Notes under the pieces: model-generated
What the model was told of the DNA's origin: nothing
What the model saw: the letters and a program-made list of their open reading frames with translations, nothing else
The model's database searches: none
Shown: in pieces, positions 1 to 64,000 of the stretch
Position numbering within the stretch: position 1 is the stretch's first letter
Layout of the letters: each line of letters opens with the position of its first letter
Translations under genes and position numbers: made by a program
Assembly: GCA_018648805.1 (NCBI GenBank)
Contig: JABGQM010000001.1
Span: forward strand, 6,056 to 70,055
DNA: 64,000 nt
Source: Verrucomicrobiota bacterium
GTDB lineage: Bacteria > Verrucomicrobiota > Kiritimatiellia > UBA8416 > JABMPJ01
Direction of reading: 5' to 3'

Positions 1-519
1 ACGCTATGGGTCTGTGACGGATTCAACCCCAAACAGAAAGGGATGTGGCGCAGCATCTCGTCGGCCTCAGTCTGGAACCATATCGCCGTGCTGTCCTATG
101 GCCGCGGCCGCAACCTGTGCGCCATCGACCTGCGCGACGGCCTGGCCGCCGCCGAGCGATGGCTCTGGAGACGGGACGATATGGGGGCCGATGTACCCAC
201 CCCCGTCACGCACGACGGCAAGGCCTACCTGCTCGACGACCGCGGCCGGATGATCTGCCTGGATATCATGAGCGGCAAAGAGCAGTGGTCCGCCGACGCC
301 GCGGGCGGCAAAGGCCGCTACTATGCCTCGCCGATCCTGGCTGGCAATAACCTCTACGGCATAAGCGAGAAAGGCGTGGTCGTGGTCGGCCAGATCAACG
401 GCCAGTCGGTCGTGACCTCAACCAACCACCTCAACGAGACGGTGATCTCCACGCCGGTACTGGTTGACGACCGGCTACTCATCCGGGGTGCCCAACACCT
501 CTTCTGTTTCGGAAAATAG
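1..519 (+). CDS. PQQ-binding-like beta-propeller protein, C-terminal part (5' end outside window)
   Basis: The frame is open from base 1 to the TAG at 517-519, so this is the C-terminal 172 residues of a longer protein. It contains blade-like repeats of the quinoprotein/BamB type: DGKAYLLDDRGRMICLDIMSG is followed by a second blade around YYASPILAGNNLYGISEKG and a third around STPVLVDDRLLIRGAQHLFCF. Each has the alternating small/hydrophobic strand pattern and the LxCLD..SG turn usual for this fold. No N-terminus is visible, so export cannot be judged, although relatives are usually secreted. In PVC bacteria such propellers are abundant and mostly have no assigned substrate. A second member of the family lies at 35609-36814. 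No cofactor-binding residues can be assigned from this fragment. Confidence 0.75.
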   Translation, partial: TLWVCDGFNPKQKGMWRSISSASVWNHIAVLSYGRGRNLCAIDLRDGLAAAERWLWRRDDMGADVPTPVTHDGKAYLLDDRGRMICLDIMSGKEQWSADAAGGKGRYYASPILAGNNLYGISEKGVVVVGQINGQSVVTSTNHLNETVISTPVLVDDRLLIRGAQHLFCFGK

Positions 520-525
520 GCGGTC

Positions 526-747
526 AAGCCTGACCTATTCATCAACCGAGACGGAAGCCATTTACAACACACTGGACGGAGTCGTTTTGACCACGGATTA
601 CACGGATAGAACGGATGGCGCCGGCTTCGCCGGCGGGTGGCGAAGCCACCCATCAGTGACATCCGTGTAATCCGTGGTCATTCCCATAAGCCGTTGTTTC
701 TTCGTGTGCTGTAGAAAAGTCTACGAGTTTGCGAATAATCCAGACTA
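526..747. repeat. Structured repeat element A (shared ends, nested hairpins)
   Basis: This 222-bp non-coding block fills the gap between the propeller gene and the MFS transporter gene. Its left end reads AGCCTGACCTATTCATCAAC (527-546) and its right end, read on the minus strand, TAGTCTGGATTATTCGCAAA. Both are near-identical to the ends of the element at 42123-42726. Inside is a perfect 19-bp inverted repeat (589-607 with 661-679, GACCACGGATTACACGGAT). It encloses two adjacent perfect 7-bp hairpins (619-635 and 635-651). The right end supplies the TAG stop codon of the MFS gene (745-747). No ORF in it looks real. It resembles a non-autonomous mobile or REP-type element; mobility is inferred. 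Confidence 0.7.
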
Positions 748-2373
748 CGCGGACTCACCATCATCCACCAGGTGCACCGGCTTGTAACCGCCGTGAGCCT
801 TGAACCAGATCATCATTGCCAGGAAGCCCAGGGCCATGGTGATAGGCAGAACCGAGGCGACACGCAATGTCTTGCGGCCTGAATTCTTGATTTCCTCCTG
901 CAGCGGCGCTTTACCTTCCTCAGGGAACTCGGGTTGCGCCATGATGGCATTCGCGTTGATGGAGGGGTACTTTACACCAAACAGAACCTTCTCCTGCACG
1001 ATCAGTTCCGGCTGGCCCTTCTCATCCGAGGTCCGCTGCGCGGCCTTCACCATCTCCACAACCGCCGGCTGCGCTTCGAGCACGGCATTGGCATCACAGC
1101 TATCCTGGACAGCGCCCAGAAAGGGAAAGCCAAAGATCCCCACCGTCAGCAACCCCATAGCCGACACCGTATTGAGGGTTAGCGCCCCGCCCTTGGGATA
1201 CTGCTCGGAGGTCAGCCCCAGCACAGCGGGCCAGTAGAAGGTTTGTCCAACGGCGTAGAAGACGAACGCCACGAAGATCAATACCCCGGTTGCCGCGGAG
1301 AGTGCAAACAGACCGATGATCGAGAAGACCGAACTGATCAGCAACAGGCCGAGAGGGCCCATACGCTTCAGCGGAATGCCCGCGAAGAAGCGCAGCACCA
1401 TCATGATCAGGGAGGAGAACGCCAGCGCCCAGCCGGCGTACTTACCCAGGGTCGGTCGCATCAGGTTCTGAATCCATCCGTCTGTGGCCAGCTCGGCGGT
1501 TGCCAGGGGCACCATCAGCAGACAGAGGAAGAAGAAGAGCCAGCGTCCCGCCGACTTGACAGCAAACCCGAAAGCGGCCCCGCCGACAGCACCGATCCCC
1601 AGGGCGGCCAGCAGTCGCGTATACTGACCCGTGGAGAAGAGCCCCATCTGGGTGTACAGTTCGTACCCGACAAAGGATATCGCCAGGAAGGCGCCCAGTC
1701 CGCCAAGCTCCTTGAGCATGTCCGTATACGGCACCTTGGCCTCGACCCGCTCATCCACAGGGAAGCGCTTGCACATCAGGTACATCACGCCATAGGCCAA
1801 CACCGGCAGCAGCATGATCACCCATGCGATCTTGGCGCCACCCCAGGTCTCAGCGTTCGAAAAGAAGGTCATATAGATGGCCGCTCCAGCGCCAACTCCG
1901 GCGGGCCAGGATGCATGCAGAATGGCCAGCCACTTGGTCTTCTCTTCGCGGTAAATGGAGGCAACCAGCGGATTGATCACGGCCTCCACAATACCATGGC
2001 CCAGACCGGCCAGGATACAGGCCCACCACATGGCGTTAAACGTGGATGCCGTGAAGGTCAACACGACTGAAATGGCCTGCAGGACAAAGGCGCACATCAT
2101 GGACGCCTTGTAGCCCACCTTGTCGACGATCAGGCTGAACAGGATCATCATGATGGCGATCGGCCAGAGGCCGGCACCAAAGAGCTTGCCGACTTCGGCG
2201 TCCAGCACGTTGTACTCCGCGCCCCACAGATGCGGCACCATGGCCCGGAACGCGAATCCCAGACCACACGCCATGAGGGAGAGAAAACTCGCCCAGAACA
2301 AGAGCGACCTGTCCCGCTTATTCAACCCGTGACGATCGACCGCTTCACCCGCCTGCACCTGATGCTCACCCAT
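745..2373 (-). CDS. MFS transporter
   Basis: A 542-residue polytopic membrane protein of the major facilitator superfamily. About 12 hydrophobic segments start at roughly residue 20 (LLFWASFLSLMACGLGFAF). Between the last two membrane segments lies a hydrophilic loop of roughly 70 residues (region QDSCDANAVLEAQ to NSGRKTLRVASV), which is unusual for a sugar MFS. The ATG at 2373 was chosen because GGGAGG lies 6 nt upstream; an upstream GTG at 2394 has no comparable site. It is the last gene of the minus-strand sugar island, 38 nt downstream of a ThuA gene, so uptake of a sugar or keto-sugar is likely. The substrate itself cannot be read from the sequence. A heptamer repeat array abuts its ribosome-binding site. 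Confidence 0.85.
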   Translation of the reverse strand: MGEHQVQAGEAVDRHGLNKRDRSLLFWASFLSLMACGLGFAFRAMVPHLWGAEYNVLDAEVGKLFGAGLWPIAIMMILFSLIVDKVGYKASMMCAFVLQAISVVLTFTASTFNAMWWACILAGLGHGIVEAVINPLVASIYREEKTKWLAILHASWPAGVGAGAAIYMTFFSNAETWGGAKIAWVIMLLPVLAYGVMYLMCKRFPVDERVEAKVPYTDMLKELGGLGAFLAISFVGYELYTQMGLFSTGQYTRLLAALGIGAVGGAAFGFAVKSAGRWLFFFLCLLMVPLATAELATDGWIQNLMRPTLGKYAGWALAFSSLIMMVLRFFAGIPLKRMGPLGLLLISSVFSIIGLFALSAATGVLIFVAFVFYAVGQTFYWPAVLGLTSEQYPKGGALTLNTVSAMGLLTVGIFGFPFLGAVQDSCDANAVLEAQPAVVEMVKAAQRTSDEKGQPELIVQEKVLFGVKYPSINANAIMAQPEFPEEGKAPLQEEIKNSGRKTLRVASVLPITMALGFLAMMIWFKAHGGYKPVHLVDDGESA

Positions 2374-2382
2374 TACATGCCT

Positions 2383-2427
2383 CCCACTGCCCACTGCTTA
2401 CTGCTCACTGCTCACTGCCCCTCACTG
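2383..2427. repeat. Heptanucleotide tandem array (GCAGTGA-like)
   Basis: On the minus strand this reads as successive 7-mers GCAGTGA, GCAGTGA, GCAGTAA, GCAGTGG, GCAGTGG directly before the ribosome-binding site of the MFS gene. The stop codon TGA of the upstream ThuA gene (2412-2414) is part of one of the 7-mers. Similar arrays occur at 25846-25902 and 40114-40148. Confidence 0.8.
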
Positions 2428-3278
2428 GGCTTGTCGTCCACCTTTAAATCACCGAGAGCGTACTGAATGCCGGCCAGGTAATGCGCCACGACCGCTTTGT
2501 TCCAGTAGACGTCGTTGTTATGCCCCAGCGAACAATAGAAAACGCGCCCCTTGCCAAAGCGCTTGATCCAGGCAATGGCGTTGTCCTTGTCGGCCCGCTT
2601 CTGCCCCTTGCGGCCGGCCGTGGCTGGATGCTCCATGTTGAGACTCAGCAGTACGCGGTGTGTCGTGCGCGAGTAGCTGCCCTTGATCTGGTAGATCTCA
2701 TCCTTGATCTCAAAACCTTTGCCGCCGAAAGAGGCGTTCAGAGGATGATCCGGTTCGTCCAGCTTGACACCCCACGTGCCGCCGGCGGTCCAGGGATGGC
2801 CGTCGAACATGCCCCCCATCATCTCGGCCGCTTCGGGAAAATCGTAGAAGTTATCGGAGGCCGCATGAATACCGATGACGCCCTTGCCCGCGCGCACAAA
2901 ATCGATCAGGGCGCTCTTCTGCGCCTCGGTCTCAAACTTCAGCCGGGTCGTGTTGTTGAACAGTATGGCGTCATACGACGCGAGCGTCTTGGCGTCAAAG
3001 CTACTCATCTGGTCGCTGAAGGTGGCCTCGAAACTGCCGCTGGCCGGACCGAGCAGCTCCAGCATCTTGTTGCAGAGAGGAATGCAGCGGTGCTTGAACC
3101 CGTCGCAACGATAGATCACCAGGATCTTACGTGGGGCTTCCGGTTTCACACACGTGAGCCCGGCGACGGCCTCGCCAAGCTTAGCCTCCTGCTCCGGTGA
3201 CACGCCGCCCTTCTGAGCCAGAGCAGACGACGACACAACCAGAAGCATGACAGTCATCAACCCAACAAGACGCATCAT
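2412..3278 (-). CDS. Secreted ThuA-like domain protein (1)
   Basis: A 288-residue protein with a Sec signal peptide (MMRLVGLMTVMLLVVSSSALAQ) and a ThuA-like domain of class I glutamine-amidotransferase-like fold from about residue 45. Characteristic stretches are ILVIYRCDGFKH, YDAILFNNTTRLKF, GKGVIGIHAASDNFYDFPE, FDGHPWTAGGTW and GRVFYCSLGHNNDVYW. The family name comes from the thuAB genes of Rhizobiaceae, which act with a Gfo/Idh/MocA dehydrogenase in 3-keto-trehalose formation; the exact reaction of secreted homologues is unsettled. The ATG at 3278 follows AGGGAGA with good spacing and gives a clean signal peptide; an earlier in-frame ATG at 3305 would spoil it. It follows the HEAT-DUF1080 gene by 10 nt and precedes the MFS gene, so co-transcription is likely. 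Its stop lies inside a heptamer array. Confidence 0.85.
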   Translation of the reverse strand: MMRLVGLMTVMLLVVSSSALAQKGGVSPEQEAKLGEAVAGLTCVKPEAPRKILVIYRCDGFKHRCIPLCNKMLELLGPASGSFEATFSDQMSSFDAKTLASYDAILFNNTTRLKFETEAQKSALIDFVRAGKGVIGIHAASDNFYDFPEAAEMMGGMFDGHPWTAGGTWGVKLDEPDHPLNASFGGKGFEIKDEIYQIKGSYSRTTHRVLLSLNMEHPATAGRKGQKRADKDNAIAWIKRFGKGRVFYCSLGHNNDVYWNKAVVAHYLAGIQYALGDLKVDDKPSEGQ

Positions 3279-3288
3279 ACCATTCTCC

Positions 3289-6200
3289 CTAATTCGCCTG
3301 TTCATCCAGGTGATCCGATCCGTTCGTTCCAGAGAGAACGACAGTATTCGTCTGGGTCAGAGCTGTCAAGGCTTCCACAGCTGCCGGGGGGCACTCTTTG
3401 ACCCATATAGTGCGGTAGTGAACCGGGTTGCCGTGATCCTGAAGATGGAGCCCCTTCGGGTTCTTCTCGTCACGCGTCGAGCTGGCACCCGTGGGGCCCC
3501 GCACTTCCTGGTCCTCATGGATCAGCACGCCGTTGTGACGCACCGTCATGCGGGCGGAGGTCAGTTTCTTTCCCGCGCCATCGAAGGTCGGTGCCGTGAA
3601 GGCAATATCGTAGCTCTGCCACTGCCAGGGCGGTGCGCACATGTTGACACGCGGCGGGCCCACCTTGTAGATGCCACCACACTCGTTGTCGCGCCCCTCC
3701 AGGCCATAACTGTCGAGAATCTGCACCTCATACATGCCCTGCAGGTAGACCCCGCTGTTGCCGCGCCTCTGTCCGCGCTGGGCAGGCTGCAGAGGCGTCC
3801 GGAACTCGAGGTGGACCTCGTGATCCCCCTCGAACACCCGCTTTGAAAAGAGGTTGCCGCTCTTCCGGGTAACGACCATGGCGCCATCCAGGAGCCTCCA
3901 CTGGCAGGGGGCTCCGTTCTGGTGCTGCCATGCCTCCGTGTTCGTGCCGTCGAAGAGCACGACGGCATCCGCGGGTGGACGCCTTGCCCAGCTCAGGAGA
4001 GAGCCGCTCTACTTTCGATAGCCGGAACGTGCCCGTGCGCTTGCCGCTCACGGTGCCGCTGAAGCCGTTGGTCGCCACCGTTCCCTCCCAGCGCGTCTCA
4101 TCGGCGGTGGCCACCAGCGCGATCCCCTTCGCGCCGGTAGTGCCCGTGAGTACGGCCAGGGGCGCCACCCGCTTATCAAACTCCGGCAGCAGGTTGGCCT
4201 GGTAAGCGCCATTGCCCAGGTCAATCACCTGGGCCACGACCGGCTGCTGCTTGCCATCGAGCGTCAGCTCCCCCTGCCAGTCGCCCGCAAAGGGTGCGAC
4301 CTCGTCGAGCAGCTGCATGGCACGCTCGACCTGCGGGAGGTCGCTGGCGGGATCCGCTACGATGGTGTTCAGCGTCTGGATGATACCGGCGGGAACGTTG
4401 TGTTGCTTTGTGAAGTGCTCCACCTTGTTGAGCAGCGACAGGCGCGCTTCGGCCGCCACGGCGGGATCCGCCACGTAGGCGCGTACCAGCGGCACAAAGG
4501 CTGCCTCTTGCCACGGATTAGCCGCGGCGATAATGAGGCGTTTTTCCTCGGGACGCGTTGCCAGCGCCTGGGCCTTGGTGAGGATATCAAGACACGTCGC
4601 CTGCTTACGCTCCTTGCCTCCCTGGCTGATATAGCCACGCAGCGCCAGGAGTCGGCTCTTCGTATCGGTATCGCTGCGCGCCACCTTCAGAAGGTCGCCG
4701 TACACGTGCTGCGGCTGCGACCAGGCGGCCAACGCTTTGACCGCCTTGTCATGCAAAACCTTGTTGTCGGAAGCCAGGGCGCTGCGCGCATAGACGAGCC
4801 CTTCGGCCGCGCCGCCTGCCGCCGCCAGATCAAGAATGAACAGCTTGCCGACCTCGTTCGCGGCATCGTAATACTTACCCACGTCCTCAATACAGGCATT
4901 CTTATCGGATGCCGACGCACTGACGGTCCGAACGCAGCCATACCCCATTCGCGCCGCCTTTTCGTCCTCAATCGAAAGGGTAAGTTGCATTAACGTATCC
5001 AGATCATCCACGCTGGCGATACGCCCCAGGGCCTCCCAGGCGGCCCGCTGGATCTGCCCGTCCGCCGAAGCCGTCAACCCCTTGAGCGTCGGCATCGCCT
5101 CCTTCACCGCGCGCCGCCCCAGCACCGCACAAGCGGCCGCCGCGGTCGTCTTGTCATCGAGCGCTGCGATCAACTGGGTATTCACGTCAGGATGGGTCAT
5201 GCGCACCAGAGCATCGAGCACCACCTCACGCTGATCGTCCGTCGCCTGCGACACCAGAAGCGCCGCCGTAGCGCCATCCCCCAATGCGGCCATGGCCCTG
5301 ATCGCCGCGTCTCTCACCGTGGCCATCTTGGACTCCACAAACGTCTCAATGGTCGTCAGCGCGGCGGGGTCGCCCCGCTTGGCCAGCAGGGCCATTAGGA
5401 CGCACTGTCGCCCGGCCGGGAGTTCGCTCAGGCACCCCGCCACGGCCTCGGTCAGGGTTGCCCCGCCATCGTGCGCGAGACTCGTCAGCACCACGTCACG
5501 CGGGTAAGACGCCTCGTCCTTGACGAGTTCCGCCACGAGAGGGGCCGCCCGGGACTCATCCACAAGGATCAAGCCACGCAGCGCCGCTCCACTGTGAGCG
5601 GCTGTTGGCGCGGTGATGTAAATCTCCTCCAACAGCTCTGCATCCTGGATGGCGTCGGCCACCATCAGCATGGCGTCGTAGCGTGCCGCCTGTATGGCCG
5701 TCCGGGCCGCAAGTGGCGCAGCAGGAACGGGCGTCTTCAGAATCGCTTTGCGGGCCCGCTTGCCGCCGAGTTTCCCGAGCGCGTGAAGCGCCGCCGTGGT
5801 CACAGCCGGGTTGTCGCTGCGGGCAGTGCGTGCGATCGGCTTGACCGCCTTCGCATCGCCCCGTGCCGCGAGACTGCCCATGATGCCGATCTTGAGAGGG
5901 TCCGGCGCCTTGTCGAGCGCCTCGGTGAGGGCCTTGCTCGCCGCGTCCGAGTCGGTCAGCCGTTCCAGCGTGAGCCGCGCGTAGTGCGACAGCGCCTCAT
6001 CGCACAACAGAGAGCCGAGCAGCGGTACGCTCTTTTCCGTGCCCACGCGCTGGAGCATGCGACAGGAGAACCGCTTTGCTTCAAGGGTTGAATGGGTTGA
6101 GCTGATCATCGCGATGAGTCGATCCTCAATCGCCCCCATCTCGCCAGCCGGCGTGTTGACGATCAGGTCGTTCACGGCCACAGGTGGAGAGGACCGCTCC

Positions 6201-6298
6201 GTACTTGAGGTGAACGTCGCCAGATCATCCCACACATCTGCCCCGGCCACCTGCCCGAGCACAGCACAAGCCATCACGATTGCCACATAGTTCTTCAT
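3289..6298 (-). pseudogene. HEAT-repeat / DUF1080 fusion protein gene with a frameshift
   Basis: The N-terminal frame starts at the ATG at 6298 (GAGGAG 8 nt upstream) and encodes a Sec signal peptide (MKNYVAIVMACAVLGQVAGA). About 700 residues of HEAT-like helical repeats follow (DAAIRAMAALGDGATAALL type), then a beta-rich linker. At LSPELGKA (about residue 773) the frame shifts. The DUF1080 (3-keto-disaccharide hydrolase, concanavalin-like) domain continues in another frame, PPADAVVLFDGTNTEAWQH, to the TAG at 3289. Dropping one base near 3979 restores one continuous protein of about 1,000 residues. Read without correction, the first frame runs on into nonsense to 3728. The DUF1080 half has no signal peptide and no real start of its own, so a separate gene is unlikely. 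A sequencing or assembly error is as likely as true decay, since both halves look otherwise intact. Confidence 0.8.
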
Positions 6299-6342
6299 AA
6301 ATTCTACTCCTCGCTACTCGCTCCTCACGACTCGCTACTTCT

Positions 6343-7572
6343 CTAAATCTGCCACGGGCCGCGCCGCGGACGGTCGACCAGGCGACTGGCCTCGGAATCA
6401 CCGATGAAATCTTCATTGACCGGATCCCACTTCAACGTGCGCTTGAGTTTCAAGGCGATGTTGCCGAGGTGACATACCGTCGCCGTACGGTGCGACCATT
6501 CCACATCCCGGAAGGGAGCCTCACGTGTTTTGACGCAGTGAATGAAGTCGCCCACGAGTGAGTTGGCGCCACCCGAATACCATCGCAGGCCGGGCGGGAC
6601 TTTCAAATCGCGCATACTGTTCTTATTAACGTCGCCGCCTTCGCAAACGTAGTTGGGCCCGCCTTGAACCTTCAGCGTCTGGCCTGTTGCAAAAACATAG
6701 GTCAACGGCTCTCCATCCTTGGGCGGGATGATCTCGCTGGGCCCCGTGTGATCCAGGCGCAGCCCGTGCAGGGCGCCGCCAAACTTATGGCCGCCCCAGT
6801 CGGTCATCATGCCGCCGGAGTAGTCCTCCCATGTCCGGAACCCCTTGCCGTTAAGACCGTAAGCTCTGGAACAGCGATACGGGTGATACGGCGCCCACGG
6901 CGCCGGTCCCAGCCAGAGATCCCAGTTGATGTCATCCGAAACCGGTTGCCCTGGAAGATAGCAGGGCCGCGGAGGCCCGCCGGGGCTGGCATTGGCCGAG
7001 AGAATCTTGCCAAACCGCCCACTGTTGGCGGCACAGGCCGCGCGGCCGAAATCCTCCAGGACCCTCTGGCTGCCACCCGCCGCAATGCGCCCGTAGCGTC
7101 GTGCTGCATCGACGATCTTGCGGCCTTCCGCGATGGTGAGGGTTAGCGGCTTCTCGCACATGACATCCTTACCCGCCTTGCAGGCATCCACCATCATCTG
7201 GGCATGCCAGTGGTCGGGCGGCGCGCAGAAGACCATGTCGATATCATCGCGCGCCAGGATCTCGCGATAGTCCTCGTAGGTGGCGCAATCCTGGTTGCGA
7301 TACTTCCCGTTCACCCGGTTCGCTGCGCCGGTCAGGTGGCTCTTCTGCACATCGTTGACCGCGACGACCTGGATGTCCGGGGAGTTAAGGAATGCTCCCA
7401 AAACACCGGTGCCACGATTGCCCATGCCGAGGCCGGCCATGACAATACGCTCACTGGCCGGCGGCACGCCGTTGGCGCCCAGCGCGTTCGAGGTAATGAT
7501 GTTGGGAAGCGCCACCGCGGCCGCACCGACGCTCTTTATGAAGGTACGCCTGCTCTGATTTGGAATGTTCAT
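6343..7572 (-). CDS. Tat-exported Gfo/Idh/MocA family oxidoreductase (1)
   Basis: A 409-residue NAD(P)-dependent oxidoreductase-type protein. The N-terminus is a Tat signal (SRRTFIK then a mild hydrophobic stretch, AAAVALPNIITSNALG). The Rossmann nucleotide loop is VMAGLGMGNRGTG (about residues 44-56) and the catalytic-lysine motif is intact, MCEKPLTLT. The C-terminal half carries the beta-sheet domain with MTDWGGHKFGGALHG, the region holding the usual active-site histidine. Family members oxidise or epimerise sugars, inositols and glycosides at a ring hydroxyl; Tat export means the cofactor is presumably bound tightly before export. It lies 44 nt upstream of the HEAT-DUF1080 gene and 325 nt downstream of a DUF1080 gene, consistent with keto-sugar chemistry. 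Confidence 0.88.
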   Translation of the reverse strand: MNIPNQSRRTFIKSVGAAAVALPNIITSNALGANGVPPASERIVMAGLGMGNRGTGVLGAFLNSPDIQVVAVNDVQKSHLTGAANRVNGKYRNQDCATYEDYREILARDDIDMVFCAPPDHWHAQMMVDACKAGKDVMCEKPLTLTIAEGRKIVDAARRYGRIAAGGSQRVLEDFGRAACAANSGRFGKILSANASPGGPPRPCYLPGQPVSDDINWDLWLGPAPWAPYHPYRCSRAYGLNGKGFRTWEDYSGGMMTDWGGHKFGGALHGLRLDHTGPSEIIPPKDGEPLTYVFATGQTLKVQGGPNYVCEGGDVNKNSMRDLKVPPGLRWYSGGANSLVGDFIHCVKTREAPFRDVEWSHRTATVCHLGNIALKLKRTLKWDPVNEDFIGDSEASRLVDRPRRGPWQI

Positions 7573-7897
7573 TCTGCTATCTGCTCCTCGTTCTGGATCC
7601 CGTTGGCCCTGTCCGAAAAGGTATTTCCGTCCAGGGAGCTTTCAATATCCAATATCCAACACTCAAATCCAATTTCCAAGGGGGGATCCTTTGTCGGACT
7701 ACACGCAACCTTCCGCAATTCCCGTGTGTATCGCTCGAAGTCTTTCCTTGGATATTGGATATTCGTTGCCATTCCCTTCGGTCATTGCTTTCGCTTCGCT
7801 CAAGCCTGTCTCCGCTTCGCTCCGGCTGTTGGACATTGGATATTCCCCCAATTCCAAGGGGTTTCAACTTCTCTAACCCTTTTCGGACGACCTCAAC
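7573..7897. repeat. Intergenic region with GGATATTGGATATT inverted repeats (copy 1)
   Basis: This 325-bp gap holds no convincing gene. It contains CAATATCCAATATCCAAC (7643-7660), then CTTGGATATTGGATATTC (7747-7764) and GTTGGACATTGGATATTC (7828-7845) in the opposite orientation, so the arms can pair. AATTCCAAGGGG after the last arm mirrors AATTTCCAAGGGG after the first. Two related palindromic elements lie at 28451-28592 and 31632-31757. Confidence 0.7.
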
Positions 7898-8638
7898 CTA
7901 GTCCAGCGGCTTAACCTTGATATTCCTGTAGTGGACCTCACTGCCGGGATCATGTGCCTGGATGGCAAACGTTCCCTCCGAGAGGCGCCGTCCCGGCCAC
8001 CCCGGAAAATCCACATCTTGCGCCTCGTTGTAGTCGGTGATCGTCTTGCCATCTATTTTCAGCACCACATGCGTGCCGCTGACGATAATCTCATAGTGAA
8101 ACCATGTGTTGTCCTTGGCGACCGGGCCCATGTTGTTAGCCGCCCCGTAAAGTCCGCCGGTCCGCTTGGGATCTTTGCCCGAGTTGTTGACCTGGGCTTC
8201 GTAGCCCTGGCGCGGCCACCCCTTAGCCTGAAACGCGGTGTGAAAATAGAGTCCGCTGTTCGCCTTGGGTTTGGTCAGGACGTCCGCCTTGAAATGGAAG
8301 TTCTTGAACCTGGCGGCCTTGACGGGACCCGCGTAGAACAGGTGTCCGCGTTTGCCTTTGACCACGAGGAGTCCATCCTTCACTGCGAAAGAGTCTTTGC
8401 TCTCAGCCGCCCGCCACGGCGCCAGAGTTTTCCCGTCGAAGAGCAGGTGCCAGCCATCACGGCGCTCGGCAGCGCTAAGGACGTTCTGAGGACGAGAGCT
8501 CTCACCCCATCCCGATGGCGAAACCTTGTCGTAATTCTCAAACACCTTGTCAAGCTGCTGAGCCGTGACAGGCCCGGCCGCTTGAACGGACCCAACCGTT
8601 GCCACCAGCAACGCCACCACCATAAAACGCTTCTTCAT
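7898..8638 (-). CDS. Secreted DUF1080 protein (3-keto-disaccharide hydrolase fold)
   Basis: A 246-residue protein with a Sec signal (MKKRFMVVALLVATVGSVQA) followed by one DUF1080/3keto-disac_hyd domain from about residue 60 (DGWHLLFDGKTLAPWR) to the end (GSEVHYRNIKVKPLD). Hallmarks are the FDGK.L..W opening, NSGLYFHTAF and YEAQVNNSGKD. The fold is a concanavalin-like jelly roll. Characterised members cleave 3-keto-glycosides produced by Gfo/Idh/MocA dehydrogenases. It starts 15 nt after such a dehydrogenase gene ends (8654) and is probably translated from the same message. The start follows GAGGGGG. Confidence 0.85.
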   Translation of the reverse strand: MKKRFMVVALLVATVGSVQAAGPVTAQQLDKVFENYDKVSPSGWGESSRPQNVLSAAERRDGWHLLFDGKTLAPWRAAESKDSFAVKDGLLVVKGKRGHLFYAGPVKAARFKNFHFKADVLTKPKANSGLYFHTAFQAKGWPRQGYEAQVNNSGKDPKRTGGLYGAANNMGPVAKDNTWFHYEIIVSGTHVVLKIDGKTITDYNEAQDVDFPGWPGRRLSEGTFAIQAHDPGSEVHYRNIKVKPLD

Positions 8639-8653
8639 ACGGCCCCCTCTGCT

Positions 8654-9988
8654 TCAGTATACGCGATAATCCTTACGAACATAGCGATTGGCTTCCGGCA
8701 CATTGGTGCAGCGCAGGTTCTTGGCATCCCACTCAATCTTCTTCCCGCTGCGGACAGCCAGGTTGCCCAACAACACCATCTCGGTCAACGGCCCGGAGTA
8801 GTCGAAGTTCGCCCCCGCGGGTGCCCCACCTTTGCACGCTTCAATCCATTCGGGAAAATGGCCAATCGACTTCTTTTCCGTCTTCTCCGGCATCCGGTTC
8901 TTCGCAAAGTCCTGCATCTTCGCCTCGGGGATAATCCTGGCCGAACGGCAGTAGACATCGCTGACCATGATCGTCCCTTCACTGCCCTGCCAGAGCTGCC
9001 CGCCGATACGGCCCGGGATGTTGCGATCCGCTTCGAGTTCCTGCGGCCGTTCCGGTTTCTTGTTGCCGGAATACCAGACCAGCTTGACCGGCCCACGCTC
9101 TTCTGTCTTCGGAAACTGATAGGTCACAACAGCCCATTCCGGACCGGTTTGATCATTCGTCGGGGCACTGACGGCCTCAACCGTTGTCGGATTCCCCAGG
9201 CGCAACACATCAAAGGCGCAGTCCATGGCGTGACAACCGATGTCTCCGAGCGCTCCACAGCCGTAATCCCACCAGCCCCGCCACTTGAACGGCAGGTAGC
9301 CGTCACCGAAATCACGCTCAGGGGCAACCCCCTGCCACAGATTCCAGTCCAGGTGAGTGGGAACATCCGTCGTGGGCAGCGGAGCCGTTACGCCCTGCGG
9401 CCATATGGGCCGATCCGTCCAGATATGAATCTCGTTGATTTCACCGATGGCACGCACGGCATACCACTCCCGCATCCGGCGAATACCGTCCATGGCGTGC
9501 CCCTGGATCCCCATATGCGTGGCCACACCGTGCTCGCGCGCGGCCTCCGTCAGAAGACGGACCTCCTCGATCGTGTGCGCCATCGGTTTCTGGACAAAAA
9601 CATGCTTGTCCATCTTGATCGCCATCATGGCGGCCGGGAAGTGCATGTGATCAGGCGTGCTGACCGTCACGGCGTCGATCTGGTCGTCCATCTCAACCAG
9701 CATCCGCCTGAAATCGCGATAATGCCGCGCCTGCGGGAAGCGCTTAAATGTGTCTAGTCCACGGTTCAGGTCAACATCGCACAGCGCCACAATGTTCTCA
9801 GAGGCCACAGCGCGCACATCGCCCTTGCCTCTGCCCCCAATGCCGATGCAGGCGATGTTCAACTTGCGGCCTTCGATGATCCGCCCCATCCGCGACGGCA
9901 CCGCCGCCCACGAGATGCCGATATCCGGCAGTGCCGCAAACGCGACGGCTCCCAGCCCGGCTGTTTTCATAAAATGTCGTCTATTCAT
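8654..9988 (-). CDS. Tat-exported Gfo/Idh/MocA family oxidoreductase (2)
   Basis: A 444-residue protein starting MNRRHFMKTAGLGAVAFAALP, a Tat signal. The Rossmann loop is ACIGIGGRGKGD. The usual EKP motif is VQKPMAH: the lysine is kept and the glutamate replaced by glutamine. The substrate half contains DYGCGALGDIGCHAMD, with the histidine expected near the active site. The ATG at 9988 follows GAGGGAG and places the twin arginines at residues 3-4; an upstream in-frame ATG would add about 34 residues before the Tat motif and was rejected. It lies between the sodium/solute symporter gene (61 nt upstream) and the DUF1080 gene (15 nt downstream), suggesting transport, oxidation and hydrolysis genes in one unit. 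Confidence 0.88.
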   Translation of the reverse strand: MNRRHFMKTAGLGAVAFAALPDIGISWAAVPSRMGRIIEGRKLNIACIGIGGRGKGDVRAVASENIVALCDVDLNRGLDTFKRFPQARHYRDFRRMLVEMDDQIDAVTVSTPDHMHFPAAMMAIKMDKHVFVQKPMAHTIEEVRLLTEAAREHGVATHMGIQGHAMDGIRRMREWYAVRAIGEINEIHIWTDRPIWPQGVTAPLPTTDVPTHLDWNLWQGVAPERDFGDGYLPFKWRGWWDYGCGALGDIGCHAMDCAFDVLRLGNPTTVEAVSAPTNDQTGPEWAVVTYQFPKTEERGPVKLVWYSGNKKPERPQELEADRNIPGRIGGQLWQGSEGTIMVSDVYCRSARIIPEAKMQDFAKNRMPEKTEKKSIGHFPEWIEACKGGAPAGANFDYSGPLTEMVLLGNLAVRSGKKIEWDAKNLRCTNVPEANRYVRKDYRVY

Positions 9989-10049
9989 CTCAACTCCCTC
10001 CACACAGCGCTCTCCCATATCACGTTCCTCGTGCCGACGGTCTGCTGGA

Positions 10050-11828
10050 TCAGCAAACATAGAGTACGACAACCAGGACGGTCGCCACAACCCCCACCGT
10101 CAGCCAGGCCCATCCACTGCCTAACACGGCCTGAATCCGCGAACCTTCAATCGCTGAAGTGCCCGTCTCCTGGCCCTCCTCAGCATCCGGCATGAACGCG
10201 GGCACCGCAATGTAGCAGCCTATGACAAAGGTCAACATCGACCCCATGAATGCCAACAGGTTACCGGGGCGAGGCAAGACCTCCTCAAAGACCGCAAACA
10301 GGATGAAGGCGACCAGCGAGACCAACGCCAACCCCAGGCCCACCACGCCACTGCGTGTCCCGAGCTGCAATTCTACCCCGCGTGTCCTGGCCAGTAGGGC
10401 GTCGATCTTCTCCCCGTCCGCCTCCGACCGTGGACGCAGCCACGCCCCCACCCAACTTCCGACCGCCAACAAGGCGACGCATACGGGAAAGGATAGGAAT
10501 GTCCGCATCTCAGCGGGGATCTTGAAGACGATGGCCGCCAGCGCCCCGAACCCGATGCCGCCCACCATGGCCGCCGTCGCCCCGAAGGAGTTGGACCGAC
10601 GCCAGAACAGCGCCCCGGCCACAATCACGAAGATCGGTGGCTCGAACACAGACATGATGTCGAAGTTGGCCCGGATGATGCCCACCTTGTCCACGTAGAA
10701 GGAGAAGAGGATCCCCAGCAGTCCGCCTGCCACCAGGGCGCCTCGACCAAACCAGAGATACTGGCGCGGCGTCTTGCCCGGCACAAAACGGCGGAACAGA
10801 TCATTCTCGGCCAGGGTCGATAGCGCGGTCAGGAGAGCACTGGCCGTGGAGTTGGAGGCCGCCACAAGCCCCGCCACAATCAGGCCGCCGATACCGATCG
10901 GCAACACATCCACCAGCAGCTTGGGCAAAATGCTGTCGCCCGCCCCCAACGGATTGTCGGCGTAGATCAGTTGTCCGCATATCCCCGGAATGATGTAGGA
11001 GAGGGTCAGGACCCCCGTAATGATGCTGGCGATAATCAAGCCGCGTGAGGCATGCCGCACGCTGCGCCCCGCAAAGGAGCACTGCAGCATGTACTGGCTC
11101 GTACACCAGTACGGTAGGCCCAGCAGGGCGAACATGATAATGTGCTGCACACTGGGCCACACTTCACCGGTCTTCCAGAAAGTCATGACCTGCGGATCGA
11201 CTTGCGCAAAGAGTCCGCTGATCCCACCCACGGCGGGATGTTTCAGACAGAGCGGCAGGAGGATGAGCCCCCCGATGATCATGATGAAGCTCTGAATCAC
11301 GGCCGAGTAGCTCGTGGCCATCAGTCCCGCGGAGAAGCAATAGAGGATCACGCCGCCGCTGACGAACATAATGATGCTGGTCGGTTCCATCTTCAAGACC
11401 GGCGCCAGAACCGTGGCCAGTGTGTACATGGCGTTGCCCGCAAACAGCGAGTAATAGAGGATCCACCAGCACGCCACGAGCAGGCGCAGCGCCACGCTGT
11501 AGCGCGTCTCAAGCAACTCGGAGACCGTCGTGATGCGCAGGCGACGCAGCCGCGGCACAAAGAACAGGGCGCTGCCGGCGGCAATCATGTTGCCGGTCCA
11601 GGCAATCAGCAGGACGGAAATGCCCCCGCCTCCGTAGGCCGCCCCGGCCGGTCCGACAAGATAGATGGCCGCCACATTGGCGGCCATGATGGTGCCGGCA
11701 ATGATCCACTGGTTGAGCGACCGCCCCGCGAGAAAAAAGTCCTCGTCCTTCTTGACGTAGCGTCCCATGTAAACGCCAAACAGAACCGTGCCGATCAGGT
11801 AGGCAAAAACAACAATGGCATTAATCAT
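10050..11828 (-). CDS. Sodium:solute symporter (SSS/SGLT-like family)
   Basis: A 592-residue membrane protein with about 13-14 hydrophobic helices. It begins MINAIVVFAYLIGTVLFGVYMG and has the family's first loop DEDFFLAGRSLNQWIIAGTIMAAN. The segment GLIVAGLVAASNSTASALLTALSTLAENDLF matches the conserved TM8 region of SSS transporters, which contributes to the sodium site. Such proteins import sugars, polyols, amino acids or vitamins with sodium; the setting favours a sugar or keto-sugar. The ATG at 11828 overlaps the end of the sugar isomerase-like gene by 8 nt, which indicates translational coupling. The C-terminus has an extra helix (WAWLTVGVVATVLVVVLYVC). Confidence 0.88.
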   Translation of the reverse strand: MINAIVVFAYLIGTVLFGVYMGRYVKKDEDFFLAGRSLNQWIIAGTIMAANVAAIYLVGPAGAAYGGGGISVLLIAWTGNMIAAGSALFFVPRLRRLRITTVSELLETRYSVALRLLVACWWILYYSLFAGNAMYTLATVLAPVLKMEPTSIIMFVSGGVILYCFSAGLMATSYSAVIQSFIMIIGGLILLPLCLKHPAVGGISGLFAQVDPQVMTFWKTGEVWPSVQHIIMFALLGLPYWCTSQYMLQCSFAGRSVRHASRGLIIASIITGVLTLSYIIPGICGQLIYADNPLGAGDSILPKLLVDVLPIGIGGLIVAGLVAASNSTASALLTALSTLAENDLFRRFVPGKTPRQYLWFGRGALVAGGLLGILFSFYVDKVGIIRANFDIMSVFEPPIFVIVAGALFWRRSNSFGATAAMVGGIGFGALAAIVFKIPAEMRTFLSFPVCVALLAVGSWVGAWLRPRSEADGEKIDALLARTRGVELQLGTRSGVVGLGLALVSLVAFILFAVFEEVLPRPGNLLAFMGSMLTFVIGCYIAVPAFMPDAEEGQETGTSAIEGSRIQAVLGSGWAWLTVGVVATVLVVVLYVC

Positions 11829-12636
11829 GGGTCAACCTTTCGATGGCCTTTCCAATATCCACAACCCGGCTGTCGCCGGCCTCCCGCTCAATCGCCAGGG
11901 CCCCGTTGTATCCCGCTTCCGCCAACGCGCCCAGGAAGGCATTGGCCTGCACCTCGCCATCACCCCAGGGCACTTCAACACCCCACGTGCCAGGTGTTCT
12001 CGTCCGCGTCGCGTCCTTGATATGCACATGCCTGATCCAAGGCGACAGGATGCGGACTGCATCCAGCGGGTCGTCCTTGTCATACAGAATCATGTTGGCG
12101 GGATCGAAGTTGATGCCGAGCGCCGGATGGTTCAGGGCCTGCATGAAGTCACGCAGATCGGCGGCGCGCTCCTGACCCGTCTCCAGCAGGATTGTCACGC
12201 CCTGTTCGGCGGCGACCTCGGCGACCTCCCGAATCCGCCCCTCGAACGTGGCCGCATACGCGGGGTCGGTGTGATTCAGGAACCCTGCATGCAACGAGAG
12301 ATACGGGACCCCCAGCGCAGACGTGGTGGCAATGGCCTGCACGAGCCGATCCTTATTGGCCGGCCAGTCGGCCTCCGGGACCACGCCACCGGTCAGGCGG
12401 ATACGCTCCAACGTGCTGTAGTCTTCCTGAGGAAATCCGACCATCGTGCAGGTGACCGTCCAGCCCTCGCGCGCAATCAACCCGCGTAGCCGGTCACCCC
12501 CGGGCCCCTCCAGTGCGGCCACATGCAGGTGTAGGTGCGACAGCGCCTGCTGCTTCAGCAGCGACTGGATCGCATCAACATCATCGTGCAGCGACCAGCT
12601 ACACACGCCAATCGGCCATCCATTCACGCTTCTCAT
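11821..12636 (-). CDS. Sugar phosphate isomerase/epimerase-like TIM-barrel protein (1)
   Basis: A 271-residue soluble protein of the xylose-isomerase-like TIM-barrel superfamily. The metal-binding set is visible: Glu in ILLETGQE, Asp in LGINFDPANM, His in RHVHIKDA and Glu in GALAIEREAG. There is no signal peptide, so it should act in the cytosol. Family members isomerise or epimerise sugars, and some act as lyases on 3-keto-glycosides. It follows the HEAT/tandem-DUF1080 gene by 37 nt and overlaps the symporter gene by 8 nt, which fits processing of imported keto-sugar. The ATG at 12636 follows GAAGGAG. A longer reading to 12792 would add a cysteine-rich stretch with no family similarity and overlap the upstream gene. 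Confidence 0.85.
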   Translation of the reverse strand: MRSVNGWPIGVCSWSLHDDVDAIQSLLKQQALSHLHLHVAALEGPGGDRLRGLIAREGWTVTCTMVGFPQEDYSTLERIRLTGGVVPEADWPANKDRLVQAIATTSALGVPYLSLHAGFLNHTDPAYAATFEGRIREVAEVAAEQGVTILLETGQERAADLRDFMQALNHPALGINFDPANMILYDKDDPLDAVRILSPWIRHVHIKDATRTRTPGTWGVEVPWGDGEVQANAFLGALAEAGYNGALAIEREAGDSRVVDIGKAIERLTHD

Positions 12637-12673
12637 CTCATCTCCTTCATCCACACTGCAGCAGTACGCCGCC

Positions 12674-15600
12674 TTACAACTCCCTGATGAACACGTTGCG
12701 CCAGCGAATCTCGCCCCCATGTGTCTGGAGTTGAATGGGACCTGTTTCCGGCACCGGGCTCTTGCGGTCAAAATAGTTGTGAAGCGTTGCATTGTCCACC
12801 ACGAGCTGATCGTTCAGGTGCACCGTAACCTTGTCGCCGACCATCTTGATGCGGAAAGAATTCCACTCGCCGAAGGGCTTGTCCGCCAGGACCAGCGGAT
12901 CTTTGCCCGGGGCGCCCTTGGCATTGTTCCACAACCCCCCCGAGCCCTTGTCGGCACCCAGTCCGAATTTGCCCTGTTCCGTGAAATCCCAGATCTGCAC
13001 CTGGGGACACCCGCGCAGATAGATTCCCGAGTCGGCGCGCGGCACCGTCTTGTAGTCGACCCTGAATTCAAGATCTCCGTAGAACTTGTCCGTGGTCAAG
13101 TAGAGGCCCCTGCCGTCGTTAACCAGCTCGCCATGCTCAACACGCCAGTGCTTCTGAATGTCTTCGCGTGATTTTGCTTTGCGCGCTTCCAAATCTTCCG
13201 GCGAGAGGCCACGGTACTTCTTGTAGTGTTCTGTGCCCAGTCCCCACCACCCCGACAAGTCGTTGCCGTTGAAGAGTGCCGTGAACCCCTCGGGCGGCAT
13301 CACCGCGCCCGACGCCTTGAGCTCTTTGATTCTCAGATTGCGGAATGCAACGACGGAACCATGCCCCAGAAACCCGATATGCCCCGTCGTGTTGCGCATG
13401 CCCGGGTGCTTGCTGAAGGAATGGATATCGGAAGTCTGCGCCAGCGTGGCCAGGTCCGTATCAACGATGGTGGTGCCGTTGAGCACCACCTTGATCTTCG
13501 AGCCCTCGGCGGTGACCTCCTGCACATTCCATTCGCCCAGCGGTTTCAGATGCCCCCGCTTGGCCGGCACCAAGCCGTAGATCGACGCATGGAACTGCCA
13601 GGGCTTCAGGTTCGCATACTTGGGCGCCGTATTGTCGAGAATCTGAAGCTCCATCCCGGCATAGGCCGCGTTCCCCTTCGCAGGCGTACGAATCCCAAGC
13701 CCATTGTTCGCGCCTGCCGTCAGCTGGAACTCGAAGCGCAACACGAAGTCACTGTACTCCTGCGCCGTGTAAAGATTGCCACCGGGCTTGCAGATGATCG
13801 TCCCGTCCTGGACGATATAGCCCTTCGTGTCACCTATCCAACCGGCCAAGTCCGTGCCATTGAAAAGTGGTGTGAACCCGGCCTCGGCGACCGGCGTGGC
13901 AGGGACTTCAGGCGCCGGCATCGTTGCCACCAGGGCCGTAACGGCGTCCTTCAGTTTCTTATCCGTCAGCAGCGGTGCCGCTTTGACAAGCAGGGGGCGC
14001 AGCGCGGGGTCCTTGAGACCGGCATACTTCTTGTGCGGGCAGGCCGACAGCGCCACGACACGCGCGGCGGATGCCTGAAGCTTCGGGTCGTCGAGATGTG
14101 CGGCGGCCAGGTCGAGCGCCGCGCGTGATTGGATATGCGCTACGACCCCCAACACCATGTTTCTTTCCTCGGCGCGGGGTGCGGCTGCGAGGGTATCGCG
14201 GTAGAGGGCCAGCTTGGCGGCGGGTTGACGACGGCCGGCATGCACCACGCGCGTCAGGCCGCGCACCAACTGTACCTGCTGTGACAGCTCCCGGCTCGCC
14301 ACGAGTGCGGCCAGCATGGCCTCCGCGGCGGAATCGTCCGGCCATGCAGCCAGGGCGCGTATCCCGGCGGCCTGCAGGTCGGCATCCGCGTCCCGGCTGG
14401 CCAGGACAACCTTGTCCAAGGCCGGTTGTCCCGCTACCGCCGGCAGCACCTCCAGCACTGCTTGACGCGCATCGGTATCGCCCTTGTCGTAGGCATCCAA
14501 AAGCGTGACATATCGCTTGGCGGCATCCGGTTCAGCTCGGGCCACCGACACGACAGCACGGCTCGCCGCATGTTTCAGCTTGGCATTGTCGCCGGCAAGG
14601 TAGAGGGAGACCAGCTGTGGCATCGTGGCCGTCGTACCCACGGTGCCGAGGGCCTTATACGCCGCCCGTTGTACGTCCGGGTCCGGATCAACGGTCGCGG
14701 CAAGAACGGCATCCCATTGATCGGCGGCGTGGCGTTCTGCCAGCACCTTCAAGAGCATCACGCGCGCGGCCGGTGCGACGACCGGCAGGGCCGTAGCCAC
14801 GCGGGCCATGTCTGGCGGCATGGCCACGCGCAGCAGCGCGTCCTGCACGGCGCTCAGCACGGCCGGATCCGGAGGGTCGATTGCCGACAGAAGGGTCGGC
14901 AAGGCCGCGCGGTCTGCCAGGCGAGCCGCAGCCGACACCGCCGCGATCCTTACCGCCGTGTCCGTCTCGCTGACCGCCGCCAGTACAGCACGCGTGACGA
15001 CCGGAGATACACCCGGCACCAGGACATCCAGCGCGGCCACGCGTACGTGCGGGGCGGCAGAGGTGACGATTTCGGCCACGTGATCGTCGGCGTCGTCTCC
15101 CAGGCGCATCAGCAGCTTGATGCCCGCGATGCTCAGGGCACGATCGTCACTGTGGACCGACTCCGTAACGGCGGCGATCCCCTCTCGCCTATTGACCGCT
15201 ACCCAAAGTGCCAGAGCGGCGGCCTGCACGGCTGATTCGCCCCGCTCCCGACTCATGGCGAGCAGCGAGTGCACCGCCAGGGCGGCGGGCTTGCTGGCCC
15301 CACGTGCGTGGGCCTTTTCGGCGTAACGCACGCAGCGGCCCAGGGCTTGTGAGCGTGCGTACCGGTTGGTAGTCTGGCAGGCCGCGGACAACAATACGTA
15401 GGAATCGTGGTCCCAGCCGAGCCAGCGCTTGACCGGACCGATCGCTGCCAGGGCATCCAGAGCCGCCGCCTGGATCGCGAGATCTTCCGACGCCGCCAAC
15501 GCCCGAATGGGTTCCGCCGCCGCATCATGGGCCAGGATGCCGAGCGCCTGGACGATGGTCTTGATGTCGCCCTGGCCGGCTTTCAGTGCGATAAGGAAAC

Positions 15601-16084
15601 GGGCCGCAGTACCCGGTGCGGCAATAGCCAATAGCGCTTGTGCCGCCGGCTCCGTCAACGTGGAATCAGAAAGATGCCCTGCCAGGGCATCACGCGAGGC
15701 CGCCGTACCGCATGGCTGCAGTCGGCGCATGAAGAACGCTTTGACCTCACGGTGCTCCGCACCCGCCAGCGCGGCGAGCCAGGCCTGCTCCACCAGTGAC
15801 CGCGCTTCCCCGACCTCGGGCCGCGCGGCGTAGAAGGTGATGCCGCTAACGAGGTAGCGTGCCTGTGCATCCCCACCCACTGCGGGCGGCTGGACCTTGC
15901 CGGCCAGCTCGGCCAGGCCGTCTGCACCCAGCGCCAAGAGGGCCTCGCAGGTCACCGTATTCGTCTGCACGGCCTGCAGCGGCATACGCTTAACCAGCTC
16001 CGCTACGGTCTCGGCACGCACGCCGGCCGCCATGACCAGCACGACCCACAGGCCGACTATCATGTTCACATTCCATCGCTTCAT
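12674..16084 (-). CDS. Large secreted HEAT-repeat protein with two C-terminal DUF1080 domains
   Basis: An 1136-residue protein. A Sec signal (NMIVGLWVVLVMAAGVRAE) is followed by about 650 residues of alanine-rich HEAT-like helical repeats (ALDALAAIGPVKRW, ADADLQAAGIRALAAWPDD). Two DUF1080 domains follow: one from about residue 733 (FTPLFNGTDLAGW) to RNLRIKEL, and one from about 931 (FTALFNGNDLSGWWG) to the C-terminus (RWRNVFIREL). The second has a charged insertion near HYKKYRGLSPEDLEARK. DUF1080 relatives act on 3-keto-glycosides; the HEAT solenoid may hold partners or substrate. The ATG at 16084 follows GGGAG. It is the first gene after a 357-bp gap full of repeats and may begin a transcription unit running down to the DUF1080 gene at 7898. 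Confidence 0.85.
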   Translation of the reverse strand: MKRWNVNMIVGLWVVLVMAAGVRAETVAELVKRMPLQAVQTNTVTCEALLALGADGLAELAGKVQPPAVGGDAQARYLVSGITFYAARPEVGEARSLVEQAWLAALAGAEHREVKAFFMRRLQPCGTAASRDALAGHLSDSTLTEPAAQALLAIAAPGTAARFLIALKAGQGDIKTIVQALGILAHDAAAEPIRALAASEDLAIQAAALDALAAIGPVKRWLGWDHDSYVLLSAACQTTNRYARSQALGRCVRYAEKAHARGASKPAALAVHSLLAMSRERGESAVQAAALALWVAVNRREGIAAVTESVHSDDRALSIAGIKLLMRLGDDADDHVAEIVTSAAPHVRVAALDVLVPGVSPVVTRAVLAAVSETDTAVRIAAVSAAARLADRAALPTLLSAIDPPDPAVLSAVQDALLRVAMPPDMARVATALPVVAPAARVMLLKVLAERHAADQWDAVLAATVDPDPDVQRAAYKALGTVGTTATMPQLVSLYLAGDNAKLKHAASRAVVSVARAEPDAAKRYVTLLDAYDKGDTDARQAVLEVLPAVAGQPALDKVVLASRDADADLQAAGIRALAAWPDDSAAEAMLAALVASRELSQQVQLVRGLTRVVHAGRRQPAAKLALYRDTLAAAPRAEERNMVLGVVAHIQSRAALDLAAAHLDDPKLQASAARVVALSACPHKKYAGLKDPALRPLLVKAAPLLTDKKLKDAVTALVATMPAPEVPATPVAEAGFTPLFNGTDLAGWIGDTKGYIVQDGTIICKPGGNLYTAQEYSDFVLRFEFQLTAGANNGLGIRTPAKGNAAYAGMELQILDNTAPKYANLKPWQFHASIYGLVPAKRGHLKPLGEWNVQEVTAEGSKIKVVLNGTTIVDTDLATLAQTSDIHSFSKHPGMRNTTGHIGFLGHGSVVAFRNLRIKELKASGAVMPPEGFTALFNGNDLSGWWGLGTEHYKKYRGLSPEDLEARKAKSREDIQKHWRVEHGELVNDGRGLYLTTDKFYGDLEFRVDYKTVPRADSGIYLRGCPQVQIWDFTEQGKFGLGADKGSGGLWNNAKGAPGKDPLVLADKPFGEWNSFRIKMVGDKVTVHLNDQLVVDNATLHNYFDRKSPVPETGPIQLQTHGGEIRWRNVFIREL

Positions 16085-16441
16085 AAGAGACTCCCACACA
16101 CTGTGATTAAGAAATAGTGCGCTTCCGGCTTTTTCCGGGGCTTCTTCATTGATCTATTATGCACTCTCGCACTCCGAAGACCGTTTAAGTCGGTCGATTA
16201 AGCGTATCCAAGTAAGTGATGCGGTTAAGAGTGCGACGAAGTGTATGCTTAAGAGTGTGCCGCGCGCCCTCCTTACACTTCCTCGGACACTTAACCGCTT
16301 TCTTAACCGCCACCTTTACTCGGATACCCTTAACCGAACTGCTTACGCGATCCCTCCCTGTTTTCAGGCATGGCGCTTTTCATCAACCCCCCCCCCAGCT
16401 AACCCCTGAAGCTCCAGAAATATACCCACCCGCAACCACCC
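16085..16441. promoter_or_regulatory. Leader region with long imperfect palindrome and repeated GGTTAAG words
   Basis: The gap holds no gene. TTAAG words occur at 16107, 16185, 16198, 16225 and 16249 on the plus strand and at 16290-16294, 16302-16306 and 16329-16333 on the minus strand. Most sit in the context CGGTTAAG. The block 16193-16260 is an imperfect inverted copy of 16261-16340: TTAAGCGTATCC pairs with GGTTAAGGGTATCCG, and GCGGTTAAGAGTGCGACGA with GCGGTTAAGTGTCCGAGGA. The centre is GCGCGC. A regulatory role for the downstream HEAT-DUF1080 gene is inferred from position only. Confidence 0.55.
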
Positions 16442-17713
16442 CTAGAGATGCCACGGCCCGCGCATCGGCTGGCTGACCAGCCGGTTGGCGGCCTCATTTC
16501 CAATAAACGTCTCGGTGGCCGGGTCAAAATGCAGAACACCACTGCCCATACGCAACCCGATAACGGCCAGGTTGACCAGCATGGCGGAGCGGTGTCCGTT
16601 TGCTTCATTCAGGGCAAATTGGCGCCGGGTCCGCACACACTTCACGAAATCCGTTTCCTGCGGTTCCGGGTCCGGCAGTGTGGCCAGCTTCTGGTGCAGA
16701 TGTGGAATGTCTGAGCTGAAGCCCTTTGAGATTTGCCCATCCGGCCCGGCGATGAATGGCTCACCCTTCATCGTGTTATCGCCGTCGAGGATGATCTCAC
16801 ACCCGTCCGCATATTTCATCCGTACGCGACGCCAGGGCAGGGCCGCGTCCGGATGCTGCAACGGCGTGTCGACCTCAATCTCGACGGGGCTCTCGTTGTC
16901 CTTACCCAGAATATACTGGGTAGGATCGAGGTAGTGCTGGCCCATGTCGCCCAGTCCGCCACCGTCGTAGTCCCAGTAGCCGCGGAATGTGCTGTGCGTA
17001 CGGTGGCGACTGTAGGGCTTGTAGGGCGCCGGTCCCAGCCACATGTCGTAATCGAGCGCGGCAGGTACCTCCTCCGGCTTGAGGTCGGTCTTGCCCTGCC
17101 AGTTTCCCAGCTTCCAGTCGAAGCCCTGATGCGCGCCAATGGTCACTTTCAAGGGCCATCCGAGCAGCCCATTCTCAACCACCTTCTTGATGTCCTTTAC
17201 CGGCACACCCATGCCGTAGAAATTGTTGCGGAAGCGGAACCAGGTGTTCAGGCGGAAAATACGTCCGTGCTGCTGCACCACATCGCGTACCGCACGGCTC
17301 TCCGCAATGGTGCGCGCCATCGGCTTCTCACACCAGATATCCTTGCCGGCCTGTGCCGCTGCAATGGAGATCAGGGCGTGCCAGTGCGGTGGCGTCGGCA
17401 CGTGAATGATATCAATGTCATCGCGTTCCAGCACTTCACGGAAGTCACGATAGCCATCCACGCCCTTGGACATGGCGGCTTTCATCCGGCCTTCATCAAC
17501 ATCGCACACCGCCAACAGTCGCGTCCCGCCAAGCTTGAGATGGCCCTTGCCCATGCTGCCGACGCCGATAACCGCCTTGGTGATCTGCTCACTGGGCGGC
17601 GTGTAGCCTGCTCCGCCCAGGACATACCGCGGCACGATCGTGAAGGCGGCTCCTGCGGCAAGTGACTGTTTAAGCAAACTCCGGCGCGACAGATTGGCGG
17701 GCGACTTGTTCAT
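16442..17713 (-). CDS. Tat-exported Gfo/Idh/MocA family oxidoreductase (3)
   Basis: A 423-residue protein starting MNKSPANLSRRSLLKQSLAAG, a clear Tat signal. The nucleotide loop is AVIGVGSMGKGHLKLGG and the catalytic motif is canonical, WCEKPMART. The C-terminal domain has DYDGGGLGDMGQHYLDP, with the active-site histidine region. Typical chemistry is hydride transfer between NAD(P) and a sugar or glycoside hydroxyl. The ATG at 17713 was preferred to one two codons upstream (17719) because AGGAA then sits at a normal distance. It lies 132 nt downstream of another Tat dehydrogenase gene, across a gap containing a tandem 19-bp repeat, and is followed by the 357-bp repeat-rich leader. Confidence 0.87.
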   Translation of the reverse strand: MNKSPANLSRRSLLKQSLAAGAAFTIVPRYVLGGAGYTPPSEQITKAVIGVGSMGKGHLKLGGTRLLAVCDVDEGRMKAAMSKGVDGYRDFREVLERDDIDIIHVPTPPHWHALISIAAAQAGKDIWCEKPMARTIAESRAVRDVVQQHGRIFRLNTWFRFRNNFYGMGVPVKDIKKVVENGLLGWPLKVTIGAHQGFDWKLGNWQGKTDLKPEEVPAALDYDMWLGPAPYKPYSRHRTHSTFRGYWDYDGGGLGDMGQHYLDPTQYILGKDNESPVEIEVDTPLQHPDAALPWRRVRMKYADGCEIILDGDNTMKGEPFIAGPDGQISKGFSSDIPHLHQKLATLPDPEPQETDFVKCVRTRRQFALNEANGHRSAMLVNLAVIGLRMGSGVLHFDPATETFIGNEAANRLVSQPMRGPWHL

Positions 17714-17728
17714 GAGCATGGTTCCTAT

Positions 17729-17766
17729 AGTGAAGCGGTCCGCTCGTAGTGAAGCGGCCCGCTCGT
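17729..17766. repeat. Two tandem 19-bp palindromic repeats (candidate operator)
   Basis: AGTGAAGCGGTCCGCTCGT (17729-17747) is followed at once by the same sequence with one change (17748-17766). Each copy contains the palindrome AGCGGNCCGCT. They lie just upstream of the Gfo/Idh/MocA start at 17713. Head-to-tail palindromes at one helical-scale spacing suggest a protein-binding site; the binding protein is unknown. Confidence 0.5.
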
Positions 17767-17845
17767 CGGCGATGACATCATAATGGTGGCGCTAAGCAAG
17801 GGGCGTCATGCCTCTCTGCGTGCTGAACGATCACACCTGCTTCTC

Positions 17846-19108
17846 TCAGGCAGGGGGAATGGAAATAACATCATCCTTCGGGGCCGTGACGTTGCCGGTC
17901 TCAAACGCTTCGGCGGTGGGTATCAGGGCGCGATTGTAGAATTTGGACTTCTCGTTCTGCATGACATCGCTCCAGCGCACGATCTGACCGGTATAGGCCG
18001 AGATGCGCCCCATGATGGCGGCCATGGTCGCATGCGCCACGGTCTCGGCCTCGTTGAGCGGTTCCTCTTTGATGATTCCGCTCATGAGGTCGAGATGCTC
18101 CACCACGTAGGGGTTTCCCTGCGGGAAGGATGGGACCTTAATCGTCAGCTCACTGTCCGACTTAACCTTGCCGTTATAGCTCCCCTTGGTGCCCGTGAAG
18201 ACTTCACCCACGCGCGAATAGCACCCCTTGTTCTGACGACACATGCTGTGCACATGGCAGCCCTCGCCGTAATCGAAGTCGATGCTGAAGAAGTCATACT
18301 GGTCGCCGGTCTGACGCTTCGAACGCCCGCCAAATCCGTTGGCCACAATGGGATTCCGCCCAATAAACCAGTTGGCCACGTCAATATTGTGGACGTGCTG
18401 CTCGCAGATGTGGTCGCCCGACATCATGGACCAGTTGAGCCAGTTCTTGACGAGGTAATCGGCATCGCTCTGCCCCGCGTCGCGGCGCTTGACCCACGGC
18501 ACCCGACCGAGCCAGTAGATCTGGCCGACCAGAATATCACCAATGGCGCCATTATGGATCAGGTGCGCGGCTTGACGGTAGCGGTCCTGGTGGCGCCGCT
18601 GTGTGCCGGCCACAATGGACAGCCCTTTCAGCTTGGCCTTCTCGCCTGCAGCGATCACGCGGCGGGCACCGGGAGGATCTACGGCAACAGGTTTTTCCAT
18701 GAAGACATGCTTGCCGGCTTCAACCGCGGCCTCCAGATGCAGGGGGCGGAAGTTTGGTGTGGTGGCCAGCAACACGATATCGGCATCGCTCGCCATGACC
18801 TTCTGATAGCCATCCGCGCCGCCAAAGCATTGGGTCTCGGGAATCCCGTATCTGCTTCCAAACCCCTTGGCTTTGCCCTCGAACCAATCTGCCGCGGCGA
18901 CCCACTTGATCGTGACGCCCAACTGCTTGGCCGCCGCCACACAGTTCTTGGCCGCGTCATTGCCGCGTCCACCGCAACCAACCAGGGCCACTTTGAACTC
19001 CTTGATCCCGCCCTGTGCCTGCGCATTCAGGATGGAAAAACTGCTGAGCATGGCACCCGCTGCTGCGGTCCGGTTGATGAAGCTGCGTCGTGATATCTCG
19101 CTTGTCAT
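17846..19108 (-). CDS. Tat-exported Gfo/Idh/MocA family oxidoreductase (4)
   Basis: A 420-residue protein with the Tat signal MTSEISRRSFINRTAAAGAM. The Rossmann loop is ALVGCGGRGNDAA, the catalytic motif FMEKPVAVD, and the C-terminal domain contains SGDHICEQHVHNIDVANWF. This histidine-rich arrangement resembles a Tat-secreted subset seen in PVC genomes and differs from the other five copies here. The ATG at 19108 has AAGGA 5 nt upstream. It follows a ThuA gene by 11 nt, so a ThuA-dehydrogenase pair is likely co-translated, the same partnership as thuA-thuB in Rhizobiaceae (family knowledge). The substrate is unknown. Confidence 0.87.
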   Translation of the reverse strand: MTSEISRRSFINRTAAAGAMLSSFSILNAQAQGGIKEFKVALVGCGGRGNDAAKNCVAAAKQLGVTIKWVAAADWFEGKAKGFGSRYGIPETQCFGGADGYQKVMASDADIVLLATTPNFRPLHLEAAVEAGKHVFMEKPVAVDPPGARRVIAAGEKAKLKGLSIVAGTQRRHQDRYRQAAHLIHNGAIGDILVGQIYWLGRVPWVKRRDAGQSDADYLVKNWLNWSMMSGDHICEQHVHNIDVANWFIGRNPIVANGFGGRSKRQTGDQYDFFSIDFDYGEGCHVHSMCRQNKGCYSRVGEVFTGTKGSYNGKVKSDSELTIKVPSFPQGNPYVVEHLDLMSGIIKEEPLNEAETVAHATMAAIMGRISAYTGQIVRWSDVMQNEKSKFYNRALIPTAEAFETGNVTAPKDDVISIPPA

Positions 19109-19119
19109 GGGAGTCCTTT

Positions 19120-19998
19120 CTATTGGCCCAGGTAGGCGCTCAACTGTTCATCCGCCGGCGTCGGACTGGGTACGCCGTCCGCCGGCACCTCACCTTTCGC
19201 GATCCACACAATGGCATTGAGCAGCAGTTTGCGATAGCTGTCCTCTTGCCATCCCGCGTGGTAGTGGCCACCGGTCGTGCCAAAACCGCGTCCGCCGTCG
19301 GGCCGGGTGGTCACCCAGGCCAGGTGCTGCGGCAGACGCGCCTTTACTTCCTGGCGCACCGTCGGGTTGTTGCTGTGCGGTCCATCAGGACGCTTGATCG
19401 TATCCAGCGGGGGCACCGCCGAAAGCAGTGGCGTGACCCCCTGCATGCCTTCGGGAAAGCGCATGTGAAAATACCACTCATCGTTCATACTAAAGGGCTT
19501 CACGCCGCGGGTGACCGCATGCTTCGGGATGGTGGTGAAGTCGGCGGTCCAATGCGGATTGACCGACCAGTGCGTCTCGAAATAGCCACCGATCCACTTG
19601 AGCATGAAATCGCCCGGCTTACCCTTGGGGATTTCAACGCCATAGTGGATACAGCCGATGCCGACCCCTGCCGCCGCCAGCTTATCGAGTTTGTCCAGAT
19701 GCTTCATCGCCACATGCCCGCGCCCGCCATCGCAGTAAATCACGATCGCATCGGCGCCGGTGAAGAAGGCCGGATCCTCCGGCCAACCGCCCTTGTGGAT
19801 CGCCGTCTCAATCGCCGGCATGTGGGCTTCCAGCTCATCCGCAAAATACTGCAGTCCCGGGCCGTGCGCATGCGCCGCCTGGCCGTGACTCTCCCGGCCG
19901 GCCACAAAGCATATCTTCTTTGACTTCACAGCGACCTCCGCGGCATTCGTGCTAAGACATGCCGCGACAAGCAGCAGTAGTGTCATTATCGTTCTCAT
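19120..19998 (-). CDS. Secreted ThuA-like domain protein (2)
   Basis: A 292-residue protein with a short Sec signal (MRTIMTLLLLVAACLSTNAAE). The ThuA-like domain has ICFVAGRESHGQAAHAHGPG, ADAIVIYCDGGRGHV, GVGIGCIHYGVEIPKG and GGHYHAGW. This subgroup has the N-terminal SHG...H motif and a GGHYH segment, unlike the ThuA protein at 2412-3278. GGAG lies 7 nt upstream of the ATG. It is 11 nt from the downstream Tat dehydrogenase and is separated from the upstream epimerase-like gene by a 123-nt gap with a strong hairpin. Confidence 0.85.
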   Translation of the reverse strand: MRTIMTLLLLVAACLSTNAAEVAVKSKKICFVAGRESHGQAAHAHGPGLQYFADELEAHMPAIETAIHKGGWPEDPAFFTGADAIVIYCDGGRGHVAMKHLDKLDKLAAAGVGIGCIHYGVEIPKGKPGDFMLKWIGGYFETHWSVNPHWTADFTTIPKHAVTRGVKPFSMNDEWYFHMRFPEGMQGVTPLLSAVPPLDTIKRPDGPHSNNPTVRQEVKARLPQHLAWVTTRPDGGRGFGTTGGHYHAGWQEDSYRKLLLNAIVWIAKGEVPADGVPSPTPADEQLSAYLGQ

Positions 19999-20020
19999 AC
20001 TCGAGCTCCGCTATTTTTGG

Positions 20021-20101
20021 GACCACGGAAAACACGGAAAGCACGGAAACAGTCTTGATAATCAACCCTTCCCTTCCGTGGCTTCCGTGTTTTCCGTGGT
20101 C
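20021..20101. repeat. Inverted repeat with CCACGGAAAACACGG arms
   Basis: Two 28-bp arms (20021-20048 and 20074-20101) pair with one or two mismatches. Each is itself made of a repeated ACACGGA/CCACGGA word. The flanks add TTTTTGG on the left and GAAAAA on the right, extending the stem. The word resembles the interior arms of element A (589-679). It lies between the epimerase-like gene and ThuA (2), so it could act as an intercistronic hairpin in the message. Confidence 0.75.
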
Positions 20102-20121
20102 GAAAAAGATTCCCCCTACTC

Positions 20122-20967
20122 TCAGACCAGAGATTTGATCAGCGTGTAACCTTTCTCGTAGACCTCTTCTTCACTGGCGAAGCATTTGCGCCAGATGCGG
20201 GCGGCCGCGGCGAGATCGGGCAACGCCAGACCGAAGGCCTCGATCGTGTACCATCCGTCATACCCGCGCGCCTTGAGCGCCTTGAACAGAGCCTCGAAAT
20301 CAACGTGGCCGCTTCCGGGCGTGCCGCGATCGTTTTCGCTGATATGCACGTGCCGGATCACCTCACCGTGTGTGGCGATGGCAGCCGCAGGATCCTTCTC
20401 CTCGATGTTGGCGTGGAAGCTGTCAAACATGGCGCCAAAGTGTGGGTTATCGACCGCCTTCACCAGGGCCGCCGCATCGGCGAGCGTATTGAGAAAATAG
20501 CACTCGAAGCGGTTCAGGAATTCAACCGCCAGCGTGAGCGCCTGCGTCTGGGCGTACTCGGCCATCGTGCGCATGGATTCCACGCCGACTGCCTGCTCAT
20601 TATCCGTCGGGCCCACACCCGTAAAGAGACCCAGTGGTTGGTAAAACGGTCCAATCAGCACCTCGGCGCCCACCGCCTTCGAACAGTCGATCACCCGCTG
20701 CATAAACTCAACCGCCTTGGCCCGCTCACCCGCATCCGCACTGATCGCGTTGTGTGCGGCATCCGGCATCGCCGTCGAAGCCGAACACTGCAGGCCGCTA
20801 TCCCGCAACGCCTGCGCCACTTTCTGGTGCGGCGCCGTCTCGAGATTGCCCTGCAGAATGGGAATCTCAACGCCGTCATAGCCGACCGCCTTGAGCGTGT
20901 CGAAGAGCGGAAAATGCGCTTCCGTGACCTGCGTTGTCCAGAGCATCATGTTGAGGCCAATTTTCAT
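20122..20967 (-). CDS. Sugar isomerase/epimerase-like TIM-barrel protein (2), ketose 3-epimerase/hydroxypyruvate isomerase-like
   Basis: A 281-residue soluble TIM-barrel protein without a signal peptide. The metal ligands are visible: Glu in LAVEFLNRFE, Asp in GAMFDSFHANIEE, His in RHVHISENDRGTPGSGHVD and Glu in WYTIEAFG. The DSFHANIEE and SENDRGTPGSGHVD pair is typical of D-tagatose/D-psicose 3-epimerase relatives and hydroxypyruvate-isomerase-like enzymes, so a C3-epimerising or keto-sugar-isomerising role fits. AGGGA precedes the ATG at 20967. It sits 36 nt after a ThuA gene and before another ThuA-dehydrogenase pair, so it is probably the cytosolic step for the imported product. Confidence 0.85.
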   Translation of the reverse strand: MKIGLNMMLWTTQVTEAHFPLFDTLKAVGYDGVEIPILQGNLETAPHQKVAQALRDSGLQCSASTAMPDAAHNAISADAGERAKAVEFMQRVIDCSKAVGAEVLIGPFYQPLGLFTGVGPTDNEQAVGVESMRTMAEYAQTQALTLAVEFLNRFECYFLNTLADAAALVKAVDNPHFGAMFDSFHANIEEKDPAAAIATHGEVIRHVHISENDRGTPGSGHVDFEALFKALKARGYDGWYTIEAFGLALPDLAAAARIWRKCFASEEEVYEKGYTLIKSLV

Positions 20968-21003
20968 CGATATAGTCCCTTAATAAGGTTCCACTAAGCC
21001 GTG

Positions 21004-21786
21004 CTACTTCAGTTTTTCGCAAGCCCACAGCAGACCGCGCACCAGCATATCACCGTAGACGGGCTCCTGCATGGTGGTGTTGTGGTGGCCCAGCGACGTG
21101 CCGAACACCCTCGCCTGCTCACACTGGTTGACCCAGATGCAGACCTGAGGGCCCTGCTTGGCGTTGCCGTTGTCACCCATGGCCAGCGGTGTGGCGGTGG
21201 GCAGCACTTCATGCGAGTTGTATAGTTCACCGCCGGGCGTGGTCCATGTAGCGGGCAACCCCTTCATGATCGGGTGTTCTTTCAGAACCGGCTTCACCGT
21301 GATGGCGGCCTTGGGCCCATGGTTGGCCGAGGTGATGCCGAGGACTTTGACCCATTCCTCGCCCTCATACTTCTTCTTGTCGCTGCCCAGGTTCCAGTGA
21401 AAAGAGTGCAAGGCACAGTGGATCATAACGGCCGGCGTCGCGTCCTCGATATGCACCTTGGTGATGTTGTGGATCAGTGTGGTATCCGTGTTGTGGGCGT
21501 CACAGATGTTGTAGACGATTACATCATACCCGGCGGCCCAATCGGCCTTGGCCAGCTTCACCTTCGCGGCCTTCCAATCCGGCCCGATCACATCCACCTT
21601 GAAATCGCCACGTGCCTTGATCAAGGCGGGGATGAGGTCGGACTGTGCGGCATAATCGTGACAGCACCCGCCGGTGACATGCAGCACCTTGATCGGTGCC
21701 CCACGGTAGAGCTTCTCCGCCTCTGCATCTGTATTGAGTACTGCTCCCACAACCATCGCTGCCATGGCACACTTCACGATTGTCAT
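21004..21786 (-). CDS. Secreted ThuA-like domain protein (3)
   Basis: A 260-residue protein with an N-terminal export signal (MTIVKCAMAAMVVGAVLNTDAEA) and a ThuA-like domain. The key stretches are IKVLHVTGGCCHDYAAQ, YDVIVYNICDAHNTD, TPAVMIHCALHSFH, GGELYNSHEVLPTATPLA and ARVFGTSLGHHNTTMQEPVYG. The H-D-Y near the N-terminus and the final SLGHHNTT segment are strong family signals. The ATG at 21786 follows AAAGGAG at 8 nt; the in-frame codon at 21834 would put 16 non-signal residues in front. It sits between a DUF6807 gene (72 nt upstream) and the TIM-barrel gene (36 nt downstream). Confidence 0.86.
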   Translation of the reverse strand: MTIVKCAMAAMVVGAVLNTDAEAEKLYRGAPIKVLHVTGGCCHDYAAQSDLIPALIKARGDFKVDVIGPDWKAAKVKLAKADWAAGYDVIVYNICDAHNTDTTLIHNITKVHIEDATPAVMIHCALHSFHWNLGSDKKKYEGEEWVKVLGITSANHGPKAAITVKPVLKEHPIMKGLPATWTTPGGELYNSHEVLPTATPLAMGDNGNAKQGPQVCIWVNQCEQARVFGTSLGHHNTTMQEPVYGDMLVRGLLWACEKLK

Positions 21787-21858
21787 AACCGTCGCTCCTT
21801 TGATCGCATTGAAATGAAGGGTAGCGCACCCCACCGCTCATAACAAGGGCTGCAAGCG

Positions 21859-22800
21859 CTATCGTACCTCCGATGCTGAATACGCTTTCCAGCAAGCCTC
21901 GGCCTGTGCCGCAGGAACAGCGCCGTCATAGATGAACAGCCGGTAGCGACGCGTGTACGACTTGCCGGGCTCAAACAGCCAGGACGTGTCCTGAACGGTA
22001 TTAAAATTGATAAATATGGCGCCGTTATGCATGCGGGGACCCCAGGTCCGGAGCTTTTCAGGATGCGTATGGTTGCCGGGATGGCTCATCATGATGACAC
22101 CGGCCGTGGCGTCATGCGCTGTCGCCCCCTCAATCCGCACCCACCTGGCCCGGGTCGTATTGGCGTCGCTGTACGCATGGCCTTCGCTCGTCAGCACCGT
22201 GCTGTTGTTGGTGTTCCACACCGCGCTGCCTCGCAGGGCAAACCCGCTGTAGCGGTACTTGGAAATCGTCAGCGGCGTGTCTCCGGCCACGGCGTGAACG
22301 ATCTTCAGGTCGACAAAATAGCCCGGGGCAGGGAGCGCCACGACCTCTGATATCGACACGTGGAGCGTCTCGTTGAGCAGGCTGTCGGGGCCACCGGGGG
22401 CCTTGCGGTCGATGTAGACACTCTGCGCGGTGAAACCACTTCGGGTGGCCTGGCTCGCGCGAGCCTCGATGATACCGTCGCCGCGTTGAAGCTCCCAACA
22501 CAGTACCTTGCGGCCCTCCGTCTGGATGTACTTCCAAGGCCACCAGAGGCCGAAATGGTGCAGGTGGTCCTCCGGTTGCAGGTCGGTAACGACAAAGCCG
22601 GCAGGGGTCTTGAGCGGATGAATGAAGTTGCTGCCCTTGAACCGATCGCCCCCCTTGGGATGCGACATGGGGCGCGATTGATAGCTCAGCACGGCCTTTC
22701 CGTCGACCCTGAGCTCACGCTGCTCCGGGCCGGCTACACCAGGCGCCACAACGAGCAATGTGAGGGCGAGGGCCTGTAGAAGAAGGAATCTATTCATCAT
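21859..22800 (-). CDS. Secreted DUF6807/PmoA family protein
   Basis: A 313-residue protein with a Sec signal (MNRFLLLQALALTLLVVAPGVAG). It is rich in beta strands and has the family stretches VLSYQSRPMSHPKGGDRF, HPLKTPAGFVVTDLQPEDH, LHHFGLWWPW and MSHPGNHTHPEKLRTWGP. These match the PmoA/DUF6807 family, which is common next to Gfo/Idh/MocA genes in Bacteroidota and PVC genomes and has no established reaction; the name PmoA does not mean methane monooxygenase here. Conserved His/Asp in PEDHLHHFG and HPGNHTHP could form a metal or sugar site (inference). It starts 7 nt after the stop of the Tat dehydrogenase at 22808. Confidence 0.8.
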   Translation of the reverse strand: MMNRFLLLQALALTLLVVAPGVAGPEQRELRVDGKAVLSYQSRPMSHPKGGDRFKGSNFIHPLKTPAGFVVTDLQPEDHLHHFGLWWPWKYIQTEGRKVLCWELQRGDGIIEARASQATRSGFTAQSVYIDRKAPGGPDSLLNETLHVSISEVVALPAPGYFVDLKIVHAVAGDTPLTISKYRYSGFALRGSAVWNTNNSTVLTSEGHAYSDANTTRARWVRIEGATAHDATAGVIMMSHPGNHTHPEKLRTWGPRMHNGAIFINFNTVQDTSWLFEPGKSYTRRYRLFIYDGAVPAAQAEACWKAYSASEVR

Positions 22801-22807
22801 GTTCAGA

Positions 22808-24091
22808 TCAGATCTCCCAGCCCTTGCGATGCGGGTAATCGAGCATCGTGTTGGCTTCATCATCGCCGATGAACCGCTCGGCTTGCGGATCCCACTTCAG
22901 CTTGCGCCCCATCTTCATGGCGATGTGGTGGATCACGCAGACACTGTTGGACCGGTGCCCCACTTCCACCGGGCAGATCGGATCCTTGCGGGTCTTCATG
23001 GCGTCGAGAAAATCGCGCATGTGACTCTTGCTCTTGTAGAGCTGGACTTCACCCTCACCAGGGCGCTGCCGGAAGATGTCCCGGTCATGCGCTCTAAATC
23101 CACCGCGGTGAACCCGGATCCACCCATCCTCACCGATGAACTTCACCCCGGCGCCGCCGTTGTGCGAGGTCAGCTTGACCCCATTGGCGTAGGTGGCTTC
23201 CGCCTTGTAGCCGACATGCACGTTGAAAAGCCCACGATCCGGATAGTCAGCCGTCGCCGCGACCTCAACCGGCCCGGAATCGACGTCGGTTCCCATCCCC
23301 CACTGGGCGATGTCATACATGTGCGCCCCCCAGCCTGTGATCATGCCGTGGCAATATGTTGAAATCTGCAACCAGCCGGGGCGGCTATACCCCTTCTGGG
23401 GATGCACGCGGTCTTGGGTATAGGGGGCAAGCGGTGTGGGGCCAAGCCATGCGTCATAGTCCAGCGTCGCGGGCACGGGCATGGGGGTGGCCACACCGCG
23501 GCCCTGATCGATCGGTACCGCAACATCGATGCTCTGAAGCTTACCGAGTCGGCCGTTACGAATCAGTTCACAGGTGATCCTGAAATACTGGCTGGAGCGC
23601 TGCTGTGAGCCGGTCTGCAGGATGACCTTGTTTTGGCGCACCGCCTTGACCAGGGCCTGGCCCTCCGCGATGGAATAGGTCAACGGCTTCTGTAGGTAGA
23701 TGTCCTTGCCGGCCTTAGCGGTGGCAACGGCCACTACCGCGTGTTGATGATCAGGCGTCGAGATCGTTACCCCGTCGATGTCATCGCGCGCCAGCAGCTC
23801 GCGGTAATCCTGGTAGACCGTCGCCGGGTTGCCGGCGCCCTGGCGTTTCGCAACGAGTGACCCGGCCGACCGGGCACGCGTGACATCGGTATCGCAAACG
23901 GCCACGATGAGCGCCCCGCCCATGGCGGCTTCCATATCCCCTCGGCCCATGCGCCCCACACCGATACTACCCATGCGCAACCTGTTGCTGGGGGCCCCGG
24001 GACCACCCAGCACGTGACGGGGAATGATCATGGGTGCCGCCGAGGCCGCCATGACGCTCTTCAGAAATGTACGACGTGTTCTGTCTTTCAC
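22808..24091 (-). CDS. Tat-exported Gfo/Idh/MocA family oxidoreductase (5)
   Basis: A 427-residue protein with the Tat signal MKDRTRRTFLKSVMAASAAP. The nucleotide loop is GSIGVGRMGRGDM and the catalytic motif is LQKPLTYS: the lysine and proline are kept while glutamate is replaced by glutamine, as in copy 2. The C-terminal domain has GWGAHMYDIAQWGMG. The start is a GTG at 24091 with AAGGA 5 nt upstream. It follows the Nramp-like transporter by 37 nt and is almost joined to DUF6807 (7-nt gap), suggesting that oxidoreductase and DUF6807 act on the same compound. Confidence 0.87.
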   Translation of the reverse strand: MKDRTRRTFLKSVMAASAAPMIIPRHVLGGPGAPSNRLRMGSIGVGRMGRGDMEAAMGGALIVAVCDTDVTRARSAGSLVAKRQGAGNPATVYQDYRELLARDDIDGVTISTPDHQHAVVAVATAKAGKDIYLQKPLTYSIAEGQALVKAVRQNKVILQTGSQQRSSQYFRITCELIRNGRLGKLQSIDVAVPIDQGRGVATPMPVPATLDYDAWLGPTPLAPYTQDRVHPQKGYSRPGWLQISTYCHGMITGWGAHMYDIAQWGMGTDVDSGPVEVAATADYPDRGLFNVHVGYKAEATYANGVKLTSHNGGAGVKFIGEDGWIRVHRGGFRAHDRDIFRQRPGEGEVQLYKSKSHMRDFLDAMKTRKDPICPVEVGHRSNSVCVIHHIAMKMGRKLKWDPQAERFIGDDEANTMLDYPHRKGWEI

Positions 24092-24128
24092 GGCGGTCCT
24101 TGTTCCTTGTATCCGCGTTCAGGCGTGA

Positions 24129-25832
24129 TTATCGCCGCACCAGGCGAATGATATGAACGGCCATCGCCAGAGCGGCAAAAGTGCCCACGGCAGCCATGCC
24201 CTTCACCCCGGCCTTGTTCCACACACTCCATATGCTACCAAAGGTGGCCAATCCCGTGGCCGTGATCATCAGAACGTTCCACTTCACGCGGGCGAACCCG
24301 GTCGGCATGTTGTCGCCGAGCAGGCTGCGCGAGTTCATCATCAGCAGGAACGTGAAGTACGCAATCGGGAGCAACATCATACCAAAGACCGAAGTCGGCA
24401 TGACCAGCCAGACGGCGACATCTTTCCAGAAGAAAGGTCCCAGCACGCCGAGCAACGGGATCATGCTGCCGATACGATACCACTTGCCCGTGGGGGACTT
24501 GCGGAATATCTCGCAGATGGTGAAGCCGTTGATCAGCATCAGGATGATGATACTGGACACCGCCATGCCGAGAACCCCGAAACCAAACACGTACTGAGCA
24601 ACCGTCTGGCCGGTCAACGGGGACAGCGAAGCCGCCAGGTTGAACGCGTTGCGTTTGACCAGCATGGCGGACAAGACCTTCTCCGAGCGCGGCAGCGCGG
24701 CCACCGCGGCCGCCTGGTCCGCGTCGCTCAGCAGGGCGAACGTCTCCGTGCCTATCTCATGCTGCACCCGCTTGGCGGCCAGTGCGTTGTAGCCCTTGAC
24801 CACGTTCCCGGCGGGCTGAACGATCGCTCCGCCGACATCGGGTTCGCCCAGAAGGCCCGGCTCATACTTCGTATGGAATTGAGTGGCGGCCGCAATCACG
24901 ACACAGCCGGTGGCCAGAATGAACGGGATAAAAAGACCGGTCGAGAGGTCGAAAACCGCCAGGCCACGACAGGTCTTGTCCCAGCCCCGCTTGAGCAGGG
25001 AATAGGGCAGCAGGAAGGTCATGTTGATGCCGACCGCTGTGGCCGCGGCGGAGATCATCACGTCGCGCTGCTGGGCCACGATCAGGTTCTGCCAGAAGTC
25101 GCGGTAGTTCGAGGCGGCCAGGAACGGTTCAAAGGTGGCGGCCGGCTGACTGAGCAGCTTGAGATTGGGAATCAGTCCTGCCCCGATCGCGCCGAGGGAG
25201 AGCTTCCCCATCGCGGCCATTTTGACGACCACACCGAAAAAGGAGAGCACGATGGCTGCCACCATGAGCTTGATGATCAGGTTGAAAATCGCAACACCCC
25301 GGCCGCCGCTGTTGTAGGACCACACCATGGCCGTACAGATGACACAGATGACCGCACAGATGATCAGTTTGCCCGCGACATCCGGCATGGCGGCGGCGCC
25401 GAGCAGGTTGGGCAGCAGATTCTGCTGCACCGCAGCCGTCCCCAAGCTGAATTGGGGCAGACACCACACCACATTGGCCATCAACGTCGCCAATGCCCAG
25501 CCCCAGCCGAGTACCGGGTTCACATGCTGGTTGATGGCGTCAAAGGGCCGTTCCCCGGTCGAGAGCGTCACGTAGGCGATAGCGCTGAGCATGATAACGC
25601 CCATAATCATGGCCAGGGGTTGAAGCCAGAGCAGGGCCAATCCGCCCAGGACGCCGAGGAAGAGACTGCTACCCAGCGAGCCGCCGCCCAGCGTAATGGC
25701 ACTCTGCAGCCAGCCCGGACCCGACAACCTGATGAAGGCGCCCACTGTGGCGAGTGGCCCCTTCGTGCGGGCATTGAGAATAAGTTCGCGCTCTCTGCTT
25801 CCGGTATCACCCGTCGTCTCTTTTGAAGCCAT
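24129..25832 (-). CDS. Nramp-related membrane transporter lacking the metal-binding motif
   Basis: A 567-residue protein with about 11 hydrophobic helices. The opening FIRLSGPGWLQSAITLGGGSLGSSLF lines up with the first helix of Nramp divalent-metal transporters, where the usual motif is DPGN; here it is GGGS. The TM6-like segment reads AVGINMTFLLPYSLLKRG in place of the usual MPHN. Aspartate, asparagine and methionine ligands for metal are therefore missing. A hydrophilic insertion of roughly 80 residues (YEPGLLGEPDVGGAIV to PRSEKVLSAMLV) sits before the last helices. The fold assignment is fair, the substrate unknown; the neighbourhood (ThuA, Gfo/Idh/MocA) suggests an organic solute. The ATG at 25832 follows AGGAGA at 7 nt. 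Confidence 0.72.
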   Translation of the reverse strand: MASKETTGDTGSRERELILNARTKGPLATVGAFIRLSGPGWLQSAITLGGGSLGSSLFLGVLGGLALLWLQPLAMIMGVIMLSAIAYVTLSTGERPFDAINQHVNPVLGWGWALATLMANVVWCLPQFSLGTAAVQQNLLPNLLGAAAMPDVAGKLIICAVICVICTAMVWSYNSGGRGVAIFNLIIKLMVAAIVLSFFGVVVKMAAMGKLSLGAIGAGLIPNLKLLSQPAATFEPFLAASNYRDFWQNLIVAQQRDVMISAAATAVGINMTFLLPYSLLKRGWDKTCRGLAVFDLSTGLFIPFILATGCVVIAAATQFHTKYEPGLLGEPDVGGAIVQPAGNVVKGYNALAAKRVQHEIGTETFALLSDADQAAAVAALPRSEKVLSAMLVKRNAFNLAASLSPLTGQTVAQYVFGFGVLGMAVSSIIILMLINGFTICEIFRKSPTGKWYRIGSMIPLLGVLGPFFWKDVAVWLVMPTSVFGMMLLPIAYFTFLLMMNSRSLLGDNMPTGFARVKWNVLMITATGLATFGSIWSVWNKAGVKGMAAVGTFAALAMAVHIIRLVRR

Positions 25833-25845
25833 AGCCACTCTCCTA

Positions 25846-25902
25846 CTCACTGCCCACCGCTCACTCTCCCCCGTCCCACTGCTCACTGCTTACTGCTCAC
25901 TC
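25846..25902. repeat. Heptanucleotide tandem array (GCAGTGA-like)
   Basis: On the minus strand: GAGTGA, then GCAGTAA, GCAGTGA, GCAGTGG, an irregular G-rich unit, then GCGGTGG and GCAGTGA just before the ribosome-binding site of the Nramp-like gene. The TGA stop of ThuA (4) at 25897-25899 is in the first unit. A C-rich tract (CCCCCGTCCC units, 25903-25941) continues upstream inside the ThuA coding end. Confidence 0.8.
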
Positions 25903-26826
25903 TCCCCCCGTCCCCCGTCCCACTCTCCCCGTCCCCTGTCCGGGCGCATCGTCACACACGAGGTCGCCGGCCGCGTACTGGATGCCATCCAGCAGGAACT
26001 GTAAGAGCTCCGGTCGCTCGAAGCTCTGGGCATTATGCGAGGGACTGCAGTAGAAGACGCGTCCTTTCCCATGCCGCTTGATCCAGGCGACGTAGCGGAT
26101 ATCCGACCTGACCGCCGTGTCGCGCTTCCCGCAGTCGAGCAGGGCGGTGTCCATGGCCAGGAGCGGACGGAAGTTCTTGTCAGCGTAGGCGTTCTTGAAG
26201 AGATAGGGCTCATCCACATGAACGAAGGGCTGCCCCTTGAAGGCGGCCACGAGCGGATGCGTGGGATCCACCACCCGGCAGGTAACCTCCTGCTGCCGGG
26301 GATGGAAGTCAAACGATCCGCCCAGCATCTTGCTGAAGGCGGCGGAGTTGTTCTGCATGGTGACGGCGCCGTGAATGGCCACGAGGCCGTTGCCGCGTGC
26401 AATGTGTGCCAGCAGACTCGCTTCAAGCCGGGCCGCCGCGGCGGCGTCCTTCGTGGCATCGAAAAAGAGGTCGCGCTTGCGGCGGTCGGAGCAGGTATTG
26501 TTCAACACGATCACGTCGAAGCGCTTGATGTTCTCCGGCTCAAACATCTTCACATCGTTGCTTACGACGACATCATAGGCGTCGCTCTTTTCGCCGATGA
26601 TCTTGACCACTTCGGTGGTGTGCGGTGTGACCCAGTGCTTGAAGCCGGTCATCAGGGAGAAGACGAGCAGCGTGGGCCGCTGCTTCGGCGTGACAGTCGG
26701 GCGCTCGGGCGCAGCCGCGCGGATGGTGGTCTGCCATGCCTCTGTGAGCGGCACGGTCTTCATTCCTGCGTTGGCGCTGGTTCCGATCGCAAGCGCAAGG
26801 ACAGCATACAACAGGCGACGTTTCAT
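25897..26826 (-). CDS. Secreted ThuA-like domain protein (4)
   Basis: A 309-residue protein with a Sec signal (MKRRLLYAVLALAIGTSANAG). The ThuA-like domain has TLLVFSLMTGFKHWVTPHTT, FDVIVLNNTCSDRRKRDLFF, GNGLVAIHGAVTMQNNSAAF, DEPYLFKNAYADKNFRPLL and GRVFYCSPSHNAQSF. The last 20 or so residues (GQGTGRVGRGTGGE) are encoded by a low-complexity C/G-rich tract and are not part of the family, so the C-terminus looks extended into repeat DNA. The ATG at 26826 follows GGGAGAG. It is the first gene of the minus-strand island; the divergent Gfo/Idh/MocA gene (6) starts 203 nt away, so the region between holds both promoters. Confidence 0.86.
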   Translation of the reverse strand: MKRRLLYAVLALAIGTSANAGMKTVPLTEAWQTTIRAAAPERPTVTPKQRPTLLVFSLMTGFKHWVTPHTTEVVKIIGEKSDAYDVVVSNDVKMFEPENIKRFDVIVLNNTCSDRRKRDLFFDATKDAAAAARLEASLLAHIARGNGLVAIHGAVTMQNNSAAFSKMLGGSFDFHPRQQEVTCRVVDPTHPLVAAFKGQPFVHVDEPYLFKNAYADKNFRPLLAMDTALLDCGKRDTAVRSDIRYVAWIKRHGKGRVFYCSPSHNAQSFERPELLQFLLDGIQYAAGDLVCDDAPGQGTGRVGRGTGGE

Positions 26827-27029
26827 AGAGCCATCTCTCCCGGGTTGTCGTTTCAATAGGCCCACAGATTAGTGCTTGGGCCTCGTCGGCGCAAGGTCTG
26901 CCGCCCAAAACCCGGAACTGGAGCGTCGGCGCCTTAGACGAGGCGCCTCTGACCGCCAGCCCGCGCCCTTGTGGCTTTCGTATGCAGCTGCTACGATCTG
27001 GCGAACGATTCTGAATGGAGAAGAAGGCT
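26827..27029. promoter_or_regulatory. Divergent promoter region
   Basis: The region lies between ThuA (4) (minus) and dehydrogenase (6) (plus). For the plus gene a plausible sigma-70 pair is TTGTGG (26969-26974), a 17-bp spacer and TACGAT (26992-26997). An inverted repeat GGCGCC (26928-26933) / GGCGCC (26942-26947) sits in the middle and could bind a shared regulator. No minus-strand pair was convincing. Confidence 0.4.
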
Positions 27030-28394
27030 ATGGATGTGAGCCGAAGAGAGTTTGTGCGATCGGTCGCGGCGGCCGGCGCCGGCCTGGCCATGGTGCGGCG
27101 CGCCTTGGCCGATGACGTCGCGACCATCACCGCGCCGGCGGTTGTGAAACAACATGCCGGCGACGACCTGAACGTGGCCGTGATCGGTGTCGGACAGCAG
27201 GGCAAAGGCGCCCTGATCGAGTCCTCCGTGCCCGCCATCCCGGGGATCCGTTACAAGGCGGTCTGCGATATCTGGGACAAGAACCGCAAGGCGGCCGTGG
27301 ACTACCTTAAGCAGTATGGCCATGAGCCCAAGGCCTATGTCGACTACCAGGAACTCCTGGCCAACGAAACCGACCTGGATGCGGTGATCGTGGCCACGCC
27401 GGACTGGATGCACGCCGAACACGCCATGGCGGCCATGGAGGCCGGGCATCATGTCTACTGCGAGAAGGAGATGTCCAACTCGCTCGAAAAGGCCAGGGCC
27501 ATGGTGCAGACTGCGCGACGCACCGGCAAGCTGCTCCAGATCGGTCATCAGCGCCGCAGTAATCCGCGCTACATCCACGCGATCAAGCGCCTGGTTCACG
27601 ATGAGAAGTTGCTCGGCAAGATCACACATGCCAACGCGCAGTGGAACCGCTCCATCGCCGCCGCGCGCGATATGGGCTGCAGCTACGCGGATGTGATGCC
27701 GGCCGAAACGCTGGCCAAATACGGCTACACCTCGATGCAGCAATTCCTCAACTGGCGTTGGTACAAGAAGTATGGCGGCGGCCCGATCGTCGACCTGGGC
27801 TCGCATCAGATCGATCTGTTCGAGTGGGTCTTCGAAGCCACGCCGCGCTCGGTCGTCGCGTCGGGCGGCATCGACTATCACACCCACCACGAGTGGTACG
27901 ACAACGTGCTCTGCATTTATGAATATGAGACCAAGCACGGCATCAGCCGCGCCTTCTACGAGACACTCACGACCAGCTCACACGGCGGCAACTCGGAAGC
28001 CTTCATGGGCGAGAACGGCACCTTGCTGATCTCTGAAGTGGAAGCGCGCGGCAACGCCATCGAGAAAGAGAAACACGCGCCCGACTGGAATATCCTCGTG
28101 CAGAAAGGCCTTCTCAAAGCCGAAGGCCAGAAGATCGTGCAGACCCAAACCAAGAACACGCTGCTGGACGCGCGCGAGAGTCCCGGCCTGCCGTCATGGC
28201 CCCTGCCCATCGAGCTGGCCAAGAAGCCGCACCAGCCCCACATGGAGAACTTCTTCGACGCCATTCGGGGTACCGCCACGCTAAACTGCCCCGGCGAAGT
28301 CGGCTACGCCACCGCCGTGGCCGTCCTTGCCGTCAATGAAGCGGTCCGCACCAACCAGCGCATCACGTTCAAGCCGTCTGACTTCAAGGTGTGA
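27030..28394 (+). CDS. Tat-exported Gfo/Idh/MocA family oxidoreductase (6)
   Basis: A 454-residue protein with the Tat signal MDVSRREFVRSVAAAGAGLA. The Rossmann loop is AVIGVGQQGKGALIE. The motif is YCEKEMSNS: the catalytic lysine is present but the proline of EKP is glutamate. The C-terminal domain has YGGGPIVDLGSHQIDLFEW, with the active-site histidine region. The ATG at 27030 was preferred to the one at 27015 because it places AAGAAGG close upstream and the twin arginines at residues 5-6. It is transcribed away from the other five copies and is followed by a repeat-containing gap before the cytochrome gene, so it may be an independent unit or linked to it by read-through. Confidence 0.87.
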   Translation: MDVSRREFVRSVAAAGAGLAMVRRALADDVATITAPAVVKQHAGDDLNVAVIGVGQQGKGALIESSVPAIPGIRYKAVCDIWDKNRKAAVDYLKQYGHEPKAYVDYQELLANETDLDAVIVATPDWMHAEHAMAAMEAGHHVYCEKEMSNSLEKARAMVQTARRTGKLLQIGHQRRSNPRYIHAIKRLVHDEKLLGKITHANAQWNRSIAAARDMGCSYADVMPAETLAKYGYTSMQQFLNWRWYKKYGGGPIVDLGSHQIDLFEWVFEATPRSVVASGGIDYHTHHEWYDNVLCIYEYETKHGISRAFYETLTTSSHGGNSEAFMGENGTLLISEVEARGNAIEKEKHAPDWNILVQKGLLKAEGQKIVQTQTKNTLLDARESPGLPSWPLPIELAKKPHQPHMENFFDAIRGTATLNCPGEVGYATAVAVLAVNEAVRTNQRITFKPSDFKV

Positions 28395-28450
28395 GTGAAG
28401 GTTTCGGACTTCAGGAGCTTAGTGAGCAGTGCTCAGGTTTTTAGAGAATC

Positions 28451-28592
28451 GAATGTCCAACAGCCAACAAGGAATGTCCAATACCCAAGTGTGCGAGATA
28501 ACGAGAATGGTAAGCCCTTTGGCCTGCCCATCCATACTCCTCGCGCGCTTTCCTTGATCGGTTGGATATTCCTTGTTGGCTGTTGGATATTG
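28451..28592. repeat. TTGGATATT-type inverted repeat (copy 2)
   Basis: Left arm 28451-28481 (GAATGTCCAACAGCCAACAA then GGAATGTCCAA) pairs with right arm 28562-28592 (TTGGATATTCCTTGTTGGCT then GTTGGATATTG) with only three or so mismatches. The loop of about 80 bp has no gene. The words CCAACAGCCAACAAGGAAT recur in altered form at 31632-31757. Confidence 0.8.
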
Positions 28593-28651
28593 AGGAACAC
28601 CGAGCAATGCATATACTCAGAAGTAAGGCGTCAGGGAGAAATCAGAATTTA

Positions 28652-31585
28652 ATGAAGAGACTCATCTACTTAGGCCTGTTGCTCGCCGCCCTGTCGGGCG
28701 CCGACGCCTCGCATGACTGGGATGGCAGCCCGACGCTGCCGGTGCATCGCATTCCGCTCATGGATGAAAACGGCGCTCAGATCCTCGCCGGCTCCGAAGC
28801 GGCCATGCCTATCTCCACAAGGAAAACCTGTATCCAGTGTCACGATTATGACGCCATCGCGCAGGGCTGGCATTTCAGTGCCAGCGGCGACGTGGCCGGC
28901 TGTGCCACCGAGCCGTGGGTGCTGGTCGATGAGAAGTCCGGCACACAGATTCCCCTCTCGAAGCGCGGTGCCAAGGGATGCTGGAGCCCGCAAGATCTGG
29001 GAATGTCGGACTGGGATGTTGTGAAGCAGTTCGGCCGCCATATGCCCGGCGGCGGCCCCGGCGAGGGCGAACACGCACCCCCCGATCCGGAAGCGCGCTG
29101 GACCGTATCGGGCGACCTCGAGATCAACTGCTTTGCCTGTCACAACACCGGTCCACACCAGGATATGACCGAATGGGTCAAGCAGATCGCCCGCGAGAAT
29201 TTCCGATGGGCCGGAACGGCCGCCGCCTGTCTGGGCAGTGTAGAGGGCGTGGCCTCGCGCCTGCCGGCCACATGGAACCCCTCCGACGGGGTCGATCCGG
29301 ACGACCTGGTCTGGCGCGTGCCACCCAGCGTGACCTATCACGCCACCCTCTTCGACCACAAGAACCGCGCCCTGCTCGACCTGGGAAAACCCACCGATGC
29401 GCGCTGCCTGCAGTGTCACGCCGTAACCCGGGTCGGTGAGACCAAACACCATGTCACGGGTGATGTCCACAGCGATTCAGGTATGAGCTGCGTGAGCTGT
29501 CACCGCAACGGTATCGACCACAAGATCGATCGCGGCATCGACGGGCGCCACTCCTGCCGCGGCTGCCATATGGGCGCTACGCACGGCGACACACCCGCCG
29601 GAACCTACGGCGCCCCCGTCCCCGCACATAAGGGACTCCCCCCGGTCCATCTCGATAAACTAGCCTGCACGACTTGTCACTCCGGCATCGCGATCGACCA
29701 TGGACCGGCCGTCGTGCGCACGTCCTGCATTAACCGCCTCGGCATTCACGGACGGGCCCAGTGGATGACCGAAGCCCCGCTCGTGGTTGAGCCGGTCTTC
29801 ATGAAAGATGGCGACGGCCGCATCGCACCACACCGCATGCTGTGGCCCGCCTTCTGGGCACGCCGACAAGGCGATGACCTCGCGCCGATCAAGGCGGAGA
29901 CCGTCATGGAAATGGGGGGTGACATTCTCGACCCCGCCATGGCCGTGGCCAGGATCCTCGCCCTACTCAGCCGCATCAAGGATGGCGACGGCAACCCCTA
30001 TGGCCAGCCCGTATTCGTCAGCCAGGGCGCACTGTACCAGGCGGATGTGGACGGAGGCCTCGACCGCATGACGTATGACGGACCCCCACCGCCGGCCAGC
30101 CTCACCTTCGGCTATATGATCAACGGAACACTGCAACCCATGGCTGAACTTTACGACGCCACCGATATCAACGCCTTCTACTACCAGGACGAGAGCCGCC
30201 AGGCGCATGTCATCAACCTGCTGGCGGCGTTGCGGGAGCTGGCGCCTGAAGGAGCCGATCCGGCCTGGATCCTACAGGGCAAGCGACATATGGTGAAGGA
30301 TGCCACGTATGAGCCCGTCCCGCCCGAGGAGCTTGCAGCGCTCAGGGAGGCCGCGGCGAAGGCAAAAGTCGAGGTGGATGCCCTGGCAGCTAAGCTGGAT
30401 GTGGCGGCCGAAGTCGACGGCACCAAGCAGAAGTTCTACCGCAAGAGCGACAAGACCGAACTCAAGGCCTCCAAGTCCAAGACCCCGGAGCTCTACAAAC
30501 TGAAACTCCTCATGAAGGCGCAGGGCAAAGCCGAAGCCGCGCTGAATGAACTCGAGATCATCGGCGATAAGGCCTACCGCAACACCTTCCAGAAGAACAC
30601 CTCGCGCTACCCGGTGATTGAGGAATTTGCGGCGGCGGGCACCAACGGGTCCGCATGGGTCTGGATCAAGGATGACAAGGTGCTACCTCTCATTCCCGTG
30701 GCTATCAGCGATCTTATTGCGGACACATCCGGTAGCGACACAACCGTGCTGACGGAGCCGCAGGTGGGCATGGTACTGGCGCGGCTCGGAGAGCGTGCGG
30801 TCTATGTCTCCGGCGGCAAACTCTTCAGCCGCCAGGATGACGGGACGCTAGCCGCCTCCGACCACCCCCGTGCCGCACCGGTGGCCTGGCCCATCGGGCA
30901 TGACGTGCGCCCGGCCGCCCAGTCGCTGGGCGCCGCAGCATGCAGCGAGTGCCACAGCGCAGAGGCGCCCTTCCTCTTTGCAGAAGTCACGGCCCAGGGG
31001 CCCCTGACATCCGAGCAGGTCGCCGCGGCGGCCATGGTGAGTTTCATGGGGCTGGATGGTGGATTCAACAGACTGTTCGGCCTGAGCTTCATGGTGCGCC
31101 CCCTCTTCAAGGCCGGCATGCTCGGCCTGGCCCTCATCGCTGCACTCGTTCTGCTGGCCTGGCTGCTGGCGGGCATCCGGAGCTGGAGCCTGCAGAGCGA
31201 CCACCCCGCGCTTGAGCGGACCGCGCTTCTGGGCGGATTCCTCAGCACCGTCCTGCTCGCCCTGACCGGATTTGGCGGCATGCTACAGGGCCACCTGGGC
31301 GGCTACCCGCTCCTGACCCATACGGCCGCGGGAGCCCTCTTTGCGCTCTGCCTCGCCGTTCTGGCTCTGCTCAAGGCCCGGCACCACCTCACCCCCACCG
31401 TTCAAAGCGCCTGTTTCTGGCTGCTCCTCGTATGTGCCGTGGTCTTGATCCTCACTGTACTGGTCGCCATGGTCCCCCTGCTCGATACCCATGCGCAGCA
31501 TGGCGCCCTGGCCCTGCACACGCTGGCCGCTGTCGTTTTTGTGGCAGCCCTGGCGCTTTACGCCTTTATGGCGCGGAGGTCATAG
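28652..31585 (+). CDS. Seven-heme cytochrome c-like protein with C-terminal membrane domain
   Basis: A 977-residue protein. A Sec signal (MKRLIYLGLLLAALSGADAS) precedes six CXXCH motifs at about residues 60, 160, 252, 280, 302 and 339 (CIQCH, CFACH, CLQCH, CVSCH, CRGCH, CTTCH). A seventh, CSECH, is at about 764. Around residues 560-660 a lysine/alanine-rich helical insertion (AAAKAKVEVDALAAKLD) separates heme six from seven. From about residue 800 there are five hydrophobic helices with histidines in GHLGGYPLLTHTAAG and HAQHGALALHTLAAV, which could bind b-type heme. The layout suggests transfer of electrons across the inner membrane to or from periplasmic partners. The ATG at 28652 was chosen for the signal peptide; GGGAG is somewhat distant (about 13 nt). 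No known family with this full layout was recognised. Confidence 0.75.
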   Translation: MKRLIYLGLLLAALSGADASHDWDGSPTLPVHRIPLMDENGAQILAGSEAAMPISTRKTCIQCHDYDAIAQGWHFSASGDVAGCATEPWVLVDEKSGTQIPLSKRGAKGCWSPQDLGMSDWDVVKQFGRHMPGGGPGEGEHAPPDPEARWTVSGDLEINCFACHNTGPHQDMTEWVKQIARENFRWAGTAAACLGSVEGVASRLPATWNPSDGVDPDDLVWRVPPSVTYHATLFDHKNRALLDLGKPTDARCLQCHAVTRVGETKHHVTGDVHSDSGMSCVSCHRNGIDHKIDRGIDGRHSCRGCHMGATHGDTPAGTYGAPVPAHKGLPPVHLDKLACTTCHSGIAIDHGPAVVRTSCINRLGIHGRAQWMTEAPLVVEPVFMKDGDGRIAPHRMLWPAFWARRQGDDLAPIKAETVMEMGGDILDPAMAVARILALLSRIKDGDGNPYGQPVFVSQGALYQADVDGGLDRMTYDGPPPPASLTFGYMINGTLQPMAELYDATDINAFYYQDESRQAHVINLLAALRELAPEGADPAWILQGKRHMVKDATYEPVPPEELAALREAAAKAKVEVDALAAKLDVAAEVDGTKQKFYRKSDKTELKASKSKTPELYKLKLLMKAQGKAEAALNELEIIGDKAYRNTFQKNTSRYPVIEEFAAAGTNGSAWVWIKDDKVLPLIPVAISDLIADTSGSDTTVLTEPQVGMVLARLGERAVYVSGGKLFSRQDDGTLAASDHPRAAPVAWPIGHDVRPAAQSLGAAACSECHSAEAPFLFAEVTAQGPLTSEQVAAAAMVSFMGLDGGFNRLFGLSFMVRPLFKAGMLGLALIAALVLLAWLLAGIRSWSLQSDHPALERTALLGGFLSTVLLALTGFGGMLQGHLGGYPLLTHTAAGALFALCLAVLALLKARHHLTPTVQSACFWLLLVCAVVLILTVLVAMVPLLDTHAQHGALALHTLAAVVFVAALALYAFMARRS

Positions 31586-31631
31586 AGATGGTGGCTAGTC
31601 ATAAAGGGCGACTCCAGTAAGAATTGAACAC

Positions 31632-31757
31632 CCAATATCCAACAACGAATGTCCAATATCCAAGTGTGCGACCAGCGAATGTCAAGTCGAGCAGCAATCC
31701 ATTCACTGAACGCACACACTTGGATATTGGGAGTTCCTTGTTGGATGTTGGATATTG
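31632..31757. repeat. TTGGATATT-type inverted repeat (copy 3)
   Basis: Left arm about 31632-31670 and right arm 31711-31757 pair through CAATATCCAACA, CCAATATCCAAGTGTG and the matching CACACTTGGATATTGG and GTTGGATATTG. One side has about 8 extra bases. The element fills the gap between the cytochrome and ApbE-like genes and leaves no room for a separate gene. Confidence 0.75.
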
Positions 31758-31819
31758 AGATGCACAGGACTGCACCCACCTAAGCGTCATTTCATCAACA
31801 AGACCCGGCAATAGCGAGC

Positions 31820-32599
31820 ATGACCTACACCCACCATCATGAAGCGATGAACGCGCCGTTCGAGATCCACATCGCGGGGAAGGAAGAGAACTACGCACGC
31901 CAGGCCGCGGACGCGATCTTTCGTGAGATCGACCATATCGAGAGCAACCTGAGCCGGTTCAGTGAGCAGAGCGATCTGGCCCGCATCAAACTGCTCGAGC
32001 CGGGGCAATCGCTCAAGGTGAGCCGTGAAACGATGGAGTGCCTGCTCGTCGCGCTGTGGGCCACCCGCGAGACCGACGGCGCCTTCGATGTCACGCTGGG
32101 CCGCGGCATGCAGGACCTGATCCTCGATCCGGATGCACTGAGCCTGCAGGTGAGCGGGAAATCAGGCGCGCTGGCGATCGACCTGGGGGGCATTGGCAAG
32201 GGCTATTCCCTCGACAATACGGCCGCGATTGTTGAAGACTGGGGAATAGAGAACGCGCTGTTGACGGCCGGCCCCAGTACGGCACTGGCCATGGGTCGGC
32301 AGGATGGAGACGCGTGGTCGGTCGGATTGCACGGCCGCCCCGTCAACCTGAGGGAGCAGGCCATCAGCGCCTCGGGCAAGGATATCAAGGGCGCACATGT
32401 TTTGGACCCGCGCACGGGCGATCCCGCGACCGGGCATGAGAAGGCGTGGGCCATCTGCCCGTCGGCCGCACTGGCGGACGCCCTCTCGACCGCGTTCATG
32501 GTGATGGACACCGCGTCCGTCAAAGCGTTTTGTGAATCCCACGAGGGGATCCAGGGACATCTGCTCAGCCGGGATGGCGCGTTCATGTCGTTTGCATGA
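31820..32599 (+). CDS. apbE: ApbE-like FAD:protein FMN transferase
   Basis: A 259-residue protein of the ApbE family, which attaches FMN covalently to Ser/Thr of target proteins. Recognisable parts are EAMNAPFEIHIAG at the N-terminus (usually EAMGTxF), SRFSEQSDLARI, IDLGGIGKGYSLDNTA (about residues 120-135), HVLDPRTGDPATGH (about 195-208) and ALADALSTAFMVM. The magnesium/FAD region normally reading NxGGDI is TAGPSTALAMG here, so activity could be altered. There is no signal peptide or lipobox, so the protein appears cytosolic unless the start is wrong. It follows the multiheme cytochrome and precedes the discoidin-like gene; ApbE next to redox membrane proteins is a known theme of extracytosolic flavinylated electron transfer. 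The target is not identified. Confidence 0.8.
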   Translation: MTYTHHHEAMNAPFEIHIAGKEENYARQAADAIFREIDHIESNLSRFSEQSDLARIKLLEPGQSLKVSRETMECLLVALWATRETDGAFDVTLGRGMQDLILDPDALSLQVSGKSGALAIDLGGIGKGYSLDNTAAIVEDWGIENALLTAGPSTALAMGRQDGDAWSVGLHGRPVNLREQAISASGKDIKGAHVLDPRTGDPATGHEKAWAICPSAALADALSTAFMVMDTASVKAFCESHEGIQGHLLSRDGAFMSFA

Positions 32600-32627
32600 G
32601 AAACCAGAAACAGAAGGAAGATGAAGC

Positions 32628-33284
32628 ATGAAGACAATCACATCAGTAGCCGTGGTCCTGCTGCTTGCAGCCGCGACGAATCTCGTGGCGCAGGGCATGC
32701 TCCCACTCAAACTCGAGCTGCCCAAGCCCATGTTTGTCGGGACACCCAAAACGATCAAATCGGCCAACCTGGAGCCCGCCCGCAAGGGCAAGCCGCGTCC
32801 ACCGGTCATGGTGCCCAAGGGCGTCGAGAACGTGGCCGAGGATATGGAGATCACCAGCAGTGATTCCTATCCCATTATTGGCGACCTCGAGCTGGTCACC
32901 GACGGCGACAAGGAGGGCGCCGACGGTAGCTACGTTGAACTCGGGCCGGGCAAACAGTATGTCCAGATCGACCTCGAAGAGACACGCCAGATCTACGCCA
33001 TCGTGATCTGGCATTTCCACAGCCAGGCACGCGTCTACAAGGATGTCGTCGTGCAGCTCGCGGACGATGAGGACTTCATTACCAACGTCCGTACCGTCTT
33101 CAACAACGACCACGACAACTCAGCCGGTTTCGGCATCGGCAAGGACAAGGAGTACATCGAGACGTTCGCGGGCCGTCCGCTGGCGGTCAAGGGCCTCAAA
33201 GCCCAGTATGTCCGGCTCTACAGCAACGGCAGCACCTCCAGTGAGATGAACCACTACGTTGAAGTCGAAGTCTACGGAAAGTAA
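32628..33284 (+). CDS. Secreted discoidin (F5/8 type C)-like protein
   Basis: A 218-residue protein with a Sec signal (MKTITSVAVVLLLAAATNLVAQ), a proline-rich linker (RKGKPRPPVMVPKGV) and a discoidin-type beta domain: PIIGDLELVTDGDKEGADGS, YVQIDLEETRQIYAIVIWHF, VYKDVVVQLADDEDF and AQYVRLYSNGSTSSEMNHYV. The small all-beta domain resembles carbohydrate- or surface-binding F5/8C modules, and the family is frequent in PVC bacteria. Its role beside a multiheme cytochrome and ApbE is unknown; it may be a periplasmic or surface binding partner. It starts 28 nt after apbE and ends 10 nt before the glycosyltransferase. Confidence 0.78.
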   Translation: MKTITSVAVVLLLAAATNLVAQGMLPLKLELPKPMFVGTPKTIKSANLEPARKGKPRPPVMVPKGVENVAEDMEITSSDSYPIIGDLELVTDGDKEGADGSYVELGPGKQYVQIDLEETRQIYAIVIWHFHSQARVYKDVVVQLADDEDFITNVRTVFNNDHDNSAGFGIGKDKEYIETFAGRPLAVKGLKAQYVRLYSNGSTSSEMNHYVEVEVYGK

Positions 33285-33294
33285 GCATCGGTCG

Positions 33295-34848
33295 ATGCGC
33301 AGCTTCATCTACCGCAGCGGGTTCGCCCTGATCGTGCTGGTCGCGCTCTTCGTTCGTGTCGTGCAGCTCGATCAACGCGTGCTGCACAACGACGAAGCCA
33401 ACCAGATCGTGCGGGCCGGCCGTCTGCTCGAGGGAGACAGCTACCGCTACGACCCCGAAGAGCATCACGGTCCCACCCTCTACTACCTCGCCCTGCCGCT
33501 GGCCTGGCTGACCGCCGGCCGGGAGTTTGCGGCCACCTCCGAATGGACCTATCGCCTCCTGCCGGCCCTCTGTGGTGTTGGGGTGCTCCTGCTCCTGCTC
33601 CTGCTCTGGGACGGCATCGGCCGCGGGGCCGTCCTGGCTGCCGCGGCCCTGATGGCAGCCTCGCCTGCCATGGTCTACTACAGCCGCTTCTTCATCCAGG
33701 AAACCCTCCTGCTCCTCTTCACGGTCGGGGCCATTACCTGCGGCTGGCACTATTGCAGCCGCCGCACCGCCCCGCGCGCCATCGCCACCGGCGTCTTCCT
33801 GGGGTTGATGCATGCTACCAAGGAGACCTGTATCATCGCCTACGCCTGCATGGGCGCGGCCCTGCTGATCGTGGTGGCCTTCAAGGTGAAGTCGGGGCTG
33901 ACCCTTGATCTTAAGCTCACGTGCCGCCATGCACTCTACATGGCCCTCGCCGCACTGGGTGTGGCATCCATCCTATTCTCATCGTTTGGTGTGAACCCCG
34001 CCGGCATCTGGCACTCCTTCGCTACCTACCTCGGCTATGTCCACAAGGGATTGGGTGAGAACAGCGACCACGTCCACCCCTTCACCTTCTACCTTCGGAT
34101 GCTGATCGGCCAGCGCAGCGGCGGCCTCTTCTGGAGCGAATGGGTCATCATGCTGCCCGGCGCCATCGGCATGTTGCTCGTGGCCACCTCCTCGCGGTTG
34201 ATCAAACAGGTTGACCGCGGTCTCGGGCGCTTTCTGGTGTTCTATACGCTACTCATGACGCTGGCCTACTCCCTGATCCCTTACAAGACGCCGTGGTGCA
34301 TGCTCTCCTTCCTGCATGGCTGGATCATCCTGGCCGGCATCGGTATCACGGGCCTCTTCAACGTCTCGCGCCACCCCCTGGCGCGAATCATCGTCCTGGT
34401 CCTTCTCGCCGGCGGTATGGGGTTCCTGGCCCGCCAGGTGCAGCGGACCAGTTTCCGCTACGGCGCCGACGCGCGCAACCCGTACGCCTACTCGCACACG
34501 GTGTCGGATCATCTCAATCTGGTGCAGCGCATCAACGATGTGACCGCGCTGCAGGCCGCCGGCCGGCAGACCCCCATCGCCGTGGTGACCAACCCGGAAG
34601 ACGCCTGGCCGCTACCGTGGTACCTTCGCGCCTACCCCAACACCGGCTACTGGAACGATGTGGCGAGCCTGCCGGCGCCCTTCGCGCCCGCCCTGATCGT
34701 GGCCTCGCTGGACCGGGAAGCAGAAGTCGCCACGCTGACCGGTGAGCGCTATATCTCGGAATACTGGGGCCTGCGTAATGAAGTGCTCCTGGCCCTCTAT
34801 ATCCGGCGTGACCTGTGGGACCGCTTCATGGAATCCCGCCAGCCGTAG
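33295..34848 (+). CDS. Agl23-type (TIGR03663) polytopic glycosyltransferase-like protein
   Basis: A 517-residue membrane protein with about 10-12 hydrophobic segments starting MRSFIYRSGFALIVLVALFV. The first periplasmic loop HNDEANQIVRAGRLLEGDS has the acidic motif of GT39-like glycosyltransferases, and the repeated HATKET, PYKTPWCML and RQVQRTSFRYGADARNPYAY segments match the TIGR03663 family (annotated as flippase activity-associated Agl23). Such enzymes move sugars from lipid carriers to proteins or glycans. The ATG at 33295 was preferred to an upstream TTG that overlaps the discoidin gene. It converges on a GT2 gene 3 nt away, the usual kind of partner for making lipid-linked sugar. Confidence 0.8.
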   Translation: MRSFIYRSGFALIVLVALFVRVVQLDQRVLHNDEANQIVRAGRLLEGDSYRYDPEEHHGPTLYYLALPLAWLTAGREFAATSEWTYRLLPALCGVGVLLLLLLLWDGIGRGAVLAAAALMAASPAMVYYSRFFIQETLLLLFTVGAITCGWHYCSRRTAPRAIATGVFLGLMHATKETCIIAYACMGAALLIVVAFKVKSGLTLDLKLTCRHALYMALAALGVASILFSSFGVNPAGIWHSFATYLGYVHKGLGENSDHVHPFTFYLRMLIGQRSGGLFWSEWVIMLPGAIGMLLVATSSRLIKQVDRGLGRFLVFYTLLMTLAYSLIPYKTPWCMLSFLHGWIILAGIGITGLFNVSRHPLARIIVLVLLAGGMGFLARQVQRTSFRYGADARNPYAYSHTVSDHLNLVQRINDVTALQAAGRQTPIAVVTNPEDAWPLPWYLRAYPNTGYWNDVASLPAPFAPALIVASLDREAEVATLTGERYISEYWGLRNEVLLALYIRRDLWDRFMESRQP

Positions 34849-34865
34849 CGCCTACCGGTGGGCGC
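34848..34865. terminator. Palindrome spanning the two convergent stop codons
   Basis: GCGCCTACCGGTGGGCGC is an 18-bp near-perfect palindrome that includes part of the stop codon of the Agl23-type gene (TAG, 34846-34848) and all of the GT2 gene's stop (34852-34854). It has no T-tract. A bidirectional termination role is inferred from position. Confidence 0.35.
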
Positions 34866-35595
34866 GCCGGATGCGCGCCAGGTCGCGCACACCCACCCAT
34901 CCCGCCCGCGCCAGGTTGAGGCCGTGCGTGTGTCGGTAGGACCACTCGACCGGGACCGCCTTGATGCCATACCCGAGGCGTCGCGCCACATAGAGCAGCT
35001 CGACATCGAACGCGGGCGTGACACACTTCTCGTTGGGCGAATGGGCCGACTCGTCCTCGAAAATCTTCAGGTGGCCCATGATGGCTTCGGCCGCCTTGCG
35101 GGAGAAAGCCTTGAAGCCACACTGCGTGTCGAGGAGTGGCAGCAGTCCCACGCAGAGAATCCGTGCCATCGTGAAGCCGAGCGAGGCCACGCGACGACGC
35201 AGCGGCGCATCGGCCCGGCGCAAGCCACGGCAGCCGATGACCACCTCGCAACCGCGGTCACACCACGCCAACAGACCGGGCAGCTCAGACAGCGGCGTCG
35301 CCTGGTCCATGTCGACGAAGGCGATGATCTCCCCGCGCGCCGCGCACATGCCTGCCAGGATGGAAGGACCCTTCCCGCGATGCGGTTCCGCGAGGCAGTC
35401 TATCCCCGGATGCCGCTCCGCAAAGGCTTGCATCAGGGCCAGCGTATCATCCTGGCTACCGTCATCCACGAGGAGGACTTCCCACGACCGGTCCAGGCCG
35501 GCCAGCGTCCCGATCACATCGTCGAGCACGCCCCTGGCGATGCTGTCCGACTCGTTGTAGGCCGGAATGACGATCGACACCCGTGGGTCAGACAT
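34852..35595 (-). CDS. Family 2 glycosyltransferase (polyprenyl-phosphate sugar transferase-like)
   Basis: A 247-residue GT2 enzyme. RVSIVIPAYNESDSIARG, VLLVDDGSQDDTLALM, RGKGPSILAGMCAARGEIIAFVDMDQATP (DXD-type metal site) and DTQCGFKAFSRKAAE are classic for dolichol/polyprenyl-phosphate mannosyl- or glucosyltransferases. It has no membrane helices, so it should act on the cytosolic face, transferring sugar from a nucleotide to a lipid carrier. It is the last gene of a minus-strand set VAO oxidase, PQQ propeller, GT2 (13 nt after the propeller gene) and converges with the Agl23-type gene that would use its product. Confidence 0.88.
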   Translation of the reverse strand: MSDPRVSIVIPAYNESDSIARGVLDDVIGTLAGLDRSWEVLLVDDGSQDDTLALMQAFAERHPGIDCLAEPHRGKGPSILAGMCAARGEIIAFVDMDQATPLSELPGLLAWCDRGCEVVIGCRGLRRADAPLRRRVASLGFTMARILCVGLLPLLDTQCGFKAFSRKAAEAIMGHLKIFEDESAHSPNEKCVTPAFDVELLYVARRLGYGIKAVPVEWSYRHTHGLNLARAGWVGVRDLARIRRAHR

Positions 35596-35608
35596 GAGGC
35601 ATCCGTCC

Positions 35609-36814
35609 CTACTTGATGTCGAGACAGACCACAGCGCCCTGGTCGTTGCGCAGATAGAGACGCGCGTGACTCAACGTCGGCGCCGTCCAACAGGTGCCGG
35701 ACAATACCCCCTCCACCATGGCCAGCTGGCGGTACCCCGCCGGTGTGGCCGTCACGACGTAGAGTGAGCCCTTCTCGTTCAGAACAATCAGGCGCTCACC
35801 GGCCAGGATCAGGCTGCCGAATCCCAGCCCTTCGCTCCATACGATCTGACCGGTCTCGGGCTTGAGGCAAACCAGCTTGCCCTTGCGCTTCGTGTTGCCA
35901 TCGATGCCATAGATAAAGCCATTGTGTAGTACCGCACTGCTGAAGTGTGCACTGAGCGCCTTGTTCTCCCACACCTTACGCGGCGTGGCGCCCGAACAGT
36001 CGAGTAGGGCGCAGCCGCGGCCATAGCCCGACGAAATCCACACCTTGTCCCCGAGCGCCACCGGGTCTGCAGCGTTGACATCATACGACGTGACCCACTC
36101 CGATGACCAACGCAGCTTTCCGTTGGCCGGATCGACTGCTAATAGCCCTTTCTGGCCGAACAGCAGGTAGGACGGGATACCGGCGATCTTGGCCGGGACA
36201 AGCGCCGAGTAGCCACCGGTTCCTTCACCGCTATCCCAGAGGGTGCGACCGCTGACCTTGTCCAGCGCCATGCCGCGCGGACCCGCGTTGAGCAGCAGCG
36301 CGGCGTCGATGACGACCGGTGAACTGGCGAACCCCCAGCGTGGCGCCTTGGCGTTCAGCTCGGCTGTTACGTTGCGCTGCCACTTGACCTGCCCACTGGC
36401 AGCATTCAGGCAGAACACATGCCCCGCCCGGCTGAAGGTGTAGACGTTACCGCCGTCCACCGCCGGCGTGGCGCGCGGCCCCGGATAACTCGCCGCCTTG
36501 CAGTCGTAGCTGTGCCGCCAGATCTCTTTGCCGGTCGCCGCGTCAAGACAGTGGATGATATCCCGGCCATCGACATTTCCCATCGTATAGGCGCGCCCGC
36601 CCGCGATCGAAACGGCCGAGTATCCCTTACCGACATCGGCCCGCCACAACACCTTCGGCCCATCCGCGATGGCCGCCGTGCGCCACCCCGTCTCTGCCGA
36701 AATGCCGTTCCGCTCCACCCCGCGCCATTGGGGCCAGTCTGCACCGTCGGGCGCCGCCATGCACAGCCCGGCGGTCATGCCGGCCACAAACACGATCCTA
36801 CTTCGAATACTCAT
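35609..36814 (-). CDS. Secreted PQQ-binding-like beta-propeller protein
   Basis: A 401-residue protein with a Sec signal (MSIRSRIVFVAGMTAGLCMAA). The mature part begins DWPQWRGVERNGIS, typical of PVC BamB/quinoprotein-like propellers, and has several blades with ..CLDAATGKEIWRH, FCLNAASGQVKWQ, LAVDPANGKLRWS and VCLKPETGQIVW. True PQQ binding cannot be shown from the sequence; many relatives bind none and act as scaffolds. GAGAGGACG precedes the ATG. It lies 23 nt after the flavin oxidase gene and 13 nt before GT2. Confidence 0.85.
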   Translation of the reverse strand: MSIRSRIVFVAGMTAGLCMAAPDGADWPQWRGVERNGISAETGWRTAAIADGPKVLWRADVGKGYSAVSIAGGRAYTMGNVDGRDIIHCLDAATGKEIWRHSYDCKAASYPGPRATPAVDGGNVYTFSRAGHVFCLNAASGQVKWQRNVTAELNAKAPRWGFASSPVVIDAALLLNAGPRGMALDKVSGRTLWDSGEGTGGYSALVPAKIAGIPSYLLFGQKGLLAVDPANGKLRWSSEWVTSYDVNAADPVALGDKVWISSGYGRGCALLDCSGATPRKVWENKALSAHFSSAVLHNGFIYGIDGNTKRKGKLVCLKPETGQIVWSEGLGFGSLILAGERLIVLNEKGSLYVVTATPAGYRQLAMVEGVLSGTCWTAPTLSHARLYLRNDQGAVVCLDIK

Positions 36815-36837
36815 TGTTCACGTCCTCTCTTCATTGG

Positions 36838-38448
36838 TTAAACCAGGTTGTACCGTCCCGGAGCGATAATGTGGTTGGGGTCAAGTACCTGCTTGAGATC
36901 GCGCACCGTCTGCCAGAAGGTATCATCTTCGTTCAACACGTGGTGCATCGAATCGATCCCGACCCGGTAGGGCGGATACCCCGTCGCCATGTACTGCGCC
37001 TCCATCTCCTGGATGCAGGCCTTCGCGGCCGCACTCCGCTCGGCGTCACGCCGGTCGAAGGCCAGGCTCACGACCCCCTCCATCGCCTTGTCGGTCATCA
37101 AGTTGACCGTGATCGCCGCCTCAAATCCATGACGTGAAAAAGTCGCCTCGATTTCCTTCACCACCGCACACACCGCCTCGCCCGAAGCCGGCAGAATGGG
37201 CAGACAGAACATCAGACCACTGTTGCTCTGCGCCGGATCCATCGAGTCGAGATGCTCGAAATCGCCGGTTGGCCAGTAGACCGTGTTGATACAGGTGTCG
37301 GTCGTCTTGCCCTGCGTAAACCCGTACGTCGGCTCGATGGCCTGCAACAACATCCGTTGCTTCTTCACGTAAGGGATGAACGCCAGCATCCCCGACACCG
37401 CCTTGGCCCTGCGGATGAAGGCGTCATCCAGGAACGTGGTCTTGGCAATGCCGCGGAAGGTGCGTCGAATCTCACGCCTGGCCAGCGCGAGCTGCCGGCG
37501 CGTGCCGAGAATGCCGACACCCGCACTCCATGGCCCGAATCCCGCCTCCTCCAGCATCGCTACCGCCTGTCGGCGCAGCTCGGGTCCGGGCGTCCCACCC
37601 TCGGTCAACATGACCTGGTAAAGCATGGGGGCCAACAGGATATAAGAACGCTCCCGATTGCCCACATGCGCAATCGTGTGGAAAATCCCCTGCTTGCGCA
37701 AGCGGATCATGCCGTCGATCACCGCACCCAACGTGGCTGCCGAATCGATACGCACCACCGCCGTCATGCAGCACTCAGGCGCCGGCATCAGATCGATGCA
37801 GGCCGACACCACCACCCCAAAGTTGCCCTGCGAAAATAGACCGTCCAGCGACGGCCCGATACCGTACGGATAGAGGTTGGCCGTCTTGGCGCCCTCGACA
37901 TGGCCAAATCCGGTCTGGATCGTCTTGCCGTTGCCCAGCACGACCGTCATGTTCGAAATTCCGTGAACACGCGAATCGAAATAGCCCACCCCGCGATCCA
38001 TCGCATTGCCGATCAGGCTGGTGGTTGACGTCGACCCGGTCACGTTCAGCATCAAGTCGAGCCCTTGCTCCGCAATGTGATCGATCAGCTGCCCCTGGGT
38101 CACCCCCGGCTCCACGATCGCATAGTGGTGCTCCTCGTTGATTTCGAGGATGCGGTTCAGACGCGAGAGATCGACAATCGCCGCGCCATCCCGCACCGGC
38201 AGACGCGACCCCATACCCCATTGCGCTCCGCGGCTGACCGGGTAGAGCGGCGTCTTGAACTGGTTGGCAATGCGCACAATCTCGCGCACCTGGTCGGCAT
38301 CCCCCGGCCGCAACACACACGGCACCTCGCGTTGGCTGCCACAGACCGCCCCTGTATAGGTCCGGAGCTCCTCCGCATCGGCGATGACCGCCTCCGCTCC
38401 GAGAACCTGCCGCCACGCGGCTATCGCATTGTCTGCCTGCTCATCCAT
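36838..38448 (-). CDS. FAD-binding oxidase of the vanillyl-alcohol oxidase / 4-cresol dehydrogenase type
   Basis: A 536-residue flavoprotein with an N-terminal PCMH-type FAD domain (LYPVSRGAQWGMGSRLPVRDGAAIVDLSRLNRI, then HYAIVEPGVTQGQLI) and a C-terminal cap domain. The ending LDPNHIIAPGRYN and NVTGSTSTTSLIGNAMDRGVGYF are signatures of the VAO/4-cresol dehydrogenase group, which oxidises para-substituted phenols such as vanillyl alcohol, eugenol or cresol. No signal peptide is present. The ATG at 38448 was taken; a TTG further upstream has no support. The substrate is unknown. It leads a minus-strand group with a propeller and a glycosyltransferase, an unusual partnership for a phenol oxidase. 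Confidence 0.78.
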   Translation of the reverse strand: MDEQADNAIAAWRQVLGAEAVIADAEELRTYTGAVCGSQREVPCVLRPGDADQVREIVRIANQFKTPLYPVSRGAQWGMGSRLPVRDGAAIVDLSRLNRILEINEEHHYAIVEPGVTQGQLIDHIAEQGLDLMLNVTGSTSTTSLIGNAMDRGVGYFDSRVHGISNMTVVLGNGKTIQTGFGHVEGAKTANLYPYGIGPSLDGLFSQGNFGVVVSACIDLMPAPECCMTAVVRIDSAATLGAVIDGMIRLRKQGIFHTIAHVGNRERSYILLAPMLYQVMLTEGGTPGPELRRQAVAMLEEAGFGPWSAGVGILGTRRQLALARREIRRTFRGIAKTTFLDDAFIRRAKAVSGMLAFIPYVKKQRMLLQAIEPTYGFTQGKTTDTCINTVYWPTGDFEHLDSMDPAQSNSGLMFCLPILPASGEAVCAVVKEIEATFSRHGFEAAITVNLMTDKAMEGVVSLAFDRRDAERSAAAKACIQEMEAQYMATGYPPYRVGIDSMHHVLNEDDTFWQTVRDLKQVLDPNHIIAPGRYNLV

Positions 38449-38534
38449 TGCGGCCAACTATCCCGCACCAGTAGATCAGCGTCAAGGGATATGCTTTCGG
38501 AGCAACCGCGAAGAAGGCGTACATTAAAGCAACC

Positions 38535-38563
38535 TTGCACCCGTGCGCCCAGCCGCCCATAAT
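38535..38563 (+). promoter_or_regulatory. Candidate promoter of hpt
   Basis: TTGCAC (38535-38540), a 17-bp spacer and CATAAT (38558-38563), with the hpt ATG only 12 nt after the -10. No Shine-Dalgarno is visible before the ATG, so the message may be nearly leaderless. This is a visual call. Confidence 0.35.
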
Positions 38564-38574
38564 CGCTCCACGCT

Positions 38575-39129
38575 ATGAGCAAGGCCGCACGCAACGCTAT
38601 CCTGGAGCCGCTGATCAACGAGACCGATCTGCATGCCGGCATCAGCCAGCTTGTCGATCGCATTGCGGATGACTTCGATGGCGACGAACTCTATGTGATT
38701 GGCCTCCTGCGCGGGAGCTTCATGTTTACCGCCGATCTCGTGCGCCTGCTTTACCGACGGAACGTACGCCTCGTGATCGATTTCATGACCGTCGCCTCCT
38801 ACGGCGCCGGGACCGAGTCGTCCGGCCGGGTCGATATGATGCGCGATATCCATATCGACCTTGCAGGCAAGCCGGTCCTGCTCGTCGATGACATCCTCGA
38901 CACCGGTCGCACGCTCGACTTCGCCTGCCGCCACCTGGCCGCATTCAACCCCGCTTCCCTCAAGACCTGTGTTTTTCTCGACAAACCGAGCCGCCGGGTC
39001 GTGCCCTTCGAGGCCAATTACGTCGGCTTCACCGTACCCGACCTCTTCGTGGCAGGCTACGGACTCGACTACGATGGGCGCTATCGCGAGCTGCCCCACC
39101 TCTCCGTAGTTGCCGGTGGAGAGGTCTGA
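38575..39129 (+). CDS. hpt: Hypoxanthine-guanine phosphoribosyltransferase
   Basis: A 184-residue purine-salvage enzyme that joins PRPP to hypoxanthine or guanine to give IMP or GMP in the cytosol. The PRPP-binding motif is VLLVDDILDTGRTL (about residues 101-114). Other family stretches are YVIGLLRGSFMFTADLVRLL, IDFMTVASYGAGTESSG (flexible loop) and PDLFVAGYGLDYDGRYRELP. Length and order are normal. It is followed without a gap by an EamA transporter gene (TGA then GTG), so the two are co-translated. Confidence 0.93.
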   Translation: MSKAARNAILEPLINETDLHAGISQLVDRIADDFDGDELYVIGLLRGSFMFTADLVRLLYRRNVRLVIDFMTVASYGAGTESSGRVDMMRDIHIDLAGKPVLLVDDILDTGRTLDFACRHLAAFNPASLKTCVFLDKPSRRVVPFEANYVGFTVPDLFVAGYGLDYDGRYRELPHLSVVAGGEV

Positions 39130-40005
39130 GTGTTCACGCTCCGCATGCTCCTCCTCGTCATGGCCGTTGTGGCGTGTGGCACCGCCGCCCCGATGATCCG
39201 TGCCAGCTCGACCGCCCCCGTTCTCGTCGCCGCCTACCGTCTCCTCATCGCCGCACTGCTCCTCAGCCCGGCCTACCTCAGGGCCCGGCGGCGCCACCCC
39301 CTCTACCCGCCCGGCGACCTCTGTCGCCAGGCCGCCCCCGCCGCCGTGTTGCTGGCCCTCCATTTCTGGAGCTGGAACAGCGGTGTGCATATGACCGCCA
39401 TCGCCAATGCCAGCCTGATCGTCAACCTGGTGCCCGTGGCCATGCCCTTCATTATCTGGTTTATGCTGCGCGAACGGATCAACCGCACCGAAGCCATCGG
39501 CACCGCCGTCGCCCTTGCCGGAACCTTCCTGCTCGCCATGGCTGACTACCACCTCTCGCTGCGGAGTTTTCTGGGCGATATCATCTGCTTTGGCTCGATG
39601 CTCACCTTCGCCGTCTACCTCGCATGGAACCGGCGCGCCCACGTCCCCACCATCTGGCTCTACGTCCCGCTGGTCTACCTCTTTGCCGGCCTCCTCTGCC
39701 TCCTGGTCGGCCTGGCCACGGCCGATTCGATCCTGATCACCTCCCGCCGCGAGGCCCTGCTGATGATCGGACTCGCCCTCATTCCCACCATCACCGGTCA
39801 CACCCTGCTCAACGTCTCCATGCGGTCACTGCCCAGCCAACTGGTGGCCATCACCAACCTGGGCCAATTCATCCCGGCCGGCATCCTGGCCTGGTTCATC
39901 TTCCATGAAGCCCCCACCCGCCTCTTCCCCCTTGCCGTCGCCCTCGTCATCGGCGGTGCCCTGACCGCCATCCTTGGGCATCGGAAGGCTCCCTCAACCC
40001 ATTGA
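39130..40005 (+). CDS. DMT-superfamily (EamA) transporter
   Basis: A 291-residue membrane protein with ten hydrophobic helices in two EamA repeats (AAPMIRASSTAPVLVAAYRLL in the first, GHTLLNVSMRSLPSQLVAITNL in the second). The start is GTG immediately after the hpt stop, with GGAGAGG 5 nt upstream. The family exports or imports small metabolites such as amino acids and nucleosides; coupling to hpt hints at a purine-related solute, but this is inference. Confidence 0.82.
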   Translation: MFTLRMLLLVMAVVACGTAAPMIRASSTAPVLVAAYRLLIAALLLSPAYLRARRRHPLYPPGDLCRQAAPAAVLLALHFWSWNSGVHMTAIANASLIVNLVPVAMPFIIWFMLRERINRTEAIGTAVALAGTFLLAMADYHLSLRSFLGDIICFGSMLTFAVYLAWNRRAHVPTIWLYVPLVYLFAGLLCLLVGLATADSILITSRREALLMIGLALIPTITGHTLLNVSMRSLPSQLVAITNLGQFIPAGILAWFIFHEAPTRLFPLAVALVIGGALTAILGHRKAPSTH

Positions 40006-40135
40006 AATCCCCAGATGGGACCCTTACTCCCCACCCTTATTCGATTACCCCTATTCGACTCACATCATCGTAACTATCGGAGCACCAACAACTAAGCAGT
40101 TCATTAGGGGTGTCCCACTGCTCACGGCCCACTGC
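40006..40135. repeat. Convergent gap ending in a heptanucleotide array
   Basis: The gap is between the EamA gene and recQ. The array CCCACTG CTCACGG CCCACTG CTCACGG CCCACTT runs 40114-40148, into the last codons of recQ, and supplies its TGA stop (40136-40138). The remaining 100 bp shows nothing recognisable. Confidence 0.7.
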
Positions 40136-42082
40136 TCACGGCCCACTTCCTACCGCCTTCATCACAACGTGAAACCGCATGTGGGTGAACCGCCCGAAGC
40201 GGTTGTCCCGTCCGAGCCCTGCACGTGAAGCGGCCGGCGAGGTCAAGCCACAGAGAAAACGTGTCAGCTGCCGGGACGTCCCAAGGGCGGTATGCTGCTC
40301 CTGGACAAGCGACTGGATCGCCGTCATATCGGCCTCGGACAGGGCTCCATCGCGATGAGCCGGCAACGGCGGGATGGGTTCGCCGAGACAGCGGTCGCAG
40401 TGTCCGCAATCCGTTGCGAGTGACTCACCGAAGTAATCCAGCACATGTTTCACCGTGCATTCGGTCATAGATGCCAGCGCAACCACCTGGCCGATGCGTG
40501 CGATATCACGGGTTTCGGACTCCTCAAAGCGTGCATGAAGTGTTTGAGCAACTACACCGGGATCGGCCGGGCGCTGTACGAATCGGTAGCCGCGCCGCAG
40601 CCCGGCCACTTTCAGTATCAGGTCGCCGCGGTCTTCAAAGTGGTTCAGTGCAGCCACAATCCGCTCCCGGCGCTCACCCAGGGCGGCAGCGGTTGCTGCG
40701 ATATCCAGTGAAAACCACGTCCGCGCCTTCCTGGCTCTCGCAAACATGGCGCGCAGGAAGCGTCGGCGGTCTTCATCGAAGTCCGCCAGCATCTCCGATG
40801 ACGAGCGTTGCGGCTGAAACTTGTACTCGTTGTAGAGTGGCCCCGTTGACGCCAGCACACCCTCCAGCTCAAGGTACGTCAGCAGTGTCGACACGACGAG
40901 GCCCCTCATGTCGTGGGCAGCGGACAACTCATAGACGGATAGGTCAAAGGCTTCCGGCAGACCGCAAACATGAGCGATCACGCCCTGTACCGACGCCAGG
41001 GCTGGGGTGTCCCCATAGGAGAAGTTCTCCAGCGTGGCAATATCATCGGGGCAGACCATGAGATCACAGCAGGCCTCGGCGCCATCACGTCCCGCTCTGC
41101 CCGTCTCCTGCATGTAGTTCTCCAGCGACTTGGGCATGTTGTAGTGATACACATAGCGAATATCCGGCTTGTCGATCCCCATGCCGAACGCAATCGTTGC
41201 CACAACAACGGCATCAGGCGACGCCATAAACCAATCCTGAACCGCGTGCCGGTCGTCGCCCTCCATGCCCGCGTGGTACGCCCGTGCAGTGATGGAGCCG
41301 GCAGACAGAAACTCGGCGATTCGTTCCGCCGTCTTCTGAAGCGTCACATACACAATGGTGGCTCCGCGAGGACGGCTGCGGAGCCGGTCCAGCAGCAGGC
41401 CATCGCGTGCCGACGCCTGGCACGGCACGGTTCGCATGATCAGGTTGGGTCGGTGAAACCCCGTGTTGATGTATGCCCCTGGCTTGATAGAGAAGCTGCG
41501 GCAGATGTCGTCCGCCACCGATGGTGTGGCCGTGGCGGTCAACGCCAATACCCGCTCCGCACGCAGGTCATCCGCGAGCGCCGCCAGCTTCAAGTAATCG
41601 GGACGGAAGTTGTGGCCCCACTCCGAGATGCAGTGGGCCTCATCAACGACCATCAGGCTGATCGTCGAGCGCCGCAGTCGCTGGATGAACCGTTCGCTGG
41701 CGAAACGTTCCGGCGCCACATAGAGCAGTTTCAGTCGACCGTTCCATAGATCATCCCACACCGCACGCGCTTCCTCGCCGGACAGGCTTGAGTCCAATCG
41801 TGCGGCACGAACGCCTTTGCCAACCAGAAAATCGATCTGATCCTTCATCAGTGCAATGAGCGGCGACACCACCAGCGTCATGCCCTCCAGTCGCAAGGCC
41901 GGAAGCTGGTAGCACAGGCTCTTCCCGCCACCGGTGGGGAACACCGCCAGAGCGGATTCTCCCTCCAGGAGCCGATCAACCACTTCCTCTTGTCCGGGAC
42001 GGAATGTGTCGAACCCGAATACGTTCTTCAGCATATCCTCCACGGTCACGCTGCCAGCTTGATCGTTTGCTTCAGTCATCAT
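40136..42082 (-). CDS. recQ: ATP-dependent DNA helicase RecQ
   Basis: A 648-residue (647 if the second Met is used) 3'-5' DNA helicase for recombination and fork repair. Motif I is TGGGKSLCYQ, motif II is DEAH (LMVVDEAHCISEWGHNFR), and the aromatic-rich loop, motif V (IAFGMGIDKPDIRYVYH) and motif VI (QETGRAGRDG) are all present. The RQC zinc cluster is visible, with Cys residues in CDLMVC and near the C-terminus DCGHCDRC. The C-terminal end (residues about 600 on) is short and lacks a clear HRDC domain. The final residues SGP and stop fall in a heptamer array. No good Shine-Dalgarno precedes the start. Confidence 0.93.
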   Translation of the reverse strand: MMTEANDQAGSVTVEDMLKNVFGFDTFRPGQEEVVDRLLEGESALAVFPTGGGKSLCYQLPALRLEGMTLVVSPLIALMKDQIDFLVGKGVRAARLDSSLSGEEARAVWDDLWNGRLKLLYVAPERFASERFIQRLRRSTISLMVVDEAHCISEWGHNFRPDYLKLAALADDLRAERVLALTATATPSVADDICRSFSIKPGAYINTGFHRPNLIMRTVPCQASARDGLLLDRLRSRPRGATIVYVTLQKTAERIAEFLSAGSITARAYHAGMEGDDRHAVQDWFMASPDAVVVATIAFGMGIDKPDIRYVYHYNMPKSLENYMQETGRAGRDGAEACCDLMVCPDDIATLENFSYGDTPALASVQGVIAHVCGLPEAFDLSVYELSAAHDMRGLVVSTLLTYLELEGVLASTGPLYNEYKFQPQRSSSEMLADFDEDRRRFLRAMFARARKARTWFSLDIAATAAALGERRERIVAALNHFEDRGDLILKVAGLRRGYRFVQRPADPGVVAQTLHARFEESETRDIARIGQVVALASMTECTVKHVLDYFGESLATDCGHCDRCLGEPIPPLPAHRDGALSEADMTAIQSLVQEQHTALGTSRQLTRFLCGLTSPAASRAGLGRDNRFGRFTHMRFHVVMKAVGSGP

Positions 42083-42122
42083 GTACAGCAGGATACATGG
42101 TTCCAGTGCGGTTTGGCAAATT

Positions 42123-42726
42123 CTAGCCTGATCTATTCATCAACTTCGTGATCTCGCGACGAAGGAGAAAGGGACTGCCCGCAGATCACGCAGATGGACG
42201 CAGATGAGAGAAGAGAGAGGGGAAATGTGGCGAGAATCGCCCAGCGGGAATACCCGCCTTCGCCTGAAGGCTACGGCGCGGCATGCCCGCTGAACGGTTC
42301 TCGCCACGTTGCTCCCCGGTTGCTAATCGCAGCCGGTGGGGGCACAGGGGGGGCCGGAACGCAAGGTAGGGCGTGGCGTCCCGCCGCGCCGTGAACAGGA
42401 GATGTGCATGTTTGAGGAAGGCAAAGAGGGAAGCACTTACCTTCCGTCTGTCATGCTCGAGACCATATGCGCGGCGCGGCGAGGACCCGCCTTCGCGCAA
42501 GGCTACGGCGGGCAGGCTGCCACGCCCTACCACCCTTTGCGGAACGGGGCTTTCCCGGGCGCGATTAGCGCCCGGCGGATAACGTTGCGGGAATCGTTCA
42601 GGGCGGTATTCCGGCCTGGGCGATTCCCGCAACATCTCCTTCTTTCCCCCGATTTCCCCGGATCTGCGTCCATCTGCGTGATCTGCGGGCAGCCTCTCCT
42701 GGTAGTTCGTGAATAATCCAGGCTAG
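42123..42726. repeat. Structured repeat element B (604 bp, nested inverted repeats)
   Basis: The gap between recQ and the TetR gene. Outer ends TAGCCTGATCTATTCATCAA (42124-42143) and, on the minus strand, TAGCCTGGATTATTCACGAA match element A (526-747). A perfect 31-bp inverted repeat follows (42175-42205 with 42662-42692), made of repeated CGCAGAT words. Inside are further perfect pairs: GTGGCGAGAA (42227-42236 / 42298-42307), GGTAGGGCGTGGC (42365-42377 / 42519-42531), CCGGGCGC (42555-42562 / 42568-42575) and GTTGCGGGAATCG (42584-42596 / 42621-42633). No plausible ORF is present. It could be a non-autonomous mobile element or a structured RNA; no transposase lies in the window. Confidence 0.75.
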
Positions 42727-42766
42727 CAGGTTACGACTGCGGTTTTGTCGCAGCACGTTTTTCCTC

Positions 42767-42796
42767 TTGCGCTCCCATCCCCTTTTGCGCTAGATT
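42767..42796 (+). promoter_or_regulatory. Promoter of the TetR-RND operon
   Basis: TTGCGC (42767-42772), an 18-bp spacer and TAGATT (42791-42796). The -10 overlaps the start of the palindromic operator at 42795-42812, which would let a bound regulator block RNA polymerase. Confidence 0.5.
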
Positions 42797-42812
42797 CAAA
42801 CGTACATTTGAA
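42795..42812. promoter_or_regulatory. TetR-type palindromic operator
   Basis: TTCAAACGTACATTTGAA is an 18-bp palindrome with two symmetric mismatches around a GTAC core. It lies between the -10 and the TetR ribosome-binding site (AGGAGA), the expected place for auto-repression by the gene's own product. Confidence 0.65.
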
Positions 42813-42825
42813 ACAGGAGATTGAA

Positions 42826-43455
42826 ATGTCTGATTTATCCACGCGGGAACGGCTGCTCAAGGCGGCGTATGCTGTGTTTGCGGAGAAGGGGTTCCGTGAC
42901 ACGACCGTGGCCGAGATCTGTAGACGCGCCGATGCCAATATTGCGGCAGTGAACTACCATTTTGGCGATAAAGAGTCGCTCTACAACGCCTGTTGGCGCC
43001 ACGGATTCGCCCTGGCAATGGAGGCTATCCCCCTTGATGAAGGTGTCGATGCCTCCTCCAGCCCGCACGACCGTCTGCGCGCCTTCATCCGCGCCTTTAT
43101 GCGGCGGGTCTTCGACGAAACAGAGATAGGCTACTTCCCACGTATGATGGTTAAGGAGATGGCCGAACCCACCGCCGCTCTGGATGCCATCCTGGAAGAG
43201 GTGGTCGAGCCCCAGCGCAAGGTCCTGCACGCCATCATTGCCGACCTTCTCAAAACCGACCCCTACGATATGCGTGTCATAGCGTGTGGATTCAGCGTCA
43301 TCAGTCAATGCGTCTTTTTCGCCTTTAACCGCGCCCTGCGTGAGCGCCGTCTCTATGCCCACGGCACACCGGATGAGATCGCCGAGCACCTGGCCGACCA
43401 TGTCTCACGCTTCTGCCTGGCCGGTATTGTCGACTTAAAGGAGAACCCGGCATGA
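42826..43455 (+). CDS. TetR/AcrR-type transcriptional repressor
   Basis: A 209-residue regulator. The N-terminal DNA-binding domain has the TetR helix-turn-helix: RERLLKAAYAVFAEKGFRDTTVAEICRRADANIAAVNYHFGDKESLY. The C-terminal ligand domain (HDRLRAFIRAFMRRVFDE and later) resembles the CerR/DUF1956 group. The start at 42826 has AGGAGA 6 nt upstream; earlier in-frame Met codons lie in the promoter. It overlaps the next gene by ATGA, so it is the first gene of an RND efflux operon that it should control through the palindrome at 42795-42812. The inducing ligand is unknown. Confidence 0.9.
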   Translation: MSDLSTRERLLKAAYAVFAEKGFRDTTVAEICRRADANIAAVNYHFGDKESLYNACWRHGFALAMEAIPLDEGVDASSSPHDRLRAFIRAFMRRVFDETEIGYFPRMMVKEMAEPTAALDAILEEVVEPQRKVLHAIIADLLKTDPYDMRVIACGFSVISQCVFFAFNRALRERRLYAHGTPDEIAEHLADHVSRFCLAGIVDLKENPA

Positions 43456-44849
43456 TCCGTCACACCTTATCCGCATGTGCTGCCGCTATCGTCATCGGCC
43501 TGGCCGGCTGCGCCACGCGCCAACCCGCCGTCACGCCCGCCGACGCCATCACGCTGCCCAAAGCCTTCTCACTCTACCCGGACGGTGAAACCGGTGCAGG
43601 CCAGTGGTGGACCGCTTTTGCGGTCGACGAGCTCAACGCTCTGGTCGATGAGGCCCTCACCAACGGCCTCTCGGTGGCCGATGCCCGCCTCCGCCTCGAA
43701 CAGGCCGAGCTGCGCGTCCAGCAGGCCGGGGCGGCCCTGATCCCCTCGGTCGATCTGCAGGCCGGCGCCGGCACCACCCGCGCCCGGCGGGACACCGGCC
43801 TCAACGCCGACCGCACTGTTACCACCGATAGCTACTCGCTCGGCCTCGCCGCCAGCTACGAGATCGATCTCTGGGGCCGCGTCCGCGCCGAGCGTCGTGC
43901 CATCCTGCACGAGGCCGCCGCCGGCCGCCACGATCTCGCCGCCGCGGAGGTCTCCCTCGCCGCCACGGTCTGCCAGACCTGGATCGACCTCGTCGCCACA
44001 CGCATGACCCACGCCCTCCTGACCGAGCAGCTCGAAGCCAACCGCAAGATTCTCGAACTGGTCGACATGCGTTTCCGCCGCGCCATGGCCAGCGCGGTCG
44101 ATCTCTATCGCCAGCGCCAGTCGGTCGCCGCCATCGAAGCCGCCCTCCCCACCGCTGCCGCCACCGAACGCACGCTCGCCAACGCCCTGGCCGTCCTGCT
44201 GGGACGCACCCCCTCGGCCGCCCCCTTCGCCCCCACCACCGCGTTGCCCCCGCTCCCCGCCGCGCCCCCGGCCGTGGGCCTGCCAGCCGATGTGCTGGCG
44301 CGCCGCCCCGATGTGCAGCGTGCCGGCGCACGCCTCCAGGCGGCTGCTGAACGGGTCGAGGTCGCCCGCGCGGCACGCTTGCCAGCCCTGCGCCTCACCG
44401 CCACGGCCGGCTACGCCTCCTCGGCTACCGCCACACTCTTTGACAACTGGCTGGCCAACCTGGCCGCCAACCTGGCCGGCCCCCTCTTCGATGCCGGCCT
44501 GCGCAAAGCCGAAGTCGCCCGCATCGACACCATGCGTCAACAGGCCCTGATCGGCTACAGGCAGACCGTCCTCAACGCCGTGCGCGAGGTCGAAGACGCC
44601 CTCGTACGTGAGACCCGTCAACGCGAACACGTCGCCGCCCGCGGCCGCCAGCTCGCCGCCGCCCGCACCGCCCTCGCCGAACAAGTAGCACGCTACACCC
44701 GCGGCCAAGACAACTACCTGCGCGTGCTCGACCAGCAGATCATCGTCTGGTCGCTCGAACGCGATCTGATCAATGCCGAAGCCACCCTTTTGAAATATCG
44801 TATCGCCCTGCATCGCTCGATTGCAGGCGCTATCAATGAGGAAGAGTAG
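43452..44849 (+). CDS. TolC/NodT-type outer-membrane efflux lipoprotein
   Basis: A 465-residue outer-membrane channel of the RND tripartite pump. It has a lipoprotein signal with lipobox LAGC (cysteine at about residue 20). Two OEP repeats follow, with long coiled-coil helices (LVDEALTNGLSVADARLRLEQAELRVQQAG and its second-half counterpart LNAVREVEDALVRETRQREHVAARGRQLAAART). Conserved YEIDLWGRVRAERRA and RRPDVQRAGARLQAA are typical of the NodT group. It overlaps the repressor gene by 4 nt and is followed after 2 nt by the adaptor gene. Confidence 0.92.
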   Translation: MIRHTLSACAAAIVIGLAGCATRQPAVTPADAITLPKAFSLYPDGETGAGQWWTAFAVDELNALVDEALTNGLSVADARLRLEQAELRVQQAGAALIPSVDLQAGAGTTRARRDTGLNADRTVTTDSYSLGLAASYEIDLWGRVRAERRAILHEAAAGRHDLAAAEVSLAATVCQTWIDLVATRMTHALLTEQLEANRKILELVDMRFRRAMASAVDLYRQRQSVAAIEAALPTAAATERTLANALAVLLGRTPSAAPFAPTTALPPLPAAPPAVGLPADVLARRPDVQRAGARLQAAAERVEVARAARLPALRLTATAGYASSATATLFDNWLANLAANLAGPLFDAGLRKAEVARIDTMRQQALIGYRQTVLNAVREVEDALVRETRQREHVAARGRQLAAARTALAEQVARYTRGQDNYLRVLDQQIIVWSLERDLINAEATLLKYRIALHRSIAGAINEEE

Positions 44850-44851
44850 AG

Positions 44852-46033
44852 ATGAGCACACAAACGAAAAAAGAGAGCCGACTGATCGTGGTACTTCGTA
44901 TCGTGCTACCGATCCTGTTTATTCTGCTGGGCGTCCTGGTCGCCAAGCGCATTTACGAAACCCGTCCCACACCGAAGCGGCGTCCGCCCATGCGCGTCGA
45001 ACCGCTGGTGGATGTCACTGCCGTCACCATCGCCGCCCACACACCCGTTGTAAGCGCCTATGGTGAGATCGTGGCCTCACGCCAGGTCGACCTGCAGCCA
45101 CTGGTCGCAGGCGAGGTCATCTCCGTTCACCCCGCCTTCCGTGAAGGCGGCATCATTCCGGCCGGTGACACCGTCCTCACGATCGATCCGCGTGACTTCG
45201 CCCAGGCCGTCGCCCGCGCCGAAGCCGCCGTGGCGCGCGCCAGGCTCGAACTGGCCGTCGAACAGGGCGCCGGTGACGTCGCCCGCCGCGAACGTGAGCT
45301 GCTGGGCAGCCACGCCGGTCTCTCCGCCTCCGAGGAGTCCCTCATCCAGCGCGATCCTCACCGCGCCGCGGCCCGCAGCTCCCTCGCCGCGGCCGAAGCC
45401 GACCTGGCCCAGGCGCGCCTCAACCTGGAACGCACAACTGTCACGGCACCGTTCACCGCGCTGGTCCAAACCCGCATGATCGAACGCGGCGGCCTGGCCT
45501 CTCCGCAACGTGCCGTGGCCCGCATTGTCGATGCTGACACCTACTGGGTCCGCGTCTCGGTTCCGGTCGACCGCATGCGCCCCGTCCTCGCCGTTCCGCC
45601 CACCGCCACGCCCTCGGTCACCATCATCGCGACGGATGGTCTCACCACCATGGGCCGCCTGATCGGTCACGCCGGCACCGTAGAAGCGCGCGGCCGCATG
45701 GCCGCCCTGCTGGTGGCCATTCCGGGTCCCGCGGCCACCACGAACGGCGCCGCCCCCCTGCTGGGCAACTACGTGGAGGCCCACCTGCCGGCGTTGCCTC
45801 TCGATCATGTGATCCAGCTCCCGCAAAGCGCCATGCGTGATGGCGACCGGGTCTGGCTGGCCGACGACAACAACCAACTCGCCATCCGCTCGGTCGACGT
45901 CGCGTGGCGTGATCACGACCATGTCTACATCGCCACAGGGCTTAATGACGGCGACCGCGTGATCACGACCTCGCTGTCGTCGGGAATAGCCGGCACCTCG
46001 CTGCGGCTGGCCGGGGAGACCGCTCATGACTGA
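44852..46033 (+). CDS. RND efflux periplasmic adaptor protein (HlyD/MFP family)
   Basis: A 393-residue membrane-fusion protein. An N-terminal membrane anchor (IVVLRIVLPILFILLGVLVA) is followed by the lipoyl-like half (ASRQVDLQPLVAGEVISVHPAFREGG), a short alpha-hairpin (AVARAEAAVARARLELAVEQGAG to AAEADLAQARLNLERTTVTAPF) and beta-barrel regions. It would bridge the inner-membrane pump and the outer-membrane channel. It ends 8 nt inside the RND permease gene, so translation is coupled. Confidence 0.9.
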   Translation: MSTQTKKESRLIVVLRIVLPILFILLGVLVAKRIYETRPTPKRRPPMRVEPLVDVTAVTIAAHTPVVSAYGEIVASRQVDLQPLVAGEVISVHPAFREGGIIPAGDTVLTIDPRDFAQAVARAEAAVARARLELAVEQGAGDVARRERELLGSHAGLSASEESLIQRDPHRAAARSSLAAAEADLAQARLNLERTTVTAPFTALVQTRMIERGGLASPQRAVARIVDADTYWVRVSVPVDRMRPVLAVPPTATPSVTIIATDGLTTMGRLIGHAGTVEARGRMAALLVAIPGPAATTNGAAPLLGNYVEAHLPALPLDHVIQLPQSAMRDGDRVWLADDNNQLAIRSVDVAWRDHDHVYIATGLNDGDRVITTSLSSGIAGTSLRLAGETAHD

Positions 46034-49000
46034 CGACTCATCCACCAAACGGCGCGGCCCCATCGCCTGGATGGCGCGCAACGGCGTGGCAGCCAACCTG
46101 CTCATGCTGGTCCTGCTCGTCGGCGGGGCCGTATGGGCCACGCGTATCAAGCAGGAGTTCTTTCCCTCGTTCGATCTCGACGTGATGATCGTCACCGTGC
46201 CATACCCCGGCGCCAGCCCCGAAGAGGTGGAGCAGGGGATCGTGCTGGTGGTCGAGGAAGCCGCCTCGGGCCTCGACGGGGTCGACGAGGTGACCGCCCA
46301 GGCCCGCGAGGGCGTGGGCGTGGTCACGGTCTCGGCCCTCGTGGGCGCCGATGTGCAGAAGCTGGCCGACGACCTCAAGGGCGAGATCGACCGCATCACC
46401 ACCTTCCCTGAAGAGGCGGAGGAACCCCAGGTGACGATCGCATCGCGCCGGCGCGAGGTGGTCTCGATGGCGCTTTACGGCGACCATGATGAGCGCGCCC
46501 TGCGTGACGTGGCCGAACGTATCCGCGACACGTTCCTGCAAGACCCCGATATCACGCAGGTCGAGCTGACCGGCGTGCGCCCCTTCGAGATCGGGATTGA
46601 AGTCTCACAGGCCCAGTTGCGCGCTCACGGCCTTGCCCTGGCCGATGTGGCCGCCGTCCTGCGTCAGTCGGCCATCGAAGTGCCCGGCGGCGGGCTCAAG
46701 ACCGACTCCGGTGAGCTGCTGGTGCGTGTGCGTGAACGGCGCGACTACGGCCCCGAGTTTGCCTCCCTGCCGATCGTCACCGCCCCCGACGGTACGCAGG
46801 TGCTCCTGGGCGACATCGCCACGATTAAAGATGGCTTCGCCGACGTGGACCGCTACGCCACCTTCGAGGGCAAGCCGGCGGTCATGATCCGCGTCTACCG
46901 CGTGGGCGATCAGACCCCCATCACGGTCTCGGATGCCGTGCGCGAACATATCGAGGGCTTCCGCAAGACACTCCCCGGCGGACTGGATGTCGCCATCCTG
47001 CTGGACTACTCGGATATGTACCGCCAGCGCATCTCGCTGCTCCTGCGCAACGGCGCCATCGGCCTGATCCTGGTTTTCTGCCTGCTGGGTATCTTCCTCG
47101 AAATCCGCCTGGCCTTCTGGGTCACACTCGGCATCCCGATCTCTTTCCTGGGGGCCATGCTACTGCTACCGGCCATCGGCATCAGCATCAACATGGTCTC
47201 GCTCTTCGCCTTCATCATCGCCCTCGGCATCGTGGTGGACGACGCCATTGTCGTCGGCGAAAACATCTATCACCACCGCCAGGAGGGTCTCCCATTCGGC
47301 GAAGCCGCCATCATCGGCACGCGTGAGATCGTGATGCCGGTCACCTTCAGTGTGCTGACCAACGTGGTCACCTTCATCCCCCTGGCCCTGGTACCGGGTG
47401 TCATGGGCAAGATTTTCCGCAACATTCCGGCCGTCGTCATCTCGGTGTTCATGATCTCGCTGATCGAGTCGCTCTTTATCCTACCCGCCCACCTCGGCCA
47501 CCAGCGTGACCACAAGCTGCGTGGCCCATTCGCCTGGCTGCACGCCCAGCAGCAGCGCTTCAGTCACGCCTTCCGCCACTTCGTGCAGACTAAGTACGGT
47601 CCTTTTCTCCGTTTCATGGTTCATTTCCGCTACGCCACCGTTGCGGTCGGGCTTGCGATTCTGATGATGACCATCGGCTACGTACGCAGCGGCCGGCTCG
47701 GAATGACCACCTTTCCCAAGGTGGAATCCGACTACGCCGTCGCCTCGGCCGTCCTTCCCTACGGCTGCTCGGTCCACGACACCGAAGCGGTACTGCGCCT
47801 CCTCCAGGAGGGGGCCCAAGAGGTCGTGGCCGCCAACGGTGGCGACCAGCTCTCGCTCGGTATCTTTTCCGAGATTGGCGGCACTTTCCGCAGTCAGAGC
47901 GGCGGCCATGTCACCCAGATCCGCATTCAACTCACCGATCCTGACCTGCGCCCCTTGAACACGGGGCGTGTGATCGAACTATGGCGCCAGGCCGTCGGCG
48001 CCGTGGCCGGGGTCGAGACACTCGTCTTCGAATCCGATTCCGGTGGCCCCGGCCACGGTGCCGGTCTCACGGTCGAGTTGACCCATCCCAGCCTGGAGAC
48101 ACTCGAGCTGGCCAGTGCCAACCTGGCCCAGTCGCTTTCGCAGTTTCCGCGTGTCATGGATATCGATGACGGATTCTCGCCCGGCAAACGCCAGTTCGAC
48201 TTCACCATGACCCCGCTCGGTCGCTCCGTCGGCCTGACCGCGGCCGGCGTCGCACGCCAGGTGCGCTCGGCCTTTTACGGTGCCGAGGTGCTACGCCAAC
48301 AGCGCGGCCGCAACGAGATCAAGGTCATGGTGCGCCTACCCGAGGCGGAGCGTGTCTCGCCCAACGATGTCGAGACGCTCATACTGCGCACGCCTTCCGG
48401 CGGCGAAATTCCGCTGCGCGACGCGGTCAGCATCGCGCGCGGCCGCTCCTATACCACGATCAGCCGGCGCAACGGCCGGCGCGCCGTGACCGTCTCCGCC
48501 GATGTACGCCCGCGCAGCAAAGCCGGCGAGATCCTGGGCGATATGAAACGCGATATCCTGCCCGAGCTGGTGCAGCGCTTTCCCGGGTTGCGCTACAGCT
48601 TTGAGGGCCGCCAGGCTGATATGCGCAAGAGTCTGAGCAGCCTCAAGACCGGCATGCTGCTGGCGCTCTTCGTGATCTACGCCATGCTGGCCGTGCCCTT
48701 TAAGAGCTATACCCAGCCACTCATCATCATGATCACGGTGCCCTTCGGCATCGTCGGCGCCGTGATCGGTCACATCATTATGGGCTATGACCTGAGTATT
48801 CTCAGCATGTTCGGCGTCGTGGCGCTGGCCGGTGTCGTGGTGAACGATTCACTCGTCATGATCGACTTCGCCAACCGGGTCCGCCAGACCGGCTTGGGCG
48901 CCTTCGCCGCCATCACGCAAGCCGGCGTCCAGCGCTTCCGCCCCATCATGCTGACCACCCTGACCACCTTCGGCGGCCTGGCCCCCATGATCTTCGAGAC

Positions 49001-49157
49001 CTCACGCCAGGCGCGCTTCCTGATCCCCATGGCTATCTCACTGGGCTACGGAATCCTCTTCGCCACCCTCATCACGCTTGTCCTGGTACCCGCCCTCTAC
49101 GTCATTGTGGATGACCTGGCGCGGCTGAAAACCCGACTCTATCCCCGGACCCCATAG
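46026..49157 (+). CDS. RND-family efflux pump permease
   Basis: A 1043-residue inner-membrane pump with 12 membrane helices and two large periplasmic loops. The first helix region is NLLMLVLLVGGAVWATRIKQEFFPSFDLD, followed by the porter motif VPYPGASPEEVEQGI. The proton-relay region in TM4 is IIALGIVVDDAIVVGENIYHH, and the TM10 counterpart is VALAGVVVNDSLVMIDFANR. The full-length order is intact. It should export hydrophobic compounds, bile-salt-like molecules or antimicrobials; the substrate is unknown. It is the last gene of the TetR-controlled operon. Confidence 0.92.
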   Translation: MTDDSSTKRRGPIAWMARNGVAANLLMLVLLVGGAVWATRIKQEFFPSFDLDVMIVTVPYPGASPEEVEQGIVLVVEEAASGLDGVDEVTAQAREGVGVVTVSALVGADVQKLADDLKGEIDRITTFPEEAEEPQVTIASRRREVVSMALYGDHDERALRDVAERIRDTFLQDPDITQVELTGVRPFEIGIEVSQAQLRAHGLALADVAAVLRQSAIEVPGGGLKTDSGELLVRVRERRDYGPEFASLPIVTAPDGTQVLLGDIATIKDGFADVDRYATFEGKPAVMIRVYRVGDQTPITVSDAVREHIEGFRKTLPGGLDVAILLDYSDMYRQRISLLLRNGAIGLILVFCLLGIFLEIRLAFWVTLGIPISFLGAMLLLPAIGISINMVSLFAFIIALGIVVDDAIVVGENIYHHRQEGLPFGEAAIIGTREIVMPVTFSVLTNVVTFIPLALVPGVMGKIFRNIPAVVISVFMISLIESLFILPAHLGHQRDHKLRGPFAWLHAQQQRFSHAFRHFVQTKYGPFLRFMVHFRYATVAVGLAILMMTIGYVRSGRLGMTTFPKVESDYAVASAVLPYGCSVHDTEAVLRLLQEGAQEVVAANGGDQLSLGIFSEIGGTFRSQSGGHVTQIRIQLTDPDLRPLNTGRVIELWRQAVGAVAGVETLVFESDSGGPGHGAGLTVELTHPSLETLELASANLAQSLSQFPRVMDIDDGFSPGKRQFDFTMTPLGRSVGLTAAGVARQVRSAFYGAEVLRQQRGRNEIKVMVRLPEAERVSPNDVETLILRTPSGGEIPLRDAVSIARGRSYTTISRRNGRRAVTVSADVRPRSKAGEILGDMKRDILPELVQRFPGLRYSFEGRQADMRKSLSSLKTGMLLALFVIYAMLAVPFKSYTQPLIIMITVPFGIVGAVIGHIIMGYDLSILSMFGVVALAGVVVNDSLVMIDFANRVRQTGLGAFAAITQAGVQRFRPIMLTTLTTFGGLAPMIFETSRQARFLIPMAISLGYGILFATLITLVLVPALYVIVDDLARLKTRLYPRTP

Positions 49158-49208
49158 CACCGACAGTGGGAGTCGGTGACGGTCTGTGTGCAACGACCGC
49201 ACAGGTCG
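49158..49208. terminator. Two hairpins downstream of the RND operon
   Basis: CACCGAC-loop-GTCGGTG (49158-49178, 7-bp stem, 7-nt loop) starts right after the permease stop. CGACC-GCACA-GGTCG (49194-49208) follows. Neither has a T-tract, so this may be a weak or rho-dependent bidirectional terminator before the convergent gene at 49229. Confidence 0.45.
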
Positions 49209-49228
49209 CTTCGAATGGCGAGACGATG

Positions 49229-52200
49229 CTACCTGAAGCGGAACATGGCGGCATGACTCCTCACGCGCACATCGACTTGACGCACTTGTATCCCGCTGGG
49301 GCCTATGTGCGTGAACCCTTCACCCCATATCCGAGCGCTAAACGAAGGCCCCGTCACGTGCTCGTAGAGCATGTAGTTACCAGGGGTTGTCTCGTCGACG
49401 ATCTTGACCAGTGCACCGTCGGGCTCATCCGGGGTAAGGGCGAAGTGGTTCGTGGTGCCATTGAAGACCATGGCGCCTCGACCCTCATACGCCTGCCCGG
49501 CGTTGCCGCCCAGGTAGATGATCACATCATACATCGCATAGCTGATGCCCGAGAGCTCGAAGTCGGCGATCATGTCGGGCAAGGTCGACGGTCCCCCGCT
49601 TTCCGTATACTCGGTGCCGTTTCGATGGCCATCGAGCAGCGTCGCGTTGCCGACGTCGACGGCGTCCGCATCGTCACGCGTGTCCGCCCACCAGTAAGGA
49701 GCGGCGTTGCGCTCGTTGTTCAGCGTCAACGTCGCCGTGGCGCCGCCGGGGTTCGTGATTGAGGTCGTGCCGGGATTCTCTGGTCCCACATTCGACCAGT
49801 CGGCGGTTTCCCAGACGCCGGCGGTTCGATCTGTGTCGGTCGGGTCCAGACGTACCGTCTCGCGCCAGGATTCCTGCAACCATTCGTCGGTCAGCGCCCT
49901 GCCGTAGGCGAAGAAGTTGAGGGAGAGGGTGTCGGCGTTTCCCGCGGTGGACACGTCCGACCAGGCCGTTTCGTTGCGGTGGACATCGCGCGCCTTGACA
50001 CGAAAACCATGCACCTCGCCGAGGGGGAAGCTCAGCCCGGTGTTCGTCCAGGCCGGCGTGGGAGTCCAGCCGCTGTTATCGAGGGTGGTCGAGTTTTCGA
50101 AGTAGTATTCGACAGGTCCGTTGCGGTCCGTTGCGATCACGGCTGTCATGGCAACGTCCGCTGTGCCAGAAGCCTTGGGGCGCTCGTCGAAACGCATGGG
50201 GTCAGGAATCGGGGGCGTAACGTCGGGGTTTGCGGAGTCGACCCCGTACACGACCGAGGCATAGCTCGCGCCGAATCGGATCTCATCCAGTATGGGCAGG
50301 TCACCCCAACGAAAGGTAAGGGTGTCGAAGGCCGCTTGATCGACCGTGGTGGTGTAGGTGGAGACCGGGGTGTCTATACCGCCCATCGAGGTGTCCGGTA
50401 TGAACAACGCGATCGAATCGGGGTCAGCCGAAGTCGCGCCCCACACGATCTTGCCGACCACGACGCCATGGACGCCGGGCGTGAATCTGGGGGCGACATC
50501 CGGATCGGCCAGCGGGGCCCCCGAGCCGGCAAACGCGGCGGCACGTGGCACGCCACTCGGCAGGTACAGGCCCACGCCTGATCCCGAATGTTGGATCCAC
50601 CAATCACCGTTGCCCGTACCAAAGGGATCCGTGGCGAGAGCCACAGCCAGGCGCACATTGGTTCCGTTGGCATTCGTCTCTACCCCTGTCAGGATGCTGA
50701 ACCAGAGGGTGGCGCCGTCGTCAAGCAGGCCGTTGTCGGAAAGCGCTTGCGCGTCAAGCGATCGGCCTCCCCCGTAACGGTTGACGGAGCGGGCGAAGCC
50801 CACTCGCCCGCCGCGCGTCACGAGTGACCCGTAGGAGAGGGTGTCGGCGATCACGGTCGTGCTGTCATGCGCGTCCCAGCTCCCGGCGAGACCGACCTCG
50901 TAGATCCCGTACTGGCCATCAAGTCCGCCCGGCGTGTAGGCGAAGGGCTCGTAGACCTCGAGGGCATGTGAGACCGCCTCGACCGTGATGTCAACGGTGG
51001 CCGTGCTTGTCGCGCCTTCGCTGTCCATGACGTCAAAGAGAAAGCTGTCGGGACCCACGTAGAGTGTGTCGGGATGGTAGACGAGAGTGGACCCGCTCCC
51101 GCTGATGAAACCATAGTCGGGCGGCGTGGTGATCGTGAAGACCAGGGGATAGCCGTCGGGGTCGCTGCCGGTGAGCGTGATGGGCGCCGGCTGGTCCTGC
51201 ACGAGTACGACGGTTTGCGCGTCCGCAGTGGGGAGGGCGTTCGAGGGGAGGCCGCCTCCCGAGTCGTAAACGATCACGACGAGCTGAGTCGACACCTCGG
51301 TCAGCCCGCGTGAGTCCGACATGGTGACTTCGAACGTGTGCCGTCCTGGGGCATCAAAGATCAGCGTGGCATTGGTGCTGCTGGGGGTGCCATTGGGCGC
51401 AATATCCAGCGGGCTGGCGCCGTGTAGCTTGCGCCAGGTGAAAACCGCGTCGCCCTCGGCGTAGTCCAGGGCATCGACCCGCAGGGCTGTGGAGACGGTT
51501 GGCCCACTGAGCGTGATCGGATTTTCGTCGGCGCTGACGGAGACGATGCGCTTGAGGGGCATCGGCACATAGGGACTCGCATCGTTCGTGACTGCCGTCA
51601 GCGCGGCCGTGGCCTCAGAGGCGAAACGTCCTGCGGGAAGTGGAGGGGGACCGCCGATTTCGCCTTCCAGAAAACTAATGATGTCGGGGTCGGGCGTCAC
51701 GTAGAGGGTGGCGCCAGCGTAGTCCTCGAGGGTCTGCAACATGGCTTGACCCACTTTGTCGCGGTCGTCCTCGATCGCGATCCGCCCCAGGGGGACGCCC
51801 TCGGCGATGCCGTAGCGCTCGAGCAGTTCGAGGCCGTGGGTTCGGACCCCGGTGCTGAACATCTTGTCAGCCGGCGAGCGCCACATGACCGAGTCCACCA
51901 CCGACCCCGCCACGGACAGCATGTCGTCGTAGGAGAGCATGTCGTAGATGGTTCCGAGGGTGCTGCGGGCCTGACCGACCGGGTTGGCGGCCACGGCCTT
52001 GATGGCCGGGTAGAGCAGGTCGCGGTCGATGCCGGTGATGTTGTTGTACAGTAGTCCTTTGGGTCCATAGGCGTTGCCGCCGTAGAAGAGCAGCATCGCC
52101 AGTCGTCCGTGGTCGAAATGCAGAGGGTCCTCCTCGTCGAATGGCCGGAGCGGCCGGGCGGTCGTGTCGGCCGCGGAGAGAATCATATCGAGCACCGTGC

Positions 52201-53983
52201 TCGCACCGCCGATATAACGCAGTGATTCGGCAGCCATGTAGCGGACATGGTCCTCGCCGTCGGTCAGGAGCGTCGCCAGCGTGTTCAGGCCGCCGCTGTC
52301 ACCGATCCAGCCGAGTGCATCGCAGGCGCCTACGCGTGCCATCCCGTTGGTGTCCTCGGCCAGCGCGATGATCTGGTTGAGCTCGGTCGAGTTGATACTG
52401 CGGTTGCCCAGTTCCAGGGCCGCGTCATGCGTCAGGACAGGCGACCAGTTGTCGAGGTCCGAGATGAGCTCTGCGTCGCTGCGGGCGGTGGGGTCGTAGC
52501 CGGCGGCCCATGCGATCTCAGCCACGTCGCCGGCACTCAGCCACTGGTTGGTGTCCTGATTGGCACCCGTTACATGCAGTCGGCGGAACGGCAGCGCGTA
52601 GGTTAGCATGGCCGCGGCCGTCATGTTGAAATCGTAGTACCGGTTGCCATTTCCCTCGCCGCCGTCGCTGGCCAGGTTGTCGTAGGCGAACGCCCCGTCC
52701 CAGCGCCGCTGCAGGTCGAGGTGCCAGCGGATGCGGTTGAAGAAGGAGGCCGCTGCCGCTTCGCCGCCCGCGTTGGCACCCAAGGGTGCCCAGAGATACT
52801 CGAAGAAGGGACCCGTATGCCCCGACTCGCGCGCTTTATCCGAGGTCGCACACAGCTTGCTGAAGTAGTGGCACGCCTCGAGTCGGTTGGTCTGCAGGGA
52901 GAAAGCCAGGGCCGCCACCGCGTTCTTACCGTTGCTGCCCCTGTAGTTGACATAGGGCGTGTGCTCTCCATACGGAATCGTGCCCCTGCCCGCGAAATAG
53001 GCGAAGAAGCGGCTACAGCGCTCGATGGCCGGCTCGATGTAAGCATTGGTGACGCCGCACTCGCGGGCAAGCTGGATGCCCAGGAAGCAATTCAGGCCGG
53101 GCGTGTTGATCACCCCATACCCTCCACCCATGGAACCGTTGTCCGAGCCGTCATCGTTCTTCTCGGCGAAGATGTGGCCCAGCGTGCCGAACAGGCTCTG
53201 GTTGCGGGCAATCTCGATCGCGCGCGCCTCGATGGACGGCAGCACATTGGTGTCGCCTGTGGCCAGGTAGTATTCGGCCTGGAACAGCAGCTCGTAGCCG
53301 CGTCCCCAGCAGCTTGCCGTACTGCGTTCGTCCGAGACCATCGCGGCCATCTGCTCGGTCGTGGGGATCAACGCGCGTGCCTCAGACTGGACCCGTGCCT
53401 GATAGGCGATGTTGGTCGAGGCCAGCAGCGCCATCGCGCCGAAGCTGTAACGGCCCGAGGTCTCGTTATCGAATAGTTGCTGCAGCCCTTCTTGCAGGAT
53501 CTTGGAGGACTTGGGGCAGTGGTAAGGGGCCGTGGCCGAGTAGGCGCCCATGGGTCGCAGCATGATCGGCAGCGTATTGGTGACCCCGGCTCGCCAGACG
53601 AGCAGGTCAAGCGTGGCGGGATCGCGTGCTTCGGCTTCGGCGATGGCCTGGGCCAGCCCCCTGCGCGCGTCAGCGGTGAAGACCACAGGCACGGTGCCCG
53701 TGCCGGCCGCACCGATGATGACGTCGTTGGTGGCAACGGTTCCGGCGGCTGGCGAGCCCGCGTCGATCTCGGTGACGAGAATCTGGCGGCTCTCGCTGGT
53801 GGGGTCAGGCGCATGGGTGGTGGCGTAAACCCACCCACGCATGCCTGTCGGCCCCAGATTCTGGGTTCGGGTACTGGTCGGCGTACCGCCGGCGGTCAAG
53901 TCCGGGGGCGCGGCCACCCCCTTCACCGCGACCGCCCCCAACACCACGACACTCACAAAAACCGTAGCGATGCTTCTCTTCAT
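49229..53983 (-). CDS. Very large secreted DUF6288-like protein with HEAT and beta-sandwich regions
   Basis: A 1584-residue exported protein. A signal peptide (MKRSIATVFVSVVVLGAVAVKGVAA) is followed by a PDZ-like segment (ILVTEIDAGSPAAGTVATNDVIIGA, about 65-110) and a long alpha-helical region (SCWGRGYELLFQAEYYLATGD, GGGYGVINTPGLNCFLGIQLARECG) resembling DUF6288 proteins. HEAT-like repeats (ARVGACDALGWIGDSGGLNTLATLLTDGEDHVRYMAAESL, about 550-600) and several beta-sandwich modules with cadherin/Ig-like character follow (TWRKLHG, PTADAQTVVLVQDQPAPITLTGSDPDG). The function is unknown. Repeated Asp/Asn/Gly-rich loops suggest calcium binding and adhesion or glycan recognition (inference). The start was placed at 53983 for the signal peptide; no strong Shine-Dalgarno is visible. 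Confidence 0.7.
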   Translation of the reverse strand: MKRSIATVFVSVVVLGAVAVKGVAAPPDLTAGGTPTSTRTQNLGPTGMRGWVYATTHAPDPTSESRQILVTEIDAGSPAAGTVATNDVIIGAAGTGTVPVVFTADARRGLAQAIAEAEARDPATLDLLVWRAGVTNTLPIMLRPMGAYSATAPYHCPKSSKILQEGLQQLFDNETSGRYSFGAMALLASTNIAYQARVQSEARALIPTTEQMAAMVSDERSTASCWGRGYELLFQAEYYLATGDTNVLPSIEARAIEIARNQSLFGTLGHIFAEKNDDGSDNGSMGGGYGVINTPGLNCFLGIQLARECGVTNAYIEPAIERCSRFFAYFAGRGTIPYGEHTPYVNYRGSNGKNAVAALAFSLQTNRLEACHYFSKLCATSDKARESGHTGPFFEYLWAPLGANAGGEAAAASFFNRIRWHLDLQRRWDGAFAYDNLASDGGEGNGNRYYDFNMTAAAMLTYALPFRRLHVTGANQDTNQWLSAGDVAEIAWAAGYDPTARSDAELISDLDNWSPVLTHDAALELGNRSINSTELNQIIALAEDTNGMARVGACDALGWIGDSGGLNTLATLLTDGEDHVRYMAAESLRYIGGASTVLDMILSAADTTARPLRPFDEEDPLHFDHGRLAMLLFYGGNAYGPKGLLYNNITGIDRDLLYPAIKAVAANPVGQARSTLGTIYDMLSYDDMLSVAGSVVDSVMWRSPADKMFSTGVRTHGLELLERYGIAEGVPLGRIAIEDDRDKVGQAMLQTLEDYAGATLYVTPDPDIISFLEGEIGGPPPLPAGRFASEATAALTAVTNDASPYVPMPLKRIVSVSADENPITLSGPTVSTALRVDALDYAEGDAVFTWRKLHGASPLDIAPNGTPSSTNATLIFDAPGRHTFEVTMSDSRGLTEVSTQLVVIVYDSGGGLPSNALPTADAQTVVLVQDQPAPITLTGSDPDGYPLVFTITTPPDYGFISGSGSTLVYHPDTLYVGPDSFLFDVMDSEGATSTATVDITVEAVSHALEVYEPFAYTPGGLDGQYGIYEVGLAGSWDAHDSTTVIADTLSYGSLVTRGGRVGFARSVNRYGGGRSLDAQALSDNGLLDDGATLWFSILTGVETNANGTNVRLAVALATDPFGTGNGDWWIQHSGSGVGLYLPSGVPRAAAFAGSGAPLADPDVAPRFTPGVHGVVVGKIVWGATSADPDSIALFIPDTSMGGIDTPVSTYTTTVDQAAFDTLTFRWGDLPILDEIRFGASYASVVYGVDSANPDVTPPIPDPMRFDERPKASGTADVAMTAVIATDRNGPVEYYFENSTTLDNSGWTPTPAWTNTGLSFPLGEVHGFRVKARDVHRNETAWSDVSTAGNADTLSLNFFAYGRALTDEWLQESWRETVRLDPTDTDRTAGVWETADWSNVGPENPGTTSITNPGGATATLTLNNERNAAPYWWADTRDDADAVDVGNATLLDGHRNGTEYTESGGPSTLPDMIADFELSGISYAMYDVIIYLGGNAGQAYEGRGAMVFNGTTNHFALTPDEPDGALVKIVDETTPGNYMLYEHVTGPSFSARIWGEGFTHIGPSGIQVRQVDVRVRSHAAMFRFR

Positions 53984-54038
53984 CTGCAGTATCTGCGCCT
54001 TCTCGCGAAGCGACGCTCCCATGGTTAGAATGGGCAGT

Positions 54039-54044
54039 ATTATA
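54039..54044 (-). promoter_or_regulatory. Consensus -10 for the DUF6288-like gene
   Basis: TATAAT on the minus strand, 55 nt before the start at 53983. The -35 (TTTCTT-like) is poor, so this is only a candidate. Confidence 0.3.
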
Positions 54045-54240
54045 GCACTCACACGGACGAAAAGAAATGTCTCGCGTGAGTCTATTCTGCGCTGAATGAA
54101 ATGCAGTGAGAAGATCCGCCTCTATCCCACCGCCCCATAGCACACGGAGACATAATCGTGTATGCGGAAGACATCAGATGTCATTCTGCTCCAAGGAGCT
54201 AATTGAGGGCGAGCTAGGTCGATCTTCGCTCGTTTGTCTG

Positions 54241-54543
54241 TCATGCCACAGCGCGCTTCGGCTCAATGAAGAGCCTCAACTCCAAGGAATCGAGTAGAGC
54301 CTTTAGGCTGGAAAGCTGCGGGTTTCCTTCTTCCGAAAGAATGCGATACATGTTCTCTCGGTTAAGGGCGGTCTCACGTGCGAGGCGCGTGAGACCATGT
54401 GCCTTTGCAACGTCACGTAGCGCCATGAGAAAGACGTCTTGGGTCCCGTCCTCCAAGGCGGCATTTAGATACTCTGCGGCTTCTACGGGATCGCGAAGAT
54501 CCTCATGTAGACCGATGTCGTAGGTTATGGATGGTTTTGTCAT
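54241..54543 (-). CDS. HigA/HTH-type antitoxin
   Basis: A 100-residue helix-turn-helix protein of the putative addiction-module antidote group. YDIGLHEDLRDPVEAAEYLNAALEDGTQDVFLMALRDVAKAHGLTRLARETALNRENMYRILSEEGNPQLSSLKALL matches the antidote/prophage-type HTH family, with the recognition helix around LARETALNRENMYR. It lies downstream of the toxin (overlap ATGA, 54540-54543), the toxin-first order of HigBA loci. It should bind the toxin and repress the operon at the palindrome 54885-54902. Confidence 0.85.
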   Translation of the reverse strand: MTKPSITYDIGLHEDLRDPVEAAEYLNAALEDGTQDVFLMALRDVAKAHGLTRLARETALNRENMYRILSEEGNPQLSSLKALLDSLELRLFIEPKRAVA

Positions 54544-54875
54544 GCTGACCTCCGCTGGTAGTCCAGCCAGTAGTCTTTCGCCTTGCTGATGTCATACGGT
54601 TGTGTTGACTTGTCGCCGCCGCAGAGCAGCAACACAATAGTGCTACCCGTACGAGCGAGATACACACGGTATCCGGGTCCATAAGGAATGACCAATTCGA
54701 GAACGCCACCACCGACAGGTTTTGCCGTTCCGAAGTTGCCAAGCCGGATACGATTCAGGCGGACGCGTACCCTCGCACGAGCCCGTACATCCCGAAGCCC
54801 GCGCAGCCACTTCTGGAATGGGGTCTTCCCCTCCGGTGTTACGTATTCCTCCAGTGACTGCGGTAGTGCATCCAT
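54540..54875 (-). CDS. RelE/HigB-type toxin
   Basis: A 111-residue protein of the RelE/ParE/Gp49-like (DUF891) toxin family, predicted to be an mRNA endonuclease acting on the ribosome. Recognisable parts are PFQKWLRGLRDVRARARVRVRLNRIRLGNFG and the C-terminal GSTIVLLLCGGDKSTQPYDISKAKDYW. It starts at the ATG at 54875 (a GTG at 54878 is one codon earlier). It forms a pair with the antitoxin in one message. Location next to signalling genes gives no hint of mobility. Confidence 0.85.
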   Translation of the reverse strand: MDALPQSLEEYVTPEGKTPFQKWLRGLRDVRARARVRVRLNRIRLGNFGTAKPVGGGVLELVIPYGPGYRVYLARTGSTIVLLLCGGDKSTQPYDISKAKDYWLDYQRRSA

Positions 54876-54884
54876 CACTCATAC

Positions 54885-54902
54885 TGTAGCTTATACGCTA
54901 CA
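54885..54902. promoter_or_regulatory. Palindrome over the toxin-antitoxin promoter
   Basis: TGTAGC-TTATAC-GCTACA (plus strand) is a perfect 6-bp-arm palindrome ending 9 nt before the toxin ATG. On the minus strand its centre reads GTATAA, a -10-like word. It fits an autoregulatory operator for the antitoxin. Confidence 0.5.
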
Positions 54903-54985
54903 CTCCTGCAAGGTCATTCTTCTCTCATTTCGTGGGGCTTTTCAGCTCAATCAGTTATTTGGAGCATTGGCGACTGTGGGGCTTA

Positions 54986-56698
54986 TCACGCTCCGATTGT
55001 GTTCAACGCTTGCTCTATCTGCTGGACGAGGTCATCAACGCGATACGGTTTTTGAATATAGGAAAGCGCACCTTCATCCAGAATCTCTTGCGCGTTGGCG
55101 TCCAAACTGTAGCCCGTAGCCAGTATCGCTTTGACCTCGGGGTTCATCTCACGCATGGCAATCAACGTGTCGCGGCCATTCATCACAGGCATGTTCATGT
55201 CGAGAATCACGAGGTCGATGTGCTGCCATGACTTGCCGTAGTATTCGACAGCTTCTACTCCGTTCTCGGCGGTGACCACTTTGTATCCCCGGTTACGCAG
55301 TAGTTCGCCAGTGCCGGTTCTCACGGTCTTCTCATCGTCAACGAGCAGAACCCTTGCACCACTTCTCTTTGCTGCCACGGCTCGCACCTTCGCTTGGCTT
55401 TCCTGCGCTTCCTGTTCTGACAGTGGCAAATAGACCGTGAAGGTCGTGCCTTGCCCGACTTCGCTGTCCACCTCAATGGCTCCGTGATGGTTGATGGCCG
55501 TACCGTAGACGGAAGCCAAGCCCATGCCCGTACCTTTGCCTTGATCCTTCGTCGTGAAGAACGGCTCGAATACACGCGCCCGAGTCGCTTCGTCCATGCC
55601 CGTGCCTGAATCGGCCACAGTGACTTTCAGGTAGTCACCCGGCGCGATGTTCAATGTGCTCTTGTTGCAGTGTTCCTCATCCAGCGTGACGGTGCCGGTC
55701 GTGAAGACAAGCGCACCACCATTCGGCATGGCATCACGGGCGTTGAGAGCAAGGTTCAACAGGGCGTTTTGGAGTTGTGTCGGGTCGCCGGTAGTGGTCG
55801 GGGGATTAGCCTCAAGGAGCTGTCGGATTGCGATGCGCTTGTCGATGCTGTGCTTGAGTATGGAAATCACCTCGCCAATCGTCTCGTGGATGTTGACGGG
55901 TACGACTGCATACTTCCCCTTGCGTGAGAACGCCAGCAACTGTCCGGTCAAGTCCTTACCCCTCGTGCATGACCGAATGATGGCTCCGATGTACTGATGT
56001 AGCTTCTCGTCTTTGGTGTTCCCCAACAGCAGGTCGGCGTAGTTCATAATGCCGCCAAGCTGATTGTTGAAATCGTGAGCTACGCCGCCCGCAAGTTGAC
56101 CGATAGAGTCCATCTTTTCAGCCTGGTGAAGGCGTTCCTTCATAAGCTTGCGCTCGGTGATGTCGATCAGGACCAGACGACAGAAGGGCGCGCCATCGTC
56201 ATCCTGTGCAGTGGTGGCATCTAGCTGGGCCCAGAACAGTTCCCCGTCGCTTCTCAGCATCCGCAGTTCGCACTGCTGGGTCGCGCTGGTTTCGAGAAGT
56301 TGTTTGCGGTACCGGTAATAGATGTCCTGATCGTCTTTTGAGATGAACTGGGAGATCGGCAGCTTCTTCAGCCCGCTGCGCGGCACGCTCAGCAGCGTTG
56401 CGGCCGTGAGGTTGGATTCCAGAATCAGCCCTTTCTTACTGACGGAGATATAGCCCACCGGGGCCAAATCGTAGAGATCGTAATAGCGGGCCCTTGACTC
56501 ATCCAGCTGTGCATGCATGGCGCGCAGATTGTCGTTCTGCATTTCCAGTTCGATTTGATGCACCTGCAATTCATGCACCGTCTGCTGGATTTCTTCGGGC
56601 GACATGGCCGTCAGGGATTCCGGCGCCCGCGCCACTCTGCGTTCGGCCTCTCGGCGCATGGCATCGACTGATGCGAACTCTGTGTTGTCATTCATCAT
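54986..56698 (-). CDS. PAS hybrid histidine kinase with C-terminal receiver
   Basis: A 570-residue cytosolic sensor kinase. An N-terminal helical region and PAS domain (YDLYDLAPVGYISVSKKG, about 72-180) precede a HisKA domain with phospho-acceptor His at about 208 (QLAGGVAHDFNNQLG). The ATPase domain follows (NLALNARDAM, TVADSGTGMD, GKGTGMGLASVYG), then a receiver with the acceptor Asp in DLVILDMNMPVMNGRD. No transmembrane segment is present. It overlaps the CheB-CheR gene by 11 nt, so both are made together, and the pair likely forms one signalling pathway. The output target is not visible. Confidence 0.9.
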   Translation of the reverse strand: MMNDNTEFASVDAMRREAERRVARAPESLTAMSPEEIQQTVHELQVHQIELEMQNDNLRAMHAQLDESRARYYDLYDLAPVGYISVSKKGLILESNLTAATLLSVPRSGLKKLPISQFISKDDQDIYYRYRKQLLETSATQQCELRMLRSDGELFWAQLDATTAQDDDGAPFCRLVLIDITERKLMKERLHQAEKMDSIGQLAGGVAHDFNNQLGGIMNYADLLLGNTKDEKLHQYIGAIIRSCTRGKDLTGQLLAFSRKGKYAVVPVNIHETIGEVISILKHSIDKRIAIRQLLEANPPTTTGDPTQLQNALLNLALNARDAMPNGGALVFTTGTVTLDEEHCNKSTLNIAPGDYLKVTVADSGTGMDEATRARVFEPFFTTKDQGKGTGMGLASVYGTAINHHGAIEVDSEVGQGTTFTVYLPLSEQEAQESQAKVRAVAAKRSGARVLLVDDEKTVRTGTGELLRNRGYKVVTAENGVEAVEYYGKSWQHIDLVILDMNMPVMNGRDTLIAMREMNPEVKAILATGYSLDANAQEILDEGALSYIQKPYRVDDLVQQIEQALNTIGA

Positions 56699-59375
56699 CG
56701 ACCTCCCCGGCCGTCATGAGGAGTCGGTCATTGGCTTCTTTCAGTGCTTCGCGCGTATTCACCACCTCGGTGATATCCACAAAGGTCATGACGGCGCCCT
56801 CAATCACATTGGCGATCGTGCGATAGGGCTGAATCCGGAGCGTGTACCACTTGTCCGCCGTGGTCTGCACCTCCACCTCTTTGGAGATCAGCGTGTCCAG
56901 CACGGCCTGCGTGTCCTCCACCAGACGGTCGTAGCCCGTCAGGTTGGACACAATGTGCGCCACCGGCCGCCCCGCATCGGCCGGGATCAGATTGATGATC
57001 TCGTTGGCCGTCGGGGTGAAGCGCAGGATGCGCAGTTGATGATCCACAAAGACGGTGGCAATCCCGGTGCCGGCCAGCAGGTTGTTCATGTCGTTATTGA
57101 CCTCCGTCAGATCCAGCATCTTGATTTGCAGTTCGGTATTAACCGTGGAGAGCTCTTCGTTGACCGATTGCAGTTCCTCCTTGGATGTTTCGAGCTCCTC
57201 GTTGGTGGATTGCATCTCCTCGTTGACCGACTGCAATTCCTCGTTGGAGGATTTGAGCTCTTCGTTGGAACTCTGCATTTCCTCGTTCGCGCTCTGGAGA
57301 TATTCCTCCTTAGCGCGCAATTCCTGCTGGAGTGCCGCCACGCGGGCGTCGGGGTCCGGCGTCGGCCCGCTGACTTCTGATGCATGACCTCTGACGTCTG
57401 ATCCGGCTGGCACTTCCTCCAGAATAACCAGGAAGAGCGGCGACTCCGGCGAGGCGCCGGCACCGCTCGTGACGGGACGCACCGTTAGATTGACGGTGGT
57501 ATAATGGCCGTTGGTTTTGACGCTCAGCCCCGCATGACACACCGTCTCTTTGATTCCGGCGGCTTTGTGCAGGGCCATGGTCAGCTCATTTCGCAATCCT
57601 TCACGGGCCATCTTCAGGATGTTGTTGATACCCGCCTCGCCGGGCGCCGGTTCCAGGAACAGGCCGGTGCGGCCATGCAGATAGAAGATGTCGCCTTGCC
57701 TGTTGACCAATGCACCCGCCGCGATGACCTGCTGTAGAAGCGCCTGTTCGGTCAACTCGCGCAACGGCGGCTTTTCGGGATAGGTTGTATTGCCGCCAGC
57801 TACCGACGGATGCGCCCTATCCGCCGCGGCTATGTGCGGAACAAAACTGTCAATCGCCCCGCGCCGTGTGCCGGCAAGGTCTGCTTTGCGCTGATAGAGC
57901 TTCTGCTTGCGGTCCAGCGAGGAAAACAGGCCGTCGAAATCACCGGTGGTTTCAGACGTGCCCAGGAAGAGCGTGCCGCCCGGATTCAGCGCGTAGTGGA
58001 ACAGCGGAATGAGCTTCTTCTGCAACATAGTGCCCATATAAATCATGACGTTGCGGCAACTGATCAGGTCGAGCTTCGAGAAGGGCGGATCCTTGATCAC
58101 GTTCTGCTCGGAGAAGACCACCATATCGCGGATGCTTTTGTGGACACGGTAAGTGATACCGCCGGGCTCGATCGTGAAGAAGCGGGCCAGCCGTTCGGGG
58201 GAGATGTCGGTGACGATGCTGGCCGGATAAATCCCGGCGCGGGCGGTGGAGATGGCCTGGCTATCAATGTCGGTGGCGAAGAGCTGAATCGTGAAACTCT
58301 TTTTGCGTGCCTCCACGCCCTCCGCCAGAAGAATGGCGAGCGAATAGGCCTCCTCGCCGGTCGAGCAGCCCGGCGTCCAGATGCGGATCGCGGCCTCTTC
58401 GCTCTTGTTGGACAGAATCTTTGGCACCACCTTTTCCTCCACGATCCGGAAGGCCTCCGGGTCGCGGAAGAAACTGGTCACGCCAATCAGCAGGTCGCGG
58501 AAGAGCGCCTGCACCTCAGCGGCATCGCGTTGCAGATGCTTGACGTAGTCGTCGATCACTTCGATCTGGTTGACGGCCATGCGCCGCTCAATACGCCGGT
58601 TGATCGTGCTCGGCTTGTAGTAGGAAAAGTCGTGACCGGTCTGGGTGCGCAAGAGAACGAAGATCTTCTTCATCGCGGTCTCGGGCAGGGGTTCCGTGGC
58701 CGTGACCTTCCGGTAGGCTTTGCCGAAGGCCTGGGCCGCATAGGCGATGATTTTGTCTGGCATCTCGCCGGGCACAAGTTCGAAGTCGACCAGACCGGTG
58801 GTGATGGCGCTGCACGGCATGCCGTCGTATTCGGTGGATTCAGGCTTTTGGGCCACAACCATGCCGCCCTCGCCCTTAATGGCCCGCACGCCTGCGGTCC
58901 CATCGCTGCCCGTGCCGGAAAGCACGACGCCAATTGCCCGCTCGTGCTGATCCTTGGCGAGCGAACGAAAGAAGAAGTCGATCGGCAGCCGCTGACCGCG
59001 CGGCGCGGCGGGTTCCAACAGTTGGAGCGTTCCGTTGATAAAAGCCATATCGCGGTTGGGCGGGATGATATAGACACAGTCGGGCTGCACCGTCATCCCG
59101 TCCGTGACCTCAAACACCTGCATGCGGGTGTAGCGCCGGATCAGGTCGGTGAGGATGCTTGTGTGGTCCGGAGCCAGATGTTGAACCAGCACAAAGGCCA
59201 TGCCGGGATTCGAGTTAGTAGGCATGCCGGAAAAGAACATCTCGAACGCCGCGAGTCCGCCGGCCGAAGCGCCGATGCCAACAATGGGGAAATTCTCCGC
59301 AGCTGCGACGGGTTCGTCCGACGCCGGCGGATTGCTGTGTTTCTCTTTCTGAGGGGCCCGCTTCTTTTTGGTCAT
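56688..59375 (-). CDS. CheB-CheR fusion protein with coiled coil and PAS domain
   Basis: An 895-residue chemoreceptor-type protein. The CheB methylesterase domain has the active-site residues in VGIGASAGGLAAFE (Ser), VQHLAPDHTS (His) and LSGTGSDGTAG (Asp), about residues 30-210. The CheR methyltransferase domain follows, with TSFFRDPEAFRIVEE and LISCRNVMIY at about 290-470. A repeated NEEL/NEEMQS coiled coil (about 670-735) leads to a PAS domain (LAGTGIATVFVDHQLRILRF). The ATG at 59375 follows AAAGGAG at 9 nt. Such fusions occur in bacteria without flagella and regulate other behaviours. No other chemotaxis gene is in the window. Confidence 0.9.
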   Translation of the reverse strand: MTKKKRAPQKEKHSNPPASDEPVAAAENFPIVGIGASAGGLAAFEMFFSGMPTNSNPGMAFVLVQHLAPDHTSILTDLIRRYTRMQVFEVTDGMTVQPDCVYIIPPNRDMAFINGTLQLLEPAAPRGQRLPIDFFFRSLAKDQHERAIGVVLSGTGSDGTAGVRAIKGEGGMVVAQKPESTEYDGMPCSAITTGLVDFELVPGEMPDKIIAYAAQAFGKAYRKVTATEPLPETAMKKIFVLLRTQTGHDFSYYKPSTINRRIERRMAVNQIEVIDDYVKHLQRDAAEVQALFRDLLIGVTSFFRDPEAFRIVEEKVVPKILSNKSEEAAIRIWTPGCSTGEEAYSLAILLAEGVEARKKSFTIQLFATDIDSQAISTARAGIYPASIVTDISPERLARFFTIEPGGITYRVHKSIRDMVVFSEQNVIKDPPFSKLDLISCRNVMIYMGTMLQKKLIPLFHYALNPGGTLFLGTSETTGDFDGLFSSLDRKQKLYQRKADLAGTRRGAIDSFVPHIAAADRAHPSVAGGNTTYPEKPPLRELTEQALLQQVIAAGALVNRQGDIFYLHGRTGLFLEPAPGEAGINNILKMAREGLRNELTMALHKAAGIKETVCHAGLSVKTNGHYTTVNLTVRPVTSGAGASPESPLFLVILEEVPAGSDVRGHASEVSGPTPDPDARVAALQQELRAKEEYLQSANEEMQSSNEELKSSNEELQSVNEEMQSTNEELETSKEELQSVNEELSTVNTELQIKMLDLTEVNNDMNNLLAGTGIATVFVDHQLRILRFTPTANEIINLIPADAGRPVAHIVSNLTGYDRLVEDTQAVLDTLISKEVEVQTTADKWYTLRIQPYRTIANVIEGAVMTFVDITEVVNTREALKEANDRLLMTAGEVDDE

Positions 59376-59423
59376 AATGTCAGTCTCCTTTGACGCAGGC
59401 TCAGTCTGCACCCCCCGTTAGTG

Positions 59424-59444
59424 AAATGAAAGCCTATTTCATTT
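59424..59444. promoter_or_regulatory. Palindrome upstream of the CheB-CheR gene
   Basis: AAATGAAA-GCCTA-TTTCATTT, perfect 8-bp arms with a 5-bp centre, about 50 nt upstream of the start. It is a candidate binding site or promoter element. Confidence 0.4.
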
Positions 59445-59675
59445 GGCGCACTCTTCCGCAGAATCAGTGGGGGAAATGGGAAGCGGCATGGGGGATATAT
59501 TGCCCATCGAATTTCGCCTCCCGAGAAGAACCCCACTGGTTACTTGGAGCAGATCCGATAGTGGGGCGCAACACATTGCCTCTTCACCCCCAAACAGCGT
59601 CCAATTCACCTGCCAGCAAGCTGGCAGGGGTCCTACTGCTGCAAGCTTAACGGTTACTGAGTCCCGCCCTTAGCC
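59445..59675. other. Gene-free gap with one perfect hairpin
   Basis: No gene recognised. CCTGCCAGC-AA-GCTGGCAGG (59609-59628) is a perfect 9-bp inverted repeat; no T-tract follows. The stretch probably holds the 5' region of the CheB-CheR transcript and the 3' end of the SGNH remnant. Confidence 0.4.
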
Positions 59676-59954
59676 TTACTCTCCCTTAATGACGGGGAGA
59701 TTTGCTTCTGACACGCCGAGGGTCTTGAGGATGCCTCTGGCCATCATTCGGTTGCCAAGGGCATTCATGTGAACACCATCGCGCGTGAGCTGCTTGCCTT
59801 TGGGTGCGGCTGCCGGGAATGTCTTGAGCGATTCCTGCATGTCGGCATTCAGGTCTGCCAGCAGACACTTCTCGGTCTTAGCCTGCTCCCTCAGGAATGT
59901 GTTGTAAGGCGCAAGCTTCTGATTCAGGTCATTCGCCTGCGTCTCTTTGATCAG
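59676..59954 (-). pseudogene. C-terminal remnant of an SGNH/GDSL hydrolase
   Basis: The minus-strand frame from 59954 to the TAA at 59676-59678 encodes about 92 residues: LIKETQANDLNQKLAPYNTF, then LTRDGVHMNALGNRMMARGI and LKTLGVSEA. The DGVHMN..GN segment is block V of SGNH/GDSL hydrolases, holding the catalytic Asp and His. The Ser-, Gly- and Asn-containing blocks are absent, and an in-frame TGA (59955-59957) closes the frame upstream, 28 nt from the stop of the rhamnosidase gene. It appears to be a truncated gene with the 5' part deleted. A functional partner would have been an esterase acting beside the rhamnosidase (inference). Confidence 0.65.
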
Positions 59955-59985
59955 TCAAACCGTCACGGCACGTTGCTAGAAGAAC

Positions 59986-62985
59986 CTATCTGACCATGAA
60001 CTCATGCGTGCCCGGACCGACGGGGTAAACAAACGTGCCGTCACGCTGCTCGAGTCTGCAAGGGGTTCTGCCCACGAACAGCTCTGGGGCTTTCGCCCCG
60101 GATGTTGGCACAATGAGGGTTGCCGTCGTATTGGGCGGAACGGTTGCCCTGACCACCAGGCCGTCGTCACGCTTCTCCCAGCCGCTGGCAGCCTTGCCAT
60201 ACGGCGTCTCCAATTCCGCCGAGGCCTGCGTTAGTGGGCCTCCCGGATGGGGTTGAATGAAGAAATGCTTGTAACCGGGCGTCGCCGCGTCCGGCGCAAG
60301 GCCTGCGACACGCTCGTACATCCACTGCCCGACGGCACCATAGGCATAGTGATTGAATGAGTTCATGCCGGCATTGCCAAACCCCTTGTCGTGGCTGTAG
60401 CTGTTCCAGCGTTCCCACATGGTCGTCGCGCCCTGGTGAATCGAATAGAACCATGAGGGATAGGTTTCCTTGAAGACCACCTGATACGCCACATCCGCAT
60501 GCCCCTCCTCTTCCAGCACAAGTGCGATAAGCGGTGTACCGAGAAAACCGGTGCCCAGATGTCCGCCCGCCTGATCGATGAGTTTTAGCAGATTTGTGAC
60601 CGCACCGGATCGGAGCTCCGGCTTGAGAAGATCGTAACCGAGAAACATCAGATACCCCGTTTGCGTCTCCTTCTTGAGCTTGCCTGTAGTGTCAAAGAAG
60701 GTCGAAGACACCACGGCACGAATGTCGCCATGGAGTTTTCTGTAACGGGCGGCATCCGCCTGCTTGCCAAGCGCCGTGGCAGCCTGCTCCATGATGCGGG
60801 CACACCGGCCAAAGTAGGCCGTGGAAATATAGTCGTGGCCCGTTCCCTTTTTGTAAGGAACCAACCAGTCCCCATACCCCTTGCGGGTGACGATGAAGTT
60901 CTTAGCCTGCCGCTCGTAGGCTGCCGTCCACTGCTTCATCATATCGTAATTCTCTTCAAGCACATCCCGATGGCCCGTCCTGACGTACACATCCCAGGGC
61001 GACACAACGCCAACATCGCCCCAGCCGGGACTACCCGCGCCACAGCCTGTATCAGGCACCACATTAGGAATGAGGCCATTTTTCTGTTCTTCGCGCAGAC
61101 TCTGAAGCCAGCTCATCCAGAAGGAATGCACGTCGTAATTGAACAGTGATGTCGGCCCGAACACCTGCGCGTCACCGGTCCATCCAAGGCGCTCGTCGCG
61201 TTGTGGACAATCAGTCGGGATATCCAAATAGTTCCCGCGCTGTCCCCAGGTAATGTTCTTCTGCAGCTTGTTAAGCAGCGCATGGGACGACCTGAAGGTG
61301 CCTGATTGCGGAAATGCGGAATGCAGCACAACACCTGTCACCCAGTCTGGCTGCGGCTGACTGCCCTCCGGCAGCCCGCTCAACTCGACGTAGCGGTAAC
61401 CGAAGAAGGTAAATGTGGGATGCCAGGTCACCGTGCCGGTCTTGGCGGGGGTATAGTAGGCTGTGGAATGGGCCGCACGATAGTTCGCCGTATAGAGCGT
61501 GCCATCCTTGTTAAGCATTTCCGCGAACCGCACCGTGATCTTTTCGCCCTGATTGACCGACATGCTGAGGCGTGGCCAACCGACCATGTTCTGACCCAGA
61601 TCAAAGACGTATCGGCCCGGCGCAGGCTCCGTGAGCTTTAGCGTGGCAAGCTCCTCGGTGGCACGCACAGGATAATGCCGCTTCGGCACCAGTGGCGGAT
61701 CGGCCTGAAGCGCTTCGAGGATGACACCCGCCCAGGCCGAATCGTCGAATCCGATCTGGTTCCAACCAGGCATCTCCATCGCGGCATCGTATACCTCACC
61801 GTGATAGATACTGGAATACCGTATCGGCCCGGCATTACAGGCCTTCCAGCTGCTGTCGGTGACAACCGTCTCTGTGCTGCCGTCGGCAAGCGTTATTTCA
61901 AGCCGGAGCAACAGCATGGGCTTGGCCGCCGGATAGACGAACCGCTTCCGCATCATGGCCCCCGCGTACCAGCCTTCGCCGAGAATCGCCCCCACCACAT
62001 TCGCGCCCTTCTGAATCCTATCCGTCACATCATAGGTCAGGGTCTCAATGCGCTTATGGTACGGCGTCCAGCCGGGCGCCATGTAGTCTTTGCCTACCTT
62101 GTGTCCATTGAGATAGACCTCGTAAACGCCCTTTGCGGTCACATGCAGGCGCGCCGAGCGAACCGCCGCTTTGAGCTCAAACTCGCGACGCAAATGCTCC
62201 GGCACAAACTTCATGGGCGTCTTCTTGCCGCTCGAGCCATGATGTTTGCCGGTGGCCAGATCGAAGACACCATTCTCCGGGATGCTTTTCCTTGCCGCCT
62301 TCCCGTCAACGCGGTATTCGAGATCGAGTGTCTTCACAACGCCAAATGCAGGATCGCTGCCCGCGACCTCGTTGCCCGCCTTCACGCTGGTGTTACCACT
62401 GGCAACCTGCTGCTGGAACTTCTTCGTGAGATCAATCTGTCTTGCCGGATCACCTTTGACGCCATAGACCGCCTTGATGATGACAAGCTTGGGGCTCTTG
62501 CGGGCGGATACCGGCTCTGGCGGGCGGCTCTCTGCTTCCCCCATCCGAATCCACTGGGCCTTCCAGTCCGCGTTCTCCAGCAACCCCAACTCGAAGCTCG
62601 CCGGGGCCGTCCATTCCGACTCGCGCCCCTTCTCGTCCCAGAACTTGACCCGCCATGAGACCTTCTGACCCGACGCTAGCGCTTTGCCGGCATAGGGGAT
62701 CCATACAGACTGATCTGAGTTGACCCTGCCGCTGTCCCAGAGGTCGGGGTCTCTCTCCAACCGCTCCAGGCTTGTCGCAACGACAATGTGATACGCGGTC
62801 TGCGCTTGCACCTCGCCGTTAGCGGGCAGTTTCCATGAAAAAGTTGGCGTGGCATCGTAGAAACCAATGGGGTTCCTAAACCCTTCGCTCACCACCAAGT
62901 CGACCGGTGCCGCCCCTGCCCCCACCGCATAAGAGCAACACGCGCTCATCAGAACCGCTACTGCCAGAACTATCACTCGCTTCAT
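59986..62985 (-). CDS. Secreted alpha-L-rhamnosidase, glycoside hydrolase family 78
   Basis: A 999-residue exported enzyme. A Sec signal (MKRVIVLAVAVLMSACCSYA) precedes a family-type N-terminal Fn3-like beta domain (TPTFSWKLPANGEVQAQTAYHIVVA), beta-sandwich modules, and an (alpha/alpha)6 catalytic barrel with the GH78 signature DCPQRDERLGWTGDAQVFGP (about residue 595-615). The acidic DERLGW segment holds the predicted catalytic glutamate. It releases terminal rhamnose from plant or algal glycans and glycosides. The ATG at 62985 was preferred over a GTG at 63000. An insertion rich in lysine (AESRPPEPVSARKSPKLVII to FQQQVASGNTSVKAG) in the N-terminal part is not typical. Confidence 0.87.
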   Translation of the reverse strand: MKRVIVLAVAVLMSACCSYAVGAGAAPVDLVVSEGFRNPIGFYDATPTFSWKLPANGEVQAQTAYHIVVATSLERLERDPDLWDSGRVNSDQSVWIPYAGKALASGQKVSWRVKFWDEKGRESEWTAPASFELGLLENADWKAQWIRMGEAESRPPEPVSARKSPKLVIIKAVYGVKGDPARQIDLTKKFQQQVASGNTSVKAGNEVAGSDPAFGVVKTLDLEYRVDGKAARKSIPENGVFDLATGKHHGSSGKKTPMKFVPEHLRREFELKAAVRSARLHVTAKGVYEVYLNGHKVGKDYMAPGWTPYHKRIETLTYDVTDRIQKGANVVGAILGEGWYAGAMMRKRFVYPAAKPMLLLRLEITLADGSTETVVTDSSWKACNAGPIRYSSIYHGEVYDAAMEMPGWNQIGFDDSAWAGVILEALQADPPLVPKRHYPVRATEELATLKLTEPAPGRYVFDLGQNMVGWPRLSMSVNQGEKITVRFAEMLNKDGTLYTANYRAAHSTAYYTPAKTGTVTWHPTFTFFGYRYVELSGLPEGSQPQPDWVTGVVLHSAFPQSGTFRSSHALLNKLQKNITWGQRGNYLDIPTDCPQRDERLGWTGDAQVFGPTSLFNYDVHSFWMSWLQSLREEQKNGLIPNVVPDTGCGAGSPGWGDVGVVSPWDVYVRTGHRDVLEENYDMMKQWTAAYERQAKNFIVTRKGYGDWLVPYKKGTGHDYISTAYFGRCARIMEQAATALGKQADAARYRKLHGDIRAVVSSTFFDTTGKLKKETQTGYLMFLGYDLLKPELRSGAVTNLLKLIDQAGGHLGTGFLGTPLIALVLEEEGHADVAYQVVFKETYPSWFYSIHQGATTMWERWNSYSHDKGFGNAGMNSFNHYAYGAVGQWMYERVAGLAPDAATPGYKHFFIQPHPGGPLTQASAELETPYGKAASGWEKRDDGLVVRATVPPNTTATLIVPTSGAKAPELFVGRTPCRLEQRDGTFVYPVGPGTHEFMVR

Positions 62986-63093
62986 GAATGTGCCTTTCAC
63001 GCTGATTGATCCATAAGGTTGTGCTCCAGCACCGTCCTGCCAACCCCTCTTCTATCCCGCTATGGGTTGGTCGGGCCGCCAGGTCACCAACAA

Positions 63094-64000
63094 CTAGATC
63101 AGGTCTTCCGCCGTCAGCGCCAGGACGCCCTCTTGCATTCCCTGGAAGAACCGTCCGGCCATGGCGCCGTCGATGACGCGGTGGTCGAATGAGAGGCTGA
63201 GGTAGAGGGTGTCGGCGAAACGGAACGAGTCGCCGTCGGGCACGGGCTGCTTGGTGATCGCGCCCATGCCCAGAATGGCGACCTGGGGCTGGTTGATGAT
63301 GGGGGTCCCGAAGAGCGACCCAAAGGTTCCGAAGTTGGAGATCGTGAAGGTGCCACCATCAATGTCCTCGCGGGCCAGCTGACGGTTGCGTGCCAGGTGG
63401 ACCAGGCGGTCGAGATCCTTGGCAATCTCCGGCAGGGAGCGTGTGTCCGTGTTGCGGATCACCGGCACCACCAGGCTCTCATCCGGTAGAGCCACGGCAC
63501 ACCCGACATTGATTGCGTCGCGCTGGAGGATATAGGAACCGAAGGCCGACGCATTGACATTGGGGAAGCGGCGCAGCAGCTTCCCGGTCACCGAGAGCAT
63601 GATCGTGGTGTAGGTGATGTTGACGCCGTGGGTGGCCTTGAACTCCTCTTTGAGGCCGTTGCGCAGCGCCACAAGCTGGGTCACGTCGAGCGCGTGGACC
63701 ATGGTGACATGCGCACTGGTGTGGATCGACTGTACCATGTGATCCGCAATACTGCGTCGAATCGAGCTCATCGGCACAACGTGCCCATGCTCCTTGAGGG
63801 CATCCACATCGACCGGGTCGCGTGTCGAAGAGGTGCCGGACGCGCCTGTTGTGGCGGGGCGGGTGGCGATATACTCGATCAGGTCATGTCGCGTGACGCG
63901 ACCCTGTTGGCCGGTCCCGTTGAGGGCTTCCAGCTCACTCATACTGACGTTGTGGCGCAGGGCGATACGCGCCACGCTGGGAGAGAGCCAGTCGCGCGCC
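63094..64000 (-). CDS. 2-oxoacid dehydrogenase E2 component (dihydrolipoamide acyltransferase), C-terminal part (5' end outside window)
   Basis: The frame is open to the window edge, so the lipoyl domain lies outside. The fragment begins with the peripheral-subunit-binding domain (WLSPSVARIALRHNVSMSEL...GRVTRHDLIEY), followed by an Ala/Thr/Ser-rich linker and the catalytic domain (PMSSIRRSIADHMVQSIHTSAHVTMVHALDV). The acyltransferase motif SFDHRVIDGAMAGRF holds the catalytic His and Asp; TISNFGTFGSLFGTPIINQPQVAILGMG is typical. It would transfer acyl groups to CoA in a pyruvate- or branched-chain dehydrogenase complex. The gap to the rhamnosidase (63001-63093) shows nothing. Confidence 0.9.
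   Translation of the reverse strand, partial: ARDWLSPSVARIALRHNVSMSELEALNGTGQQGRVTRHDLIEYIATRPATTGASGTSSTRDPVDVDALKEHGHVVPMSSIRRSIADHMVQSIHTSAHVTMVHALDVTQLVALRNGLKEEFKATHGVNITYTTIMLSVTGKLLRRFPNVNASAFGSYILQRDAINVGCAVALPDESLVVPVIRNTDTRSLPEIAKDLDRLVHLARNRQLAREDIDGGTFTISNFGTFGSLFGTPIINQPQVAILGMGAITKQPVPDGDSFRFADTLYLSLSFDHRVIDGAMAGRFFQGMQEGVLALTAEDLI

Follow-up and report, generated by a model that had tools for sequence, protein, structure and literature searches.

In the window, a 64,000-nucleotide stretch of Verrucomicrobiota DNA, we found five forward-strand genes whose sequences suggest, with modest confidence on our part, a single module: a sugar dehydrogenase of the periplasm whose electron modules on the quinone side can be exchanged. 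The initial annotation had described a module of three genes, encoding a heptaheme membrane cytochrome, an ApbE-like transferase and a secreted discoidin protein; the genes and their order stand, but the extent does not, as the unit has five genes spanning positions 27015-34848. Its first gene encodes a Tat-type exported Gfo/Idh/MocA oxidoreductase (P0005, 27015-28394; PF01408, 5.1e-21), the module's dehydrogenase, and lies just 5' of the cytochrome gene (P0001, 28652-31585, 977 aa). These are followed by a signal-less ApbE variant (P0002, 31820-32599; PF02424), the discoidin-like protein (P0003, 32628-33284) and, at the end, an Agl23-like membrane glycosyltransferase (P0004, 33259-34848; TIGR03663) with an ATG at 33295. 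Two copies of a dispersed, palindromic intergenic element were also present, at 28452-28591 (30-nt arms) and at 31627-31756 (42-nt arms). A search of a defence library gave no match.

Exported Gfo/Idh/MocA enzymes are abundant in Verrucomicrobiota, and the module bears on how such enzymes could recycle a bound cofactor where an NAD(P) pool is absent. In it, one exported Gfo would have an electron exit that is fixed genetically and has been replaced several times; the module also delimits an ApbE subfamily for which no target is known. Searches of one open-access collection of papers found no description of this gene set.

The exported dehydrogenase and its exchangeable partners

P0005 has the Rossmann domain and the EK and DxGxH motifs of the Gfo/Idh/MocA family. 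Its EK and GGGPxxDxGxH motifs align with those of the solved DgpA, a likeness to DgpA and other Gfo/Idh/MocA sugar oxidoreductases; unlike DgpA-type enzymes, P0005 is Tat-exported, and its gene goes together with those of redox partners in the membrane. The twin-arginine motif RRx[FL] was found within the first 40 aa of 28/34 Gfo sequences, the window protein included, and the six sequences without it all belong to one genus (g59). Solved relatives of the Gfo include GFOR (1ofg) and the alpha-N-acetylgalactosaminidase 2ixa, and P0005 is not a member of the glycoside 3-dehydrogenase BT_2158 model (NF058561), against which it reached 93.4 bits where the curated score is 750. A structure model of the Gfo, built on an alignment of window paralogs and L027, was too poor for use (mean pLDDT 43.5). 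The surroundings of the window copy resemble those of sugar catabolism, with a ThuA gene and several further Gfo genes of the Tat type.

Among 144 relatives, the Gfo, the ApbE variant and the discoidin were each present in 27 genomes, with 25 genomes common to each pair (pairwise co-inheritance p of 1.9e-23, computed without correction for relatedness). The cytochrome was present in 13 genomes, all within the 27 Gfo genomes, so that 13/13 genomes with the cytochrome also carry the Gfo ortholog; in the set of strong cytochrome matches the figure is 19/20, and G146 has the cytochrome and lacks the specific Gfo. In 14 relative loci the cytochrome, ApbE and discoidin genes follow one another in this order (15/25 cytochrome loci when the window is counted), and the cytochrome is not a gene found apart from dehydrogenases; both checks that could have told against the initial annotation therefore came out in its favour. 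The specific ortholog lies directly upstream in 20/25 loci, with three of the 25 having no Gfo and one having a different Gfo-like protein. The electron route that the initial annotation suggested for the exported dehydrogenases is partly supported: the link is with one specific Gfo, and not with exported dehydrogenases in general.

The cytochrome is one of several partners. A DoxX/MauE-like membrane protein adjoins the Gfo in 10 further genomes, none of which carries the cytochrome. Outside the class, a DoxX-like protein directly upstream of the Gfo together with a discoidin in the locus was found in 32/37 Gfo loci, and five Gfo loci had no partner. Family matches among 18 members of this alternative partner were weak (DoxX in 9/18, MauE in 10/18, DoxD in 1/18; best E 1.2e-6). 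YceI takes the partner position in two genomes, and at locus L108 the same Gfo adjoins an Nqr-like operon; there, a discoidin domain resembling P0003 forms a fusion with an NqrC-like FMN_bind protein that carries the motif DGITGAS. This variant uses an operon of the kind known from Nqr/Rnf-like flavinylation systems; unlike those systems, the window cluster has no Nqr subunit, and the four FMN_bind genes of the genome lie on other contigs. Since the choice of partner follows a few clades of the Gfo tree, the number of swapping events is small. Oxygen was considered as the driver of the swaps and is not supported within the class, where heme-copper oxidase genes, present in 8/21 cytochrome genomes and 3/10 DoxX genomes, do not separate the two groups. 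Outside the class, heme-copper oxidases were found in 30/32 DoxX-type genomes.

Architecture of the heptaheme cytochrome

P0001 carries seven CXXCH motifs (aa 60, 160, 252, 280, 302, 339 and 764) and five C-terminal hydrophobic segments (aa 824-969), in agreement with the initial description; composition-preserving shuffles of the protein (n=2000) gave a mean of 0.0175 motifs and a maximum of 1. Hemes 1-6, which lie in the periplasmic domain (aa 60-347, positions 28829-29692), are kept in 25/25 sequences, as are His32, 74, 273, 290, 326 and 333. Heme 7 (CSECH, 30941-30955) and the His750 ahead of it were found without exception (22/22 and 23/23 sequences). The extra invariant histidines number seven, equal to the number of hemes, and are candidate ligands. 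In the five-helix, cytochrome b561-like membrane domain (31121-31558), His890 is kept in 18/19 and His956 in 19/19 sequences; split-out homologs of this domain matched PF01292 (7.1e-5 and 1.1e-3), and the window P0001 itself gave no match in a PF01292 profile search. In the proposed arrangement of P0001, seven bis-His c hemes are followed by a membrane domain with probably one b heme. A cytochrome c assembly protein is encoded in the genome. A PDB sequence search with P0001 returned only nitrite reductase matches at the level of the heme motif and chance matches, and a structure model with one relative in the alignment was too poor for use (mean pLDDT 36.9).

The closest architecture is that of CbcL of Geobacter sulfurreducens, an inner-membrane quinone oxidoreductase that likewise joins a periplasmic multi-CXXCH bis-His domain to a b-type membrane domain (PMC9129911). 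CbcL has nine c hemes, six helices and two b hemes, against seven c hemes, five helices and two conserved membrane histidines in P0001, and no ApbE or Gfo partner is mentioned in the available part of its description. P0001 thus has a predicted bis-His c-heme domain of the CbcL type and lacks its six-helix, di-heme b-type membrane domain.

The Lys/Ala-rich insertion between hemes 6 and 7 (aa about 556-665, positions 30317-30646) is present as described, with 16 Lys and 20 Ala per 110 residues; it extends a linker of variable length and is specific to a lineage. Of the 15 sequences in alignment A1, only those of the window, L036 and L027 align over it, and the spacing from heme 6 to heme 7 ranges from 89 to 441 aa (22 sequences). 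A helix, beta-hairpin, helix arrangement is predicted for it (pLDDT about 60-76), the rest of the model being poor.

The ApbE variant, the discoidin and the glycosyltransferase

P0002 matches PF02424 at 136.5 bits (cut-off 25.6) and is a member of a distinct ApbE subfamily, as seen in its sequence. With ApbE/FAD:protein FMN transferases it shares the PF02424 fold and the catalytic Ser-His-Asp triad named in PMC12052999, with the following Thr; all four residues are kept in 54/54 variant sequences. It differs from canonical ApbE in having no signal peptide, its N-terminus not being hydrophobic, and in carrying AGPST instead of GGD/GGN, the GGD Asp being replaced by Ser in 54/54 variant sequences. 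The hairpin before the catalytic His is also lost, with a Ser-His spacing of 8 against 16 in the ApbEs of its own genome, that is, eight residues fewer. The canonical DxxSGA[ST] target is missing from the cluster as well: in none of the four partner families did any sequence contain D-x-x-[ST]-G-A-[ST] (0 of 25, 26, 23 and 31). The altered GGD region, the lack of a signal peptide and the missing flavin target, all noted in the initial annotation, were therefore confirmed.

The cytosolic ApbE of Klebsiella pneumoniae is likewise a signal-less flavin transferase (PMC12052999); it acts on a soluble, motif-bearing fumarate reductase, whereas the likely target of P0002 is exported and motif-less. 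A survey of flavinylation excluded genes without a signal peptide or lipidation site (PMC8238504), so that this subfamily would have dropped out. The cytochrome was considered as the ApbE target and rejected, the motif being absent in 25 sequences and the ApbE staying where the cytochrome is replaced. Because the ApbE tracks the Gfo, the discoidin and Agl23 even without the cytochrome, the cytochrome is probably not its maturation target. As a flavin site, the SNGST of the discoidin (position 200) was rejected as unproven: it agrees with a loose motif in P0003 of the window and in 9/25 relatives, but the NqrC fusion does not retain it. A more speculative possibility, which we consider doubtful, is that P0002 transfers nucleotides in the cytosol with a new specificity and, before the Gfo leaves by Tat, fixes a redox cofactor (FMN or a nicotinamide nucleotide) on it covalently, at a site other than the canonical one; P0005 would then be a covalently cofactored Gfo/Idh/MocA member that, in the periplasm, passes electrons straight to hemes or quinones.

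P0003 has a signal-like N-terminus, and its F5/8 type C scores fall just below both curated cut-offs (26.5 against 27.8, and 24.3 against 28.2). P0004 exceeds the curated cut-off of TIGR03663 Agl23 (171.3 against 126.25 bits). Agl23 adjoins the ApbE or the discoidin in many clusters; none was found near the cluster at the f42 loci L047 and L077-L080, although L077 and L080 stop a short way past the discoidin gene.

Proposed electron route and its alternatives

In the reading that we favour, the Gfo would fold in the cytosol around its NAD(P), be exported by Tat and, once in the periplasm, oxidise a hydroxyl group of a sugar or glycan. We infer that its cofactor is reoxidised through the module, the electrons passing from the Gfo to a membrane partner and on to the quinone pool. 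This partner would be the heptaheme cytochrome in the window, a DoxX/MauE-like 4-TM protein in most relatives and YceI or an Nqr-like complex in a few. The discoidin protein could be the substrate-binding or docking part. The cytosolic ApbE variant would most likely mature the Gfo before it is exported by Tat; it might do so by attaching a flavin, through which hydride would be turned into single electrons. Conservation, co-inheritance, the swapping of partners, the candidate heme ligands and the anatomy of the ApbE are seen in the sequences; the direction of the electrons, the contact with quinone, the substrate and the ApbE target we infer.

The same components could work in reverse, quinol electrons travelling via the cytochrome or the DoxX-like protein to the Gfo, which would reduce a periplasmic keto sugar or similar. 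Gfo enzymes are reversible, and the sequence is silent on direction. CbcL, moreover, is described as a quinone oxidoreductase that sends electrons outward (PMC9129911). We regard reverse flow as unlikely; the richness in heme-copper oxidases of the DoxX-like/Gfo genomes outside the class means that an electron sink is present, a weak argument against it.

A role in tailoring surface glycans, to which we give a small but real chance, can be drawn by analogy with DprE1/DprE2 and arabinosyltransferases: the Agl23-like GT-C enzyme might transfer a sugar, either linked to polyprenyl or at the cell surface, on which the Gfo acts. The frequent position of Agl23 beside the ApbE or the discoidin is compatible with this, as is the choice of YceI, which has a polyisoprenoid-binding fold, as partner in two genomes; on the other hand, Agl23 is missing near the cluster at the f42 loci (with the early ends of L077 and L080), and the surroundings of the window Gfo are those of sugar catabolism. 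Finally, the solved relatives GFOR and 2ixa raise the idea of a redox-neutral GH109- or GFOR-type enzyme that cycles its cofactor within one turnover, with the cytochrome as an unrelated neighbour. This seems to us quite improbable, given how closely the Gfo is inherited together with redox-type partners of four different kinds.

A co-inherited gene unit around the cytochrome

By comparing protein sequences and gene neighbourhoods, we established a co-inherited unit, candidate heme ligands in a membrane cytochrome, exchange of the redox partner and intact dehydrogenase motifs. The genes of the heptaheme membrane cytochrome (P0001), the ApbE variant (P0002) and the secreted discoidin-like protein (P0003) lie where the initial annotation had placed them, and its count of seven CXXCH motifs proved correct for the cytochrome, which is 977 aa long and whose shuffled versions held 0.0175 such motifs on average and never more than 1 (2000 shuffles). 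The unit is larger than these three genes: the cytochrome, present in 13/144 relatives, is accompanied not only by ApbE and discoidin but also by a Tat-type Gfo/Idh/MocA gene (Gfo, P0005) and an Agl23-like membrane glycosyltransferase (Agl23, P0004). Across 25 cytochrome loci (the window, 12 and 10 further regions, L027 and L013), a Gfo ortholog lies directly upstream in 20; none was found within L081, L082 or L085, L083 holds a different Gfo-like protein (PF01408, 1.3e-7), and L013 begins too close to its contig end to show one. ApbE follows downstream in 20/25 loci and is absent from L084 and L085 (2/25), and the contigs of L037, L027 and L013 stop too early to show it. The expected conservation of the order cytochrome, ApbE, discoidin was borne out in 15/25 loci, in some with intervening genes (three in L041), with Agl23 coming next in 10/25. 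The anticipated association with exported dehydrogenases also held, for this one Gfo: it occurs (E <= 1e-90) in 19 of the 20 genomes whose cytochrome match is strong (E below 1e-100, eight weaker matches at E 1e-5 to 1e-3 being left out as heme-motif matches), the exception being G146. In G345, G348 and G390, which count among the 19, Gfo lies elsewhere in the genome, away from the cytochrome.

Among the 144 relatives, Gfo (E <= 1e-90), the ApbE variant and discoidin (both E <= 1e-20) were each found in 27 genomes, with 25 common to every pair (hypergeometric p 1.9e-23, relatedness ignored). G001-G004, the four relatives that share the genus of the source genome, lack the module, and in G010 the Gfo-cytochrome-ApbE unit is present twice, on different contigs (L039, L040). 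L027, from a Lentisphaeria bacterium MAG (UBA12247), is 89% identical to the window in its partial Gfo and 67% in the cytochrome. In G390 and G345 (L081, L082) two small genes, ExbB-/ExbD-like as judged by eye, precede the cytochrome, and Gfo lies elsewhere. No description of this gene set was found in the literature searched.

Candidate heme ligands and membrane tail

Hemes 1-6 are invariant in 25/25 cytochrome sequences, and heme 7 in the 22/22 that extend to it. Beyond the CXXCH motifs there are exactly seven invariant histidines, one per heme (His32, 74, 273, 290, 326 and 333 in 25/25; His750 in 23/23), the pattern expected of bis-His ligation, and these residues are candidate heme ligands. 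In the five-helix tail, His890 is kept in 18/19 and His956 in 19/19. Two relatives encode the tail as a separate gene, and it is these separate proteins that weakly match cytochrome b561 (PF01292, 7.1e-5 and 1.1e-3). By its architecture the protein would work like CbcL, described in PMC9129911 with nine c hemes, six helices and two b hemes, but it cannot be filed as CbcL because the helix and heme counts differ. The Lys/Ala-rich insertion is a lineage-specific extension and no functional hallmark of the family, since in an alignment of 15 sequences it is confined to those of the window, L036 and L027, and the linker holding it varies from 89 to 441 aa.

Exchange of the redox partner

A 4-TM protein with weak similarity to DoxX and MauE was found in 10 genomes, all within the 27 Gfo genomes, and never together with the cytochrome among the 144. 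Four Gfo genomes have neither: G037 and G110 carry a YceI protein within the cluster, G030 an Nqr-like operon directly 3' of Gfo, and on the short contig of G129 no redox partner was seen. In the G030 operon an NqrC-like protein (L108:12527-13735; FMN_bind 1.8e-10, motif DGITGAS) and a P0003-like discoidin domain form one fusion protein; the discoidin domain is 36% identical to the free-standing copy (E 1e-38). Phylum-wide, Gfo was found in 64/387 genomes, accompanied by the cytochrome in 19, DoxX-like in 39, YceI in one and no partner in five. The DoxX-like genomes divide into 7 inside the class of the source genome and 32 outside it. Outside the class, DoxX-like lies directly upstream of Gfo, with a discoidin gene in the locus, in 32/37 loci, and 16 of these 32 have all five genes on one strand in the order DoxX, Gfo, discoidin, Agl23, ApbE; one DoxX-like locus has its discoidin gene displaced. 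In the Gfo tree the partner types fall into a few clades, and therefore few replacement events, not many, are indicated. Within genus g59, G095 has the DoxX form, and the other module carriers among the relatives have the cytochrome. Aerobic respiration was considered as the reason for partner choice within the class and rejected, heme-copper oxidase genes occurring there in 8/21 cytochrome vs 3/10 DoxX genomes; outside the class they occur in 30/32 DoxX genomes and 0/1 cytochrome genome.

The ApbE variant, its candidate target and a possible electron route

P0002, a predicted transferase, belongs to PF02424 (136.5 bits) but is distant from the three other ApbEs of the source genome, which score 259.6-288.2, and it falls outside the NCBIfam equivalog for ApbE (59.3 bits against 498). 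In our own alignment, made without the V. cholerae sequence, residues matching the Ser-His-Asp triad reported in PMC12052999, and the following Thr, are kept in 34/34 and a further 20/20 variants. All of these have Ser for the Asp/Asn of GGD/GGN and a Ser-to-His spacing of 8 rather than 16, features partly shared by construction, as the variants were gathered by similarity to P0002, and nonetheless remarkable in their uniformity. The motif D-x-x-[ST]-G-A-[ST] is absent from the partner proteins (0/25, 0/26, 0/23 and 0/31 sequences). The ApbE variant has no signal peptide and accompanies Gfo regardless of redox partner; Gfo is the sole Tat-type protein of the gene set, hence pre-folded, and we infer that it is the likeliest target, with the near-invariant Ser182 (34/34) and Thr320 (33/34) as candidate modification sites.

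The Gfo dehydrogenase motifs EK and GGGPxxDxGxH are intact in alignment with DgpA. In the proposed route, sugar would be oxidized in the periplasm and electrons would exit to quinone; the ApbE variant would help to couple hydride transfer to one-electron steps, and the discoidin protein would be a docking or substrate part. In genus g59, xylose isomerase-, xylulokinase- and sugar symporter-like genes lie beside the module (L043, L044, L045; by eye), which hints at the substrate. In six g59 genomes the twin arginine of Gfo has decayed to single-Arg forms (NRxxF, KRxxF), and Tat use is uncertain there. In the window, the second gene upstream of Gfo, on the opposite strand (24129-25886), encodes an Nramp-like transporter, and in G110 such a transporter gene directly precedes Gfo (L087:10791-12599).

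A palindromic intergenic element occurs once on each side of the cytochrome gene (28452-28591 and 31627-31756), enlarging the gaps there to 257 and 234 bp, where many relatives have gaps near zero; the element's 20-base core has 66 genome matches (up to 2 mismatches) vs 0 for the reversed control.
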